Assembly: GCF_900167415.1 (NCBI RefSeq)
Contig: NZ_FUWU01000018.1
Coordinates: 1-56,578 of the forward strand
Length of the DNA: 56,578 nucleotides
Direction: 5' to 3'
Origin: Fibrobacter intestinalis
GTDB taxonomy: Bacteria > Fibrobacterota > Fibrobacteria > Fibrobacterales > Fibrobacteraceae
Shown here: one piece after another, positions 1 through 56,578 of the stretch
Numbering within the stretch: position 1 is the first letter of the stretch
How the letters are laid out: every line of letters begins with the position of its first letter
Program-made: the position numbers and the translations under genes
The notes under the pieces: generated by a model
Told to the model about the DNA's origin: nothing
Seen by the model: only the letters and a program-made list of their open reading frames with translations
Database searches by the model: none

Positions 1-135
1 GCGTTCAACTTCAAGAGGGCCATGAGGCGCTTTTTTGCCCTGTTGGAATGGCTGTACTTTTTTTTGCCTTCTGTGGAACGGAATGAACAAAAAATGCGAA
101 CGTCCTTATCTTACGTTCGCAAAGTGACTTTTTAA
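1..135 (+). CDS. IS5-like transposase, C-terminal 44 residues (partial, runs off window)
   Basis: The first base opens an in-frame reading frame of 44 codons ending in TAA at 133-135. It begins AFNFKRAMRRF and continues with a hydrophobic FFALLEWLYFFLP stretch. An N-[FL]-K-R motif followed by hydrophobic residues close to the C-terminus is typical of IS5/IS1182-type DDE transposases, but the catalytic DDE core lies outside the window. A perfect 9-bp hairpin (95-103 with 113-121) lies near the end of the frame. Read on the minus strand it is followed by a T-run, so it may stop transcription entering the element from outside. I infer an insertion sequence just upstream of metG. The right terminal inverted repeat was not identified. 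Confidence 0.5.
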   Translation, partial: AFNFKRAMRRFFALLEWLYFFLPSVERNEQKMRTSLSYVRKVTF

Positions 136-214
136 GGGCTGACTAAATATAATTGAGACTATTTGGTGGAAGACTGATTATCATTCCCCAATCAAAAATT
201 CTATCTTTCCGCCC

Positions 215-2308
215 ATGAAAAATTTTTACGTAACCACTCCGATTTATTATGTCAATGACGCGCCCCATATTGGGCACTCCTACACGACGGTCCTCGCCGA
301 CATCCTCACCCGTTTCCACAAACTTCTGGACTACCAAACCTTTTTCCTGACCGGCACCGACGAGCACGGCCAAAAAGTCCAGCGAGCGGCGGCAAAGCGC
401 GGCGTTTCACCGCAGGAACACGTGGACGAATACAATCTGCGGTTCAAAAATCTGTGGAAGAAAATGGATATCGGCTACGACTTTTTCATTCGCACGACCG
501 ATGCCGACCACAAGCAATTCGTGAGCCAGTGCCTGCAAATGCTCTGGGACAAAGGGCAGATTTATTCCAAAGAATACGAAGGCTGGTATTCTGTCGGCGA
601 AGAGCGTTTTTTCACGCAAGACGAACTCGACGAAAACGGCTGCGACCCGATCAGTCACCGTCCCGTCGATTGGATAAAAGAAAAGAACTATTTCTTCAAA
701 ATGGGTTCCTATCAGCAGCAACTGATCGACTATCTCGAAAGCCATAAAGATTGGATCGTGCCGGATTACCGCTGGAACGAAATCCGCGGATTTTTAAAAC
801 AGCCGCTGAACGACCTTTGCATCAGCCGCCCGAAAGCGCGCTTGAGCTGGGGCATTCCCCTGCCGTTCGATACCGACTATGTGACCTACGTCTGGTTTGA
901 CGCCCTGTTGAACTATGTGAGCGCTGTGATGAAATTGGACGAAAACGGCAATCTGGTTCCCCGAAGGACATTTGCCAATGGAGAACCTATTTGGCCGGCA
1001 TCCTACCACCTCGTCGGCAAGGACATCATCACCACGCACAGCGTTTACTGGCCGACCATGCTTTTCGCTTTGGGATTCCCTCTCCCGAAACACATTCTGG
1101 CGCACGGCTGGTGGCTCGTCGGCAACGACAAAATGAGCAAGACGACGGGAAACGTCGTCAATCCGATGGATTACATGGAAAAATACGGCGTCGATTCTTT
1201 CCGCTACTACCTCGCCCGGGATATGGTCGTCGGTCAGGATGCTAGCTTTACGCACGAAAGCTTTATCCGGCGCATCAATGGCGACTTGGCCAACGACTTG
1301 GGAAACGTCGTCAATCGCGTTCACCGGCTGGTTCTCACCCATTTCGGCGGAGTTCTGCCCAAGCCCGAATTCCCCTTTGGAGACGAAGAAAAAGCCATTC
1401 AAAATCAGTCCGAAAAATTGAGCGCATCCGTCAATGCCCTGCTGGAAAATGTGAAACTTTCCCAGGCCGTCGAAGAAATCATGTCGCTCGTGCGCTCCGT
1501 AAACCGCTACTTTGAAGTCAAAGCTCCATGGAAAATGGCCAAGGAAGAAAGTCGGAAGGGCGAACTCGCCACCGTACTCTTCACCGCCGCCGAAGCCATC
1601 CGCTTGGCGCTCAGCTTTCTTTCGCCCATCATTCCGTCCAAAAGTCGGGAAGGTCTCGCCATGCTCGGCACTTCCCTCGACAGCGTTCAGGATTTGAACT
1701 GGGGAAAATTCCAGGGCGGCGAAAAATTTGGCGAAGGCGCAGCCCTTTTCCCGCGGATCGTCGAAGAAATCAAAAAGCCCGAAGCGCAAGCAAAGCCCAA
1801 GCAAAACAAGCCTCTTTCGGCAGAAGACGTCCCAGCGGCGATGGATATCCGCGTGGCAAAAATTGTCGATGTGCAAAACCATCCGGACGCCGACTCGCTC
1901 TACGTGCTAAAAGTCGATGCGGGCGAACCTGAAATGCGCACCATCTGTTCGGGCCTTCGCGCAAGCTATACTGCGGAAGAACTCCAAGGCCGCATGATCG
2001 TCCTTTTTGCCAACCTCAAGCCCGCCCCGCTCCGCGGCATCATGAGCAACGGGATGCTCTTTGCCGGCGACACCAATACGGAACACGTCTGCAAACTGCT
2101 CACCCCACCCGAAAGCGCAAAACCCGGCGACCGCGCCCTCTTCCAGGGAATCGCCCCTTCAGCGGAAGCCCGCATTCTCAAGGTCAAGGATTTTGAAAAA
2201 ATTTCGCTCGACGTACACGGCCAAGTGGTTTTCTGCGGAAAGAACGCTCTGGAAGTGAACGGACAGCCCGTCAAATGCGACGTGGCGGAAGGCGCAAAAG
2301 TCCATTAA
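215..2308 (+). CDS. metG: Methionyl-tRNA synthetase
   Basis: Charges tRNA-Met with methionine in the cytoplasm. The 697-residue product has the class I signature HIGH in VNDAPHIGHSYT near residue 17 and KMSKTTGN near residue 308. An anticodon-binding helical region follows. From about residue 590 there is an EMAP/Trbp111-type tRNA-binding OB fold (MDIRVAKIVDVQNHPDADSL, then GLRASYT and LRGIMSNGMLF), which is the usual dimerisation/tRNA-binding domain of long bacterial MetG. The knuckle region lacks an obvious four-cysteine zinc site. The ATG follows an AT-rich leader without a strong Shine-Dalgarno. An RNA methyltransferase gene begins 22 bp after the stop, so the two are probably cotranscribed. 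Confidence 0.97.
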   Translation: MKNFYVTTPIYYVNDAPHIGHSYTTVLADILTRFHKLLDYQTFFLTGTDEHGQKVQRAAAKRGVSPQEHVDEYNLRFKNLWKKMDIGYDFFIRTTDADHKQFVSQCLQMLWDKGQIYSKEYEGWYSVGEERFFTQDELDENGCDPISHRPVDWIKEKNYFFKMGSYQQQLIDYLESHKDWIVPDYRWNEIRGFLKQPLNDLCISRPKARLSWGIPLPFDTDYVTYVWFDALLNYVSAVMKLDENGNLVPRRTFANGEPIWPASYHLVGKDIITTHSVYWPTMLFALGFPLPKHILAHGWWLVGNDKMSKTTGNVVNPMDYMEKYGVDSFRYYLARDMVVGQDASFTHESFIRRINGDLANDLGNVVNRVHRLVLTHFGGVLPKPEFPFGDEEKAIQNQSEKLSASVNALLENVKLSQAVEEIMSLVRSVNRYFEVKAPWKMAKEESRKGELATVLFTAAEAIRLALSFLSPIIPSKSREGLAMLGTSLDSVQDLNWGKFQGGEKFGEGAALFPRIVEEIKKPEAQAKPKQNKPLSAEDVPAAMDIRVAKIVDVQNHPDADSLYVLKVDAGEPEMRTICSGLRASYTAEELQGRMIVLFANLKPAPLRGIMSNGMLFAGDTNTEHVCKLLTPPESAKPGDRALFQGIAPSAEARILKVKDFEKISLDVHGQVVFCGKNALEVNGQPVKCDVAEGAKVH

Positions 2309-2330
2309 ATCCGCACTTTCGGCAACGCGC

Positions 2331-3086
2331 ATGTATTCCGAACGCAAATTTTTGAATCTTCCGCCCAAGACCCGCGCCAAACGCTTTGCGGAACTTTTGC
2401 GGATTCTCATTTTGCAGCTGGGAAACGACATCGCCCAAGCCAAAAAGGAATACGGCGATTACGCCGAATGGGCGAAGCTTCCTCCCGAAAAACGGCTGGA
2501 CGGCAAGAACCAGGCGGAACTCATCGAGCTATACAAAAACTTTCGGCAGGAATGCGGACTCGGTTTTGAACGGGACGTGTATCTGGAAAACGAACCCGGC
2601 GACAGACAGGATTCCGTTTTGCCCACGCTGCCTTATAGCGTCCTGGCGCACAATCTGCGCAGTGCTTTCAACGTCGGCTCCCTATTCCGCACAGCCGATT
2701 GCTTGGGACTTGAAGCGGTCCACTTGTCCGGATACACACCCGACATTTCACACGCCATGCTGAAAAGCGCCGCCCGGGGAACTGAAAAATGGGTAAAGAG
2801 CCAACGCTGGGATTCGCCGCTGGACTGCATCCAAAATTTTCGGCAGCAGGGCTACGCCATTTTGGCACTGGAAACCGGCGAAAACGCCATCCCCATTCAG
2901 AACGTCGTCTGGCCTAAAAAAGGACTCATCCTGTTGGGAAACGAAGAGCTGGGAATCGCTCCGGAACTTTTGAAAGAATGCTCCCTGAAAATCGAAATTC
3001 CCATGGCCGGCAGAAAAGCGAGCTTGAACGTCGCCAGCGCCTTCGCTATTTTAGCCTACGCCATCCGGAACGCTTACGGATTCTAA
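2331..3086 (+). CDS. SpoU/TrmH-family RNA 2'-O-methyltransferase
   Basis: A SAM-dependent ribose methyltransferase of the SPOUT superfamily, acting on tRNA or rRNA. All three SpoU motifs are visible. Motif 1 is NLRSAFNVGSLFRTADCLG near residue 110, with the catalytic-type Arg. Motif 2 is LLGNEELGI near residue 200. Motif 3 is IPMAGRKASLNVASAFAI near residue 225. The N-terminal ~95 residues are a charged helical extension that probably contacts RNA. At 251 residues the length fits TrmH/TrmL-like enzymes with a short extension. The gene sits 22 bp after metG and 40 bp before recG on the same strand. The exact target nucleotide cannot be told from sequence alone. Confidence 0.88.
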   Translation: MYSERKFLNLPPKTRAKRFAELLRILILQLGNDIAQAKKEYGDYAEWAKLPPEKRLDGKNQAELIELYKNFRQECGLGFERDVYLENEPGDRQDSVLPTLPYSVLAHNLRSAFNVGSLFRTADCLGLEAVHLSGYTPDISHAMLKSAARGTEKWVKSQRWDSPLDCIQNFRQQGYAILALETGENAIPIQNVVWPKKGLILLGNEELGIAPELLKECSLKIEIPMAGRKASLNVASAFAILAYAIRNAYGF

Positions 3087-3126
3087 CATACCCCAATTTT
3101 CCATTCCGTCTTTCTATTTTTAAAAT

Positions 3127-5166
3127 ATGGATTTGTCTTCGATTCCGGGGCTTGGACCCAAACGGCTGAAAGCGCTTTCCGAATCCGGACTGCACTCGGT
3201 TTCCGATTTGCTTTTCAACATTCCGCGCACCTGGCTCGACAGGACCCGCCTGAATAAAATCGCCGAAAGCAAAGTCGGCGAAAACGTCATCTTTACGGGC
3301 GTGATTCGGCGTTCGGGAATTGTGCCGGGCAGAATGAGCCGGGTCTTAGCCGTTCTGGACGACGGAACAGGGCAAGTGAACCTCGTTTTTTTTCGCGGGG
3401 CGAGGCATTGGGCCAAGACGATTACCGTAGGAAGCCGTTGGTGCGTCATCGGCAAGCTCGGCGATTACCGCGGCCTCCAGCTGGTCCATCCCGAAATGCA
3501 AAGAATGGAAGAGGGCGAAGAATTTGCCGGCGGAATCGAACCCGTCTATACCATCACCGAAGCGGAACACGCGGCCAAAATTGAGCAGAATTTTTTCCGA
3601 AACCTGTATCCCAAAATTTTTGCATTGCCCAATCTTTCGGTTCCCAATGCGCCACCGTCGGAACTGACTGACTATATGGGAATCGCGCCCGTTATCGAAA
3701 ATTTGAAACGGCTGCATACGCCCAAAACCTTTGTCGAAGCGATGCAAGCCAAGCAGCAACTGAAAAAAATCGAACTGCTCCCCTTTTGCCTGCGGATGAA
3801 TGTCCGCCGCCGCAATCTGGTCTTTCGCGGAAAAGCGCGTGACATCGACCAGGAGCTTCTGCAAAAAGCGCAAGCGTCCCTGCCATTTGCACTGACCCGC
3901 GGACAAAAAGACGCCGTCCAAAAAATTCTGGACGGACTCCAAGGGAAAAAGCAATTCCACGCCCTGCTGCAAGGCGATGTCGGCAGCGGAAAAACCGTCG
4001 TCGCCATGCTTGCCATGCTCGCCGTCGCCCAGTGCGGCGAACAATGCGCCCTCATGGTCCCCACCGACATTCTGGCTCGCCAGCACTATAAAAATCTGAA
4101 GCCCTTTTTCGACGCTGCCGGCATCCGTTCCGCCCTGCTTTTGGGAGCCTGCTCCGCCGCCGAAAAAAAGACGATTTCCGGAGAGCTGCAAATGGGACTC
4201 ACGCAGATCGTCATCGGAACCCATGCGCTGTTTTCCAAGGATGTCCTCTTTAAAGATCTCACCTTTGTCGTCATCGACGAGCAGCATCGCTTCGGCGTAA
4301 ACCAAAGGGAAGCCCTGCTAAAAAAAGGAACATACCCCGATTTGCTGGTCATGAGCGCGACTCCCATTCCCAGAAGCCTGGCCATGACGATTTACGGGGA
4401 TCTGGAACCCATCATTTTAAATGAGAAACCCGCAGGTCGAAAGCCCGTCAAGACCCGACTGGTCGCCCCCGCCAAACGGGACGATATGAAAAAATTCATT
4501 TTGAACGAAGTGCAAAACGGCAACCGCTGCTATTGGGTCGTAAGCCGTGTTGAAATCGACGACGAAGGCGGTTCTCGGAGCGTCGGCGAAGTGCAGGAAG
4601 AATTGGAATCATTCAATTCCCATTGGAAAGTCGGAGCCGTCCACGGACAAATGGACGAAACCGAACGCGATGCCATCTTAAATGCCTTTGCCAAAGGCGA
4701 CATCCAGGTTCTTGTGGCGACGACGGTCATCGAAGTCGGCGTGAACGTTCCCGAAGCCAACCTGATGGTCATTGATGCGCCCGAACGCTTTGGACTCGCC
4801 CAACTGCACCAGCTGCGCGGACGCGTGGGCAGAGGAAATCAGGAAGCCTGGTGTTTTTTAATCGTCCCACAGCAAAGCCCCGCCCACGAACGATTGACCC
4901 ATTTTGCCAGCACCGACGACGGATTCAAAATCGCCGAAATGGATATGCAGGAACGCGGCGCGGGAAATCTGGAAGGTTCAGAGCAAAGCGGGGCCTGGGT
5001 TTTCCGCTGGTTCGACTGGATTGCCGACCAGGGACTGATTCAAAAAATGCTCACCCTTGCCGAAGAAATTCTGGACAACAAACCCGGATTTTCCAAAGAG
5101 ACGCAGGAAAAAATCCAAAACTGGTACGCCGCCCTTCCCCAAGGAAACAGCGACGGCGTGCATTAG
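3127..5166 (+). CDS. recG: ATP-dependent DNA helicase RecG
   Basis: A branch-migrating helicase that remodels stalled replication forks and Holliday junctions. The 679-residue protein has an N-terminal wedge/OB region starting MDLSSIPGLGPKRLKAL, a Walker A motif GDVGSGKT near residue 285, a DEXH box DEQHRFG near 385, the ATPIPRS motif III near 410, and C-terminal helicase motifs including TTVIEVGVNVPEA and the arginine-finger region QLRGRVGRG. Length and motif order match the family. The ATG lies after an AT-rich spacer of 40 bp from the methyltransferase gene. After the stop there is 126 bp to the convergent rplY gene, with a terminator that serves rplY. Confidence 0.97.
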   Translation: MDLSSIPGLGPKRLKALSESGLHSVSDLLFNIPRTWLDRTRLNKIAESKVGENVIFTGVIRRSGIVPGRMSRVLAVLDDGTGQVNLVFFRGARHWAKTITVGSRWCVIGKLGDYRGLQLVHPEMQRMEEGEEFAGGIEPVYTITEAEHAAKIEQNFFRNLYPKIFALPNLSVPNAPPSELTDYMGIAPVIENLKRLHTPKTFVEAMQAKQQLKKIELLPFCLRMNVRRRNLVFRGKARDIDQELLQKAQASLPFALTRGQKDAVQKILDGLQGKKQFHALLQGDVGSGKTVVAMLAMLAVAQCGEQCALMVPTDILARQHYKNLKPFFDAAGIRSALLLGACSAAEKKTISGELQMGLTQIVIGTHALFSKDVLFKDLTFVVIDEQHRFGVNQREALLKKGTYPDLLVMSATPIPRSLAMTIYGDLEPIILNEKPAGRKPVKTRLVAPAKRDDMKKFILNEVQNGNRCYWVVSRVEIDDEGGSRSVGEVQEELESFNSHWKVGAVHGQMDETERDAILNAFAKGDIQVLVATTVIEVGVNVPEANLMVIDAPERFGLAQLHQLRGRVGRGNQEAWCFLIVPQQSPAHERLTHFASTDDGFKIAEMDMQERGAGNLEGSEQSGAWVFRWFDWIADQGLIQKMLTLAEEILDNKPGFSKETQEKIQNWYAALPQGNSDGVH

Positions 5167-5242
5167 GAGTGGTAGCTGGCGTTTTGAAAATTACCAGCGC
5201 AAGGCGGATTCTAGCAAAGGGCTAGCCCTATGGGTCTTTATA

Positions 5243-5270
5243 CAAAAAATGCCCGCATTTCTGCGAGCAT
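5243..5270 (-). terminator. Rho-independent terminator of rplY
   Basis: On the minus strand a stem of GCTCGCA and TGCGGGC, extended by an AT pair on each side, with a GAAA loop is followed by six T residues. It starts about 22 bp past the rplY stop codon. Confidence 0.75.
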
Positions 5271-5292
5271 CCTTGTTTCATCAATATGAAAA

Positions 5293-5937
5293 CTACTTTT
5301 TGGCATCTGCAGCCGGAGCAGCAGCGGCTGCAGGAGCTGCGGCAGCTGTCGCATCTGCCGTTTCAGCAGCAGCGGCTTTCGCTTTCGACTTCGTAGAAAT
5401 CGTAAAGATTACGGTGCGTTCCGGAGAAGCCAATTCGGCACCTTCCAACTTGAGATCCTTCGCATAGAAAGTCGTTCCCGCATGGAAGTCGGTAATGTCC
5501 AGAGCAACGTTTGTCGGAATCTTTTCCGGAACCGTGCTGAGTTTGATATACCGGGTAATCTGGGAGAAAAGACCGCCTTCATTTTTGACGCCGACGGGGA
5601 GACCGCTCAAAACGACCGGGACGCGAATCGTGACCGGCATTTTTTCGTCAATCTTGAGGAAGTCGATATGCTCGATGGCAAAAGAAATGGAATCTTTCTG
5701 ATAGCTGTAAATGACAGCCGGATTGCCGACCTTGCCATCAATTTCAAGATCCAGAAGCGTATAGCGCTTGCCCGGAGCGAGAATCTTCGCCACATCCTGA
5801 GCCTTGACGCTGATACTTACCGACTCTTGACCCTTACCATAATAGACCGCCGGAATCAAGCCTTCCTTACGAAGACGACCTGTTGCGCGCGACGACCCTG
5901 CTACTCTCGAGGTTGCTTTGAGTGTTGTAAGCTGCAT
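5293..5937 (-). CDS. rplY: 50S ribosomal protein L25 (Ctc form)
   Basis: Binds 5S rRNA in the large ribosomal subunit. The 214-residue product is the long TL5/Ctc form. Residues 1-95 are the L25 5S-binding barrel (RVAGSSRATGRLRKEGLIPAVYYGKG), followed by the C-terminal beta domain (FLKIDEKMPVTIRVPV, then LKLEGAELASPERTVIFTI). The last ~30 residues are a low-complexity Ala-rich tail ending in two lysines, which is probably flexible. The start ATG follows GGAG at a normal distance. It lies 27 bp downstream of tRNA-Gln on the same strand, and ispE lies upstream of that. The ispE / tRNA-Gln / rplY order resembles the proteobacterial ispE-tRNA-Gln-prs-rplY-pth cluster, here lacking prs and pth. 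Confidence 0.95.
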   Translation of the reverse strand: MQLTTLKATSRVAGSSRATGRLRKEGLIPAVYYGKGQESVSISVKAQDVAKILAPGKRYTLLDLEIDGKVGNPAVIYSYQKDSISFAIEHIDFLKIDEKMPVTIRVPVVLSGLPVGVKNEGGLFSQITRYIKLSTVPEKIPTNVALDITDFHAGTTFYAKDLKLEGAELASPERTVIFTISTKSKAKAAAAETADATAAAAPAAAAAPAADAKK

Positions 5938-5964
5938 TTTTTCTCCAGTAAAATAAAAAACCTA

Positions 5965-6037
5965 TTGGGGTAGCTGGACTCGAACCAACGAATAACAGAA
6001 TCAAAATCTGTTGTCTTACCAACTTGACGATACCCCA
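5965..6037 (-). tRNA. tRNA-Gln (anticodon TTG)
   Basis: The minus strand gives a 73-nt cloverleaf. The acceptor stem is TGGGGTA paired with TACCCCA, the T-loop is TTCGAGT, and the anticodon stem is ACAGA/TCTGT around a loop with TTG at positions 34-36. The discriminator is A, and CCA is not encoded. It lies between ispE and rplY and is probably processed from their shared transcript. Confidence 0.95.
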
Positions 6038-6082
6038 AAGGGTTTCCCAAAGATAGAAAAGTTTTTTCCAGTTCGCAAGGTA

Positions 6083-6934
6083 TCAGCGCAAAAAACCGCA
6101 AAAGAAATCAGTAACGGCTTCATAACGGACAGTGGGCGCCAATTTTTTCGCTGCATTCTCCGCTTGCAAGCGAGAGGGAAACACGCCGAAAACCGAAGCT
6201 CCAGAGCCTGACATGAGGGCAAAGTCCGCTCCCAACGACAGCATTTCCTGTTTGAGGCGGGCAATCGGCGGGAACTGGGGCAAAACCGTTTCTTCAAATT
6301 TATTGAACGCGCCCGACTTGAAATCGGCGAAATCGGATTTTCGATAGGCCTTCCAACGGGCATCCCCGGAAGGAATGCAACCCGCATAGGCGGCCTTTGT
6401 AGGCACGGTACACAGCGGGGTCGCCACCAGCAAAGCGGAACCCGCGGGCAATGTCAATGGAGAAAGCGGAGTGAGCCTGTCTCCAATGCCTTCGGCAAAA
6501 GCGCTGCCCCCGCAAATCAAAAAGGGAACGTCCGCACCGATTTTCGCCCCCAGCGATTCCATTTCCCGCGAAGAAAGATTCAAGTTCCACAAACGGTTGA
6601 GCAGCCGAAACGCCGCTGCGGCATCGGCACTGCCCCCACCGAGCCCCGCCCCGAGCGGCATCTTTTTTTCCAGATAGAAATCCGCGCCCGCCCGAACGCC
6701 AAGCTCCTGTTTCAACAGAAGCGCAGCCTTATACACCAAATCTTTTTCTAGGGGATATTCCTGTGGAAAGTTGTAGCGCACGGAAATCTCCCCCGACGTA
6801 TTGGCCTCCGCAGAAAGCTCGTCGCCCACATCAATCGTCTGGAAAAGAGTTCCCAAATCGTGATAGCCGTCGGGACGTTTGTCCAGAATGTCCAAAAAAA
6901 GATTGATTTTCGCCGGAGCAAATTCATGAATCAT
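6083..6934 (-). CDS. ispE: 4-diphosphocytidyl-2-C-methyl-D-erythritol kinase
   Basis: Phosphorylates CDP-methylerythritol in the MEP isoprenoid pathway; ispG at the far end of the window belongs to the same pathway. This is a GHMP kinase of 283 residues. The N-terminal APAKINLFLDIL contains the conserved Lys, PLGAGLGGGSADAAAAF near residue 95 is the ATP-binding glycine-rich loop, and a C-terminal LMSGSGASVFGVF motif is present. Length matches the family. The gene is upstream of tRNA-Gln and rplY on the same strand, with 45 bp to the tRNA. Confidence 0.95.
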   Translation of the reverse strand: MIHEFAPAKINLFLDILDKRPDGYHDLGTLFQTIDVGDELSAEANTSGEISVRYNFPQEYPLEKDLVYKAALLLKQELGVRAGADFYLEKKMPLGAGLGGGSADAAAAFRLLNRLWNLNLSSREMESLGAKIGADVPFLICGGSAFAEGIGDRLTPLSPLTLPAGSALLVATPLCTVPTKAAYAGCIPSGDARWKAYRKSDFADFKSGAFNKFEETVLPQFPPIARLKQEMLSLGADFALMSGSGASVFGVFPSRLQAENAAKKLAPTVRYEAVTDFFCGFLR

Positions 6935-7049
6935 CTGAAAAATCCTTTTGTTTTGTAAGAACCGAATCCGTTTAAAACTTCCTGTTTAAGAGACCATTTG
7001 TGAGAGTCGCCAATGCGATGCACCGCAACAATTTTTTGAAAATACATTT

Positions 7050-7640
7050 TTAGAGGTTGCCATAAATCGTGTCATGGACGACAAGCGTATCCCGAATGAA
7101 AATCGTATCGTGAACGAAAACCGTGTCATGCACAAACTTGGTGACCGTCACCGTCACGACAACAGAATCCGGAACGGGATCTGCCTTTTTTTTCGGCGGC
7201 GTCGCATTTCCAGATGAAGAAGACTGCGGCGATTTTTCTAATAGGGCACTCGACGAAGAAAGGACGACTCGCGAAGAAGAGGAACTCGCCTGCGAAGAAA
7301 GATTTTGGCTGGACGAACTGGAACCAGCGGGAGCGGTTTTCGCTTTTTCAATTTCCGCCGAGAGCGAATCCCGGCGTGCGCCCAGCTCTTTCAGGTGCAT
7401 CTTGTAACGCGATTTCCGAACGGAACGCCGTTCCCGCGAATAACGCCACTGCGTTTCTTGAATTTCATTGTCGATATCGGCGAGCTGCTGATACATGGCA
7501 CCTTCGCCCTGCGGTTCCGCCTTGGAACTGAAAAAACTCGTAAAGGAATCCCACAAGGATTTCTTCTGGGGAGAATCTTCCGCAAAAGCGTTCAAAGCCA
7601 ACGCCGACAAGAGTACAAGAAAAAATTTTCTTTTGAACAT
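7050..7640 (-). CDS. Secreted coiled-coil protein with Ser-rich linker and VHDT hexapeptide repeats
   Basis: I do not recognise a family. The start chosen is ATG at 7640, because it opens a clear signal peptide (MFKRKFFLVLLSALALNAFA, cleavage after AFA). The longer reading frame would run back through tRNA-Gly. Mature residues about 25-85 are charged and helical, probably coiled coil (DIDNEIQETQWRYSRERRSV). Residues ~90-140 are a serine-rich linker of the type common in Fibrobacter exported proteins. The C-terminus carries four tandem hexapeptides (FVHDTV, FVHDTI, FIRDTL, VVHDTI) that would form alternating beta strands. The product is 196 residues and probably periplasmic or cell-surface. 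The gene stands alone, divergent from tRNA-Gly. Confidence 0.75.
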   Translation of the reverse strand: MFKRKFFLVLLSALALNAFAEDSPQKKSLWDSFTSFFSSKAEPQGEGAMYQQLADIDNEIQETQWRYSRERRSVRKSRYKMHLKELGARRDSLSAEIEKAKTAPAGSSSSSQNLSSQASSSSSRVVLSSSSALLEKSPQSSSSGNATPPKKKADPVPDSVVVTVTVTKFVHDTVFVHDTIFIRDTLVVHDTIYGNL

Positions 7641-7709
7641 GGCACAACAATAAAAATTTTCACTCTCCCTTGTCCAAACCGGCATTTCTTTATTACATTT
7701 GTAACGTCT

Positions 7710-7782
<73 letters not shown>

Positions 7783-7787
7783 CGAAA

Positions 7788-7818
7788 AGAACCCACTGGT
7801 GCAAGCCAGTGGGTTTTC
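7788..7818 (+). terminator. Terminator after tRNA-Gly
   Basis: A 10-bp perfect stem (AACCCACTGG with CCAGTGGGTT) and 6-nt loop, followed by TTTTCGTTTT, directly after the tRNA. Confidence 0.85.
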
Positions 7819-7856
7819 GTTTTCTGCAAAATTTCGAGCGAATTTTTCGTTTTTCC

Positions 7857-7884
7857 AAGAAAAGCACCCTTCGGGGTGCTTTTT
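7857..7884. terminator. Bidirectional hairpin terminator at the hisD 3' end
   Basis: AAAGCACCC and GGGTGCTTT form a stem around a TTCG tetraloop with A-runs on one side and T-runs on the other, so it can act on both strands. It sits just after the hisD stop codon and about 75 bp past tRNA-Gly. The position is accurate to about one base. Confidence 0.8.
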
Positions 7885-7887
7885 CTA

Positions 7888-9165
7888 TTACAGGCGTTTC
7901 AAAACCGCCTGTGCATGATGGAAGAAGCCTTCGGTATTCGCCATTTCCGCAATCGCTTTGCCGTTTTTCAGAATCGCCTTCTGCGAATACTGGATGACGC
8001 TCATGCGCTTGACAAAATCATAAACGCCGAGAGGACTCGAAAAGCGCGCCGTCCCATTGGTCGGCAACACGTGATCCGGACCGGCAAAATAATCGCCGAC
8101 GGGTTCGCTGGACCAAGGACCGATAAACACGGCTCCCGCGTTCACAATGCTTTGGGAAAGCTCTTCCGCTTCTCGCGTCATGATTTCCAAATGTTCCGGA
8201 GCGATCCGATTGGCAATCGCCACGCCATCGAACCAATCCTTGACGACCAGAATCCGCCCGAAATTTTCCAGGACCTTTTCGAGCAGTTCCTTTTTCGGGG
8301 AACGCTCCACCTGCTCGTCCACGCATTCGGAAATCATTTTAGCGGTATCCATATTGTCGGTAATGCAGAGAGCCGCTTCAAAACCGGAGCCGTGTTCCGC
8401 CTGGCTCAAAAGGTCAGCCGCCACAAAATCGGGATCCGCCGAGGAATCCGCCAAAACGAGAATTTCCGAAGGGCCCGCAATCATGTCGATATCCACGACG
8501 CCAAAAACTTCCTTCTTGGCAATTGCCGCAAAAACATTTCCCGGCCCGACAATCTTGTCCACGGGTTCAACGCCTTTCGCGCCGTATGCGAGCAGCGCAA
8601 TCGCCTGTGCGCCGCCGATGTGGTAAACTTCCGAAATGCCGAGTTCGCGGAGAACGAAAGCGACCGACGGATGAATCCCGTCTTTTGCCGGAGTCGTCAC
8701 GACAATTTCATCGACGCCCGCGACCAAAGCCGGAACGGCGTTCATAATCACCGTGCTGGGATAGACCGCAGCACCGCCCGGCACATAAAGCCCGACACGC
8801 CGCATAGGGCGAATCCGTTGTCCAAGCACTTCGCCATTCTTGCCCTGAAACGAAAAGCCCTTCAGGTCATTCAATTCGTGCTGATGAAAAGCGACAGCGT
8901 TTTTGATCGCCTGGCGCAACGCCTTTGCCAAAGTCGGGGAAACTTTGTCGGCGAGCTTTGCGATTTGGCTTTCTGAAACCGACAGCTTTTTACCCTGAAG
9001 TCCGTCAAACTTTTGCGCATATTCGACAGCCTTGGCCATGCCGCCCGTGCGCACGTCTTCCAGAATCTTTTTGACTTTCTGGTGAATTTCTTCCGTCGGA
9101 GCGACACCCCGCGCGCAAATGCGATCGACTTCTTGCGAATTCTGCTTGACCTTGATGATTTTCAT
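7888..9165 (-). CDS. hisD: Histidinol dehydrogenase
   Basis: Catalyses the last two oxidation steps from L-histidinol to L-histidine, zinc- and NAD-dependent. The 425-residue protein shows family landmarks: RPMRRVGLYVPGGAAVYPST near residue 115, VDIDMIAGPSEILVLAD near 225, LLSQAEHGSGFEA near 250, and HVLPTNGTARFSSPLGVYDF near 360. The start is ATG at 9165, preceded by AAGGAAG, rather than the longer upstream reading frame. The ATG overlaps the TGA of cimA (ATGA), so the two genes are translationally coupled. No other his genes are nearby. The gene ends at a strong hairpin terminator. Confidence 0.96.
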   Translation of the reverse strand: MKIIKVKQNSQEVDRICARGVAPTEEIHQKVKKILEDVRTGGMAKAVEYAQKFDGLQGKKLSVSESQIAKLADKVSPTLAKALRQAIKNAVAFHQHELNDLKGFSFQGKNGEVLGQRIRPMRRVGLYVPGGAAVYPSTVIMNAVPALVAGVDEIVVTTPAKDGIHPSVAFVLRELGISEVYHIGGAQAIALLAYGAKGVEPVDKIVGPGNVFAAIAKKEVFGVVDIDMIAGPSEILVLADSSADPDFVAADLLSQAEHGSGFEAALCITDNMDTAKMISECVDEQVERSPKKELLEKVLENFGRILVVKDWFDGVAIANRIAPEHLEIMTREAEELSQSIVNAGAVFIGPWSSEPVGDYFAGPDHVLPTNGTARFSSPLGVYDFVKRMSVIQYSQKAILKNGKAIAEMANTEGFFHHAQAVLKRL

Positions 9166-10748
9166 TTGCCACTTCCTTTTAAGGATTCCAGATACAACTT
9201 GTAAGAGAGCCCGTCCACCAGAGCAAACCACGAGGCCTCGATGATGTTCGTCGAAACTCCCGCCACGTGCCAGACCCCGTTTTCGTCGCCAAAGGTACTC
9301 CAGACCCGGACATGGGCATCGGAACCGACATTCGATCCGAGAACGCGTACTTTAAAATCCTTCAGATGGACGTTTTTCATATAGGGATAGTAGGGCACGA
9401 GCGCTTTGCGCAATGCCGCATCCAAAGCGTTCACCGGGCCATCGCCCTCCGCCACCTGATGGCTTATCTCGTCTTTGACGCGCAGCTTGACGGAAGCCTG
9501 CGACACGCTGACGCCCTGTTCCGAACGGTCCTCGATGACGCGGTAATTCTCCACGGAGAAAGGCGATTCAAAACGCCCGAGAGTGCGATAGACGAGCATT
9601 TCAAAACTCGCTTCAGCACTGTCGAAATGCCAGCCCGCATTTTCGCGTTCCTTGATCAAGCGCAAAAGATTCTGCACCTTCGGATCTTTCTTGTCCACTT
9701 CGATATGCAGCAGTTCCTTGATTTTTTCCACCACCAGGGAACCGCCCGCCTGATCGCTCGTCACAAAGACGCGATTGTTCCCCACCAGTTTCGGATCGAC
9801 GTGTTCAAAACTCCGGGAGACCTTCATCACGCCATCGATATGGGCTCCGCCTTTGTGGGCAAATGCCGCATCGCCAACATAAGGCGAATGGACGTCACTC
9901 GGGAGATTCACAATCTGATCCAAAGCGAGGCTCACCTTGCGGAGTTCCTTCAAATTTTTACCGCAATAGACATTCTTTTGCAATTTCAGAACCAGATCGG
10001 CAGCGATAGTCGTGAGGTCCGCATTGCCGCAGCGTTCCCCGTAGCCATTCAACACGCCCTGAATCATTTGCGCACCAGACTTGACCGCCACCAAGGAATT
10101 GGCCACGCCGACTCCGCTATCGTTGTGCGCATGAATGCCGAGCGGGACATCGGTCACTTTTTTGACCTCTTCAAAAATCCCTTGCAACTCCCAGGGCATC
10201 GTGCCGCCGTTCGTATCGCAGAGGACGATAAAATCCGCGCCGCCGAGAGTCGCCGCCTTGATGGTTTCCAGCGCATATTGCGGATTCGCCTTGTAGCCGT
10301 CAAAGAAATGTTCCGCATCGTAAATGACTTCTTCGGAATGCTCCTGAAGAAAACGGATGGAAGATTCTATCATGTCCAGATTTTCTTCGAGGGTCGTGCG
10401 GATGACGTCGGTAACGTGCAAGTCCCAGCTTTTGCCAAAAATCGTTTTGACCGGAGCGCCGCTCGCCACCAGAGCCTGAAGCAGCGGGTCGTTTTCCGCC
10501 AGAATCTTGGGACGGCGAGTGCTGCCGAACGCCGCCACTTTCGCATGGCTCAACTGCATTTCGCCAATGCGCTTAAAAAATTCGACATCCGTCGGATTGC
10601 TGGGATTTGGCCAACCCCCTTCGATATAATCGAATCCAAAAGTGTCCAGCAATTTGGCGACCTGCAATTTGTCCGCCAAGGAAAGGGAGATTTTGCGGTC
10701 CTGATTGCCGTCGCGTAAAGTAGTATCGTAAAGAAATACGTCTTGCAT
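9162..10748 (-). CDS. cimA: (R)-citramalate synthase
   Basis: Condenses pyruvate and acetyl-CoA to citramalate, the threonine-independent entry to isoleucine. It is a DRE-TIM metallolyase of 528 residues. Residues 6-13 read LYDTTLRDGNQ, and metal ligands are expected in the HAHNDSGVG motif near residue 205, followed by GCGER-type ERCGNADL. The C-terminal ~120 residues form the LeuA-type allosteric domain (VLGSNVGSDAHVRVW). The overall pattern (LRDGNQD, the long form and the divergent N-terminus) favours CimA over LeuA or homocitrate synthase; assignment among these is by resemblance. It overlaps hisD by four bases. Confidence 0.88.
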   Translation of the reverse strand: MQDVFLYDTTLRDGNQDRKISLSLADKLQVAKLLDTFGFDYIEGGWPNPSNPTDVEFFKRIGEMQLSHAKVAAFGSTRRPKILAENDPLLQALVASGAPVKTIFGKSWDLHVTDVIRTTLEENLDMIESSIRFLQEHSEEVIYDAEHFFDGYKANPQYALETIKAATLGGADFIVLCDTNGGTMPWELQGIFEEVKKVTDVPLGIHAHNDSGVGVANSLVAVKSGAQMIQGVLNGYGERCGNADLTTIAADLVLKLQKNVYCGKNLKELRKVSLALDQIVNLPSDVHSPYVGDAAFAHKGGAHIDGVMKVSRSFEHVDPKLVGNNRVFVTSDQAGGSLVVEKIKELLHIEVDKKDPKVQNLLRLIKERENAGWHFDSAEASFEMLVYRTLGRFESPFSVENYRVIEDRSEQGVSVSQASVKLRVKDEISHQVAEGDGPVNALDAALRKALVPYYPYMKNVHLKDFKVRVLGSNVGSDAHVRVWSTFGDENGVWHVAGVSTNIIEASWFALVDGLSYKLYLESLKGSGK

Positions 10749-10791
10749 AGCGATTTCAATTTAGCAATAAAAAATTCGCTTTTTGATTTTT

Positions 10792-11349
10792 TTACCGAGC
10801 AACCATGGCGGAACGCACCGATTCCGCCTTTTCCTTGCCTTCCAAAAGTTCCAAGAGCGCAAAGCCGAATTCTTCCGCCGTTCCCGGAGCGCGGCTCGTG
10901 AGCAATTTGCCATCGACAACAACCCGTTCCTGGGAATAGGAACCGCAATGCGGCAACACATCCGTTTCCGTAGAAGGATAGCTGGTAACGCGCCTGTCGT
11001 GCAAGATTCCCGCCGAAGCGAGAACTGTCGGCGCAGCGCAAATCGCCATCACCCATTTATCCGCCGACGCAAAGGAACGGACCGCATCCAGAACCGCTTC
11101 CGAAGCCCGCAGATTTTCTACGCCCAAACTGCCGCCGGGCAAAAACACTCCCGAAAACAACGAAATGTCCACGTCCGAAAGCAGCACGTCCGCCTTGACC
11201 AGCAAGCCGTGCGCCCCCTTCACATTCAACTCTTTGCGGATACTCGCCAGCAAGACCTTCACGCCGCCGCGAAGCAAAATATCGAACGGGACGACCATTT
11301 CCGTTTCTTCAAAACCGTCCGCCAACAAGAACAAAAAATGATTCTGCAT
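10792..11349 (-). CDS. DJ-1/PfpI (YajL-like) family protein
   Basis: A 185-residue member of the class I glutamine amidotransferase-like superfamily. The nucleophile elbow is AICAAPTVLASAGIL near residue 105 with the reactive Cys, and GVFLPGG near residue 70 carries the upstream glycine motif. The N-terminus reads FLLADGFEETEMVVPFDIL with the conserved Glu of DJ-1 proteins. Family roles include protein or nucleic-acid deglycation, glyoxalase activity and oxidative-stress protection; which applies is not visible. It lies 43 bp upstream of cimA on the same strand, so it could be the first gene of a DJ-1/cimA/hisD transcript. Confidence 0.88.
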   Translation of the reverse strand: MQNHFLFLLADGFEETEMVVPFDILLRGGVKVLLASIRKELNVKGAHGLLVKADVLLSDVDISLFSGVFLPGGSLGVENLRASEAVLDAVRSFASADKWVMAICAAPTVLASAGILHDRRVTSYPSTETDVLPHCGSYSQERVVVDGKLLTSRAPGTAEEFGFALLELLEGKEKAESVRSAMVAR

Positions 11350-11438
11350 AAAACTTCCTTTGGTTTTTGCAAAAAATACATTTTCAAAAAAATCGGAGAC
11401 GACCGTTGCACTGTCGGTCTTTCAAAAAAACGGAACCC

Positions 11439-11516
11439 ATATACAAAATTCCACCGATTTGCTTGGTTGGTGCCCTTCGATAAACTCAGGGACCGTCGGT
11501 TAGTGAGCTTGTCGAA
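11439..11516 (+). repeat. Dispersed repeat with inverted-repeat tail, copy 1
   Basis: The block begins ATATACAAAATTCCACC, continues through GATTTGCTTGGTTGGTG and ends in an inverted repeat (11476-11488 with 11504-11516, two mismatches). A nearly identical block lies at 56289-56365, and a copy of only the inverted-repeat part lies at 13771-13812. Both full copies sit just upstream of minus-strand genes. Confidence 0.75.
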
Positions 11517-11547
11517 CTAGTCGAACCATGGTCAGAGGTTTGTAATT

Positions 11548-11575
11548 AGTGATCAGTGATTAGTTGTCAGTTGTT
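11548..11575 (+). repeat. Heptamer tandem repeat, locus 1 (4 units)
   Basis: Four consecutive 7-bp units, AGTGATC, AGTGATT, AGTTGTC and AGTTGTT. Related heptamer arrays lie at 35440-35516 and 56389-56416. Confidence 0.65.
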
Positions 11576-11664
11576 AGACTTCATAGGGAAAACAGCATCC
11601 TCCTACGAGCATCCCTGAAATTTGGAATCTTTGATTCCGTAGTTGAAGTATCCCTGCAAGGGAC

Positions 11665-11899
11665 CGTCATTGCGAATTTGCCAAGGAGAAAATCAGCCAC
11701 ATTTGAAAGCGACCGTCACCCCGAACCCCGAAGGGGTTATACGACACTTGTCAATTTATTGACTTAGTGGAGTTATCCTCTATGTGGATATACGACACTT
11801 GGTAACTTTGTTACCTTAATGGAGTTATACTCGAAGTGTAGAAGCAATCCTTTTCTCGCTGACAAGATTGCCACGGCGCTATCGCTGCTCGCAATGACG
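11665..11899. repeat. REP-like element with terminal inverted repeat
   Basis: CGTCATTGCGA at 11665-11675 and its exact reverse complement at 11889-11899 bound about 235 bp. The right half includes GAAGCAATCC and GATTGCCACGGCGC, a wording I have seen in dispersed palindromic repeats of several bacteria (recall, not checked). The tandem stem-loop units lie inside it. Confidence 0.55.
11738..11829 (+). repeat. Two tandem stem-loop units with different stems but conserved flanks
   Basis: Both units, 51 bp apart, read TATACGACACTT, then a short hairpin, then TTA[G/A]TGGAGTTAT. The hairpins are GTCAA-TTTA-TTGAC in unit 1 and GGTAAC-TTT-GTTACC in unit 2. The stem sequence changes on both sides together while the flanks stay fixed. 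Confidence 0.7.
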
Positions 11900-12162
11900 A
11901 GATGCCTGCACAGATTAAGCATCCCTGCAAGGGAGAATTCGCCTAAAGGAAGCTGAGCCCCCAAGGCTTATGGGGCGCAGACGAGCATCTCACAGTCTGC
12001 GAGAAGAATTTATTATGTGAAAAGAAAATTCCCACTTTGAAGAAGAGTTCACCTTGCGAAAGATAATTCACACTTGGGAATGCGGACAAAAAGTTGGACA
12101 CAATTGAGGTCCGTACATGCCCTATTACTCCTTATCACAGATAGCCAAGGCGCTGAAAACAG

Positions 12163-13638
12163 CTACTCTTCCTTGGAATGCCCCGGGCATTCGCCGCCGC
12201 AGGGACAGTGGAAGCAATCGCCCGTTTCCGCATAATCCTTGCCCGTCCAGCAATACGTGCAAAGCTGTTCCGCCGGAAGCCCAATCGCATGAACCAAATC
12301 GTCAATGCGCTGAAAGGCGAGCGACGTCAGATTCAATTTGTTGCGGACGTATTCCACCATTTTTTTGTAGGGTTCGCCGTCCGGATTCGTATATTTTTCC
12401 ACATCCGCGTTCTCACCTTCCTGTTCCCGAATGTATCGACGGGTAATCAAATCGTATTCGCTTTTAGAACGGGAAAAATTGATGAATTTGCACGGATAGA
12501 CAAGCGGCGGGCAGGCGATGCGCATATGCGTTTCCTTACAACCCATCGAATAGAGTTTTTCCGCCTGCTTTCCCAGCTGGGTTCCGCGGACAATGGAATC
12601 GTCACAAAAAACAAGACGTCTGTCCTTGATAAGCCCGGAAATCGGGATGAGCTTCATCGACGCGACGTGTTCCCGCTGACGCTGGTCCTGCGGCATAAAG
12701 GAGCGCGCCCATGTCGGCGTGTATTTGACAAACGGACGTGAAAATTTGATTCCCGCTTCATGCGCATAGCCCAGCGCATGGGAAGTTCCCGAATCGGGAA
12801 TGCCGCAAGCCGCATCCGCAAGCGTAGGCGTTCTTTTCGCCAGCGCGCTCCCACAACGGTAGCGGGTCATTTCCACATTGCGACCTTCATAGCTGGAAGC
12901 GGGATAACCGTAATACACCCAAAGGAAAGAGCATATCGCCATTTTCTTTCCGGGAGGAACCAGAGTCGATTCTCCATCCGGCGTCAATTCCACGACTTCG
13001 CCCGGGCCCAAATCGCGTACATACTCGTATCCGAGATTGGGAAGCGCGCAACTTTCCTGCACGGCGATCATCGCCCCGTCCTTTTTGCCGATGACGATAG
13101 GAGTTCTGCCCCACTTGTCCCGGCTTGCGTAAAATTTTCCACTGCGATCCAAAATCAGGAGAGAGCAGCTGCCCTTCACCTTGTCCTGAACATAGCGAAT
13201 GCCATCCACAATAGAATCCTGCGTGGCAATCAGGGCCGAAACGACTTCGGTCGGTCCGACCATTCCGCTCGTCGTCGAAAACTGGAGCTGCATACAGTTG
13301 TTGCGGAAAAGTTCTTCCTTCAATTCTTCGATATTCGAAATAAGCCCGACAGTGACAATCGCAAACGTCCCCAGTTTTGAAGTCATCACGAGCGGCTGCG
13401 GATCGGTATCCGAAATCACTCCAACGCCGACGTTTCCCGAAAAAGAGCGGAGGTCATGTTCAAATTTGCTGCGGAACGGCGTATTCTGGATATTATGAAT
13501 CGAACGGTGAAAATTGCCGTCCGGCTTCAACACGGCCATGCCGCCCCGATGGGTTCCAAGATGTGAATGGTAATCGGTTCCATAAAAAAGATCGCTGACA
13601 CAATCTTGTTTAGAAACAACGCCACAAAAACCGCCCAT
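12163..13638 (-). CDS. purF: Amidophosphoribosyltransferase
   Basis: Catalyses the first committed step of purine synthesis, converting PRPP plus glutamine to phosphoribosylamine. The 491-residue protein has an N-terminal glutaminase domain with the nucleophile Cys at position 5 (MGGFCGVVS), which implies removal of a four-residue propeptide. The C-terminal PRTase domain carries the PRPP motif RRLVFCDDSIVRGTQL near residue 335. The tail reads CTYCWTGKD and then adds four more cysteines within CFHCPCGGEC, beyond those usual for the Fe-S-type PurF. The start ATG follows AAGGAG at ideal spacing. No other pur genes adjoin it. Confidence 0.95.
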   Translation of the reverse strand: MGGFCGVVSKQDCVSDLFYGTDYHSHLGTHRGGMAVLKPDGNFHRSIHNIQNTPFRSKFEHDLRSFSGNVGVGVISDTDPQPLVMTSKLGTFAIVTVGLISNIEELKEELFRNNCMQLQFSTTSGMVGPTEVVSALIATQDSIVDGIRYVQDKVKGSCSLLILDRSGKFYASRDKWGRTPIVIGKKDGAMIAVQESCALPNLGYEYVRDLGPGEVVELTPDGESTLVPPGKKMAICSFLWVYYGYPASSYEGRNVEMTRYRCGSALAKRTPTLADAACGIPDSGTSHALGYAHEAGIKFSRPFVKYTPTWARSFMPQDQRQREHVASMKLIPISGLIKDRRLVFCDDSIVRGTQLGKQAEKLYSMGCKETHMRIACPPLVYPCKFINFSRSKSEYDLITRRYIREQEGENADVEKYTNPDGEPYKKMVEYVRNKLNLTSLAFQRIDDLVHAIGLPAEQLCTYCWTGKDYAETGDCFHCPCGGECPGHSKEE

Positions 13639-13770
13639 ATACAGCTCCTTGATTCAAAAGGATTTTTTCGGAAAACAAAGATAGAAAATTACCAAGACTT
13701 GAGAATAGCGCCAAAACGGGAAAAACGCCGTCTCAGACACATACGATGGAGATGGAAGAAAATTTCTGCC

Positions 13771-13812
13771 GCCCTTCGATAGGCTCCGAGACCGCTGGTT
13801 AGCGTGTTTCGA
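13771..13812 (+). repeat. Degenerate copy of the dispersed inverted repeat
   Basis: GCCCTTCGATAGGCTCCGAG followed by ACCGCTGGTTAGCGTGTTTCGAC matches the inverted-repeat part of the blocks at 11439-11516 and 56289-56365, with several changes. It lies in the 278-bp gap between purF and the SDR gene. Confidence 0.55.
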
Positions 13813-13916
13813 CAAGGCAATTTTTAATGGAGGCCTTATTAAACTTTTACATTGATAAACGTCCATTTTCCAAAAAGAAATCTAGTTTCGTAAAAAGCAT
13901 TTTTTGAGGAATGAAT

Positions 13917-14843
13917 ATGCGGATTTTCATGACTGGCGGAACCGGCTTTATCGGCCACTACGTGGCCAAGGAACTTGTAGCTTGCGGACACGAGATTGTG
14001 ATTCTCACCCGGCACCCGGACAAAATTCCAACGCTTGCCCATCATCCACAAGTCACTCTGGTGACAGGATCCATTCAGGACGTTGCCGCCATATCCAAAG
14101 GACTCGAAGGCTGCGACGCCTGCATCCATATCGCACTAGGCTGGGGAGAGACCCCTCTTTCCATGCTGGAGAACGACACCCGATCTTCCGTCCTTATTTT
14201 GCAAGCCGCCGCCAAAGCGGGCTGCCAAAAATTCATCTATACCAGCAGCACGGCGGCCATGGGAAAATTCCGCGCCGTCATGAACGAAAATGTTTCAAAC
14301 ATTCCCATCGACCTTTACGGAGCGACCAAAGCTGCCGGCGAAGCCTTTGTACTGGGCTTTCGCTCCACGTCGATGAAAAGGAACATCATCCGTCCCGGCT
14401 ACACCTTTGGAAACCCCGCGTTTTCATCCGATGGGGTAAGCCAACCGGACAAGCGTTTCGCCTTGATGGCGCAGGCGATCGTTCGCGGCGGCGAAATTTC
14501 TCTCATCAAAAACGATGGCACACAGTTTATTTCGGCGGCGGATCAGGCCAAACTATTCCATCGGGTTCTCGACAGCGATTACAACGAAGAAATTTTCCTC
14601 GGACTCGGTTCGTCTTGGATTTCCTGGCGCAAAATAGCCGAAAGCATGATCGCCAAATACGAAGCCATCACCCGACAAAAATGCTCCGCAAAAATTGTGG
14701 AGCAAGATCTGGGATGGTCCGACAGACCCATGCTGTTTTCCGTCGAAAAAATCGCAACCACATTCGGATTAAGCTTTGACGCCCACGCCGAAATTGAAAA
14801 CCACATCGAGTGGCAACTCAAGAAGACGCTAGCGAATTCTTGA
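13917..14843 (+). CDS. NAD(P)-dependent epimerase/dehydratase (extended SDR family)
   Basis: An extended short-chain dehydrogenase of 308 residues. The N-terminal Rossmann motif is MTGGTGFIGHYVAKEL (TGxxGxxG), and the catalytic tyrosine and lysine are in DLYGATKAAGEAF (YxxxK) near residue 140. YTSSTAAMGK upstream supplies the conserved Ser/Thr, and RPGYTFGNPAF follows. A nucleotide-sugar or other small substrate is likely but cannot be named. Two in-frame ATGs exist. The second (13917) lies six bases after GAGGA, while the first directly abuts it, so 13917 is preferred. The 3' end overlaps the end of the convergent gene by 26 bp. Confidence 0.85.
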   Translation: MRIFMTGGTGFIGHYVAKELVACGHEIVILTRHPDKIPTLAHHPQVTLVTGSIQDVAAISKGLEGCDACIHIALGWGETPLSMLENDTRSSVLILQAAAKAGCQKFIYTSSTAAMGKFRAVMNENVSNIPIDLYGATKAAGEAFVLGFRSTSMKRNIIRPGYTFGNPAFSSDGVSQPDKRFALMAQAIVRGGEISLIKNDGTQFISAADQAKLFHRVLDSDYNEEIFLGLGSSWISWRKIAESMIAKYEAITRQKCSAKIVEQDLGWSDRPMLFSVEKIATTFGLSFDAHAEIENHIEWQLKKTLANS

Positions 14844-15840
14844 GAAAAGCAATTGCTTTGTGGTAAGAAGGACTCAGCGACTCGTAAAGTTCCAACACGC
14901 GCAAAAGCCGTTTTTTTCCCGGTTCGATATACGCTTCAAAGCTCTGGATTTTCTTTTCCGTCGAAAGGAAACAGAATGCGCCCAAAGCCTGCATCAGGCG
15001 TTGCAAACTGGCTTGAATAAATAGAGTCCAAGCGTCTTCGGGACTAAAGGACTGCGAGACCGGCAAATAAGTCCGATACCATTCCGTGAAAAAGTCCACA
15101 ACGATTTCTTCGGGAAGGGAGACATACGGATCCCACAAGAGCGAAGCGATATCATAGAACATGGATCCTCGGCGCGCGCCCTGAAAATCCACGAATCCCA
15201 CTTCGGAATTGCTGCACACCATGATATTCTGCGACTGAAAATCCCGATGCATCAGGACTTTCGGATGCGTATCCACCATGCACGCCAAAGTCGCAAAGAA
15301 GTTTTCCACTTCCATCGGAATTTCCGTGATTCCCTGCTTTTTCTGCAAATAGTTCGTCCGGAAATAATCGGTTTCCCACTTGAGCGCATCGTAATCAAAA
15401 CGCCGTGCGGCAATATCCGGGCGAGAAAGGAAAAATCTCGAACTGGATTCCTGCCAACGCACAAGCGCTTCGATGGCCACCGGATAAAGAATGCGGACAT
15501 TCCCCGTCAGTTCCCCGTTGTTCAGCATTTGCGAAAGAAGCGTATTTTCTCCCAAATCCTGCATCAGGACCTGACTGGATTCTTCATCGACTGCCCAAAT
15601 TTCAGGAGTCGGCAACTTGAACGCCGAAAACGACCTGCCCAAAGAAACGAAACGTTCAAAATCCTCGTTGGCGGAAGCATTCGTCTGGAGAATGGCGGAC
15701 TTGCCGTTTTCACGAATACGAAAATACTGTCGCCCAGAGCCGGCAGAACCGGCGAGAGACCAAGTTGCGGAAGAAGAGAATCCCCTATTGCCAAGGGTCT
15801 TGAAAATTTTAGCACCTATTTGCGGCATTTCAACAGCCAT
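14818..15840 (-). CDS. APH-fold phosphotransferase (AmgK-like sugar kinase candidate)
   Basis: A kinase of the aminoglycoside phosphotransferase fold, 340 residues. The catalytic loop is VLMHRDFQSQNIMV near residue 210 and the metal-binding motif is GFVDFQGARRG near 232. The N-terminal GSAGSGRQYFRI region would be the nucleotide loop, and LMQDLGENTLLSQML also resembles COG3178 proteins. Members of that group include AmgK, which phosphorylates N-acetylmuramate/N-acetylglucosamine in cell-wall recycling. No murU-like nucleotidyltransferase is adjacent, so this role is only a suggestion. The start is ATG at 15840, preceded by AGGACGG. It is divergent from the trp operon, with the trp promoter about 90 bp upstream. 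Confidence 0.78.
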   Translation of the reverse strand: MAVEMPQIGAKIFKTLGNRGFSSSATWSLAGSAGSGRQYFRIRENGKSAILQTNASANEDFERFVSLGRSFSAFKLPTPEIWAVDEESSQVLMQDLGENTLLSQMLNNGELTGNVRILYPVAIEALVRWQESSSRFFLSRPDIAARRFDYDALKWETDYFRTNYLQKKQGITEIPMEVENFFATLACMVDTHPKVLMHRDFQSQNIMVCSNSEVGFVDFQGARRGSMFYDIASLLWDPYVSLPEEIVVDFFTEWYRTYLPVSQSFSPEDAWTLFIQASLQRLMQALGAFCFLSTEKKIQSFEAYIEPGKKRLLRVLELYESLSPSYHKAIAFLKNSLASS

Positions 15841-15931
15841 GATAAACCGTCCTATCTGTTTTTTCCTTAATCTACACCATTCCGCGCATGAAATACCGTC
15901 GGAAATCAAAAAAAAAAATTTAGAAAAACCA

Positions 15932-15958
15932 TTGCCAAACCACTTTTACTTTTATAAT
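15932..15958 (+). promoter_or_regulatory. Promoter of the trp operon
   Basis: TTGCCA (15932-15937), a 15-bp spacer and TATAAT (15953-15958). A start site about seven bases after the -10 would fall at or one or two bases before the trpL ATG at 15967. The spacer is shorter than the usual 17 bp. Confidence 0.55.
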
Positions 15959-15966
15959 TTCACGGT

Positions 15967-16032
15967 ATGATTCGCTTCACGTTATCCAACCGTTGGTGGT
16001 GGCGCACTTCGATATCGGAGTACGCGTGTTAA
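15967..16032 (+). CDS. trpL: trp operon leader peptide (21 residues, three tandem Trp)
   Basis: A short ORF encodes MIRFTLSNRWWWRTSISEYAC. Codons 10-12 are TGG TGG TGG, the hallmark of a ribosome-mediated tryptophan attenuator. There is no Shine-Dalgarno, and the promoter -10 lies only eight bases upstream, so translation may be leaderless. It ends 123 bp before trpE. When charged tRNA-Trp is scarce the ribosome would stall on the three Trp codons and leave the antiterminator segment (16014-16020) free. When tryptophan is plentiful it would move on and cover that segment. Too short for ordinary gene calling, but well supported by its place and by the matching RNA hairpins. Confidence 0.88.
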   Translation: MIRFTLSNRWWWRTSISEYAC

Positions 16033-16095
16033 GCGACGAATTTTAATATTCTATTGATGCGTCAATGGCTCCGATTCTACATCGGGGCCTTTTTT
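16014..16095 (+). promoter_or_regulatory. Tryptophan attenuator: antiterminator and terminator hairpins
   Basis: Segment 3, CTCCGAT (16069-16075), can pair in two exclusive ways. It pairs with ATCGGAG at 16014-16020 (seven perfect base pairs), which overlaps the 3' end of the trpL codons and forms the antiterminator, supported by an inner helix GACG/CGTC (16035-16038 with 16060-16063). Or, as part of GGCTCCGAT (16067-16075), it pairs with ATCGGGGCC (16081-16089; nine base pairs with one G-T) around the loop TCTAC, followed by six T residues at 16090-16095, which makes an intrinsic terminator. The distance of segment 2 from the TGG codons fits exposure under stalling. Confidence 0.85.
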
Positions 16096-16155
16096 ATTTC
16101 CCCCAAACCCATTCCCCCTCCCACCCTTCAAAAAAAACAACAAAAGGACAATACG

Positions 16156-17556
16156 ATGAACAAAAGAACCGACAACTTATACCTCTCTCTAGAAGGAGAC
16201 CGCTACACTCCCTTTTCTCTCGCCAAAAAATTGGGTGCCAAAGCGATTCTCGAATCCGCTTCTTTTTCCCAAGGATCGGCCCGTTATTCCATCCTGATGC
16301 TCGAAGAAGCTTTCCACGTCATTGAAGACGAGCAAGGCGTCGCGATTGTAAGCGAAGGACAGCGCAAGCCCTGCGACAGCCGAAACATTTTGGAAGCCTT
16401 GGAAAAAATCGCCGCCGAAAACGAAAAGCCTCCCCAAATTCCGCTCCCGGCTGCGGGAATCGGATTCCTCTCTTACGAATTTTGCGCACGCTGCGACACC
16501 ATCCATTTGGCAAAGCAAAAAGACGGGTTGCAAATTCCCGAATCCGAATTTGTCGTCGGGCACATCTACATCGTCTTTGACCATTTTACAGATACGCTCC
16601 ACTTATTCGGATTAAACTACGACGAACATGAAATCGATTTGTCCGAAGCCTTTGCCCGCATTCAAAAGAAACTTTCCAATCTGGATTTTTCCTATCTGGA
16701 AGCCTCGACGGAAAAATATCCCTACAGGATTATCAGCGACCTGCAAAAAAGCCACGACGAATACGTCCACTGCGTGAAAGAGCTGAAAAAGCGCATCGTT
16801 GCCGGGGATATTATTCAAGCGGTTCCCTCTCGCCGCCTGCAAATCGAATCCCAAATGCCCGCGCTGGAAACCTACCGGAGAATCCGTTCATTGAATCCGT
16901 CGCCCTATCTGCTCTACATCGACTTTGGCGATTATCAGCTCATCGGTTCATCGCCCGAAAGCCTGGTACGCTCCCATGGAGGCAAATCTTCCATCCGTCC
17001 CATCGCAGGGACCTGCCGCCGGGGAAAAAACGAAGCCGAGGACGAACAGCTCAAGGAAAAACTGGCGAACGACCCGAAAGAACGGGCAGAGCATCTGATG
17101 CTCGTCGATTTGGCCCGAAACGACTTAGGGCGAGTGAGCAAGCCGGGAAGCGTCCATTTGACACGGAACATGGAATGCGAACTGTTCAGCCATGTCATCC
17201 ATATCGTTTCCGAAGTGGAAGGAGAAAATCGCAGCGACATCAAGCCGATTCAAGTTTTGCAATCCGTATTTCCGGCGGGGACCGTCAGCGGCGCACCCAA
17301 AATCAGCGCCATTGAAATCGTTTCTTCGCTGGAATCCGAAAAGCGCAACTTTTACGCAGGCGCCGTTGGCTACCTGGAAGCCAATGGAGATCTGGATTTT
17401 TGCATTGGAATCCGCTGTACCTTGAAAAAGGGGAACATCTACACGCTGCAAGCGGGTTCGGGAATCGTCTATGCCTCGGATCCGGAACGCGAATGGGAAG
17501 AAACCAATGAAAAATTGGGAGCCCTCCTCCAAGTTCTAGAGACTAAAGAAAAATAA
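16156..17556 (+). CDS. trpE: Anthranilate synthase component I
   Basis: Converts chorismate to anthranilate together with the glutaminase encoded next door. The 466-residue protein has a chorismate-binding core with IGSSPESLVR near residue 265, PIAGTCRRG near 285, the DLARNDLGRV motif near 320, PAGTVSGAPKISA near 375 and GIVYASDPEREWEET near the C-terminus. The N-terminus LYLSLEGDRYTPFSL corresponds to the region that binds tryptophan for feedback inhibition in TrpE. The start is ATG at 16156, after AAAAGGA; the reading frame extends back into the attenuator but has no start there that suits. It is controlled by the trpL attenuator and separated from trpGD by 29 bp. Confidence 0.96.
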   Translation: MNKRTDNLYLSLEGDRYTPFSLAKKLGAKAILESASFSQGSARYSILMLEEAFHVIEDEQGVAIVSEGQRKPCDSRNILEALEKIAAENEKPPQIPLPAAGIGFLSYEFCARCDTIHLAKQKDGLQIPESEFVVGHIYIVFDHFTDTLHLFGLNYDEHEIDLSEAFARIQKKLSNLDFSYLEASTEKYPYRIISDLQKSHDEYVHCVKELKKRIVAGDIIQAVPSRRLQIESQMPALETYRRIRSLNPSPYLLYIDFGDYQLIGSSPESLVRSHGGKSSIRPIAGTCRRGKNEAEDEQLKEKLANDPKERAEHLMLVDLARNDLGRVSKPGSVHLTRNMECELFSHVIHIVSEVEGENRSDIKPIQVLQSVFPAGTVSGAPKISAIEIVSSLESEKRNFYAGAVGYLEANGDLDFCIGIRCTLKKGNIYTLQAGSGIVYASDPEREWEETNEKLGALLQVLETKEK

Positions 17557-17585
17557 GCCACGCCATTTCAAAAAAGGATTCAAAA

Positions 17586-19187
17586 ATGATTGTCATCATC
17601 GATAACTACGACTCTTTCACATACAACATCTACCAGTCCATTTCGCGCATCACACCGGAAGCAGTCTGCGTTATGCGCTCCAAGGAATGCACCCTGGAAG
17701 ACATCGAAAAGCAAAACCCATCCCACCTGATTCTTTCGCCCGGACCGGGACGCCCCGAAAACGCGGGAATCACCGAAGACGCCATCCGCCATTTTGCGGG
17801 GAAAATCCCCATTTTAGGAGTCTGCCTCGGGCATCAGGCCATTTGCCACGCCTTCGGAGCAAAAATCGTCTCCGCCAAATTCATCAAGCACGGCATCGCC
17901 GAAGAAATGAACTTGGACGGGCGCGGGCTTTTCCGCCATATCGGCAAGCGCGGAACGTTTATGCGCTACCACAGCCTTGTCGTCGAAGAAGAATCCCTCC
18001 CGTCGGAATTTGAAATCACCGCCCGGGCCGAAGACGGCGACATCATGGGAGTCCGCCATAAAACCCTCGACATCGAAGGCGTTCAATTCCACCCGGAGTC
18101 CATTGCCGCCAAAGAAGGCGACGCTCTTTTCCGTTCCTTTCTCCATTACCGCCGGGACGCTCTTCCCGTTTCACAATTCTTGAGCAAATTGATTTCCAAG
18201 GAAAATTTGACCTGCGAAGAGGCGGAACTTTTTATGGAAAACCTGACAGAGGGAATGCTCGACGAAAGACAGACCGCGGCCATTTTAACGGCAATGGCCG
18301 CAAAAAATCCCGCAGCCTCGGAAATCGCCGGTTGCGCAAAAGTGCTCAACAAAAAGAAAAAGCCCTTTCCCCACGAAAAGAACGCCCCTGTCGCCGAAGT
18401 AGTCGGAACCGGCGGCGATGGCAAGGGGAGCTTCAACATCAGTTCCTTCTCCGCCCTTATCTGCGCGTCCTGCGGTTGCCCTGTCGCCAAACACGGCAAT
18501 CGGGCGGTTTCCAGCAAATCGGGAGCCGCGGACTTTTTCGAAAGCCTTGGGTTCCATCTCGCCCTGCAACCGGAACAGGCCGCCAAAGTCTTGCAAAAAA
18601 CAAACTTCGTATTCCTCTTTGCTCAGGTTTACCATAACGCGATGCGCTTCGCCGCTCCAGTTCGAAAATCCCTGGGAATCAAGACCATCATGAACCTCAT
18701 CGGGCCTTTGACGAATCCCGCCGAAGCCCAATACCTGCTGCTGGGCGCCTACAGCAAAGAATTGCTGAAGCCGATGGCTGAAGCCGCTAAAATGCTCGGA
18801 GCAAAACACGTTCTGGCGGTTTGCAGCGCCGACGGTTTTGATGAAATCTCCCCCAATGTTCCCACATTCGCCTATGAAATCGATGAAGCGAACCACGCCT
18901 TGGAATACACAATAGATCCGCAAAAAATGGGAATTCCAACGACCAGCGACAACGAACTTCGCGGCGGCACGGGTGAAGAAAATGCAAAAATCGCTCTAGA
19001 GCTGGCAAGCGGCAAAGGAAATCCCACCATCCGGAATGCCGTCGCTTTGAATGCGGGCGCAACCCTTTACGTCGCGCGGCGGGCGGCGAATCTCCGGGAA
19101 GGATTCCAAATGGCGCTCAACGCCATCGACTCCGGTGCGGTCGCCCAAAAAATCGACGAAGTCCGTTTAGCAACCCTCGCTTCGTAA
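17586..19187 (+). CDS. trpGD: Anthranilate synthase glutaminase / anthranilate phosphoribosyltransferase fusion
   Basis: A bifunctional 533-residue protein. Residues 1-190 are the class I glutamine amidotransferase TrpG, with Cys80 in GVCLGHQ and the His169/Glu171 dyad in QFHPES. Residues ~197-533 are TrpD, with the PRPP-binding motif GTGGDGKGSFNIS at about 274-286, KHGNRAVSSKSGAAD, and NLIGPLTNP near 375. Fusion of TrpG and TrpD is known in E. coli and other bacteria. The operon here contains only trpE and trpGD; the later trp genes must lie elsewhere. A terminator follows 20 bp after the stop. Confidence 0.95.
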   Translation: MIVIIDNYDSFTYNIYQSISRITPEAVCVMRSKECTLEDIEKQNPSHLILSPGPGRPENAGITEDAIRHFAGKIPILGVCLGHQAICHAFGAKIVSAKFIKHGIAEEMNLDGRGLFRHIGKRGTFMRYHSLVVEEESLPSEFEITARAEDGDIMGVRHKTLDIEGVQFHPESIAAKEGDALFRSFLHYRRDALPVSQFLSKLISKENLTCEEAELFMENLTEGMLDERQTAAILTAMAAKNPAASEIAGCAKVLNKKKKPFPHEKNAPVAEVVGTGGDGKGSFNISSFSALICASCGCPVAKHGNRAVSSKSGAADFFESLGFHLALQPEQAAKVLQKTNFVFLFAQVYHNAMRFAAPVRKSLGIKTIMNLIGPLTNPAEAQYLLLGAYSKELLKPMAEAAKMLGAKHVLAVCSADGFDEISPNVPTFAYEIDEANHALEYTIDPQKMGIPTTSDNELRGGTGEENAKIALELASGKGNPTIRNAVALNAGATLYVARRAANLREGFQMALNAIDSGAVAQKIDEVRLATLAS

Positions 19188-19207
19188 TTTCGTCCTCCAT
19201 TTCCAAG

Positions 19208-19241
19208 ACCGTCGGCTTTTATCGCTGGCGGTTTTTATTTT
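19208..19241 (+). terminator. Terminator of the trp operon
   Basis: ACCGTCGGC (19208-19216) pairs with GCTGGCGGT (19224-19232) with two G-T pairs, followed by TTTTTATTTTT. It closes the trpE-trpGD transcript. Confidence 0.75.
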
Positions 19242-19384
19242 TGAACCGGAAGAAAGGGCTTCCTGCCATTTTGCGTTTTCTTCAAAGCGGCAAGGATGCC
19301 GCTTCCCCTGTGTTCAAGCCCAAATTCAAGTTTCACATGCAGGCAAAGCGTCTCGCAATCATATAAAACTCCATCCGAATTCCC

Positions 19385-19940
19385 GCCGGCATAGCCCTAG
19401 GATACTAGCAACGCGTAGCACGCGTTGACGGTTCTGACACTGGCGTTCGATCCCTACTGGCTGCCCGTAACCGGGCTATAGTTTACCCATCATGGTCAAC
19501 TGTTCCCCAAATAATCTTCATCCAGCCGATGCTTGATATAGTTCGCTATCTTGGCCGCATTTTTGCCTGCCGTGTCAACATAGTAGCCGCGACACCAAAA
19601 TTCCCTGTTCCTGTATTTGAACTTCAACTCGGGAAAGCGTTCGTACAACTGCAGGCTGCTTTTCCCCTTCAAGAAACCCACCACGCTGGACACGGCATAC
19701 TTGGGCGGGATTTCCAGCCGTCTCTCTCCGTAAAACACCTTCCGCCTGAATTTTGGCGCGAACACTATGTGGTATTTGCAGTTCCAGCTCGTATGGGCAG
19801 TTGTTCTTATATTTTCCATGTGAGTTTTCATCGCTAATGCAACTGATGCAGTGTACAGACCGCATCGTAAAATTGGCTGAAGGATTTTTCATCACCGCCA
19901 AAAGGCTTCTTGGAACCACCAGCCTAGCTGGTGGTTTTCG
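19385..19940 (-). mobile_element. Decayed IS200/IS605-like element
   Basis: A single tnpA-like gene on the minus strand is flanked by hairpins in the style of IS200. On the low-coordinate (right-end) side are CAACGCG/CGCGTTG (19409-19427) and GCCCG/CGGGC (19463-19476). On the high-coordinate (left-end) side is a 10-bp perfect stem AACCACCAGC/GCTGGTGGTT (19914-19936), which would also block readthrough. There is no tnpB. The exact ends and the target tetranucleotide could not be fixed. Confidence 0.6.
19476..19831 (-). pseudogene. IS200-family transposase TnpA, inactivated (HUH motif deleted, C-terminal frameshift)
   Basis: The reading frame 19831-19496 gives 111 residues beginning MKTHMENIRTTAHTSWNCKY and continuing HIVFAPKFRRKVFYGERRLEI. 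It then jumps straight to PPKYAVSSVVGFLKGKSSL. In intact IS200 transposases about 28 residues including the H-x-H metal ligands lie between these two segments, so an in-frame deletion has removed the HUH motif. The C-terminal Tyr in the ANYIKHRLDED segment is still present. Near the end one base is missing: the frame read closes with LGNS, whereas the next frame gives GEQLTMMGKL and a stop at 19476, the normal family ending. The expected family sequence is from memory. The protein cannot be catalytically active. Confidence 0.78.
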
Positions 19941-19947
19941 GTTTATA

Positions 19948-19985
19948 CAAAAAAGCAAATTTTTCCCATAAAAGAAAAATTTGCT
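19948..19985 (-). terminator. Terminator for the minus-strand surface-protein genes
   Basis: A 12-bp perfect stem (AGCAAATTTTTC at 19954-19965 with GAAAAATTTGCT at 19974-19985) is followed on the minus strand by six T residues. It lies 23 bp past the stop of the gene ending at 20009. Confidence 0.8.
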
Positions 19986-20008
19986 GCTATGCCTTATGTA
20001 TCAAGGGC

Positions 20009-20539
20009 TTACGAGAGATTTAGGGATCCAAATGACACATAAGCCAGTTTCTTCAACATTGAATTTTTTAATGCCGTAATGGGTGAAGAAGAATTTGCAG
20101 ACGAAATGCTGGACAAATCGTTCCGGACCAAATAAATGGTTACAGCATCTTTTGACGTGGCGATCAAATACAAATTTCCTTCCACACGGTGAACCTGAAC
20201 CAGTTCTCCATAAGAACGAATATTTGAATTTGACAAGAATCCGTTAGTATAAATTTTCAACGTATAATAGCTGCTATCGCCATATTCCTGAACAAGGCAA
20301 GTCCAAGCCCCATCGCTCTTTAGAAAATTTTTATAGAAATAAAACCAAACAGCGGATTTGGCTCCCAAACCAAGGGAGGCAATTTTCACATTAAATTCAA
20401 TTTGAAATAGGCCATGTCCTCGCCAATAGAGTCCAAAACAAATATTTGGGAACCGCACTGTAAAGTCACCCAAATGATGCAAAATAGCTGCCCCACATTC
20501 CCACCCTTCTCTAGCGAATTTGAACCCGCCGGATTTCAT
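20009..20539 (-). CDS. Hypothetical protein downstream of the LamG gene (possibly a remnant)
   Basis: I do not recognise this frame. It is open for 176 codons, starting inside the last 29 bases of the LamG gene, but no Shine-Dalgarno supports the ATG at 20539 and the true start may be later. The sequence is rich in aromatic residues and beta-prone (AVWFYFYKNFLKSDGAW, then YYTLKIYTNG), with a small Ser cluster SSISSANSSS near residue 145, in keeping with an exported beta-sandwich protein. It lacks its own signal peptide. It ends just before a strong terminator. It could be the 3' part of a second surface-protein gene whose 5' end was lost. Base composition is more AT-rich than the LamG gene upstream. 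Confidence 0.4.
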   Translation of the reverse strand: MKSGGFKFAREGWECGAAILHHLGDFTVRFPNICFGLYWRGHGLFQIEFNVKIASLGLGAKSAVWFYFYKNFLKSDGAWTCLVQEYGDSSYYTLKIYTNGFLSNSNIRSYGELVQVHRVEGNLYLIATSKDAVTIYLVRNDLSSISSANSSSPITALKNSMLKKLAYVSFGSLNLS

Positions 20540-21572
20540 TGCCGATTTTCAGAAAATAATTACCAGCAGCAGGAAAATGCAAAACCCGATGATTTCCGGC
20601 AATTTTTTCCCGAACGAGAACCTGCCCAAGCGCATCGGTAACGACGAGATTGCTACCCTGACGAATGCCCGCCACAGAAAGCGTACGCGAAACAACCGAT
20701 AGGCGAAGCGGCGAGACATCCGATTGGGCGACGATAAAGTCCGGATTTTCCGCAGACGACGAAGACGATTCCACCCGAGAAGAACTGGAAACGCCAGAAG
20801 AATCCCCCGCCGACGGATTTTCCCGGTACAATTCCAAAATTTCCGATTCGGAAAGCACCCGGCTGTAAATGCGCAAGTCGTCGATTTTCCCGCGGAAGAA
20901 TGACCAAAGGGAACGCGTCCCTATCCGAAGAGGCGAATCGCCGTTCTGGACGACCACTTTGTACGTCTCGTCGTAAAGCGAATCGGAATCCTTGAGTACG
21001 CCGTTCTTGTAAACGCGAATGAGATTTTCGCCCGTATCGTAAATCGCCAAAAAATGAATCCATTCGCCAACAGTCACCGGCTCTTGCACATAGCTTCCGG
21101 AACCCAATCCTCCGGCGAGATTGAATGCGTATGCCGAAATGCGGTTGGGACGGTTTGCCGAATTTTCTTCGTTATACATTCGGAAACCCCATTCCATATT
21201 TCCTTTATCCGTTCCGGTGAAAGTCCCCTTGCCCATCCAATGGATATAACCGTCATCGCTGACCGGAAAGGTGAGGGTGTCCGGGCTCATCCAGACCGAA
21301 ATGGCAAGTGCGCCCGTCGTCGAAATGCTGTAGGCGTCATCGTCCGGAAATTCCGCATAACTTGATTTGGTCCCGTCAAAGGAAATCGCCGCGCTTTCGT
21401 TCCCGAAGCGATCCGGAACAAAGACTCCGTTGTGATTCTCTCCCGGCGGCAATGAAACAGCCGATTGATTTTCGATATTTCCATTAAAAGGAAAATAGGC
21501 GACAAGCCCGTCGGTAGGGATTTTCGCCAGAGAAAAGCACGCCATCAAAAAGAGAAAAAATACAGCTCGCAT
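20511..21572 (-). CDS. Secreted LamG-domain surface protein with Ser-rich linker and C-terminal sorting-like domain
   Basis: A 353-residue exported protein. Residues 1-17 are a signal peptide (MRAVFFLFLMACFSLAK). Residues ~20-235 form a concanavalin A-like LamG domain (GLVAYFPFNGNIEN at the start, and the family ending GKIDDLRIYSRVLSESEILELY). Residues ~240-265 are a serine-rich linker. The last ~70 residues (LVVTDALGQVLVREKIAG and then AGNYFLKIGNEIRRVQIR) resemble the type IX secretion C-terminal sorting domain used by FCB-group bacteria. The likely role is carbohydrate or surface binding outside the cell. The ATG at 21572 starts the signal peptide directly. The stop is followed by an unknown ORF and a terminator. 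Confidence 0.82.
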   Translation of the reverse strand: MRAVFFLFLMACFSLAKIPTDGLVAYFPFNGNIENQSAVSLPPGENHNGVFVPDRFGNESAAISFDGTKSSYAEFPDDDAYSISTTGALAISVWMSPDTLTFPVSDDGYIHWMGKGTFTGTDKGNMEWGFRMYNEENSANRPNRISAYAFNLAGGLGSGSYVQEPVTVGEWIHFLAIYDTGENLIRVYKNGVLKDSDSLYDETYKVVVQNGDSPLRIGTRSLWSFFRGKIDDLRIYSRVLSESEILELYRENPSAGDSSGVSSSSRVESSSSSAENPDFIVAQSDVSPLRLSVVSRTLSVAGIRQGSNLVVTDALGQVLVREKIAGNHRVLHFPAAGNYFLKIGNEIRRVQIR

Positions 21573-21662
21573 AATCGGAATATATTTCTTTTCCCGGACA
21601 AGAGACGCATTTAAAATCGGCGAATTTCACACCCCCATTTTCTTCTTGATGAAAACTTCCGT

Positions 21663-21896
21663 TCATTTTTCCAAACGCTTCTCCTTTGTCCAATTATCAA
21701 ACCGCAAGAATTTTGATTCCGAAGGCAATTCGCAAAACACGTCCCTCGGCATCGCCCCATAGACCACGACAATCTGCGGTTTCAAAATTTTCAGCATTTC
21801 TATAACCCCTAAGTGCATCAATCGCTTTTCATCTTGAGTTTGGCAACATCCGTATGTCCCTATCGAAACAATTGAATCGTGCGGTATGCCAACATT
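21663..21896 (-). pseudogene. DUF4417-family protein, C-terminal fragment
   Basis: The minus strand encodes GIPHDSIVSIGTYGCCQTQD, then KRLMHLGVIEMLKILKP and VVVYGAMPRDVF. This is the C-terminal half of DUF4417 proteins, whose usual order is a GxPxxSxVSIGTYGC motif followed by a PxxxxVYG motif. The open frame extends upstream to 21944, but those extra residues belong to inserted DNA. The matching upstream half lies at 25497-25655, on the other side of a 3.6-kb insert. Joining the two at the shared TGTT gives VAFVGIPHDS in frame. Family function is unknown; such genes are often found in phages and mobile DNA. Confidence 0.72.
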
Positions 21897-21999
21897 TTTT
21901 TTTGCATTATCTGTACTCCTTTTTGACCGGGCGCGCAGAAACAATAAAATTCAGAATATTGGAACGCTTCTGCAGCGTAAGAAAATGTGCTTTTTTTTC

Positions 22000-23127
22000 C
22001 TAAAAAGGTAATGAACTTTTTAAAGACGTATCCATTTTTTTTAACCACTCTTCAAGGGAAGATTTTTTCCAATTCAAAAGCTCCGCTGCTGTTGCTGAAG
22101 AAATTTTTTCATCCAGACGCAGTTTTAGCACGGCATCTCGAAAAAACGGATCTTCAAAGCGATATAAGGTTTCATTTAACGCAAAAGGTTCGTAATGCCC
22201 TTTAAAAGATATGTTGTTTTTATTTGCGTACATCGCCTGAAATTTTTTGGTCACGTTAGAATATTGTTCTGAAATTCCGTATTTATTGCAATACTGGTGA
22301 AGAACAGTCCCATAACTTACTCGATAAACCTGTTTGATTTTTAGAACAGCGTCAATAAACGAAAATCCATTCGTATCTTTAACTTTTTCATAAACGACAT
22401 CTTGTGGACACAGTAATTCACCAGCAAAAAGATTGGCGTCGTGTTCTTCAATTGAATTTTTTTCTTCTTTCGTCTCTGTATTTTTGTATGAATCCTTGTG
22501 CAAAAGAATATGACCAAGTTCGTGAGCAACGGTAAAAATTTTCCGCTCTACAGATGCAATCGCACTATTTAAAATAATCGCAGGCCCTCCATCACTGGCT
22601 GCGACAGAAGCTCCATAAGTTTTAGCATAATTAAAATTGAAATAAAAAAATTTTATTCCCAATTTTGAAATCATTTCGCAAATGTCCAAAATAGGTACAC
22701 TCTGAGAAATAGAGAGTTGTTCCCGCACGCTATGCGCAGCTTCGATTGGATTGTTAAATTTATCATCTGAAAAAGTAAATTTGTTTTCTTTTTCAGCAAA
22801 GCTTTCTATATGCCGATATTCTTGTATTTTATCATGGATTAAAAAAAGAAGGTTTTCGCGGCAAGCCGTCTCCTTTGCCGTGAGTGCATATAAAGAACGA
22901 AATCGGATATTGCCAAAAGAAGGTTTTTCGGCAAATAGCTGAACCATCGTAACACCTAATGCGCCTGCGATTTTTTGGATAATCGAAATTCGTGGATCCG
23001 ATTTTTCGTTTAGGCAGTTCGACAATGTTGTCGTACTTATTTCCGCTTTGTCTGCCAACGAAGGGATCGTCCAATTTTTCATTTTCATGTAACGGCGAAT
23101 ATTTTCACTTAAAGTCGTTTGAACCAT
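22000..23127 (-). CDS. XRE-type HTH / ImmA-IrrE zinc peptidase fusion
   Basis: A 375-residue regulator-protease. Residues 1-65 are a Cro/C1-type helix-turn-helix (IPSLADKAEISTTTLSNCL, with DPRISIIQKIAGALGV). Residues ~145-290 are an IrrE/ImmA metallopeptidase with the zinc motif HELGH at 202-206 and a third ligand expected in EEHDANLFAGELL. The family cleaves partner repressors to derepress mobile elements, stress genes or toxins (established for ImmA of ICEBs1 and IrrE of Deinococcus); here DNA-binding and protease parts are in one chain. The ATG follows AGAGGT at good spacing. It is divergent from the operon at 23481, with an 8-bp palindromic operator between. This is the likely control gene of the inserted cassette. 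Confidence 0.9.
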   Translation of the reverse strand: MVQTTLSENIRRYMKMKNWTIPSLADKAEISTTTLSNCLNEKSDPRISIIQKIAGALGVTMVQLFAEKPSFGNIRFRSLYALTAKETACRENLLFLIHDKIQEYRHIESFAEKENKFTFSDDKFNNPIEAAHSVREQLSISQSVPILDICEMISKLGIKFFYFNFNYAKTYGASVAASDGGPAIILNSAIASVERKIFTVAHELGHILLHKDSYKNTETKEEKNSIEEHDANLFAGELLCPQDVVYEKVKDTNGFSFIDAVLKIKQVYRVSYGTVLHQYCNKYGISEQYSNVTKKFQAMYANKNNISFKGHYEPFALNETLYRFEDPFFRDAVLKLRLDEKISSATAAELLNWKKSSLEEWLKKMDTSLKSSLPF

Positions 23128-23199
23128 AAGATGACCTCTTTTACAAAAATTACAATTTTTCTAAAAATTTTCTATAAAAATTATTGAGAAAAATTTGAT

Positions 23200-23221
23200 A
23201 TTTTACATTATCCTGTAAAAT
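23200..23221. promoter_or_regulatory. Palindromic operator candidate
   Basis: ATTTTACA and TGTAAAAT form a perfect 8-bp inverted repeat with a 6-bp spacer. Extra half sites TTTTACA (23139-23145) and TGTAAAA (23268-23274) lie on either side. The position, between the divergent genes and near both promoters, suits binding by the HTH domain of the XRE/ImmA protein. Confidence 0.55.
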
Positions 23222-23281
23222 AACAAAACAAATGCGACATAAAACCTAAAAAAAACGACCGTCATTCTGTAAAAACTCGAC

Positions 23282-23310
23282 TTGACAAAGGGGTGAAAAA
23301 GAGTTATATA
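23282..23310 (+). promoter_or_regulatory. Sigma-70-like promoter of the cassette operon
   Basis: A consensus TTGACA (23282-23287), a 17-bp spacer and TATATA (23305-23310), about 165 bp before the first gene. The flanking TGTAAAA half site at 23268-23274 could let a repressor cover the -35 box. Confidence 0.75.
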
Positions 23311-23353
23311 TGAATATATGGGGTGCACTGCATTCCAAGACTATAAAAGGGAA

Positions 23354-23467
23354 ACGCCTTGACGTTCGGACAAACCTCAAGGCGTAGTCGAAATTACGCT
23401 ATAGCGAATTCTAACTATTTTCAATATAGCATAATTTTCCTTAACATTCATTTTCTTAGCGTAATTT
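23354..23467 (+). promoter_or_regulatory. Structured 5' leader with hairpin and three copies of a 13-bp motif
   Basis: A 9-bp perfect stem, ACGCCTTGA (23354-23362) with TCAAGGCGT (23377-23385), is followed by three related sites: AAATTACGCTATA (23391-23403, inverted), TATAGCATAATTT (23425-23437) and CTTAGCGTAATTT (23455-23467). In RNA the first can pair with either of the others. In DNA they could be protein-binding sites. No T-run follows the 9-bp stem, so it is not a simple terminator. Confidence 0.5.
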
Positions 23468-23480
23468 GCAAAGGTAAATT

Positions 23481-24164
23481 ATGGTATTGAATCACAAAAT
23501 CGATTTGTTCGCTATCTATGCGGAGCTACATCAGGAACTGCGAAAGCATAACATTCGATTTTCTAAAAGCGGTTTCCCGCACTTCAGAAAATCTTTTTTC
23601 GCTGTTCAGAAACCCTCAGAGATTCTTCCTTTCCGGAATAGACTTCAGACTAAAGACAAAAGTAGTACGGCTTTATGCACTTTCTGCGACGACGAATTCA
23701 TTTATCCACGTCTAAAAAAATTAAAGGAAAACTTACCTGAATATAAAGAGTATTACGCAATGGTAGTCTTCGATTTGAGTCCCCGTGCGGAATGGAAAAC
23801 GGAACAGCAACGTTTTAATATTTGTTTGAATCAAATGGCGGCTATTTATTTAGCATTAAACGGAGTGAAACTGATAGGAAATTTTCGTATAGGGGATAAC
23901 TCTACATATGACGCTCTTCATAGTTATCCGGAAGGTATTTCATTCTGCGTTGGGACTCTCGGTTGTACAAAGCAAAGTAGTCCAAGTGACGCCTTCCTTT
24001 TTGAGCAGAAGTTATTCATTAAAACTCCAAAAGAATGTTGGCTGTATGGTAGCGAAGATAAGCAAATCATCAAAATACTCAATGATTATGGCGTAAAACA
24101 TAAAGTCTTTAAGGATTTCAGAACACGATCCTATGCAAAATCGCAGGAGGTTGCTAATGGCTGA
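23481..24164 (+). CDS. DUF4417-like protein, first gene of the cassette operon
   Basis: A 227-residue protein of unknown function that I read as a distant DUF4417 member. The order CDDEFIYPRLKKL, VVFDLSPRAEW, RFNICLNQMAAIYLALNGVK, NFRIGDNSTYDAL and ISFCVGTLGC parallels the family pattern of a DDxxF motif, a PDFS-like motif, an asparagine-arginine helix, an IPNxRWGD-like strand and a SIGTYGC-like motif. No signal peptide or membrane segment. The ATG follows AAAGG. It overlaps the next gene by eight bases, so the two are probably coupled. It is transcribed from the promoter at 23282 and faces away from the XRE/ImmA gene. Confidence 0.68.
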   Translation: MVLNHKIDLFAIYAELHQELRKHNIRFSKSGFPHFRKSFFAVQKPSEILPFRNRLQTKDKSSTALCTFCDDEFIYPRLKKLKENLPEYKEYYAMVVFDLSPRAEWKTEQQRFNICLNQMAAIYLALNGVKLIGNFRIGDNSTYDALHSYPEGISFCVGTLGCTKQSSPSDAFLFEQKLFIKTPKECWLYGSEDKQIIKILNDYGVKHKVFKDFRTRSYAKSQEVANG

Positions 24165-24588
24165 CACTAAACACGATTATCGAGTAAAGGTATTTTTTCA
24201 AAAAGTAAAAGGTTTCTTTTCAAAAAGATTGGATCTTTTGTTCGAAAGAGCTCAAAAAGAATCATTTCTCTACAAGAAAAATTGGCAAAAGGTGAACATT
24301 AATGCATTTGTAAAAAAATTTGCTTCTGGAGCCAAAGGCGAAATTAGCGAAGATGGAAGAAAAATTTTTTACCAAAGCAAGCATAATAATTTAAGAGTTG
24401 TCGCCGATGTTGCAGGTGGCTATTGCCGATTGGAAGATACGACAAAACGCGGCAAAGAACGCTTCCTCGACATCAACGGCAACGATGCTAGAAACTATAT
24501 TAACAGCAGGGGCAAAAAGCAGGGTAGAAACAACGCTCAGTTCAATGCTGCAACCCATTTTAAAATCTTAAAAAGAAAGGAGATGTAA
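24157..24588 (+). CDS. Basic 143-residue protein, toxin-like C-terminal module (tentative)
   Basis: A lysine- and arginine-rich protein. The start is ATG at 24157, six bases after a perfect AGGAGG that lies inside the end of the previous gene. The C-terminal ~55 residues (GGYCRLEDTTKRGKERFLDI, then GR-NAQFNAATHFKI) recall small C-terminal modules seen in polymorphic toxins and phage proteins, but this is only an impression and no catalytic site can be named. The N-terminal half is charged and helical. It is followed two bases later by a small acidic protein with its own strong Shine-Dalgarno, an arrangement typical of effector plus antidote pairs. No export signal. Confidence 0.6.
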   Translation: MADTKHDYRVKVFFQKVKGFFSKRLDLLFERAQKESFLYKKNWQKVNINAFVKKFASGAKGEISEDGRKIFYQSKHNNLRVVADVAGGYCRLEDTTKRGKERFLDINGNDARNYINSRGKKQGRNNAQFNAATHFKILKRKEM

Positions 24589-24590
24589 TT

Positions 24591-24983
24591 ATGCAAGAAC
24601 CGCATGAACCTTGGCGACGTATGTTAGTGCCCATAAATCAACAAGGTTTAGAAATTGATATGCTGCAAATGGGAGACCCATGCACTGGGAATTTTAAAGA
24701 GTGGGCTATTACGACAGAGGAAATGAATTCGATAATCAATTCCATTCTCTTTGACTATTGTAAAAGATTCAATGTGTATATAGATTCCTCCGAAGACTGC
24801 GTATTGGGCAAGGAATGTATTGCTGAAGCGTTGGAGATGGCGAAGGAATTTCTTCAAAAGTGCAGTACGAGATTTTTTCAGAAGCGTAGCAAGAAAGAAG
24901 TGCTAAAGAGGGCAGTCCAAAAACTCATTGAAGCTCTGGAATTTGCGAAATCCACTGATATGCCGATATGGTTCTGGTTCTAG
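24591..24983 (+). CDS. Small acidic hypothetical protein (immunity/antitoxin candidate by position)
   Basis: 130 residues with no recognised family. The ATG follows AAAGGAGATG, which overlaps the stop of the preceding basic protein. The N-terminal half is acidic (EIDMLQMGDPCTGNFKEWAI, and VYIDSSEDCVLG). The second half is helical and basic (FFQKRSKKEVLKRAVQKL), and the end is aromatic (MPIWFWF). The near-zero gaps to the genes on both sides show a tight operon. A role as an antidote to the 24157 product is inferred only from order and charge. Confidence 0.6.
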   Translation: MQEPHEPWRRMLVPINQQGLEIDMLQMGDPCTGNFKEWAITTEEMNSIINSILFDYCKRFNVYIDSSEDCVLGKECIAEALEMAKEFLQKCSTRFFQKRSKKEVLKRAVQKLIEALEFAKSTDMPIWFWF

Positions 24984-24984
24984 T

Positions 24985-25356
24985 ATGCCCAACTGTTATT
25001 GCTACCAAAAATTTTTTAACCTGATGGAGACGGATTTTATCGATTTGAAGAAACTTCGTTATACAAAACCAGTGACACTCCCTTTATGTTCGTTTACGGA
25101 ACGCCGGAATCTCTTTGACAATCCGTCTTCGAAGCTGTTGCGTTTCATTAAAGTTTCCTGGCTGGATTCTCATATTGATACGGAAGCTGATTTCAAACTT
25201 TTGCTTCGCCAGATGCATGATGTGGGAACTATCGTGATTATCGACGACAGGGAAAAATGCAACAACTCTATTTATAAAGCTTACTCCAAGGAAATGCTCA
25301 AAAGCTACATCAGAGCTTTTCTAGATAGCGGCATTTCCTGTTTTTGGAAGAAATGA
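24985..25356 (+). CDS. Hypothetical protein, last full gene of the cassette operon
   Basis: 123 residues from ATG 24985, one base after the stop of the previous gene; the frame opens earlier but that part overlaps the neighbour. No family recognised. It starts with MPNCYCYQKFFNL and contains a mixed alpha/beta pattern with TIVIIDDREKC as a probable strand-turn. It ends TGA overlapping the ATG of a 19-residue ORF (ATGA). A barstar-like or other small immunity fold is possible but not shown. Confidence 0.55.
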   Translation: MPNCYCYQKFFNLMETDFIDLKKLRYTKPVTLPLCSFTERRNLFDNPSSKLLRFIKVSWLDSHIDTEADFKLLLRQMHDVGTIVIIDDREKCNNSIYKAYSKEMLKSYIRAFLDSGISCFWKK

Positions 25357-25412
25357 ACTTGCATATCGCCGTTCGAATCAGGCTTGAACAACTCGGAGCA
25401 GAAGTTTGGTGA
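25353..25412 (+). pseudogene. 19-residue ORF, probable truncated gene at the cassette end
   Basis: ATGA overlap with the preceding stop opens MNLHIAVRIRLEQLGAEVW and then stops. The coupled start codon suggests that a further operon gene once began here. The stop lies about 85 bp before the insert junction, so most of the gene seems lost. It is too short to be placed in a family. Confidence 0.35.
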
Positions 25413-25496
25413 CTATAAAATCGGCAACTCTAAAAAATTTGGCTCAGGAATTAAATGTGATTGATTTGGGCAAATATTTTTATGGCAAGGATAAAA

Positions 25497-25655
25497 AACA
25501 AAAGCCACAGCTTCCGGCAACTCTATGGTCGTAAACGTCCGCTCATCGCCCCATCGAACATTCGGAATTTGATAAATGCCGCAGTGTTGCAAGAAGCTTG
25601 CGTTTCGACGAGATAGGAACAAGTTCGCGATTTGGGCGCAAAGAGGCGCGTCCAC
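25497..25655 (-). pseudogene. DUF4417-family protein, upstream fragment
   Basis: The minus strand reads DAPLCAQIANLFLSRRNASF, then QHCGIYQIPNVRWGDERTFT and ELPEAVAFV. GIYxIPNxRWGDERT is the central DUF4417 motif. The frame continues to 25413, but past 25497 it reads inserted DNA. Together with 21663-21896 it forms one gene cut by the 3.6-kb insert. Upstream of 25655 the frame stays open only to a TGA near 25725 and no good start is seen, so the N-terminal part has also decayed. Confidence 0.72.
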
Positions 25656-26011
25656 AAGCTTGACCTCATTTTTCTCCTTTGCAATTGGCCAATACGTGTT
25701 TTTGCAGCACCAAAAGATGATAAATCAAGATTAAACGGTTAGTAATACTTCAGCCTTATAGCAATCGTTTATTCGAACTGCGCCAAAGTTCGCCCAAATA
25801 TAGATACCATTTTCCAAAATAGGCGGCAAATCGAAAAAAGATGCCTTTTTGAAAATCACCTTTTCAAATCCCCAGATTTTCTTTATCCTGTTTAATAAGT
25901 GCGAAAATCCAGACTGAGACGTGGCGTGCATCATCTGCTCTTATCCTATCTCTATAAAAAACGATTCCCGTTTCCGAGAACCGCCTTCATCCGATTTGCC
26001 GTTTGGCAAAA
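25656..26011. other. AT-rich gap with one doubtful small ORF
   Basis: About 356 bp between the DUF4417 fragment and fabZ. A minus-strand ORF of 67 codons (25731-25934, starting MMHATSQSGFSHLLNRI and ending CYKAEVLLTV) is the only candidate. It has no recognised family and could be part of the decayed N-terminus of the DUF4417 gene. No terminator or tRNA was found. Confidence 0.3.
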
Positions 26012-26491
26012 TCAAATCATCGTGGCACTGAAAGTTGCGCTGCAAACCACCGCATCGTCCGAGCGGATTTCCCCGCTAAAGAAAAGAATGCCGCGACGCA
26101 TTTTGTCAAGGGAGACGCGGACCTCAAGCCGGTCGCCGGGGCGCACGGGTTTGCGGAAACGGCAGCCATCCACGCCCATAAAGGCGGGACGCTTTCCCGA
26201 GCATTCCTGTTCGCAACAAAGACTGGCAAGAATCGCTCCGGCCTGCGCCATCGTTTCTATTTGAATGACGCCGGGCATCACCGGCTCTCCCGGAAAATGC
26301 CCCTGAAAGAAGGGTTCGTTAAAGGAAACATTTTTGGCGCAAACAATCGACGGCACTTCTGCGGACGCTTCCAAAGAAAGAACCTGATCGATAAACAGGA
26401 ACGGATAACGATGCGGCAGAATTTTCAGTATCGCCTCGTAATCGTAAAGAACGCCGGGTTTATTCGACTTGGGAAAAGTTTCCAAAAGCAT
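26012..26491 (-). CDS. fabZ: 3-hydroxyacyl-ACP dehydratase
   Basis: Dehydrates 3-hydroxyacyl-ACP in fatty-acid elongation. The 159-residue hotdog-fold protein has the family start ILKILPHRYPFLFIDQVL, the catalytic His in FFQGHFPGEPVMPGV near residue 70, and the Glu in VIQIETMAQAGAIL near residue 84. The ATG at 26491 lies inside the last 32 bases of lpxC, so the two are translationally linked. In Bacteroidetes the two are often one fused lpxC/fabZ gene; here they remain two overlapping genes. Confidence 0.95.
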   Translation of the reverse strand: MLLETFPKSNKPGVLYDYEAILKILPHRYPFLFIDQVLSLEASAEVPSIVCAKNVSFNEPFFQGHFPGEPVMPGVIQIETMAQAGAILASLCCEQECSGKRPAFMGVDGCRFRKPVRPGDRLEVRVSLDKMRRGILFFSGEIRSDDAVVCSATFSATMI

Positions 26492-27317
26492 AATCCAGTA
26501 ACCTCTCTAAAAGTTTTCGATGGGCGATATGCCCACCATTGTGAATTCTGATTTTCAATTTAGGTAAAAAAGGAAGCGGCAGGGACAAATCGCCAATCAA
26601 ATCCAAAATTTTATGCATTGCCGGCTCGTTTTTTTGTCGGAAGGGCGCACCGACAAGCGCACACGCTTCCCCATTCCGCTCCGAAAGCAAAAGCCCGCTA
26701 TGCGCATCCACGCCGGAAAGCAAGCCTGCGGCCTGCGCCTTTACCAAGTCCTCTTCAAAAATAAAAGTCCGCGCGGGAAAAATTTTCACCAGATCCTCGG
26801 CATCGTAAATAGCGCAATACGCCGAATCCGAAAAAGCGCTGTGCGAAATAGAGTACTCCACCTCCAAAGTTTCCGAAGGCGAAATTTCCCAGAAACCGTT
26901 TTCAAATTCCAAACGCTCCCGAAGCGGCACATCGTAAAAAGCCAGTTCCTGCGGAATGCCCGCCAGAGAACGAACGGCTTCATACCACGGGTACGCGCTC
27001 CCGTCCAAAAGAGGAAGCTCGCCAGAAAGCGCCTGGACTTTAAAGCGCATTTGCGGATAAAGCAAAAACACCGGAGCAAGATGTTCCAGCAAAGAAATTC
27101 CCTCTTCCGGATTTTTAAAAAGACCCGAAGAACGGAGGGAAAGAAAATACAGCCGCCGGAACGAATCCGCATCGTCCGAAGCCCAAAGAAGTTCGCCGGA
27201 CGGTAAGAGCCATTCGATTTTCGGCAACGCAAGACGGTCGCAAGAAATCCGCACGCCGGCATTTTTCAACGACAGCGAATGGGAAAAAATTTCGGTTTCA
27301 AAGACGGATTGTTTCAT
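26460..27317 (-). CDS. lpxC: UDP-3-O-acyl-N-acetylglucosamine deacetylase
   Basis: Catalyses the committed, zinc-dependent step of lipid A synthesis. The 285-residue product keeps the three zinc ligands: His in SLLEHLAPVF near residue 70, and His and Asp in HKILDLIGDLSL near 242. The GHIAHRKLL motif near 267 carries the catalytic His. LPLLDGSAYPW matches the family IMDGSAxPF segment. Overall the sequence is more divergent than usual, notably the N-terminal domain. The start chosen, ATG 27317, gives MKQSVFETEIFSHSLSL and leaves 10 bp after the Nudix gene; the open frame continues upstream but overlaps that gene. Its last 32 bp overlap fabZ. Confidence 0.88.
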   Translation of the reverse strand: MKQSVFETEIFSHSLSLKNAGVRISCDRLALPKIEWLLPSGELLWASDDADSFRRLYFLSLRSSGLFKNPEEGISLLEHLAPVFLLYPQMRFKVQALSGELPLLDGSAYPWYEAVRSLAGIPQELAFYDVPLRERLEFENGFWEISPSETLEVEYSISHSAFSDSAYCAIYDAEDLVKIFPARTFIFEEDLVKAQAAGLLSGVDAHSGLLLSERNGEACALVGAPFRQKNEPAMHKILDLIGDLSLPLPFLPKLKIRIHNGGHIAHRKLLERLLDYAFGNFSQVE

Positions 27318-27327
27318 GAGCAAGTCT

Positions 27328-27873
27328 TCACGCAGAAAGTCCATACAGAAAAAAAGCGGCAATCTGGTGCGGGTGGCAAATTTCCCCCGCGCGCATTTTT
27401 TGCATGACTTCTTCCGTGGAAAAGGAAAGGGTTTCAATTTCTTCGCCCGAGTCGAAACGCGTACTTCCCTGCGCGGAAACGCCCGTTGCCCGAACGACAA
27501 AAAAATGCCCGCGATGCCTATCCGGATTGACCGGAAGCTTTGCCACTAGTTCAAAAGCACCGCCTCCAAAAGCGCACTCCTCTTGCAATTCCCGCTTTGC
27601 CGCCGCCACCGGAGACTCGCCCGATTCGATAATTCCCGCCGGAAATTCCAGCGAAATCGTTCGGCTGCCGTGGCGATACTGCTTTTCCATCAGCCAAAGC
27701 CCTTCAGCATTCTGCGCTAAAATCAAAACCCAGTCCGGCTGCCAAAGGGTGTAGAAATCCGGAATGACATTCCCGTTCGGCAATTCGCACGTTTCCTTGT
27801 CCACACGCAAATATTTCGTGTCCAAAAGCGATTCCACCGATCGGATTTTCCAAGACTCCAGATTTTTTTGCAT
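27328..27873 (-). CDS. Nudix hydrolase (ADP-ribose pyrophosphatase-like)
   Basis: A 181-residue Nudix-fold hydrolase. The Nudix box is visible as GIIESGESPVAAAKRELQEE, followed by C near residue 100, with the metal-binding glutamates in place. The upstream strand WVLILAQNAEGLWLMEKQYR and the EFPAG just before the box fit the ADP-ribose or GDP-mannose pyrophosphatase subgroup. Substrate not decided. It is followed 10 bp later by lpxC on the same strand, so Nudix, lpxC and fabZ probably form one transcript. Confidence 0.9.
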   Translation of the reverse strand: MQKNLESWKIRSVESLLDTKYLRVDKETCELPNGNVIPDFYTLWQPDWVLILAQNAEGLWLMEKQYRHGSRTISLEFPAGIIESGESPVAAAKRELQEECAFGGGAFELVAKLPVNPDRHRGHFFVVRATGVSAQGSTRFDSGEEIETLSFSTEEVMQKMRAGEICHPHQIAAFFLYGLSA

Positions 27874-27983
27874 TTAGGATTCCTCTAAAAAAGGCCTCAA
27901 CGAAGCCCGATATTTCAACGACTGACCGCAGACAGCAAGCCAATCCATTCAACCGATTTTGAAAATTTCCTTCGCAGTTCCCG

Positions 27984-28718
27984 TTAAAAAGTCGAGTAGG
28001 GGTCCAAAAGGGAATCGTCAAAAGAAATGTCGGGATACTTGTAATGGAATTCCTTTTCCAGCAAGTAGAGCGCGAGTTCCTTGGTCGTCCAATTCTTTTT
28101 CACGCCGATGCTTTCCAGCCCTTTGGTTATCAGCGGAAGCGTCGCTTTCAAATCCAGCTTCCACGCCGAATCGTCCCATTCAAAAATGATGACGGGAACT
28201 TTGGGACTTGACGCCAGCCCGACACTCCCCCTGTCCTTTTTGATTTCAAAAGGCCCGAGCTTTAATCCGGTCGTCCGCACGAACACGCCGCTTTTTCCCG
28301 TGAAAAGGGAGAGCATCCGATAATCTTCATTCAGGTTCGGATCCCATGCCCGCTCGTGCTCAAAAATGCGATAGACAAGAACGGCGAGCATTTCACCAAG
28401 CGGCAATTCTTCGACGCGTTCCGCAGGCAATTCCTTAGCATAACGCTGCAAGGTGTCCGTCCAATAATAAGATGTGTCCGTGAGAAAAACAAGAAGCGAT
28501 TCCGGCGGGATGTTCTCGTTCATTTTTTGGAGCAAAGTGGCGAAAGTCTGTTCGAGCTTCTGCATTTTCTCTTCGGAAGTCTGCTCAAAAGTCACCGCAT
28601 CGGAAGTCTTTGCCGCCGTATGCCCGGCGCAGGCAAAAAGCACGGCAAGGAGGCCGACGAAAAGGAAAAACAATACGCCTTTTGTCGCAGAGAATATTGT
28701 ATTTTTTTGACGATGCAT
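27984..28718 (-). CDS. Predicted lipoprotein
   Basis: 244 residues. A basic N-terminus and hydrophobic stretch (VLFFLFVGLLAVLFACAGH) end in an LFAC lipobox near residue 34, so the mature protein is probably lipid-anchored. The mature part is helical (KLEQTFATLLQKMNENIP) and then mixed, with VPVIIFEWDDSAWKLDL; no family recognised. It ends in DDSLLDPYSTF. The ATG at 28718 has AGGA seven bases upstream. That ATG shares the palindrome ATGCAT with the possible start of the divergent gene. Confidence 0.7.
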   Translation of the reverse strand: MHRQKNTIFSATKGVLFFLFVGLLAVLFACAGHTAAKTSDAVTFEQTSEEKMQKLEQTFATLLQKMNENIPPESLLVFLTDTSYYWTDTLQRYAKELPAERVEELPLGEMLAVLVYRIFEHERAWDPNLNEDYRMLSLFTGKSGVFVRTTGLKLGPFEIKKDRGSVGLASSPKVPVIIFEWDDSAWKLDLKATLPLITKGLESIGVKKNWTTKELALYLLEKEFHYKYPDISFDDSLLDPYSTF

Positions 28719-29204
28719 CGCGATTCCTATTTGAAAATGCCGCTGAACGAACTGCTCAAAGCCTGCAAAGTTTCGGGCTTTCAAGGCGGCGGTCCCGGCG
28801 GTCAGTTCCGCAACAAGACCAATTCCGGAGTCGATCTTCGGCTGTCCGCATTCAATTTAGCAATCAAATCTTGCGAAAGCAGGAGCGCCAGCGAAAATAA
28901 GGTGCACGCATTGCACCGGATGCGTCTGGCCATTGCCCTAAACGTCCGAGAAGCACCCAAAGCGACAAGCGAATTGAAATTTCCGGGAAGCATGGGGCAC
29001 ATCCAGCCTTCCAACGAGGCCTACCCGCAATTCATCGCGGACGTTCTGGATATCGTCGCCGCCAACGGAGGCGATACGAAAGAAGCGGCAAACGCCTTCG
29101 GGCTGACGCCAACCGCCCTGACCCGCATTCTCCATGCGAACAAGGCGGTGCTCGCCAAAGTGCAAGAGCTGCGCGCTGCCGGGCGCAAGCCGCCACTACG
29201 CTAA
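28713..29204 (+). CDS. Peptide-chain-release-factor-like protein with GGQ motif
   Basis: 163 residues. The GGQ motif lies in GFQGGGPGGQFRNKTNSGVD near residue 27, with downstream SEN and HALHRMRLAIAL. This is the RF-1 catalytic domain, as in ArfB/YaeJ and related stand-alone hydrolases that release peptides from stalled ribosomes. The N-terminal codon-reading domains of RF1/RF2 are absent. A C-terminal ~70-residue helical segment with GLTPTALTRIL is extra and may bind nucleic acid. The start is unclear: ATG 28713 overlaps the start of the divergent gene, and a second ATG lies at 28737. Neither has a Shine-Dalgarno. Confidence 0.78.
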   Translation: MHRDSYLKMPLNELLKACKVSGFQGGGPGGQFRNKTNSGVDLRLSAFNLAIKSCESRSASENKVHALHRMRLAIALNVREAPKATSELKFPGSMGHIQPSNEAYPQFIADVLDIVAANGGDTKEAANAFGLTPTALTRILHANKAVLAKVQELRAAGRKPPLR

Positions 29205-29325
29205 CAATTTGATTGGGCACAAGAATCAAAATACCCCAGACCATCTCAAAAGGCGAATTATTTCCCGATGAATTTACACCCATCCCAACTTTTCCTCACA
29301 AAGGAAAAACTATTTTCTATAGGCA

Positions 29326-30078
29326 ATGCAAAATAAAATGAAAATAATCTCTTTGTTCAGCGGTGCCGGAGGACTGGACATAGGCTTTCATGAAGCGGGC
29401 TTTCAAACAGCCGTCTTGGTAGAAAGGGACTCGGCTTGTTGCAACACTCTTCGCACAAATATGCCCGAAGTTCCTGTTATTGAAGGCGACATCAACGAAA
29501 TTCCGACGGAATGTATTTTGAATGCAGGCCATTTGAAACCTCTTGAAGCAGCTCTTGTAGTTGGCGGACCTCCTTGTCAAAGTTTCAGTTTGGCCGGAAA
29601 AAGAATGGGCCTGAACGACCCTCGCGGTAAACTCGTTCTTCAATTCATCCGGGTTGTGCGTGAAGCCCTGCCCGTCGGATTTGTTATGGAAAACGTACGG
29701 GGACTTGCCAACTGGGAACACGGAAGGGCTTTGAATGCCATCATTGAAGAGGCCACTCAACCAATACAATACAAAGGCAAAACATACCAATACGAAGTCA
29801 AGTATCAAATTTTGAACGCGGCTTCTTATGGAGTCCCCCAATTTCGCGAGAGAATTTTTATTGTCGGAAACAGGCTACACATTCCATTTGTCTTTCCGGA
29901 ACCTATTTATGGTTTTTCACAAAGCGAACAGACTCCAAATCTATTCGACAAAAAATTAAGGCCTTACAAAACAGTACAGGACGCCATCGGAAAACTTCCT
30001 CCAGCAACTGCTCCATCCGAAACAGCAAGGCGAGTTGCATCCTCTATTAAAGGGAGAATAGAAAAGCATGGTTATTAA
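29326..30078 (+). CDS. Cytosine-5 DNA methyltransferase, N-terminal part (frameshifted)
   Basis: 250 residues carrying the catalytic half of a C5-methylase. Motif I is FSGAGGLDIGF, motif IV is VVGGPPCQSFSLAG with the nucleophile Cys near residue 85, motif VI is GFVMENVRGL, and motif VIII is PQFRERIFIVG. The frame then enters the target-recognition region and stops at 30078. The next ORF continues the protein in another frame. Removing one G in the sequence CATGGTTATT near 30070 would rejoin them as EKHVIKNHEAT. This may be a real frameshift, a sequencing error, or a natural two-subunit enzyme. ATG 29338 is an alternative start. Confidence 0.9.
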   Translation: MQNKMKIISLFSGAGGLDIGFHEAGFQTAVLVERDSACCNTLRTNMPEVPVIEGDINEIPTECILNAGHLKPLEAALVVGGPPCQSFSLAGKRMGLNDPRGKLVLQFIRVVREALPVGFVMENVRGLANWEHGRALNAIIEEATQPIQYKGKTYQYEVKYQILNAASYGVPQFRERIFIVGNRLHIPFVFPEPIYGFSQSEQTPNLFDKKLRPYKTVQDAIGKLPPATAPSETARRVASSIKGRIEKHGY

Positions 30079-30463
30079 AAATCACGAAGCTACAGCCCAT
30101 GCGCCTTCAACCATAGAAAAAATAAAGAAAGTGGGCATCGGGGAAAAACTTGCAGACAAAGAAAAAATTTTTGGAAGTGCCTACAGAAGATTAGACCCGA
30201 ACCGTCCATCGCCAACCGTCACGCGGAGCGGCTACAGGGATTTTATCCATCCTAAATACGACAGGACACTAACCGTGCGCGAATTAGCTTGTTTGCAAAC
30301 TTTTCCACTGGAATGGGAATTTACAGGTGTCCGGCTAGATTCCTACAGCCACTCCCGAAATGTGGCAATGACCCAATTTGGCCAAGTCGGAAATGCGGTT
30401 CCCCCCGTTCTTGCGGAAGCTGTAGCCAAAGCCGTAAAAGAACAAATTATGAAGGAAAAATAA
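30068..30463 (+). CDS. Cytosine-5 DNA methyltransferase, C-terminal part
   Basis: 131 residues. It overlaps the previous ORF by 11 bp and holds the rest of the target-recognition domain (FGSAYRRLDPNRPSPTVTRS, motif IX region) and motif X (FGQVGNAVPPVLAEAVAKAV). An ATG at its 5' end (MVIKNHEAT) could allow separate translation, although no Shine-Dalgarno is evident. Split but active C5 methylases exist (AquI-type), so function is not excluded. The stop is one base before the ATG of the nuclease gene. Confidence 0.85.
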   Translation: MVIKNHEATAHAPSTIEKIKKVGIGEKLADKEKIFGSAYRRLDPNRPSPTVTRSGYRDFIHPKYDRTLTVRELACLQTFPLEWEFTGVRLDSYSHSRNVAMTQFGQVGNAVPPVLAEAVAKAVKEQIMKEK

Positions 30464-30464
30464 A

Positions 30465-31415
30465 ATGGCAGCATTCCTTCCGTACATTTCTCGGGCTGAA
30501 GATTTTGTCACGACACCAGAAGCAAGAAGAAACGGATTTCTTGAAATTGCATTGCGACGAAATGCCGAATCTATTCCCTATCTCGAACAGGGAAAAGCCC
30601 TGTGGGCGAAATTAAATTCAGAAACCAATTCCTGCGACGATATTATGAATCAGGTCGATATCCGTGAAGCCCTTTTGCTTGCTTCCGGTTTATCCGTAAA
30701 AGCCCAGTGCCATTTGACTGTGGATGACAAGACAAAACTTCTTGAAGAATTTGTAGATAGGGTTCTACGCCCCTGCGGCAATAAATATGTCGATGAAATT
30801 GTATATCGTTATCTTCTCGCATTAGGCGACCAACTCGGTGGAAAAATGCGAAACATCATTGGCAAAATAGCCGTAGAAAAGCTGTCCCGAAAAATTATTG
30901 CGCAATTGAGAGTTTACGGCTTTCCGTTTGAAATTCATCGAGGCGAAGGAAAATGGATGAATGGACAAAATTGCTTGCCAAACGACGAAAGTGCCGCAAA
31001 GGCGATTCGCTGGAAAAACGGAAACTATCCAAGAATGCTCATTCACAATACAAATATCCCAGGCGTTTCAAAAAATGTGGACTTTGTAGTTTTTAACCAA
31101 TTCGCCGAAGCCATTGATAAAAAGCATCTGGAACCGATTTTAAAAGACTACAAGAATTACATAGTCATGGGAGAGCTGAAGGGAGGCATAGATCCTGCCG
31201 GAGCCGACGAGCATTGGAAAACGGCCAGAGCAGCTTTAGATCGTATCCGGTCTTCTTTTAAAAAAGTGTACATCGCATTTATCGGCGGAGCTATTGAAAA
31301 GGCGATGGCTGAAGAAATATATAGCCAGCTTCAAACTGGAATGCTTGACTATGCAGCCAATTTGACAAATGACAACCAGCTGTCTTCCTTTTGCGATTGG
31401 CTAGTGAACCAGTAA
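30465..31415 (+). CDS. Type II restriction endonuclease, AvaI/BsoBI family
   Basis: 316 residues. The core motif ELKGGIDPAGADEHWKTARA near residue 225 matches what I remember of BsoBI/AvaI, with the catalytic Glu and Lys in ELK and a downstream His. The upstream Asp in KNVDFVVF would complete the site. Other family-like segments are YRYLLALGDQLGGKMRN and the C-terminal AANLTNDNQL. Those enzymes cut C^YCGRG; the same target is likely here but not shown. The gene starts one base after the methylase stop and appears intact. An active nuclease would require a working methylase. Confidence 0.85.
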   Translation: MAAFLPYISRAEDFVTTPEARRNGFLEIALRRNAESIPYLEQGKALWAKLNSETNSCDDIMNQVDIREALLLASGLSVKAQCHLTVDDKTKLLEEFVDRVLRPCGNKYVDEIVYRYLLALGDQLGGKMRNIIGKIAVEKLSRKIIAQLRVYGFPFEIHRGEGKWMNGQNCLPNDESAAKAIRWKNGNYPRMLIHNTNIPGVSKNVDFVVFNQFAEAIDKKHLEPILKDYKNYIVMGELKGGIDPAGADEHWKTARAALDRIRSSFKKVYIAFIGGAIEKAMAEEIYSQLQTGMLDYAANLTNDNQLSSFCDWLVNQ

Positions 31416-31483
31416 CCGCTACACCCTTGTCCCACTATTTTGGACTCTCCCATCAAATTCAACACCTCTACAATTTTCGCTAT

Positions 31484-31512
31484 TTGACCAATTCCGACTT
31501 TAGGATTAAATT
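31484..31512 (+). promoter_or_regulatory. Candidate promoter of the NfeD-family gene
   Basis: TTGACC (31484-31489), a 17-bp spacer and TAAATT (31507-31512), 28 bp before the ATG. Confidence 0.45.
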
Positions 31513-31539
31513 TACAAGGAACTTTTTCCCGGAATTTGC

Positions 31540-32991
31540 ATGAAACATTTTTTCAAGACTTTCATTCTTCTTTTCGTCCTTTTCCTGACCGAATTCACTT
31601 GGGCAAAAACCGCCGTCTGGATTTCCCTCGATGGCGACGTCGATCCGGGAATGTACGATTACGCCGCCCGCGCTATTGGCGAAGCCGTGCAGAAAAATCC
31701 CGACTACATCGTTTTTGACATCAATACTTTCGGCGGAAGACTCGATGCGGCATTCGATATTGTCGATACGATCATGGGAATCAAAAAGGCGAAAACCGTC
31801 GCGTTCGTTTCCAAAAAGGCGATTAGCGCCGGGGCTTTAATCGCCCTATCCAGCAAGGAACTCTATATGCTGCCGGGAACGACCATCGGCGACTGCGCCC
31901 CGATTGTGCAGAACAGCGACGGCACTCCGCAAATCGTCGGTGAAAAGATCCAGTCGCCCCTTCGCGCCAAATTCCGAAACCTCGCCCAAAAGAACGGCTA
32001 CCCGGAACTGCTTTCCATGGCAATGGTCTCTCCGGATTTGGCGGTTTACGAACTCAAGCGGAAAGATTCCGTCATCGCGGTCGAAGCGTCCAAATACGAA
32101 AAATGGAGCAAGCAGGACAAGGCTTTCTGGGGAACGCCCAAAGTTCTCGTGGACTCCGGGGAACTTTTGACCATGACCGACGAAGAAGCTGTCGCCCTGC
32201 AATTTTCCAAAGGAACTCCCGAAACCAAAGCCGCTTTTGAAAAGATGCTCGGCATTGAAAACAGCCACGAGATTGAATCCACTTGGGGAGAAAAAATCGC
32301 CCGATTTATCGCAGGCATTTCCGGGATTCTGCTGATTCTCGGTTTCGGCGCGCTTTATATCGAATTTAAAACGCCGGGATTTGGACTTTTCGGCATTGCA
32401 GGAATCGTTTTGATTGCCACCGTTTTTCTGGGACAATACGCCAACCATCTGGGCGATTACCTTCCCGTCATTTTGCTCGTCCTCGGCATCGGGCTGTTCG
32501 TCGTTGAAATTCTGGTGATGCCCGGAACTTTCCTTTTTGGCATTGCGGGCATCCTGTGCATGGGAATCGCCCTCGTCCTCACCTTCGATATTTCCAGTTT
32601 GCCTTCATTCATACCCGGCGTTTCCGAAGCCGGAACTTCCTGGCAGCCCATTTTGCTTTATGTGGCCGCCTGCGCCCTCATCGCCGTGCTCTTCCCCATT
32701 CTCGCTTCCAAATACCTGATTCCCCTTTTGCCCGAAGGCTGGACTCCCATGCTTAAAACCGATTTGGGAAACGCCACCTCCCCCACAGAAGATATGCGGG
32801 AAATCCAAATCGGGGAACTCGGAAAAGCCGAGACTCCGCTCCGCCCGGTGGGGCACGCCCGATTCAACGGCAAATCTTTTGACGTGCAAACAAGAGGCGA
32901 AATGATAAACGCAGGCGAAACCGTCTGCGTTACCGAAATAGCGGATGGAAGAATCTGGGTGGAAAAATCAGAAAATCTTCCCGTAGCCTAG
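31540..32991 (+). CDS. NfeD-family membrane-bound ClpP-class serine protease
   Basis: 483 residues. A signal peptide (MKHFFKTFILLFVLFLTEF) leads to a ClpP-like protease domain, with the nucleophile Ser expected in KKAISAGALIALSSKELYML near residue 90 and GTTIGDCAPI after it. From about residue 250 there are four or five membrane segments (FIAGISGILLILGFGALYI onward). The C-terminus (~430-483) is the soluble OB-fold NfeD domain (IGELGKAETPLRPVGHARFN). Members process membrane proteins, often paired with a stomatin-like partner; none is next to it here. The 3' end overlaps the convergent trpS by 24 bp. Confidence 0.9.
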   Translation: MKHFFKTFILLFVLFLTEFTWAKTAVWISLDGDVDPGMYDYAARAIGEAVQKNPDYIVFDINTFGGRLDAAFDIVDTIMGIKKAKTVAFVSKKAISAGALIALSSKELYMLPGTTIGDCAPIVQNSDGTPQIVGEKIQSPLRAKFRNLAQKNGYPELLSMAMVSPDLAVYELKRKDSVIAVEASKYEKWSKQDKAFWGTPKVLVDSGELLTMTDEEAVALQFSKGTPETKAAFEKMLGIENSHEIESTWGEKIARFIAGISGILLILGFGALYIEFKTPGFGLFGIAGIVLIATVFLGQYANHLGDYLPVILLVLGIGLFVVEILVMPGTFLFGIAGILCMGIALVLTFDISSLPSFIPGVSEAGTSWQPILLYVAACALIAVLFPILASKYLIPLLPEGWTPMLKTDLGNATSPTEDMREIQIGELGKAETPLRPVGHARFNGKSFDVQTRGEMINAGETVCVTEIADGRIWVEKSENLPVA

Positions 32992-33972
32992 CACTTCCCG
33001 AATCTGTTCCAAATGGGCGCGCGCCACAGGCCGCGCCTTTTCTGCGCCCGCGTGAAGAATTTCATCGATTCGCGTCGGATTCGCCATCAAATCGTTATAC
33101 TTTTCACGAGCTTCGCCAAATGTGCGTTCCAGCACCTTGAGGAGTTCCCCTTTGGCAAAGCCCCAGCCCATACCGCCCGCGCGATAAGTTTCCGCAAGAG
33201 CCGCCGTTTCTTCGGGAGTCGCAAACAACTTATAAAGGTTGAAAACATTGCAGGTTTCCGGATCTTTCGGGGCTTCTATCGGCAGGCTGTTCGTTACGAT
33301 TTTTCCGATTTTCTTTTTCAGCGCTTTCGGTTCCAAAAAAATTTCAATCGTATTGTCGTAGGACTTGCTCATTTTGCGTCCATCGAGTCCGGGTATGACA
33401 TCCGTCGTTTCCTGGATGAACGGTTCCGGGATCGTAAAGACATCTTTGCCCATCTGCTTGTTGAATCGTATTGCCACGTCGCGGGCAAATTCCACATGCT
33501 GTTTCTGATCCTTGCCGACGGGAACCACGTCCGCATTGAACATCAGAATGTCCGCATCCATCAAGCAGGGGTAGCAATAGAGACCCATGTTGATGTTCGT
33601 GTCCAGGTCTTCGCCGGCAGCGCGATTCGCTTCGACTTTCGCCTTGTAAGCGTGAGCGCGGTTCATGAAACCCTTCGGCGTGAAGCAGCTCAAAGCCCAG
33701 CTCAATTCAAAAATTTCCGGGATGTCGCTCTGTTTATAAAAAAGCCCGCGTTCGGGATCGAGTCCGCAAGCCAGCCAAGTCGCTGCGACCTTGCGAATAT
33801 TTTCCCGCATTTCATCTCCCTGGTGCACCGTGGTCAGCGCATGATAGTCGGCGATAAAATAAATGGTGTCGTAATCTTTAGCAAGTTCCAAAGCCGGACG
33901 GATGGCGCCCAGATAATTCCCCAAATGCGGGGTTCCTGTAGGCTTAATGCCTGTAAGCGAAATTTTTTTCAT
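32968..33972 (-). CDS. trpS: Tryptophanyl-tRNA synthetase
   Basis: Charges tRNA-Trp, a class I synthetase of 334 residues. The HIGH equivalent is IKPTGTPHLGNYLGAI near residue 16, and KMSKSYDN lies near residue 205. The intermediate DADILMFNADVVPVGKDQ binds tryptophanyl-adenylate in the family. Length is normal. Its activity feeds the tryptophan attenuator 17 kb away through charged tRNA-Trp levels. No T-box or other leader is evident upstream. It is 24 bp downstream of thyA on the same strand. Confidence 0.97.
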   Translation of the reverse strand: MKKISLTGIKPTGTPHLGNYLGAIRPALELAKDYDTIYFIADYHALTTVHQGDEMRENIRKVAATWLACGLDPERGLFYKQSDIPEIFELSWALSCFTPKGFMNRAHAYKAKVEANRAAGEDLDTNINMGLYCYPCLMDADILMFNADVVPVGKDQKQHVEFARDVAIRFNKQMGKDVFTIPEPFIQETTDVIPGLDGRKMSKSYDNTIEIFLEPKALKKKIGKIVTNSLPIEAPKDPETCNVFNLYKLFATPEETAALAETYRAGGMGWGFAKGELLKVLERTFGEAREKYNDLMANPTRIDEILHAGAEKARPVARAHLEQIREVLGYGKIF

Positions 33973-33996
33973 AACCGCAATTTAGAAATAATTCCA

Positions 33997-34809
33997 TTAA
34001 ACCGCAATCGGAGCTTTAATCGTCGGCCACGGGTCGTAATTTTCCAGACTGAAGTCTTCAAACCGAAAATCGAACAGGCTTTTCACGTCGGGATTCAGCT
34101 TCATGGTCGGCAAGGGGCGCGGCGTGCGCGCGAGCTGCTCCTTCGCCTGTTCAAAATGGTTGTGATACAAATGCAGGTCGCCAAAAGTATGCACAAAATC
34201 TCCCGGTTCATAGTCCAGCACCTGCGAAAGCATCAATGTGAGAAGCGCATACGAGGCGATGTTGAAAGGAACGCCCAAAAACATATCGGCACTCCGCTGA
34301 TACAGCTGGCAACTGAGTTTTCGCCGACCGCTTTTTCCCACACCCCCCACGTAAAACTGGAAAAGGCAATGGCAAGGGGGAAGCGCCATCTTGTCCACTT
34401 CAGCGACATTCCAGGCGCACACGAGATGACGACGGGAATCCGGATTGTTCTTCAGCGAGTCCAATAGATTCTGAATCTGGTCTATGTGCCCGCCATCCGG
34501 CGTCGGCCAGCTGCGCCACTGGTGCCCGTAAACCGGACCGAGGTCGCCGTTTTCGTCCGCCCATTCGTCCCAGATGGTCACCTTGTTTTCGTGCAGGTAG
34601 CGAATATTCGTGTCGCCTTTCAAAAACCAGAGAAGCTCGTGAATAATGCTGCGCAAGTGGAGTTTCTTGGTCGTCAGGCACGGAAATCCTCGGGAAAGAT
34701 CGTAGCGGTTCTGCCGCCCGAAAACGGAGCGCGTCCCCGTTCCCGTCCTATCGGAACGGTCAACGCCATTTTCCATAATGTCGCGTAATAAATCGAGATA
34801 TTGCTGCAT
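33997..34809 (-). CDS. thyA: Thymidylate synthase
   Basis: Makes dTMP from dUMP with methylenetetrahydrofolate. The 270-residue product shows [12 protein letters not shown] near residue 22, [20 protein letters not shown], the catalytic Cys in [12 protein letters not shown] near residue 150, [19 protein letters not shown], and [15 protein letters not shown] 34809 gives [15 protein letters not shown], the usual family start; the reading frame extends 11 codons upstream without support. trpS follows on the same strand. Confidence 0.97.
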
Positions 34810-34860
34810 AGGACAAAAATATAAAAGTTCTTTTCCGAGCAATGAAGCTATCTTTGCGAC

Positions 34861-35391
34861 ATGGGACTAACGCACAAGCCGCAACCATCGAAACTCGTCA
34901 TGGGCTTTCTCGCCAAAGACGCCGAACTCATCGCACGAATCCGTCCGCGCCTTCGCCACATCTACGGTGAAGAGGATCTTGTTCTGGAGCCTTTCCCTTT
35001 TCGCTTTACCAACTACTATAAAGAAGAAATCGGCGAAAATCCCGTGCGCGCCTTTGTCAGCTACCAGAAACTCATCGAAAGGGAGACTATTGTCGATATC
35101 AAATTGCAGACAAACGAAATGGAGCTGGACTTTGCCAAGGAATGCGGCAGCGATGGGCTGCGCCCCGTGAATCTGGATCCGGGCTACATGACCCTCGGCC
35201 AATTTTTTTTAGCGACGACAAAAGACCAGCGGCAGCGGGTTTATATGCGAGACGGCATTTATGTGGAGCCGACTCTCTATTTTCAAGACGGGCACTTTCA
35301 CCCTTTTGAATGGACCTATCGCGACTACCAAAGCGAAGAATACATCCGTTACTTAGAAAACGTCCGCAAGGAATTGCGAAAAGTCCTTTAA
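34861..35391 (+). CDS. DUF4416-family protein
   Basis: 176 residues. The conserved family landmarks [16 protein letters not shown]-type start, [50 protein letters not shown] and [14 protein letters not shown] are all visible. The family's function is not known. It starts 51 bp from the thyA start on the opposite strand, so the two share a short divergent promoter region. Followed by a heptamer repeat array rather than a clear terminator. Confidence 0.85.
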
Positions 35392-35439
35392 GGCTTGCGC
35401 TAAAAATTCATATTCAAAAGCGATTAGCGACCGGTTGAG

Positions 35440-35516
35440 AGTTGGGAGTTGGAAGTTGGAAGTTGGAAGTTGGAAGTTGGAACTGAAAACTGACAACTGA
35501 AGACTGACAACTGAAA
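35440..35516 (+). repeat. Heptamer tandem repeat, locus 2 (11 units)
   Basis: Six AGTTGG[G/A] units (35440-35481) are followed without a break by five ACTGA[A/C][A/G] units (35482-35516), all exactly 7 bp. It then reads ACCGAGTT, as does the array at 56389-56416. It lies between two convergent genes. Confidence 0.85.
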
Positions 35517-35553
35517 ACCGAGTTCGCCTCGTCTGAAAAAGAATTCCCATTTT

Positions 35554-37152
35554 TTAATTGTTTTCCATGCACTCCGCCGATCCATACGCACGGACGGGCT
35601 TTCCTAAATCGTCAAATTCCGTCGTGTAGCGGACCCGGAACGGAATACGATTTTCCGTTAAAGGAATCACCGCTTCCAAAGATTTGACGCCTGCGGCAAT
35701 CTGGCGATGCCAATCCCGATACATATCGGCGACTTCGGCGGGGAAAAGCCCCGAACGAATAACGGGCTCCGGATAATTGCGAATCAAAGGCGGAAGCCCC
35801 AAATCGCGCATGCAGCGGAAGCAAGGGCGCATTTCCTTTTTTTCCACCCAGTATTCCCAACAGTAGATATTTGCCTGTTCGCTGGCCATGCGGAATTTGC
35901 GTTCGCTTTCCGACAGGGACTGAATTTGCGATTTTTCTTTGGTGATATTCCGGATGCTCACAAAAAATTGCCGACTGACCGCGCACTCCCCGATAAGCTG
36001 AAAAGAACTGCGGATGCAGACCTTCTCGTCGCCACAGCACGCCGACTGGAGTTCCCGCCAAGTTTCGCATTCCTGTTCGGTTTTTGTCGAAATCACCGCA
36101 TCCAAAGTTTTCAAATAAAGTTCCCGATCCGCCGCCGACATCGTGTTCAAAGGATTCGAGCGGATGAGGTCCTTTTCCGACTGGTTCATTCCCATTTCGC
36201 GCAGGTATTTCTGGTTTACCCGCAAAACTTCCACTTGCCCGTCGTGATAATCGATTATGGCGGAACCGCCCACAAAATGGTTGAAAATCAGCGATTCCAT
36301 CGATCCCGGATTCCAAAACCGGTTGGCATCCAAAGAGTCCAGCAATTTCATCTGCGGCACAATCGCCCCGACCGTGGCTCCACTCAGCAATTTTTCGTAA
36401 TCCTGCTCGGGCATCGGCTTGGAATATAAGTAGCCCTGCACATAGTCGCACCCGATGCTGCGCAAAAAGTCAGCCTGTTCCACCGTTTCCACGCCCTCGG
36501 CAATGACGGGAAGTTTCAACCATTTCGCCATGCGAACGACCGAACTCAAAATAATCCCGCCACGATGATCGCCAATCGCCCCGTCCGGAATAAAATTCAT
36601 GTCCAATTTCAGCACGTCAAAGCAAATATCCTTGAGAGCCGCCAGCGAAGAATAGCCGCTGCCAAAATCGTCCATTTCCACTTTATAATTCAAAGCATGA
36701 AACTGGTCCACGGAATTCATGACGACCTTCGCCCCATGGACAATCATCGTTTCCGTAATTTCGATATGAATAAGATTCGAAGGGATTTTGTATTTCTGGC
36801 GAATTTCTTCCAACCGCTGGGTAAAATCCGGTTCTATCACATCGCAACGAGAGAGATTCACCGAGATCCGAACGACAGACAGATTTTTGTCCAGCATTTT
36901 CCGCAAAAAACGGCAGACCTGTTCAAACACATAGGCGTCCAATTCCGGAATACGCCGATTTTCTTCCAAGACAGGAATAAAATCCAACGGAGGAACGATG
37001 CCGTGTTCTGGAGAAATCCAGCGGACCAGGGCTTCCGAACCGATAAGGCGGCCCGTAGAATGGCTGAACTGCGGCTGGTAATAAACAGCAAACTCTCCCG
37101 CTTTTAGCGCTGACGGAAATTTTTCTAGAACCTCTTCCGGAGAAAAAAACAT
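35554..37152 (-). CDS. EAL-domain c-di-GMP phosphodiesterase with C-terminal PAS-like sensor domains
   Basis: 532 residues. The EAL domain is at the N-terminus (residues ~5-245) with the signature SEALVRW, ISVNLSRCD, HIEITETMI, DDFGSGYSSLAALK and VIAEGVETVEQA, so the residues needed for phosphodiesterase activity appear present. Two PAS-like regions follow (VEVLRVNQKYLREMGM, then ESERKFRMASEQANIYCWEY). No GGDEF domain and no membrane segment, so it is probably cytoplasmic. The usual order (sensor first, EAL last) is reversed. ATG 37152, preceded by GAGGT, is preferred to the longer frame. The gene ends close to the heptamer array. Confidence 0.88.
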   Translation of the reverse strand: MFFSPEEVLEKFPSALKAGEFAVYYQPQFSHSTGRLIGSEALVRWISPEHGIVPPLDFIPVLEENRRIPELDAYVFEQVCRFLRKMLDKNLSVVRISVNLSRCDVIEPDFTQRLEEIRQKYKIPSNLIHIEITETMIVHGAKVVMNSVDQFHALNYKVEMDDFGSGYSSLAALKDICFDVLKLDMNFIPDGAIGDHRGGIILSSVVRMAKWLKLPVIAEGVETVEQADFLRSIGCDYVQGYLYSKPMPEQDYEKLLSGATVGAIVPQMKLLDSLDANRFWNPGSMESLIFNHFVGGSAIIDYHDGQVEVLRVNQKYLREMGMNQSEKDLIRSNPLNTMSAADRELYLKTLDAVISTKTEQECETWRELQSACCGDEKVCIRSSFQLIGECAVSRQFFVSIRNITKEKSQIQSLSESERKFRMASEQANIYCWEYWVEKKEMRPCFRCMRDLGLPPLIRNYPEPVIRSGLFPAEVADMYRDWHRQIAAGVKSLEAVIPLTENRIPFRVRYTTEFDDLGKPVRAYGSAECMENN

Positions 37153-37218
37153 GACGACCTCACATTTACCCTTTAAAGATAAGCTTTTTTTACAAAAAAG
37201 CAAAATTCAACGAGAATG

Positions 37219-38115
37219 CTATTCTTGTTTTGCGGAACGCTGCAGTACATTTTGCCTAAAATCGGGAGTTAAATGCGCACAATTCGCCGCTTTCGGAGCC
37301 GATATGTAGATTTTCAGTTCCTTGGTAAAAAATCCCGTCATTTCAAATGAGGCCTTCCAGACGCTGGAATCCGGACATTCTTCCCAGGATTTTCGATTTT
37401 TTGCCTGCCATGCAAATTTTCCGCGCTTTTCAAAAAGGAAATCGTCGGATTTTGCCGGTTCATAACCGATTTGCGCCCAGGTTCCGAGCTTTTTGTTTTT
37501 CTGATAGAATTGCCGCTGCAATTGCACAAAGCGGGCGGTTTCCCGCTCCAACTCCGCCGCTTTTTCCAAATTCTCCTTGGCAGGATCCCTTTGCAGAACA
37601 AAAAACGACAATAGCACTACCGTGACAAGGGTCGCCAAAGCAAACAGCGTCTTTTTGGAAAGCGAAAAAGGCGATATCGAATTGCCCGAGCCTTCCCCGG
37701 CCACACGCAAAATCCGAAAGCGAAGAAGCCTTTCGGCTATCCACGACGGGAAAATCCAAAAAACAAGGGCGGCAACTCCAAAAAGCGATGCGCTCACAAA
37801 GGCGATCGGTTTCAGACATTCGACGAGCGGCAAAAGCTCGTCCTTGACCGAAAGCAGAATGGCCATCAGCCGCTTGTCCTCTTCAAAATTGTTCAAGGCG
37901 AATTTGCCGGTGAAATTGCTGTAGCGCGCCATGGCGAGATTCACCACCTGCGACGCAAAATCGTCCACGTATGAAAGCGCAAAGAACAGAACGCCAAAAA
38001 GGATTGCCAGAGCTAGAGCCACGATTCCCAAAAGGCGCACCGTACGGATTTTGGAAAATCCCTTTTCCGTTTCGGATTTCAAAAGGTCACTTTTCGGCAA
38101 AGCTTCTTCTGGCAT
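37219..38115 (-). CDS. Predicted membrane protein with three transmembrane segments
   Basis: 298 residues, no family recognised. Hydrophobic segments lie near residues 28-50 (LLGIVALALAILFGVLFFAL), 100-125 (PIAFVSASLFGVAALVFWIF) and 155-175 (LFALATLVTVVLLSFFVL). A charged ~115-residue C-terminal part begins KENLEKAAELERETARFVQ and has a pilin-like look (a Tyr/Gln-rich helix, then PDSSVWKASFEM with cysteines), which may be a periplasmic domain. ATG 38115 follows GGGAGGA. It sits 24 bp after the start-proximal end of nothing else on its strand except the downstream end of the acyltransferase fusion at 38140, so cotranscription with that gene is likely. Confidence 0.65.
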   Translation of the reverse strand: MPEEALPKSDLLKSETEKGFSKIRTVRLLGIVALALAILFGVLFFALSYVDDFASQVVNLAMARYSNFTGKFALNNFEEDKRLMAILLSVKDELLPLVECLKPIAFVSASLFGVAALVFWIFPSWIAERLLRFRILRVAGEGSGNSISPFSLSKKTLFALATLVTVVLLSFFVLQRDPAKENLEKAAELERETARFVQLQRQFYQKNKKLGTWAQIGYEPAKSDDFLFEKRGKFAWQAKNRKSWEECPDSSVWKASFEMTGFFTKELKIYISAPKAANCAHLTPDFRQNVLQRSAKQE

Positions 38116-38139
38116 AAATCCTCCCAAAAAACGGAACCG

Positions 38140-41100
38140 CTACTTGGTCAAAAGTTCCACGGCGAGTTTCTTGGCGGTCGCAAAATCCGCCTTGCCCGAA
38201 CCGAGCTTGGGCACTTGCTCCACTTTGAATGCGGCTCCCGGAATCATCATTTGCGGAATCCCCGACTTGCGAATTTCCCGCAGCAGTTCATCGGCATCCT
38301 TATCGCCGGAATAGAGCAGCACAATCCGTTCGCCTTTCACCTCGTCCGGAATCGCGACAATCACATAATCCATGCCAGCAAGAAGCCCCGTATCGTTCAA
38401 TTTTCCTTCGACGGCTCCCAAAGAAATCATTTCACCGCCGAGTTTCGCAAAGCGGCTGTAACGGTCCACGATAAAGACAAAGCCGTCCTTGTCCAAATAA
38501 CCCTTGTCGCCCGTCTTGTACCAGCGATGACCGTCGATTTCTAGAATCACGCTCTTTGTGCGCTCCGGATCCCGGAGGTAACCCTTCATCACCTGGCACC
38601 CGCCGATAAGAATCATGCCCTCTTCGCCCTGCGGCAATTCCTCGTTGGTTTCGGGATCGATGATTTTCACGCCGACTCCGGGAATCGGCATTCCGACCGA
38701 CTGGAGGTTCGCCCGCGGATCCGTGGTCAAAAAGTCGTCCAAAAGAACGTCTTCGGAATTGAACGTGGCGACCGGAGCGGTTTCCGTGCAGCCATAGCCT
38801 TCAAAAATGTCCTTTTTGAATTTTCGGGCAAAGAGGTCGCGAATTTCCGTGCGCAATTTCTCGGCACCGGAAAGAACCAGGCGCAGATGTTTGAGGCACA
38901 TCGGGTGCACCCAGCGGTTAATGCCTACCGCGCGCAAAAAAGTCGGCGTTCCTACGAGAATGGTCACGCGGTATTCCGCACAGACCCGCGCCATCGTTTT
39001 CACATCCGTCGGCTCGGAGCAAGTGACCATGGGGATTCCCTCCAGAAGCGGCAAAAGCATCGTCACCGTCAAACCGAACGAATGGAAAATCGGCAGTTCC
39101 GCAAGCATCACGTCGTGCGGGCGAATCGAAAAGATGGAATTGGCCTGCTGCGTATTGGAAACCAGATTGCGATAGGTCAGCATCACGCCTTTCGGCATGC
39201 CTTCGGAGCCAGAACTGAAAAGAATGACCGCATTGTCCTCGGGCTTCACCGATTTGGCAAACAGGAAATGAATCAGCCGTGCGGGAAGCAGTATCGACGA
39301 AGCAATCGCCAGACCGCGGTAGAGCGGACTTACGGATTTTTCCAAATCCTCCACGCAGACCAGTTTGCAGACAGTCCCGAGTTTAAAGAAATCCTGTCCC
39401 CGGCGCTGCAATTTGTTCAAGAACGCCCAACTCGTCAGAACCGTCTTGATTTCGGCGCATTCCATGCACTTCAAAACGGTATCGATTCCCGACGTGTAAT
39501 TCAAATTGACGCTGGTTTTCCCGACCGTCCAGATGCCGAGCAAAAGCGAAACCCCTTCCGGCGAAGGCGGCAGCATGAACCCCAGCCGTTCTTCCTTGGC
39601 AGCCATCTTCTCGATTGCGCGGGCGTAAATCAACACCTGCTGAATAAGGCCATAGCCCGTCAAGTGATTGCCCTGCGGGCTGTAAATGGAAACATGGTGG
39701 CGCACGCGGCGTTTCGCCGCTTTCAACCAGAGCGGAATAATCGTCGGGTAGTACGAAAGCGATTTCGCCCAAGCCGACATGGAAAGCTCCCGCAGGATAT
39801 TGCGCAACTTGGCCGGTTCGGTTTCCAGCGGGACTTCTTTTCCAAATGCGATGGAAACAATCCGGGTCGTCTTTTCGCCGAAATTGACGCTTTCATTCGT
39901 GTAGCTGTATTTGCCTCCCCAGACCCCCTGGATGTAGAACGGAATTAGGCGCGCACTCGTGTCCTTGACCGCCGACGAATAATCGATGGAAAAACGCCCG
40001 ATGTTGCAGGATTTGGCAAGCTCGCCTTCCGGAAACACGACGACGGCTTCGCCGTGCAGCAGCGCTTTTCGGATTTTCTCCATGGCGGGTTCCGGGTTGC
40101 GGCGGTTGATGCGAATCGCGCCCAAAAGTTTGAGAACCCCGCGGAAAAAGCCGTGCTCCGACTTATTTTCGTTCATCGCCAAGCGCAAAGGCCGAGGGGA
40201 AGACATCTGCAAAAGAATCCAATCGATAAGGCTCGTGTGGTTGCCAATCAGCAAAACCGGACCTTCAATCGGGATGTTCTCGTTGCCCGTCACCTTCAGA
40301 TTGTAGCGGAACACATAGTAGGCGCGGAACATCGTCCGCAAAAGCGACTGCGGAAAACGGATGAACGCCCAGACAAACGCGCCCAGCAAAAAGAGCGAGA
40401 AAACAAAAAGGAAAGTTTCACGGTCGATGTGCGTGAATTCGAGCAGAATCGCTTCCAACCCGACGACAAAAATCAAAAAGAGCATCGTCACCATATTGGA
40501 TACGGCGACGATTCGACCTGTGGAAACCGGGCGGGAGTATTGCAAAAGAAGCGAATTGAGGACCGTCCCCAGCGCCCCGAAAAAGAGGCCAAGAAAAGCG
40601 TAAAGCATTCGGATGATGACGGGATTATCGACCATCGGGATGAAGAATGCGCAGACGCTGCAGCCGAACACGGAAACGGGAATCAGCCCGACTTCGATAA
40701 ACTGGTGCGAAGAGCGCGAAGCGAGATAGCCGCCAAAGACCATGCCCACCGCCGAAAAGACCAGACCGTTCCGCACCACCGCCAAAAACGCTTCGCCGGA
40801 AAGGCTTTGGGAAAGCAGAATAAAGACCTGAGCCAGTCCCCAAAAAACCGCAAGCCCGATGATAATCATGCGCGAAAGGCTGATATACCAAGTCGCATGA
40901 AAAATCCGACCCGGCGAGCGAATCTGCAAGGATTCTCTTTCTTGACCCGTTTTGGGAATGAAAAACGCCGCCACCTCGGAAAGCACCGCCACGCCGACAA
41001 AAATCCAAAGCAGATAATCGACGCCCAGCAAAGTGGCCGATTCATGATAAAGGCTTATCACCCCGACAGACGCGACCAACGCCCCGATAATCATCATGGT

Positions 41101-41523
41101 GAACATGTGGGCGACTCCGGTCGAGAGATGCTCGGTTCCGAACATTTCCTTGACCACGCCGTAGCGCGCGGGACTTCCCAGCGCAAACGAAGACGAAACC
41201 AGCAGCACAAACCAGATGGCAACCTGCGGAAGTCCGACCGTCCACAAGACGCCGATGACTATCGATCCCGCCACATAGCCGAGCGAAGACCAGGCGATGA
41301 CCTTCCCCTTGCCAAAGCGGTCCGCAAGAAAACCGGCAATCGGGAAAAAAAGCAAATAGGGCACATAGAACATCGCTTGCAGCAATGCGCTGTAAACCGG
41401 AAATTCATTCGGTTCTGCAAACGAATATTTGAGCCACTGTTCAAAAAAAAGAAAAAGCCCCATCTGCATAAAAGATGAAGCTAAAACAGTTACCAAATAC
41501 GGGATCAGGCCTTTTTTTCGCAT
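38140..41523 (-). CDS. aas: LplT-PlsC-Aas trifunctional fusion, paralogue A
   Basis: 1127 residues in three parts. Residues 1-400 are a 12-helix major-facilitator transporter like LplT, the lysophospholipid flippase. Residues ~415-610 are a PlsC-type 1-acyl-glycerophosphate acyltransferase with the NHTSLID box and the FPEGELAK motif. Residues ~640-1127 are an AMP-binding acyl-ACP synthetase with SSGSEGMPKGVMLTYRN, GYGCTETAPVA and YKTGDKGYLDKDGFVFIVDR. In E. coli lplT and aas are neighbours, so this fusion joins uptake, activation and reacylation of lysophospholipids in one inner-membrane protein. It lies 33 bp after a full paralogue on the same strand. Confidence 0.92.
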   Translation of the reverse strand: MRKKGLIPYLVTVLASSFMQMGLFLFFEQWLKYSFAEPNEFPVYSALLQAMFYVPYLLFFPIAGFLADRFGKGKVIAWSSLGYVAGSIVIGVLWTVGLPQVAIWFVLLVSSSFALGSPARYGVVKEMFGTEHLSTGVAHMFTMMIIGALVASVGVISLYHESATLLGVDYLLWIFVGVAVLSEVAAFFIPKTGQERESLQIRSPGRIFHATWYISLSRMIIIGLAVFWGLAQVFILLSQSLSGEAFLAVVRNGLVFSAVGMVFGGYLASRSSHQFIEVGLIPVSVFGCSVCAFFIPMVDNPVIIRMLYAFLGLFFGALGTVLNSLLLQYSRPVSTGRIVAVSNMVTMLFLIFVVGLEAILLEFTHIDRETFLFVFSLFLLGAFVWAFIRFPQSLLRTMFRAYYVFRYNLKVTGNENIPIEGPVLLIGNHTSLIDWILLQMSSPRPLRLAMNENKSEHGFFRGVLKLLGAIRINRRNPEPAMEKIRKALLHGEAVVVFPEGELAKSCNIGRFSIDYSSAVKDTSARLIPFYIQGVWGGKYSYTNESVNFGEKTTRIVSIAFGKEVPLETEPAKLRNILRELSMSAWAKSLSYYPTIIPLWLKAAKRRVRHHVSIYSPQGNHLTGYGLIQQVLIYARAIEKMAAKEERLGFMLPPSPEGVSLLLGIWTVGKTSVNLNYTSGIDTVLKCMECAEIKTVLTSWAFLNKLQRRGQDFFKLGTVCKLVCVEDLEKSVSPLYRGLAIASSILLPARLIHFLFAKSVKPEDNAVILFSSGSEGMPKGVMLTYRNLVSNTQQANSIFSIRPHDVMLAELPIFHSFGLTVTMLLPLLEGIPMVTCSEPTDVKTMARVCAEYRVTILVGTPTFLRAVGINRWVHPMCLKHLRLVLSGAEKLRTEIRDLFARKFKKDIFEGYGCTETAPVATFNSEDVLLDDFLTTDPRANLQSVGMPIPGVGVKIIDPETNEELPQGEEGMILIGGCQVMKGYLRDPERTKSVILEIDGHRWYKTGDKGYLDKDGFVFIVDRYSRFAKLGGEMISLGAVEGKLNDTGLLAGMDYVIVAIPDEVKGERIVLLYSGDKDADELLREIRKSGIPQMMIPGAAFKVEQVPKLGSGKADFATAKKLAVELLTK

Positions 41524-41556
41524 GATAATCCTTATTTTGGCGGAAATTTAGAAATT

Positions 41557-44500
41557 CTACGCTTTGGCAAGTTCCAGGGCGAGCTGCTTGGACGCTTTAA
41601 AGTCCGCTTTGCCCGTCCCGAGTTTGGGAACCGCGGGAACCTTGAAAGCCAGCCCGGGAACCATCAACGGCGGAATGCCCGACTTGCGAAGCGCGCGCAA
41701 GACATCCGCAGGCTCCTGTTCCGAACCCGAATAGAGCAGCACGACGCATTCGCCCTTGGCACTGTCCGGAATCGCCGTGACCATGTAATCGCTGCCTTCC
41801 AGAATCTTCGTTTCGTTGATGCGGATTTCCACCGCTCCCAAAGAAATCATTTCCCCGCCGAGTTTTGCAAAACGGCTGTAGCGGTCCACGATCGTGAGGA
41901 AGCCGTCCTCGTCCAAGTGTCCCTTGTCACCGGTGCGATACCAGCGGCGACCGTCCAGTTCCACAATCGCGCTCTTCGTATGTTCCGAATCCTTCAGATA
42001 GCCTTTCATCACCTGGCAACCGCCGATGAGAATCATGCCGTCTTCGCCGACCGGCAATTCCTCGTTCGTATCGGGATCCACAATCTTGTAGAGGGTTCCG
42101 CAAAGCGGCATTCCCACCGAACCCGGCTTGTGATTCACCTGCATCGTCAGGTAATCGTCCAAAAGGATATTGTCCAAATTGACGGACGCCACCGGAGCGG
42201 TTTCCGTGCAGCCGTAACCTTCCAAAATATCCTTGCCGAACTTGAGCCGGAACGCCGTCGTGATTTCGGGACGGAGCTTTTCGGCCCCCGCGATAATCAA
42301 GCGCAGATATTTGAAGCACATCGGATGCACCCAGCGGTTTACCGTAAACGCGCGCAGGAATGTGGGCGTTCCGACAAAGGCCGTCACCCGGAATTCGGCG
42401 CAAGCGCGCGCCATCGTCTTCACATCCGTCGGGTCAGCAATCACCACGATGGGAATGCCCTCCACCAGACAGAGAAGGACGTTCACCGTAAGTCCAAACG
42501 AATGGAAAAGCGGGAGTTCGGCCAGCATCACGTCGGACTTGGTCGCATTGAAAATGCAAGAGAGCTGCTGGCAGTTCCCCACGATGTTGTAATGGGTAAG
42601 CTCCACGCCCTTTGGCGTTCCTTCCGAACCCGAGCTGAACAGGATGGCCGCCGTATCCGTAAAGCGGACTTTTTTGAAATAGAAAAATTCAATCAATTTG
42701 ACGGGCAAAATGATGCCGGCAAACATGTGGAACACCATCGCCGACTTGGGAATTCCCTTGAGCACATCTTCGGCGTAAATCAGCGTGCAGACTTTGGAAA
42801 GCACGGAATAATCCGTTCCCTTTTGTTTTAGGCGTTCCAAGAAAACGCGGCTCGTAATAATCGTTTTGATTTCCGCCCGTTCGATGCACTTTGCGACGAT
42901 ATCCGGCGAAGACGTGTAATTCAGGTTCACGTTGATTTTTCCGCGCACCCAGCCCGCCAGGTTCGCAATGACACCACCCGCAGAAGGCGGCAGCATAATC
43001 CCGATATGCGATTCTCCCGAAAGGCGTTTTTTAAATACGCAGCTAAAGGCCAAGGTCGCGCAAAGCAGCTTGTAGCCCGAGAAGTGCGCACCGTCCGGAC
43101 TGTAAATCGAAGGTCCCGAACGCACGATGCGTTTACAGGCGTAAAGCCACGACGAAGCGATCGGCTTGTAGTATTTTAGCGAGTTGCTCCAGGCATCGAT
43201 AGAAATTTCCCGCACAATGTTGCGAATCTTGTTCGGTTCCGTTTCCTTGGGGAGCGCTTCGCCGAAAGCCACGGTAATAATGCGGCTCAAGGCCGGCCCG
43301 AACAAATGCACATCGCTCGTATAGGCGTAACGGCTCCCCCACAATCCCTGGATGTAAAACGGAACGATTACCGTTTCCGTGTCCTTGATGGCTTCGGAGT
43401 AGTCCATGCGGAATGGCCCGATGAACGGGGACTTCGCAATTTCGCCTTCCGGGAAAAGCACCACCGCATCGCCGTTCAGCAAGGCTTCATGAATTTTTTG
43501 CATCGCTTCGGCGGAATTCTTCTTGTGAATTCGGATAACGCCCATGCGTTTCAAAAGCCAGCGCAAATACCACTTTTCAAAATGGTCCTTGTTGCTCGCA
43601 ATCCGGAGCGGACGCGGAGTCGCCATCTGCAAAACAGCCCAATCGATAAAGCTGAAATGGTTGCCCATCAAAAGGACGGGGCCTTCATCCGGCACATTCT
43701 GGAGCCCCAGGACCTTCAATTTGTACGGGCTGAAAAAAGTCCGCAAAAGCGAGCGCAAAAGGGCCTGCGGCAGATGCTTGAGGGAATAGGTGAATCCCAC
43801 AAAGGAAATCAAGGCGAGCGCAATAAAAAATCCCGGGAAAATCCAGCTGCGGTATTCCGGGAAATGCGTCTGCACATTGTAAAGGACAACGGATTCCAGC
43901 CCGAGGAAGGCGCCCAAAAGAACAATCTGAATCAAATTGGAAACGGCGAGAATCCGCCCCGAATTGGTCGCCGTCGTATTGAACTGAAGAAGCGCATTGA
44001 GAGTCACCAGGAACATCCCGCCGAAAGCGCCCATCAAAAAGAAAGCCACGTCGATAAAAACCTGCGAAGACAGGAACGGAACGATGACAAGGCAGACGGA
44101 CGATCCGAGCGCTCCCATCGGAACAAGGCCCGTTTCGATATAATCTTTGGAAGCCCGACCGACGATGATAGAACCGAGCAAAAGCCCGAGAATGGCAAAG
44201 AAAATCCCGTTTTTGAAAAGAGCCAGCGTTTCATTGGGAGCGGCAGTCTGCTGCTGAAAGACCATTACAAAAACCTGCACACCAATCCAGAAAATGGAAA
44301 TGCCGACCATGCAAGCGCGGACCGTCGGAATTTTCCAGGTGTGCGCCAAATTGCGGAAAACGGAAGAACGGCGCGCGGACGCATAGCCACGGTGTACCTG
44401 CGGAACAAAAAACGCCGCCAAAGTAGAAATGGCGCTGATTCCCATAAAGACCCACGGCCAGGCGACCGTCTTGCTCAAAAATTCTTTGACCGTCGGCGAA

Positions 44501-45000
44501 CCGTCAAAAGCGGAATCCACCGCATCCAGACCGGGAACAAGCAACGCCGCAAGCGCCAGAGCAATCACGGAAATCACCTGCAAAACCGCATTGGCAAAAC
44601 CGAGGCTCTTGGTCCCATACATTTCTTTTAAAATGCCGTATTTAGCGGGACTGTGCACGGCAAACGCCGAAGCCGTCAGGAGAGTAAAGAAAATCGCCAA
44701 GTTGTAAAACTTGAGGGTGTAAAACACGCCCGTCGCAATAAACGAAGCGGTAATGACGACCGATGTACAAGCGAGAACCCGATTTTTAGAAAAGCGGTTC
44801 GAAAAGAAACTCGCCGGCACCACCATATAAATAAACGGGAGCAGGAAAAAAGCCTGAAACAAGGCACTCCAGAACTGGAGCTGCGAACCGTCGTAATGCG
44901 TCGTCAAAACCTTTTGCGTAAAGACAAAATGCCCCATCACCGCAAAAGTGGTTCCAAAAATAGAGAGAAACAGGGGAAGCGTACCTTTAACATTCCACAT
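41557..45000 (-). CDS. aas: LplT-PlsC-Aas trifunctional fusion, paralogue B
   Basis: 1147 residues with the same three-part layout as its neighbour. There is an LplT-like transporter (residues 1-410), a PlsC domain with NHFSFIDW and FPEGEIAKS, and an acyl-ACP synthetase with SSGSEGTPKGVELTHYN, GYGCTETAPVAS and RTGDKGHLDEDGFLTIVDR. Similarity between the two proteins runs along the whole length but they differ at most variable positions, so the duplication is old. All catalytic motifs are kept in both copies. The two may differ in acyl chain or headgroup preference. A beta-barrel gene lies 18 bp upstream on the same strand. Confidence 0.92.
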   Translation of the reverse strand: MWNVKGTLPLFLSIFGTTFAVMGHFVFTQKVLTTHYDGSQLQFWSALFQAFFLLPFIYMVVPASFFSNRFSKNRVLACTSVVITASFIATGVFYTLKFYNLAIFFTLLTASAFAVHSPAKYGILKEMYGTKSLGFANAVLQVISVIALALAALLVPGLDAVDSAFDGSPTVKEFLSKTVAWPWVFMGISAISTLAAFFVPQVHRGYASARRSSVFRNLAHTWKIPTVRACMVGISIFWIGVQVFVMVFQQQTAAPNETLALFKNGIFFAILGLLLGSIIVGRASKDYIETGLVPMGALGSSVCLVIVPFLSSQVFIDVAFFLMGAFGGMFLVTLNALLQFNTTATNSGRILAVSNLIQIVLLGAFLGLESVVLYNVQTHFPEYRSWIFPGFFIALALISFVGFTYSLKHLPQALLRSLLRTFFSPYKLKVLGLQNVPDEGPVLLMGNHFSFIDWAVLQMATPRPLRIASNKDHFEKWYLRWLLKRMGVIRIHKKNSAEAMQKIHEALLNGDAVVLFPEGEIAKSPFIGPFRMDYSEAIKDTETVIVPFYIQGLWGSRYAYTSDVHLFGPALSRIITVAFGEALPKETEPNKIRNIVREISIDAWSNSLKYYKPIASSWLYACKRIVRSGPSIYSPDGAHFSGYKLLCATLAFSCVFKKRLSGESHIGIMLPPSAGGVIANLAGWVRGKINVNLNYTSSPDIVAKCIERAEIKTIITSRVFLERLKQKGTDYSVLSKVCTLIYAEDVLKGIPKSAMVFHMFAGIILPVKLIEFFYFKKVRFTDTAAILFSSGSEGTPKGVELTHYNIVGNCQQLSCIFNATKSDVMLAELPLFHSFGLTVNVLLCLVEGIPIVVIADPTDVKTMARACAEFRVTAFVGTPTFLRAFTVNRWVHPMCFKYLRLIIAGAEKLRPEITTAFRLKFGKDILEGYGCTETAPVASVNLDNILLDDYLTMQVNHKPGSVGMPLCGTLYKIVDPDTNEELPVGEDGMILIGGCQVMKGYLKDSEHTKSAIVELDGRRWYRTGDKGHLDEDGFLTIVDRYSRFAKLGGEMISLGAVEIRINETKILEGSDYMVTAIPDSAKGECVVLLYSGSEQEPADVLRALRKSGIPPLMVPGLAFKVPAVPKLGTGKADFKASKQLALELAKA

Positions 45001-45018
45001 AAGCCAATCACCTCAAAA

Positions 45019-45828
45019 TCAGAAATTCAATTTCGCATCCACGCCAAGGGTAAAGCTGTAATACATAAAGGCGTGCTTGCTCGTATATTTCCAGAGGGGA
45101 ATCGAAAAATAGGGTTCCACCTTGATTTTTCCCAAATCGATAACGGCCTTGGGTTGGATGGAAAAGACCATCACGTATTCGAAATCTTCGCCACCACCAA
45201 TCGCGCGAACCGTTCCCGGCGTATTGCTCCCCCAAGCGCTGGAATTTCCGAAAATCCATTCAAAGGGAAATCCCAGACCGAGCTGAATCAGCCCCAGATT
45301 CAATTCCGGGCGGATAAGGAAAAGAAGCTCGTCCGCAGAATGTTCGTTAAAATCCAAAAAATACCAGGAATGCAGCCGAATCCCGAAGGATTCCCAGTTG
45401 CCGTAAAAACTGGTTCCGCCAAAAATCAGAGCCGGAGAGGGATTTTCCCCGTTTCCTAACAGATTTTTAGACCCCGCCGGAAACACGAAATTCAAAAATC
45501 CCGCCGAAGAAGGGCTTCCGTATTTAATGCCGAGAATCGGCCCCCAAAAACCCGTCGCATCCTTCATATCTTCATCGCTGCGAAATGGATAGCTGAAATT
45601 AAATTCAATGCCCCGAACCGGGCTGACCCGAATCGTCGGAATCAAATTCAACTGGAGATAGGTTTCGTCCAAAGAGGCCTTATCGCCGTCGTGATACAGA
45701 TTGCTATACAAAACCGTATTCCCGGAGAGCTGCACCTGGAACGTTTTAGGAATGACTCCGAATTCGTTATTCCACGCCAAACCCAGCGCCGAAAAAGCGA
45801 GAACAAACAATAGACCTGTTTTTTTCAT
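45019..45828 (-). CDS. Predicted outer-membrane beta-barrel protein
   Basis: 269 residues. A signal peptide (MKKTGLLFVLAFSALGLAW) leads to a run of amphipathic strands rich in Tyr, Phe and Gly (LQLNLIPTIRVSPVRGIEFNF-type strands) and a C-terminal strand ending in Phe (SFTLGVDAKLNF), as for BamA-inserted barrels. No specific family recognised. It is immediately upstream of the two phospholipid-remodelling fusions with 18 bp between, so a role in outer-membrane lipid handling is possible by association only. Confidence 0.7.
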   Translation of the reverse strand: MKKTGLLFVLAFSALGLAWNNEFGVIPKTFQVQLSGNTVLYSNLYHDGDKASLDETYLQLNLIPTIRVSPVRGIEFNFSYPFRSDEDMKDATGFWGPILGIKYGSPSSAGFLNFVFPAGSKNLLGNGENPSPALIFGGTSFYGNWESFGIRLHSWYFLDFNEHSADELLFLIRPELNLGLIQLGLGFPFEWIFGNSSAWGSNTPGTVRAIGGGEDFEYVMVFSIQPKAVIDLGKIKVEPYFSIPLWKYTSKHAFMYYSFTLGVDAKLNF

Positions 45829-45910
45829 TGGCTACCTCATTTTCAGCCCAAAGATAATTAAATAACTCATGCACCCAGCAGAATTGACCGAGGATTTCAG
45901 GACTTTCCCC

Positions 45911-47290
45911 TCAAAATTCCGCCATCGCCAATTCCATTTCTTCGATTTCCCGCGGAATCGCCGCCGAAATATCCTCGCAGCCATCCGGAGTCACCAGCAA
46001 GTCGTTTTCAATGCGGATTCCGACATTTTCCGCATAGCGCACGCCAGAAAGCTCGATTTCAAAATAGCCGTAAATTCCGGGTTCATTCGAAATCAGCATC
46101 CCGGATTCAAGCGGTTTGTCCATATAGACGCGGAAAGGGTCGCCTTCGTGAATCTGTTCCCCGATAAGATGGCTGACGCCGTGCGGTCGCTTGTCGTAAA
46201 GCAGACGGCATTTGCCGCCTTTCTGCACAAAACGTTCGTCGAGTGCTTTTTCAATAAAATTCCAGACATTCGCATCCAATTCCCGCAAAAACGCTCCGGG
46301 CTTCACCTGCGAAGCGTGAAATTTTTGAGCATCCAGAACAATGGAATACAGGATTTTTTGCAGCGGGTTGAATTTTCCGCCGACGGGAACCGTTCTCGAA
46401 ATGTCGCTGTGCTGCGTTCCCGCCCGGATTCCAAAGTCCATCAGCAAAAGTTTTCCGCTTTCCAAAGGCTCGTCATTTTTCACATAGTGCAAGCAGCAGG
46501 CATTTTCTCCGCAAGCCATAATCGTCGGGAAAGCCAAATCCCCGTCACTTTGCCGCTGCATCTGGTAATTCAAGAACAAAGCGGCATCCCGTTCCGTCCG
46601 AAAATTTTTCATTTCCTTCAAAAAGAGGCGAAACGCTTCGGCAGTCCAGCCCTGCGCTTTCCGGGAATCCTTCTGCTGAAAGGGATCGAGCACGACCCGC
46701 AAATCGAAATGCTTTTCCGCCAGGCTCTTTATGCGACAGGAATCGCCGAAATGCGCTTTCAATTCATCGGCGAAACGCCCGTTGTGATCCCCCGTAATCC
46801 CCCGGACGCCGTTCTTCGTCAAAAATTCCAGGAAAAAAACTTCCAGCGAATCGAGCCGCCATTTTTCCACGGACGCATCCAAATAGCGCCAGAACTCCGT
46901 CGAAGGATAAATCCTTTGAAAACCCGTCCTTTCCTTCACCTCGTCCAAGTCGTCCGAATACGCGAGCTTTCGCCCCGTCCAGAATTCCCCCAAAACGTCC
47001 TTCTTCGGCAAAAACAGCACCTCGCGTTCCCCTTCGCTTTCCGCAAGCGGATTCAGCAAAAGCTTGCAACCCGGCTGATTCAAGCCCGTCAAATACAAAA
47101 AGGATGGATCCTGGACCATCTTGTTCCCGATTTCCGTAAAGACTTCTTCGGAACCCGGATTTTGAAAAACCCCGGCAAAAAGGCCGATGGTTTCCAATTT
47201 TTTCAGCAGTTTCTTTCGGCGGGAACGATAAATTTCGGTTGCGGGCACATCGCCCGACGGTTCAATAAATACCTGAGAATAGCGATTCAT
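45911..47290 (-). CDS. pepP: Xaa-Pro aminopeptidase (M24B family)
   Basis: 459 residues. It has an N-terminal creatinase-like domain (residues ~1-170, SRRKKLLKKLETIGLFAGVF and DPSFLYLTGLNQPG) and a C-terminal pita-bread peptidase. The five metal ligands can be placed in LLMDFGIRAG (Asp), HSDISRTVPV (Asp), HGVSHLIG (His), ISNEPGIYGY (Glu) and VGIRIENDLLV (Glu). Removes N-terminal residues before proline. It stands alone, 82 bp upstream of the beta-barrel gene on the same strand. Confidence 0.92.
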   Translation of the reverse strand: MNRYSQVFIEPSGDVPATEIYRSRRKKLLKKLETIGLFAGVFQNPGSEEVFTEIGNKMVQDPSFLYLTGLNQPGCKLLLNPLAESEGEREVLFLPKKDVLGEFWTGRKLAYSDDLDEVKERTGFQRIYPSTEFWRYLDASVEKWRLDSLEVFFLEFLTKNGVRGITGDHNGRFADELKAHFGDSCRIKSLAEKHFDLRVVLDPFQQKDSRKAQGWTAEAFRLFLKEMKNFRTERDAALFLNYQMQRQSDGDLAFPTIMACGENACCLHYVKNDEPLESGKLLLMDFGIRAGTQHSDISRTVPVGGKFNPLQKILYSIVLDAQKFHASQVKPGAFLRELDANVWNFIEKALDERFVQKGGKCRLLYDKRPHGVSHLIGEQIHEGDPFRVYMDKPLESGMLISNEPGIYGYFEIELSGVRYAENVGIRIENDLLVTPDGCEDISAAIPREIEEMELAMAEF

Positions 47291-47385
47291 GCCACAAAAT
47301 CTACTTTTTTTGACGCCTAAAACGAAAACACGCCGATTTTTCTATATATATTTCCGTAGAACCAATTTTGCATGGAGCTTTTACA

Positions 47386-47697
47386 ATGTCTTTATCTAAA
47401 CTCTGGAAACTCGCCCTCGCTTCTCTTTGCGCATTCTCCCTCGTCGCTTGCGCAGGCTCCCGTCAAGGGGGCAGCGAGGACTCTGGCGAAGAATACACGG
47501 AAGAATCCGAAGGCGGTTCCGCCAAAGCCCAAAAAGTGGATGAAGGCGAACTGCAAAGAACCCAGCAAGAAGCCATGAAAATGACGGAAGAAAACCACGA
47601 GCTGCGCCGCCAGATTTTTGAAGCGAAAACCCAGCTCGGCATTTCCACGCAACCGGCCGCCGAAGAACCCGCAGCCGATGCAGAAGCCGTCCAATAA
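47386..47697 (+). CDS. Small lipoprotein with coiled-coil segment
   Basis: 103 residues. The N-terminus MSLSKLWKLALASLCAFSLV ends in an LVAC lipobox with Cys at about residue 22. The mature part is acidic and low-complexity (GGSEDSGEEYTEESEGGSAK), followed by a helical heptad stretch (ELQRTQQEAMKMTEENHELR) and an Ala/Pro/Glu tail. Probably anchored to the outer membrane. ATG 47386 follows GGAG. The following phoH-like gene starts four bases after its stop, so they form an operon. Confidence 0.75.
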   Translation: MSLSKLWKLALASLCAFSLVACAGSRQGGSEDSGEEYTEESEGGSAKAQKVDEGELQRTQQEAMKMTEENHELRRQIFEAKTQLGISTQPAAEEPAADAEAVQ

Positions 47698-47700
47698 TTG

Positions 47701-48648
47701 ATGGAACAAGAAGTCCGATACCCTCTTTCCGACAATCTCAAACGGATTATCGCGGGAGAAAATGAAACGGTTTTCCGCATGGTGGAAGACCGTTTTTCCG
47801 TTATCGTCCATTCCCGCCTTTCCGGACTGCGCATCGAAGCCAAAGGGGACAAAGCCGACCTTCAAGGAGCCTTGTCCATGCTCGACCAGGTGAAAATCGC
47901 CGCCAAAAACGGCACGTTCATCTCGCCGCATTTTCTGGCGGGCCTTGCCGAAAAAAGCCCGAACGAAACTCCCTTCATTCCTCAGGAAGTCATCCTCCGG
48001 AACAAAACGGGAATTCCCGTCGTCGCCAAGACCGCATCTCAAGCGGAACTGCTCAAAGCCTGCGAAAAAAACGACGTCATCTTTGCCGACGGGCCTGCGG
48101 GAACGGGAAAGACTTTCCTCGCTGTAGCCATCGCCGTCGCCAGCCTGGAACAAAGAGAAGTGGAACGCATTTGCCTGGTGCGCCCAGCGGTCGAAGCGGG
48201 AGAATCGCTCGGCTACCTTCCCGGCGACCTCAAAGAAAAAATCGCGCCCTACCTGCGCCCCATCCAAGACAGCCTGGCCGAACTGCTGCCCGCGGAAAAA
48301 TTGCGCAAATACCAGGAAAGCGGTCAAATTGAAGTCGCACCGCTCGCCTATATGCGAGGCCGAACCCTCAAGCACGCCTTCATCATTCTGGACGAAGCGC
48401 AGAACACGACCATTCCGCAAATGCAAATGTTCCTGACGCGTCTGGGTTCCCACTCCAAAGCGATTATCACCGGAGACTCTTCCCAAATCGATTTGGGTCC
48501 CAAGCAGACTTCCGGTTTTGCGCACGCCATCCGGCTTTTGTCCAAAGTCAAAGGCATCGCCCACATCCGCTTTCCGGCGACAGACGTTCTGCGCCATCCC
48601 CTGGTACGGGAAATCATTAAAGCATACGAATCCGGAGACAGAAAATGA
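47701..48648 (+). CDS. phoH: PhoH-family ATPase
   Basis: 315 residues. Walker A is [13 protein letters not shown] near residue 138, followed by the family signature [20 protein letters not shown]. Walker B is [12 protein letters not shown] near residue 228, and [10 protein letters not shown] near residue 258. An N-terminal KH-like region precedes the ATPase, as in the YbeZ subgroup, which works with YbeY in rRNA maturation. No ybeY gene follows here. ATG 47701 is used; a TTG precedes it directly. There is no Shine-Dalgarno, and translation may be coupled to the lipoprotein. The stop overlaps the pgpH start (ATGA). Confidence 0.93.
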
Positions 48649-50933
48649 ATCATAAAACTTTGAAGCGGCATCTCTTTTTCGGATGCCTTATCGTCATTAT
48701 TTTGGGAATCGTCCTGTTCCCCGACAAAAATTTGGCGCAAAAATCCGAAGTTCCCCACCTGGGGCAGATTAGCCCGCGGACCATCGTCGCCCCCATTTCT
48801 TTTGAAGTCCCCAAGTCCGCGCAGGAAATCATCAACGAAAAATCCCGCGCCGCCGACAAAGTCTATGCGGTATTCGAATACAACCACGACGAAACCGTGC
48901 GCATTCTCAACGATTTAAAATCCTACCTTTCGAGTCTTTCCCGCTATGGAACTCTCCAGGCCGAAATTTCGGCGGATACCGACGATTCGACCATGCAGAT
49001 CAAAGTGCAGCAGGCCTCCCAGATTTTTCACCAGCTGACGAACCGCCTTTCCAACACGGCCGTGCAGCAGCTCTCTTCGAGCAAGCGGGCAAGGGATTCC
49101 CTGGAAAGCGCGTTCAACCGGATGCTAGATCAAGGCGTTTCCAACACGCTTCTCGCGACGAACAACACCAGCGTGCAACTTTTCCGAGACACCTACAACA
49201 TCCAGGACGTCAATTACCTGCCCTATTCCAAAACCGAAGTTTCCTTTGTGCGGGACAATGAAGAACGCAAGCTGGACGCCAGCCGCATCCAGCCACGCGA
49301 ACGCGCCATCGACGAAACATTCACCGACTTGCAACAGTATTTTAAAAACCAGGCGATGCAGAGCGCATTTTACGAGGCTCTCTATGTGTTCACCCTGCCC
49401 AATGTATTTTATCTGAAAAAAGAAACGGAACACCGCCGGGAACTGGCCGAAAATCAAGTGAACGCTTCCAAAGGCATGATTCCCCGCGGCATGGAACTGA
49501 TTTCGCAAGGATCGATTGTCACCAAAGACGTGCTGGAACGGCTAGAAGCCATGCAGAACGCCATGCAAAAAGAAGAAGGTTCGCGGCACTTCACCGCCAT
49601 CTACGGTCAAGCCATCTTTATCGCCGTCATCATTTTCCTCTTTTTCCTGTATTTTTACTACTTCCATTCCAAGCGTTTCCGCACCCGCCGCCAAATCTGG
49701 AGCATCGCCGCCCTCGCCGCCATCCAGCTTTGCGCATTTGCGGCCATTCACCATTTTGGCGCTTATATCCAGACGACCACCCCGAACCTGCCGCAGGACA
49801 TCGACGTAACGTGGTTCTTCCCCTTCATCCTTTCCCCCGTCATTTCCACCGTCCTCTACGACCGGAAAATCGGCACGCTCTTCTCCATTTTTTCGGCATC
49901 CTTTTTGGGCATTCTCTCTGGCTACGACCTTTCGACAACCATTCTCGCTTTTGGAATCTGCTGGGCCGGGCTTCACAACCTGAACCGGATCCGTTACCGT
50001 TCCCAATTCATCTGGAGCATTCTGGCCGCCATCGTCGCCTTTGCCATCGCCCTTTCCATCCAACTGCTTTTGCGCAATCGCTTCCAGTGGGAAATCATCT
50101 ACCCGACATTCCTCGCGGGCGTTATCAATATCGTCACGTGGAGCGCCGTCTCCTCCGTGGTGCTCATCCATTTGGCCGAACGCATTTTCGGCATCACGAC
50201 CGACTTGACGCTGCTGGAGCTTTCGGACTTTAACCGCCCTGCGCTCAAAAGACTTTCCGACCTTGCTCCGGGAACCTTCCACCACTCCATTCAGGTGGCG
50301 AATCTCGCCGAAAAAGTCGCCGACGAAATCGGCGCGAACGCCCTGCTCGTGCGCACCATGGCCCTTTACCACGACATCGGGAAAACCATGCGTCCCGAAT
50401 TTTTCACGGAAAACCAGAAACAGGGCATCAACCCGCACACGAGTCTCCAGCCGCGCGACTCCGCCAAAATCATTCTCAGCCATGTTACCCAAGGAATTGA
50501 ACTCGCCAAGGAATTCAAGCTGCCCGAAGCCATCACCGACGGCATTGTGGAACACCACGGCACGAGCATCATCCAGTATTTCTATCAGGAAGCCAAAAAG
50601 CAGGATCCAGGAACGAAAGCGGCGGACTTCACCTATCCGGGACCCAGGCCGCAATCCAAGGAAACCGCGATACTGATGATTTCGGACGTCGTCGAAGCTT
50701 CCAGCCGCGCCATGCCCGAACCGACGCCAGAAAAACTGGAAAACCTCATTTACACGACCATCAACGCCCGGCTTAACGAAGGCCAGCTTTCCGAAAGCGG
50801 ACTCAATCTGCGAGAAATTTCCCAGCTCACAAAAGTCTTTTTGCAGAGTCTTGACGGCACATACCACACCCGCGTGAAGTATCCAGCCGCAGCGCTTGCC
50901 GCAGGAAGAAGGCGTCCACAACTCCAGCCCTGA
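48645..50933 (+). CDS. pgpH: PgpH-type 7TM-HD phosphohydrolase (probable c-di-AMP phosphodiesterase)
   Basis: 762 residues. An N-terminal membrane segment ([17 protein letters not shown]) leads to an extracytoplasmic 7TMR-HDED domain of ~270 residues, then a seven-helix membrane region (~residues 315-520) and a C-terminal HD domain. The metal ligands are in [20 protein letters not shown] and the later [14 protein letters not shown]. In Listeria PgpH degrades c-di-AMP; the same activity is inferred. The gene follows phoH as in many bacteria (phoH-pgpH-ybeY), but ybeY is missing. It overlaps phoH by four bases. Confidence 0.92.
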
Positions 50934-50982
50934 CAAAATTCGAGTATTTCAAAAAAAATTGCATTTTTTCTTGGAATACCCC

Positions 50983-51011
50983 TTGACACGGTTTAAAATC
51001 ATTTATATATT
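50983..51011 (+). promoter_or_regulatory. Promoter of the 61-residue gene and tRNA-Val/tRNA-Asp
   Basis: Consensus TTGACA (50983-50988), a 17-bp spacer and TATATT (51006-51011). It is the last good promoter before the tRNAs. Confidence 0.75.
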
Positions 51012-51054
51012 TGGGCTACCCTATTGGTGATAACACTAAACAAGGCTTGAAGTT

Positions 51055-51240
51055 ATGAAGAAGAACATTCTTTTAGTGGCTCTCGGAGCTTTGTTGATAG
51101 TGATCGGATTTGTCTGCCTCGCCCAAGGGCCTGCGGACAACCCTGTATCACTGACGGTCGCACCGATTATTTTGGTTCTTGCCTATCTGGTTGTCATTCC
51201 TATTGGAATCTTCTGGGGTGGCAATGATCGAAAGAAGTAG
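51055..51240 (+). CDS. Small two-helix membrane protein (DUF3098-like)
   Basis: 61 residues. Two hydrophobic segments (LLVALGALLIVIGFVCLA and IILVLAYLVVIPIGIFW) are separated by a short loop with DNP, and it ends in a basic tail NDRKK. The GADNP-type loop between two helices resembles the DUF3098 family of FCB bacteria. Function unknown. The ATG is preceded by a purine-rich stretch but no clear Shine-Dalgarno. Its TAG stop ends at 51240 and mature tRNA-Val begins at 51241, with no spacer. RNase P cleavage at the tRNA 5' end would cut the mRNA exactly after the stop codon. Confidence 0.75.
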   Translation: MKKNILLVALGALLIVIGFVCLAQGPADNPVSLTVAPIILVLAYLVVIPIGIFWGGNDRKK

Positions 51241-51315
51241 GGGCGATTAGCTCAGCTGGTTCAGAGCGTCTGCCTTACAAGCAGAATGTCAGCGGTTCGA
51301 ATCCGTTATCGCCCA
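51241..51315 (+). tRNA. tRNA-Val (anticodon TAC)
   Basis: 75 nt. Acceptor GGGCGAT/ATCGCCC, anticodon stem TCTGC/GCAGA with loop CTTACAA (TAC), T-loop TTCGAAT, discriminator A, no encoded CCA. It directly abuts the stop codon of the preceding gene. Confidence 0.96.
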
Positions 51316-51320
51316 GAAAC

Positions 51321-51396
51321 GGGGTGGTAGCTCAATTTTGGTTAGAGCACCGGCCTGTCACGCCGGAGGTTGCGAGTTCAAGCCTCGTCCGTCCCG
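51321..51396 (+). tRNA. tRNA-Asp (anticodon GTC)
   Basis: 76 nt. Acceptor GGGGTGG/CCGTCCC with two G-T pairs, anticodon loop CTGTCAC (GTC) in a GC-rich stem, T-loop TTCAAGC, discriminator G, no encoded CCA. It lies five bases after tRNA-Val. Confidence 0.95.
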
Positions 51397-51400
51397 CTAA

Positions 51401-51428
51401 AAACCTCTCTTCGGAGAGGTTTTTTGTT
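51401..51428 (+). terminator. Terminator of the tRNA operon
   Basis: AACCTCTC and GAGAGGTT form an 8-bp stem with a TTCG tetraloop, followed by a T-run. Confidence 0.88.
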
Positions 51429-51562
51429 TTAAACTCGCGCGCATTTCCGCATCCTTTCGCAAAACTTCTGCGCTTCCTTTCTTTTTCATCTGGCTGTCAC
51501 GGGTTTGCCTCATGCCCACGCCTGCCATTTTGCTAATATGAATGGACTTGCCGGATTTTGCG

Positions 51563-51682
51563 GCAAGGATTGGAGTGCCGCGGCAAGCGTTCACGCGCAC
51601 AGCGCGGGAATGGAGCGAAAGCGGAAGCACGGAAAGCCTGATTTTTGTGAAGCGGTGCGGAACAAAAAGCCGCCCGAAAAAA
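51563..51682 (+). repeat. Dispersed ~120-bp repeat, copy 1
   Basis: It shares an ordered set of blocks with 52963-53078: CAAGGATTG, a GGAATG-AGCGA-AGCGGA stretch, AAAGCCTG, TTTTTGTG and AACAAAAAG. The two copies flank the ydeI-like and ogt genes in the same orientation. No gene is visible in the 383 bp from 51429 to 51811 apart from this repeat. Confidence 0.65.
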
Positions 51683-51811
51683 GGAGAAACACGATGACCA
51701 AAGTGAAATGCGGACACGCCTGTACGATAGGCGAATCGCAGTCTCGCAAGCCCGGATTGTCAAGTTTTTGCCGCTGCACTTAAATTGCTCGTCCCCCAAA
51801 ACGGAGACTTC

Positions 51812-52372
51812 ATGGAAATTCTGCCGATCAAAAACCGAGGCGAATTTAGACGCTGGCTTTCGGAAAATCATGGCAAGGAAAAAGAATGCTGGATTATCGT
51901 CCAACGGGGACGCCCTGTGGATGATGGCACTTTCTGGTACATCGACGCTGTCGAAGAAGCGCTCTGCTTCGGTTGGATCGACTGCACGACCAAAAAAACG
52001 GGACTCGGAACGGCGCAGCGTTTTGCACCACGTCGCAAAAAAAGCGTATGGTCCGAACTGAACAAAGAGCGTTGCCGCAGAATGGAAAAACTCGGCAAGA
52101 TGACAGACGCGGGCAGAGCCGTTCTTTCCGATATGTCTGAAAAGGGCTTTGTCATGGACGCAGATGTGCTCGCCGCCCTTCAAGCGGACAAAAAGGCGTG
52201 GCACTATTTTTTGACTTTTCCGGTTTTATATCAGCGCATCCGAATAGACACGGTTCAAATCAAAAAGAAAAATCCAAAAGTTTTCCGTTTCCGCCTTCAA
52301 AAACTCATAGAAAACAGCAGGAACGGCGTTATGTACGGCGAGTGGAACGACAACGGACGACTTTCATATTGA
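51812..52372 (+). CDS. YdeI/OmpD-associated-family protein
   Basis: 186 residues. It begins MEILPIKNRGEFRRWLSENH and continues ECWIIVQRG, ALCFGWIDCTTKK, RFAPRRKKSVWSELNKERC and MTDAGRAVL. This order is characteristic of the YdeI / OmpD-associated family, which in some bacteria is linked to protection from cationic peptides; the biochemical role is not known. ATG 51812 follows GGAG, and the longer frame is not needed. It lies 51 bp upstream of ogt on the same strand. Confidence 0.85.
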   Translation: MEILPIKNRGEFRRWLSENHGKEKECWIIVQRGRPVDDGTFWYIDAVEEALCFGWIDCTTKKTGLGTAQRFAPRRKKSVWSELNKERCRRMEKLGKMTDAGRAVLSDMSEKGFVMDADVLAALQADKKAWHYFLTFPVLYQRIRIDTVQIKKKNPKVFRFRLQKLIENSRNGVMYGEWNDNGRLSY

Positions 52373-52423
52373 AAAAGCTCGTGCCAAAAAGCAAAAATAA
52401 ATTACAATCTAAAGGTTACTGCT

Positions 52424-52942
52424 ATGTTTTGGACAAACAAATACCATTCTCCCATCGGCGGCATAACGCTAGCCAGCAACGGAACAGAACTGATCGGGCT
52501 TTGGTTCGACGGACAAAGATTTTTTGCCGACACATTGCCCGAAGAATACGAAGAAAAGGATTTGCCTGTTTTCGAGCAAGCACGGAAGTGGCTCGACATT
52601 TATTTTTCGGGAAAAGTCCCGGGTTTTACACCGCCACTTGCATTCGTCGGGATTTCGCCATTTAGAAAGCGCGTCTGGGAAATCATGCTTGACATTCCGT
52701 TCGGAGAGACTTCCACCTACGGAAAAATCGCCCAGCAAATCGCATGGGAAACGGGCAAAGCGGTCTCGGCGCAAGCCGTCGGCGGTGCGGTCGGGCACAA
52801 TTCCATTTCGCTGATAATTCCCTGCCACCGAGTCGTCGGAACGAACGGCGGCCTCACCGGATACGCTGGCGGTATCGATAAAAAAATCGAACTGTTGAAA
52901 ATGGAAGGCGTTGACATTTCAAAATTTGCGTTGCCGATATAA
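52424..52942 (+). CDS. ogt: Methylated-DNA-[protein]-cysteine S-methyltransferase
   Basis: A suicide DNA-repair protein that takes methyl groups from O6-methylguanine. 172 residues. An N-terminal domain (YHSPIGGITLASNGTELIGL) is followed by the helix-turn-helix region (TYGKIAQQIAWETGKAVSAQ with AVGGAVGHN) and the active-site motif IIPCHRVVG with the acceptor Cys near residue 137. The length fits Ogt rather than Ada. Probably expressed with the ydeI-like gene. Confidence 0.95.
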   Translation: MFWTNKYHSPIGGITLASNGTELIGLWFDGQRFFADTLPEEYEEKDLPVFEQARKWLDIYFSGKVPGFTPPLAFVGISPFRKRVWEIMLDIPFGETSTYGKIAQQIAWETGKAVSAQAVGGAVGHNSISLIIPCHRVVGTNGGLTGYAGGIDKKIELLKMEGVDISKFALPI

Positions 52943-52962
52943 AAGAACCGTTCCCTTTTGCG

Positions 52963-53078
52963 CCAAGGATTGTAGGGGCTGCGCCAGCAGTTCCGAAGCG
53001 TCGCGCCGGAATGAGCGATAGCGGACCCCCGCAAAGCCTGTTTTTGTGGATCTTCGCAAAACAAAAAGGCGCCCAAAT
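52963..53078 (+). repeat. Dispersed ~120-bp repeat, copy 2
   Basis: Same orientation as copy 1 at 51563-51682, about two thirds identical by eye, and starting 20 bp after the ogt stop. The rest of the gap to serA (53079-53267) shows no gene. Confidence 0.65.
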
Positions 53079-53267
53079 AAACCCAAACGTTCAACTCGTC
53101 GATTGCGTCGTCTCAAAACCGATTTTTGCGTACGGATTTTCAAAAACGTTTCGGCTCATTTTCCGAATCGATTTTCGGAAGTTCTGTTTGCCTCTTTTCG
53201 ACGGCGCTGTCCAGAATTTCTTCCACAAATCAAATTCAAGCCGACAAACTAAAAAACGCATCGAATA

Positions 53268-53294
53268 CAAAAACGCCGAAGAAACTCTTCGGCG
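53268..53294 (-). terminator. Terminator of serA
   Basis: On the minus strand CGCCGAAGA and TCTTCGGCG form a 9-bp perfect stem with a 3-nt loop, followed by TTTTTG. It lies 23 bp past the serA stop. Confidence 0.85.
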
Positions 53295-53317
53295 CATATA
53301 AAAGACAGGGCAAAAAA

Positions 53318-54487
53318 TTAGAAATGGATGACGCGAACGCGAATGACCTTTTCCAACTTTTTCAGCGCATCGATAATGGAATCATCGACGGAAGTTTCCA
53401 CATCAATCAGATTGTATCCGATTTTGCCGTTGCTCTTGTTGCTAAAGCTTGCAATGTTGATGTTTGCGGCACCAAAGACCTTGGTGATTTCGGCAATCAT
53501 GTTCGGCACGTCCTGGTTGATGACAACGACGCGGCTCTTGACTTCTGCATGCGGATAGCTGTCCAGCGGCGGAAAATTGACCGAGTTGCGCACCACGCCA
53601 AATTCCAAATAGTCCTTGAGTTCTTCGACAGCCATTACCGCGCAATTTTCTTCCGCTTCTTCGGTGCTTGCGCCAAGGTGCGGGAAAATTTTGATTTTCG
53701 GATTCTGCAAGGATTTTTTGTCGGCGAAATCCGTCAAGTAGCTCTGCAAACGGCCTTCGTCCAGCATCTTGTAAACGGTGTCCATGTTCACGATTCCGCC
53801 GCGGGCGAAGTTCATGATAATGGAGCCTTTGAATGTGGCAAGGTTCTTTTCGTTCAGCATATTTTCCGTGACGCCCTTGATGAACGGAACGTGGACGGTA
53901 ATGAAATCCGACTTGGCAATCACTTCGTCGATGGTCTTCACCACCGAGACGACATTTGAAAGCTTGTGCATGTTCGCCGCGCTCGGATAGGGGTCGTAAG
54001 CGACGACGTTCATGTTTTTCCAGCGGGCATAATTTGAAACGAGAACGCCGATTTTGCCAAGGCCGATAACGCCCAGGGTCTTTCCGGAAAGTTCCGTTCC
54101 CGAGAACATTTTCTTGCCTTTTTCAATCGTTTTGTCCAAAGCGGGATCGTTCGGATCCAGATTCTTGACCCAGTTCGTCGCTTCAAAAACGTGGCGCACT
54201 TCCATGCCGAGAATCGTCATGACCAATTCGGCGACAGCGTTCGCATTGGCTCCCGGCGCATTGAATACGCAAATTCCCTTTGCGCTCGCCTTGTCGATGG
54301 TGATGTTATTGACGCCGGCACCGGCGCGGGCGACGGCCAGCAATTCGCTGAAAGAATCCGTATCGACCTGGGCGCTGCGGACAAGAATCGCTTCCGGATT
54401 TTCAACCGATTCCGAAACTTCGTAATCCTTGCCAAACAGGCACAGACCTTTCTGGGAGATATTATTCAGGGTTTTGATTTTACGCAT
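53318..54487 (-). CDS. serA: D-3-phosphoglycerate dehydrogenase
   Basis: First step of serine synthesis from 3-phosphoglycerate, NAD-dependent. 389 residues, the short form. The substrate domain has ARAGAGVNNITIDKA and FNAPGANANAVAELVM. The Rossmann motif is GLGKIGVLVSNYA near residue 150, the catalytic Arg lies in MNFARGGIVN, and the Glu/His pair in FPHLGASTEEAEENC. Residues ~315-389 form a C-terminal ACT domain (DVPNMIAEITKVFGAANINI) that would bind serine for feedback control. 21 bp separate it from ispG upstream on the same strand. Confidence 0.95.
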   Translation of the reverse strand: MRKIKTLNNISQKGLCLFGKDYEVSESVENPEAILVRSAQVDTDSFSELLAVARAGAGVNNITIDKASAKGICVFNAPGANANAVAELVMTILGMEVRHVFEATNWVKNLDPNDPALDKTIEKGKKMFSGTELSGKTLGVIGLGKIGVLVSNYARWKNMNVVAYDPYPSAANMHKLSNVVSVVKTIDEVIAKSDFITVHVPFIKGVTENMLNEKNLATFKGSIIMNFARGGIVNMDTVYKMLDEGRLQSYLTDFADKKSLQNPKIKIFPHLGASTEEAEENCAVMAVEELKDYLEFGVVRNSVNFPPLDSYPHAEVKSRVVVINQDVPNMIAEITKVFGAANINIASFSNKSNGKIGYNLIDVETSVDDSIIDALKKLEKVIRVRVIHF

Positions 54488-54508
54488 GGTGAGTTCCTTT
54501 GTTATTAT

Positions 54509-56260
54509 TCATTTAGATTCTTTTGCTTCCACATAACGACCGCGGCTCTTGATGAGTTCCACGAGTTCGTCCAAGGCATTTGCCTCGGGGACATTCTTTT
54601 TGACACAGGTTTTGCCCTCGAACAGATTGATGAATCCGGGGGCCCCGCCGATATAGCCGAAATCCGCATCGGCCAATTCTCCAGGACCGTTCACAATACA
54701 GCCCATCACGCCGATGGAAATGTTTTGCAAATGTCCCAGCCGGGCCTTGATTTTTCCGACGACTTCCCGAATATCGTAGAGAGTTCTGCCACAGCCCGGA
54801 CAGCTGATGAATTCCGTTTTGCTCCGACGCACGCCGGCAGCCTGCAAAATGTCGAAAGCGAGAGACACGGCCATATTCTGGTCGCATTTCGATTCGACGA
54901 CAACGGCATCGCCTATTCCGTCGGCGAGCAAGCTGCCAAATTCGGCTGCCGTTTTCAGCTTGTCGCTTTCCGAAGCGGAAATCCGTTTGTAAAGCAGCAC
55001 CGGATTTTTCTGTTTTCTCGATTCCAAAGCCGAAACCAGCGCGCGGTTGCCCAAAACGAATTGCTCGCCCACATACGCCACCAAAGAATCCTGCGGGATA
55101 TTTCTGCTTCCATCGGCAAAAGCGGCGATATCCAATTCGTCCTTAAAAGCGACTATGTTCTGCCCAGCAAAGCCGGTGAACGCAAATTCCGGAGACCGAA
55201 GTCCATTGGAAAGACTGAGAACCGGAGCCGAAACGCCAACACGCACCATTTCCGCTGCACCGATAGCGACCCCCGAATACGAAACTTTTTCCGTTTCCAG
55301 ACGCTTGTAATGGTAAGGGTCCTTTGCCCAATCGGGAACGTGAAAGTTCAACGTTTTTTGCGGAAGTTCAGAAACCCGAATCAATTCTTGCGCGACAGGA
55401 ACCTCGGCAACAGGATCCTCGGTCAAGGAAACGCGAATCGTATCGGCAAGGCCGTCGATTAAAAGCGAGCCGATGCCGACCGCCGACTTGAGCCGTCCAT
55501 CTTCGCCAGCTCCCGCTTCCGTAACGCCAACATGGAACGGATACGGTTTGAAATGCTCTTTTTCCAATCGGGCGGCAAGCATCCGATAAGCGGCAATCGC
55601 CACGCGGGGCGTCGAAGATTTCAAGCTGACCACGACCTGATCAAAATGTTCCGCTTCGCAGACCGCCAGATATTCCATGGCGCTTTCGACCATTCCCTCG
55701 ACCGTATCGCCATAACGGTAAAGCATCCGAGCCGAAAGGGATCCGTGATTGACGCCGATGCGAATCACCCGTCCGCGCTCTCTGGCCTCCCGGACAAACG
55801 GCGTAAAGGCCTCGACGACTTTTTCTTTGCCTTCTTCAAAATTTTTTTCCGCCTGCTTTTCCAAAGTGGCAATTCCCGAATCGACAAAATTGCCCGGATT
55901 GATGCGCACTTTTTCGACCCACTTGAGGGCTTCGAATGCGGCCTTCGGCTGGAAGTGGATATCTGCAGAGACGGGAACCCGACAGCCCATAGCGCGAATC
56001 TGGCGCATCACTTCTTCGAGTGCCTGGGCGTCGGCAAGAGTCGGCACGGTAATACGGACAAGACAGCATCCCGCCTGAGCCAAGGCCAAAGTCTGGCGAA
56101 CGGTTTCTGCGACATCTTTGGGTTTGGTCGTCGTCATGGACTGCACGAGCACGGGGGATTCGCCGCCAATCACGGCTTCGCCAACTTGAACCCGGACCGT
56201 TTTTCTGCGAACCGGAGAGAAGCGGTTCGGCATATAGGGATAATTAAAATTTTCGGACAT
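54509..56260 (-). CDS. ispG: 4-hydroxy-3-methylbut-2-enyl diphosphate synthase, long form
   Basis: Converts MEcPP to HMBPP in the MEP pathway with a [4Fe-4S] cluster. 583 residues, about 200 more than E. coli IspG, which marks the three-domain type known from plants, Chlamydia and Bacteroidetes. The TIM-barrel half contains VLVQSMTTTKPKDV and VRINPGNFVDSG. The C-terminal cluster domain contains FISCPGCGRTLYD and MGCIVNGPGE with the cysteine ligands. The central insert spans roughly residues 260-480. Within it, near residue 377, is a short VLSLSNGL segment resembling the translation of the nearby dispersed repeat. ATG 56260 is chosen over the longer frame, whose extra N-terminus is translated repeat DNA. 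Confidence 0.95.
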   Translation of the reverse strand: MSENFNYPYMPNRFSPVRRKTVRVQVGEAVIGGESPVLVQSMTTTKPKDVAETVRQTLALAQAGCCLVRITVPTLADAQALEEVMRQIRAMGCRVPVSADIHFQPKAAFEALKWVEKVRINPGNFVDSGIATLEKQAEKNFEEGKEKVVEAFTPFVREARERGRVIRIGVNHGSLSARMLYRYGDTVEGMVESAMEYLAVCEAEHFDQVVVSLKSSTPRVAIAAYRMLAARLEKEHFKPYPFHVGVTEAGAGEDGRLKSAVGIGSLLIDGLADTIRVSLTEDPVAEVPVAQELIRVSELPQKTLNFHVPDWAKDPYHYKRLETEKVSYSGVAIGAAEMVRVGVSAPVLSLSNGLRSPEFAFTGFAGQNIVAFKDELDIAAFADGSRNIPQDSLVAYVGEQFVLGNRALVSALESRKQKNPVLLYKRISASESDKLKTAAEFGSLLADGIGDAVVVESKCDQNMAVSLAFDILQAAGVRRSKTEFISCPGCGRTLYDIREVVGKIKARLGHLQNISIGVMGCIVNGPGELADADFGYIGGAPGFINLFEGKTCVKKNVPEANALDELVELIKSRGRYVEAKESK

Positions 56261-56288
56261 GGCTTCAATATAGCACTTTTTGGGATTT

Positions 56289-56365
56289 ATATACAAAATT
56301 CCACCTCGATTTGCTTGGTTGGTGTGCTTCGACAGGCTCAGCAACCGGTTGTCGAACCATGGTTA
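56289..56365 (+). repeat. Dispersed repeat with inverted-repeat tail, copy 2
   Basis: Almost identical to 11439-11516 from ATATACAAAATTCCACC through GATTTGCTTGGTTGGTG and CTTCGACAGGCTCAG, with a 2-bp insertion. It starts 29 bp upstream of the ispG ATG. Confidence 0.75.
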
Positions 56366-56388
56366 GCAACTAGTGATCAGGAGGAGGT

Positions 56389-56416
56389 AGTTGGGAGTTG
56401 GAACTGATAACTGATA
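56389..56416 (+). repeat. Heptamer tandem repeat, locus 3 (4 units)
   Basis: AGTTGGG, AGTTGGA, ACTGATA and ACTGATA, exactly 7 bp each, followed by ACCGAGTT as in the 11-unit array at 35440-35516. Confidence 0.8.
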
Positions 56417-56578
56417 ACCGAGTTTCCCCTTTCGCGAAGTAACATATCTCATCCCGCCCCAAAATCTAAAATTTCCCACCGCCAAGCGTGGCGGGGGATA
56501 GGGTGAAGGGAAAAGGGGCTGCCCATGAGTCTTAAGAGTTTTACTCTTTTAGACGAATTGTCCCTGGAAGGGAGCCTT
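56417..56578. other. Window-end intergenic sequence with two hairpins
   Basis: No gene is seen. CCGCC/GGCGG (56479-56494) and AAGAGT/ACTCTT (56534-56548) can form small hairpins. The second is not followed by a long T-run. Confidence 0.4.

Follow-up and report, generated by a model that had tools for sequence, protein, structure and literature searches.

A predicted ribosome-mediated trp attenuator with a probably leaderless leader peptide, repeated before several trp genes in Fibrobacterota

Does the short reading frame with three tandem tryptophan codons that precedes trpE in Fibrobacter intestinalis control the genes behind it and, if so, by what device? The window, which is the whole stretch of DNA that was analysed (56,578 nt of contig NZ_FUWU01000018.1), had been described in an earlier note as containing a ribosome-mediated trp attenuator, and this reading is supported by the sequence of the leader, by its conservation and by its competing stems. 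We consider it very likely that trpE-trpGD is governed by such an attenuator and that the same device precedes other trp genes; its transcript probably starts at or near the trpL ATG. This view draws on the anatomy of the leader, its conservation and covariation among relatives, its copies and the spacing between promoter and ATG, all of them read from sequence. Two hallmarks of the functional class are present: the trp gene is preceded by a short ORF with tandem Trp codons, and an antiterminator and an intrinsic terminator exclude each other.

Letter by letter, the trpL frame runs from the ATG at 15967 to the TAA at 16030-16032, with the three tandem TGG codons of the earlier note between them (table 1). 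That note also had ATCGGAG (16014-16020) and the 3′ arm of the terminator compete for CTCCGAT (16069-16075), and all of these positions are exact, as are the six T residues that close the second pairing. Segment 1, the leaderless start, the copy before trpBA and the stop codon beyond segment 2 were absent from that description. The terminator stem has 9 bp, and the terminated product is predicted to be about 130 nt long. The minimum-energy fold of the leader combines the 1:2 and 3:4 helices (z = −2.1; 5 of 200 shuffles equally stable). The alternative 2:3 pairing of the window, which 15 of 1000 shuffles (1.5%) reach, is moderately beyond chance and taken alone is modest evidence; it is the conservation that convinces. 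The last TGG lies 4 nt from the start of segment 1 and 12 nt from the start of segment 2. As far as geometry goes, this placement would suit a stalled ribosome that covers segment 1 and leaves segment 2 free, in line with what had been claimed of the spacing. An IS200/IS605 family transposase gene (NF033573; 19496-19831, minus strand) lies just 3′ of trpGD, at the end of the operon.

Table 1. Coordinates of the trpL leader and of the genes behind it, numbered in the window
Feature	Position	Strand	Remarks
-35 box TTGCCA of the predicted trpL promoter	15932..15937	+	best sigma70-like site; pattern match G000:C30:15932-15969
-10 box TAATTT, overlapping TATAAT (15953-15958)	15955..15960	+	ends 6 nt 5′ of the trpL ATG
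trpL leader peptide ORF, MIRFTLSNRWWWRTSISEYAC and stop	15967..16032	+	without SD-like motif; probably leaderless
(TGG)3, three tandem Trp codons	15994..16002	+	proposed stall site; WW or WWW in all relatives analysed
Segment 1, ACTTCG	16006..16011	+	pairs with CGGAGT (16016-16021)
Segment 2, ATCGGAGT	16014..16021	+	pairs with segment 1, or with segment 3 as antiterminator; 2:3 pairs counted in relatives
Segment 3, GGCTCCGAT	16067..16075	+	forms the antiterminator with segment 2 or the terminator with segment 4
Segment 4, ATCGGGGCC	16081..16089	+	3′ arm of the intrinsic terminator
T6 run closing the terminator	16090..16095	+	read from the sequence
SD-like AAAAGGA of trpE	16142..16148	+	contrast to trpL
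trpE, anthranilate synthase component I	16156..17556	+	TIGR00564, 5.4e-143; best match, under its curated cut-off
trpGD fusion, anthranilate synthase II / anthranilate phosphoribosyltransferase	17586..19187	+	NF011201, 5.5e-215; over cut-off

In the proposed mechanism RNA polymerase would start at the trpL ATG, or 1-2 bases from it, and ribosomes would load onto the bare 5′ end of the transcript. When charged tRNA-Trp is scarce, a ribosome would stall on the UGG run and cover segment 1, segments 2 and 3 could then pair, and transcription would proceed into trpE. When tryptophan is ample, the ribosome would reach the UAA at 16030 and occupy segment 2, so that the 3:4 terminator would form; a leader that is not translated would adopt the default 1:2 and 3:4 fold, and transcription would stop. 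This genome has a second such device ahead of trpBA, and relatives have it at trpCF and at a trpB-like gene, so that the supply of tryptophan would govern a pathway divided among several transcription units.

The relatives on which this reading depends were expected to keep the TGG run and the alternative pairing. When 61 genomes were searched for TrpE, 23 Fibrobacterota loci proved to code for the same type as the window (identity of at least 60%; 61% or more observed), and all 23 keep both: a leader ORF with WW or WWW is followed immediately by a hairpin and by a terminator, and the 3′ arm of the hairpin can pair with the 5′ arm of the terminator. The competing stems and the W run are kept, but many relatives have only two W, and the large genus g2, which is the weakest case, has an A.C mismatch in its 2:3 stem, which about 7-27% of shuffles reach, as well as a weak U tract in some terminators. 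A W leader attenuator is also found in two genomes of the same family with a very different TrpE (G011 and G015; about 37% identity). The leader is present in a genome of another family (G054), where the antiterminator consists of 11 continuous pairs, matched by no shuffle. No such W leader was seen in genus g6 or at the same-class loci examined. Measured from the last TGG, segment 2 of the relatives lies about 9-19 nt further 3′, and most leaders have their stop codon at +9 or +12, ahead of segment 2; in the trpE leader of the window's genus it falls at +27, and the ORF crosses segment 2. From this geometry, a ribosome terminating on segment 2 should favour the terminator when tryptophan is ample.

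An alignment of the leaders for covariation, as suggested in the earlier note, bears out the antiterminator helix in part. The register of the 2:3 helix differs between genera, and its pairs were therefore counted on subsets of leaders. Across 12 trpE leaders 95.8% of the cells are paired, against 13-60% in slid controls. One position varies between U-A, U-G and C-G, and another changes from G-C to A-U. When trpE, trpB and trpC leaders are taken together (21 sequences), 93.3% are paired, a value as high being found in 0 of 500 shuffles, and five double-change cells compare with 1.3 expected. Compensatory changes are thus present, but in a shuffle control neither the number of pairs with a double change nor that of pair types was significant, for the 12 or for the 21 leaders, and for this reason the covariation of the 2:3 helix is regarded as supportive rather than overwhelming. 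RNAalifold retained the terminator alone (7 bp) on the mixed alignment, because the 1:2 and 2:3 registers shift between genera.

The start of the transcript was approached through the promoters of 73 leaders, many of which are near-identical, so that they do not represent 73 independent cases. Their best sigma70-like promoters belong to the TTGCCA/TTGACA type, almost always with a 17-nt spacer and TAnnnT. In 66 of the 73 the -10 box ends 6-7 nt before the leader ATG, in four 8-9 nt before it, and the remaining three have a second in-frame ATG 7 nt from the box; in shuffled upstream regions a spacing of 5-8 nt occurs in 6%. An SD-like motif upstream of the leader ATG was found in none of the 73 leaders, in contrast to the structural genes trpE and leuA, which have one. 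Since transcription usually begins 5-7 nt past the -10 box, the transcript is predicted to start at or next to the leader ATG. In S. lividans the first transcribed base lies on average 6.3 nt after the box (PMC8079986). Given the spacing in 66 of the leaders and the lack of SD-like motifs in all 73, translation of the trpL peptide probably begins at a leaderless 5′ end.

In its 3.29 Mb, the genome of the window has three matches to the strict pattern TTGCCA-N17-TAnnnT-N6,7-ATG, at the trpE leader, the trpBA leader and a leader at G000:C33:6957; with TGGTGG required after the promoter and ATG there are exactly two (trpE and trpBA), and none in a reversed control. The third occurrence (G000:C33:6957-6994, minus strand; L274) precedes a 20-residue leucine-rich leader, MQNCKSNRLQLSSLLLGRSN, with a terminator-like hairpin and then leuA (NF042434) behind it, and equivalent leucine leaders stand 5′ of leuA in G003 and G027. 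This leader (L274; also L271 and L280), with the same promoter-ATG spacing, is a probable leu attenuator. Scanning the same genome with TTGACA in place of TTGCCA revealed no additional leader peptides and instead several small toxin-antitoxin-like genes (L294, L297 and L300 on G000:C65; L283 and L287 on G000:C14; BrnT/DUF4258/HicB-like by eye), whose TTGACA-type promoters end 6-7 nt 5′ of the ATG; this suggests that modules of this kind are expressed without a leader here.

A covariance model (R1) that spans the leader between its TGG and T runs was run on 168 Fibrobacterota genomes and matched 98 of them at E <= 0.01 and 91 below 1e-3, many with several matches. The strong copies examined lie 5′ of Trp genes only, namely trpE, trpBA, trpC(F) and a trpB-like gene. 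In the window's genome, where trpBA and trpCF are found elsewhere than trpE-trpGD, the second match (G000:C68:3321-3412; leader MQNTRNTNCWWRRA) lies immediately 5′ of trpB-trpA. Equivalent leaders in other genomes precede trpBA, trpC(F) (for example MQIKVASTAKEFFANRWWWGSIG) and the trpB-like gene (MKFVASINFWWWQAL; NF009057/TIGR01415), and one genome (G148) has all four. Weak matches (E about 0.001-0.006) in G039, G040, G064, G073, G009, G012, G020 and G023 contained no trp leader on inspection. The trpCF of the window's genome (L226, G000:C33), which adjoins an rpoZ-like gene, is not preceded by a W leader; this part of the tryptophan pathway seems to escape attenuation there. Two genomes (L207 in G008 and L208 in G022) have a W-leader attenuator before the trpB-like gene and no detected trpE, and their tryptophan may perhaps come from scavenged indole.

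The genes are joined to different degrees. In G012 trpE, trpGD and trpC are clustered behind a single leader, with trpB next, and in G009 trpE, trpGD, trpC and trpB share one contig. The trpE and trpB leaders of G021 are 90% identical over 164 nt, by which this pair is judged to be a recent copy; pairwise leader identities are inflated by free gaps, and only this value was used. A fragmented assembly, some contigs of which are perhaps foreign (G017), was not relied on. The simplest reading is that the leaders would have been copied as the trp operon broke up.

The history of the leader can also be set beside that of trpE. The nearest TrpE outside Fibrobacterota are those of Treponema and other Spirochaetes (59-65% identical); 80 TrpE loci were returned, five of the Fibrobacter type and 75 with Spirochaete names. 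No short ORF with WW was found within 500 nt upstream of trpE at 74 of these 75 loci (five with only 190-351 nt), and the remaining one (L072) has a WW ORF unlike trpL; model R1 gave noise-level matches only in 15 genomes with Spirochaete TrpE loci. In the TrpE tree (L055-L130 against L001-L023), Fibrobacteraceae group with gut Treponema, and a long, fully supported branch divides them from other Fibrobacterota TrpE. Since the Spirochaete loci are without the leader, and G011 and G015, with the other TrpE type, retain it, the attenuator, as judged from these sequences, tracks the bacterial lineage and not the trpE allele. A transfer of trpE between Fibrobacteraceae and gut Treponema, in either direction, is likely. 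The attenuator may have been kept in place while trpE was replaced, or it may have had two origins.

Could the same sequence be explained in another way? The leader might act mainly in trans through a released small RNA or peptide, as rnTrpL/peTrpL does in Sinorhizobium, with attenuation secondary. In S. meliloti the rnTrpL transcript begins with its ATG, as is predicted here, and it has trans functions (PMC7298713), and the terminated product of about 130 nt could be such an RNA. However, different genera share the pairing logic but little of the peptide outside the W run, and the copies sit immediately 5′ of Trp genes, which makes this explanation quite unlikely. That the leader RNA is read not by the ribosome but by some other protein or a ligand (riboswitch, T-box or TRAP-like), the W-rich ORF being incidental, is very improbable: ORFs with an ATG, a WW or WWW run and a stop persist in different genera and before four types of target gene, the stop lies at a nearly fixed distance, and Rfam at gathering threshold returned tRNAs only from the window, with no T-box or riboswitch. 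The existence of an alternative terminator is the sole point in its favour. A plain constitutive terminator behind a W-rich ORF that arose by chance is scarcely credible, because it is contradicted by the conservation and covariation of the leader and by its repeated presence at different trp operons, even though the 2:3 pairing at this single locus could arise by chance about as often as the shuffles indicate.

The preferred reading, a ribosome-mediated attenuator, has the support of comparison and adds Fibrobacterota to the phyla with classical trp attenuation, in the form of a putative regulon of up to four separate units. On a broader proposal, that leaderless leader peptides are a general attenuation platform in this phylum (trp, leu and possibly more), with a cassette copied for each trp fragment and kept through a cross-phylum exchange of trpE, our judgement is evenly balanced. 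The many natural pairs can be used to study the copying of attenuators during the break-up of operons and to ask whether attenuators outlast gene replacement. The fixed spacing from -10 box to ATG offers a cheap genome-wide rule for leader peptides in Fibrobacterota, which has already found the leucine leader, and the leader would be a clean system for the coupling of leaderless initiation to transcription inside about 130 nt.

What is already known and what appears new can be separated by comparison with described systems. No relevant report on attenuation or the trp operon in Fibrobacter or Fibrobacterota was found in the open-access literature. The earlier remark that such trp attenuators are reported less often than TRAP or T-box control once Proteobacteria are set aside holds in part: according to a 2010 survey, leader-peptide systems had been known from Proteobacteria and Actinobacteria only, until it added a hisS case from Firmicutes (PMC2965389), but actinobacterial trp attenuators are well documented (PMC1262725). 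The classical mechanism, the leaderless trpL (Sinorhizobium) and the use of two attenuators for a split trp pathway (C. diphtheriae) are all known; the host phylum appears unreported for trp attenuation, and the leaderless, multi-copy arrangement appears to be the interesting part.

The trpL of E. coli (Rfam RF00513, Trp_leader) shares with the window the tandem UGG codons, segments 1-4 and the U run. Its peptide ends in WWRTS, with the stop 9 nt past the last Trp codon; the window peptide likewise reads WWWRTS, and most relatives share the stop at +9. The window scores 19.2 bits against RF00513, under the gathering score of 41, and none of 16 related loci reaches the gathering score of any Rfam family. 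In contrast to E. coli, the leader described here is predicted to be leaderless, its peptide continues through segment 2 (stop at +27), and there are several copies per genome. In the trpLE(G) of the alphaproteobacterium S. meliloti, too, anthranilate synthase is preceded by a leader peptide that contains Trp codons, and the RNA begins with the trpL ATG (PMC7298713), as is predicted here, whereas in Fibrobacterota the device is repeated before trpBA, trpCF and the trpB-like gene. The actinobacterial attenuators (Corynebacterium, Streptomyces) have leader peptides with two or three UGG codons, as here, and in C. diphtheriae attenuators were predicted before both trpB1EDGC and trpB2A (PMC1262725); leaderless leader peptides (leuL, metL and thrL) are known from S. 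lividans (PMC8079986). The Fibrobacterota leaders differ from these in phylum, in the conserved pairing core and in number, with up to four copies in one genome.
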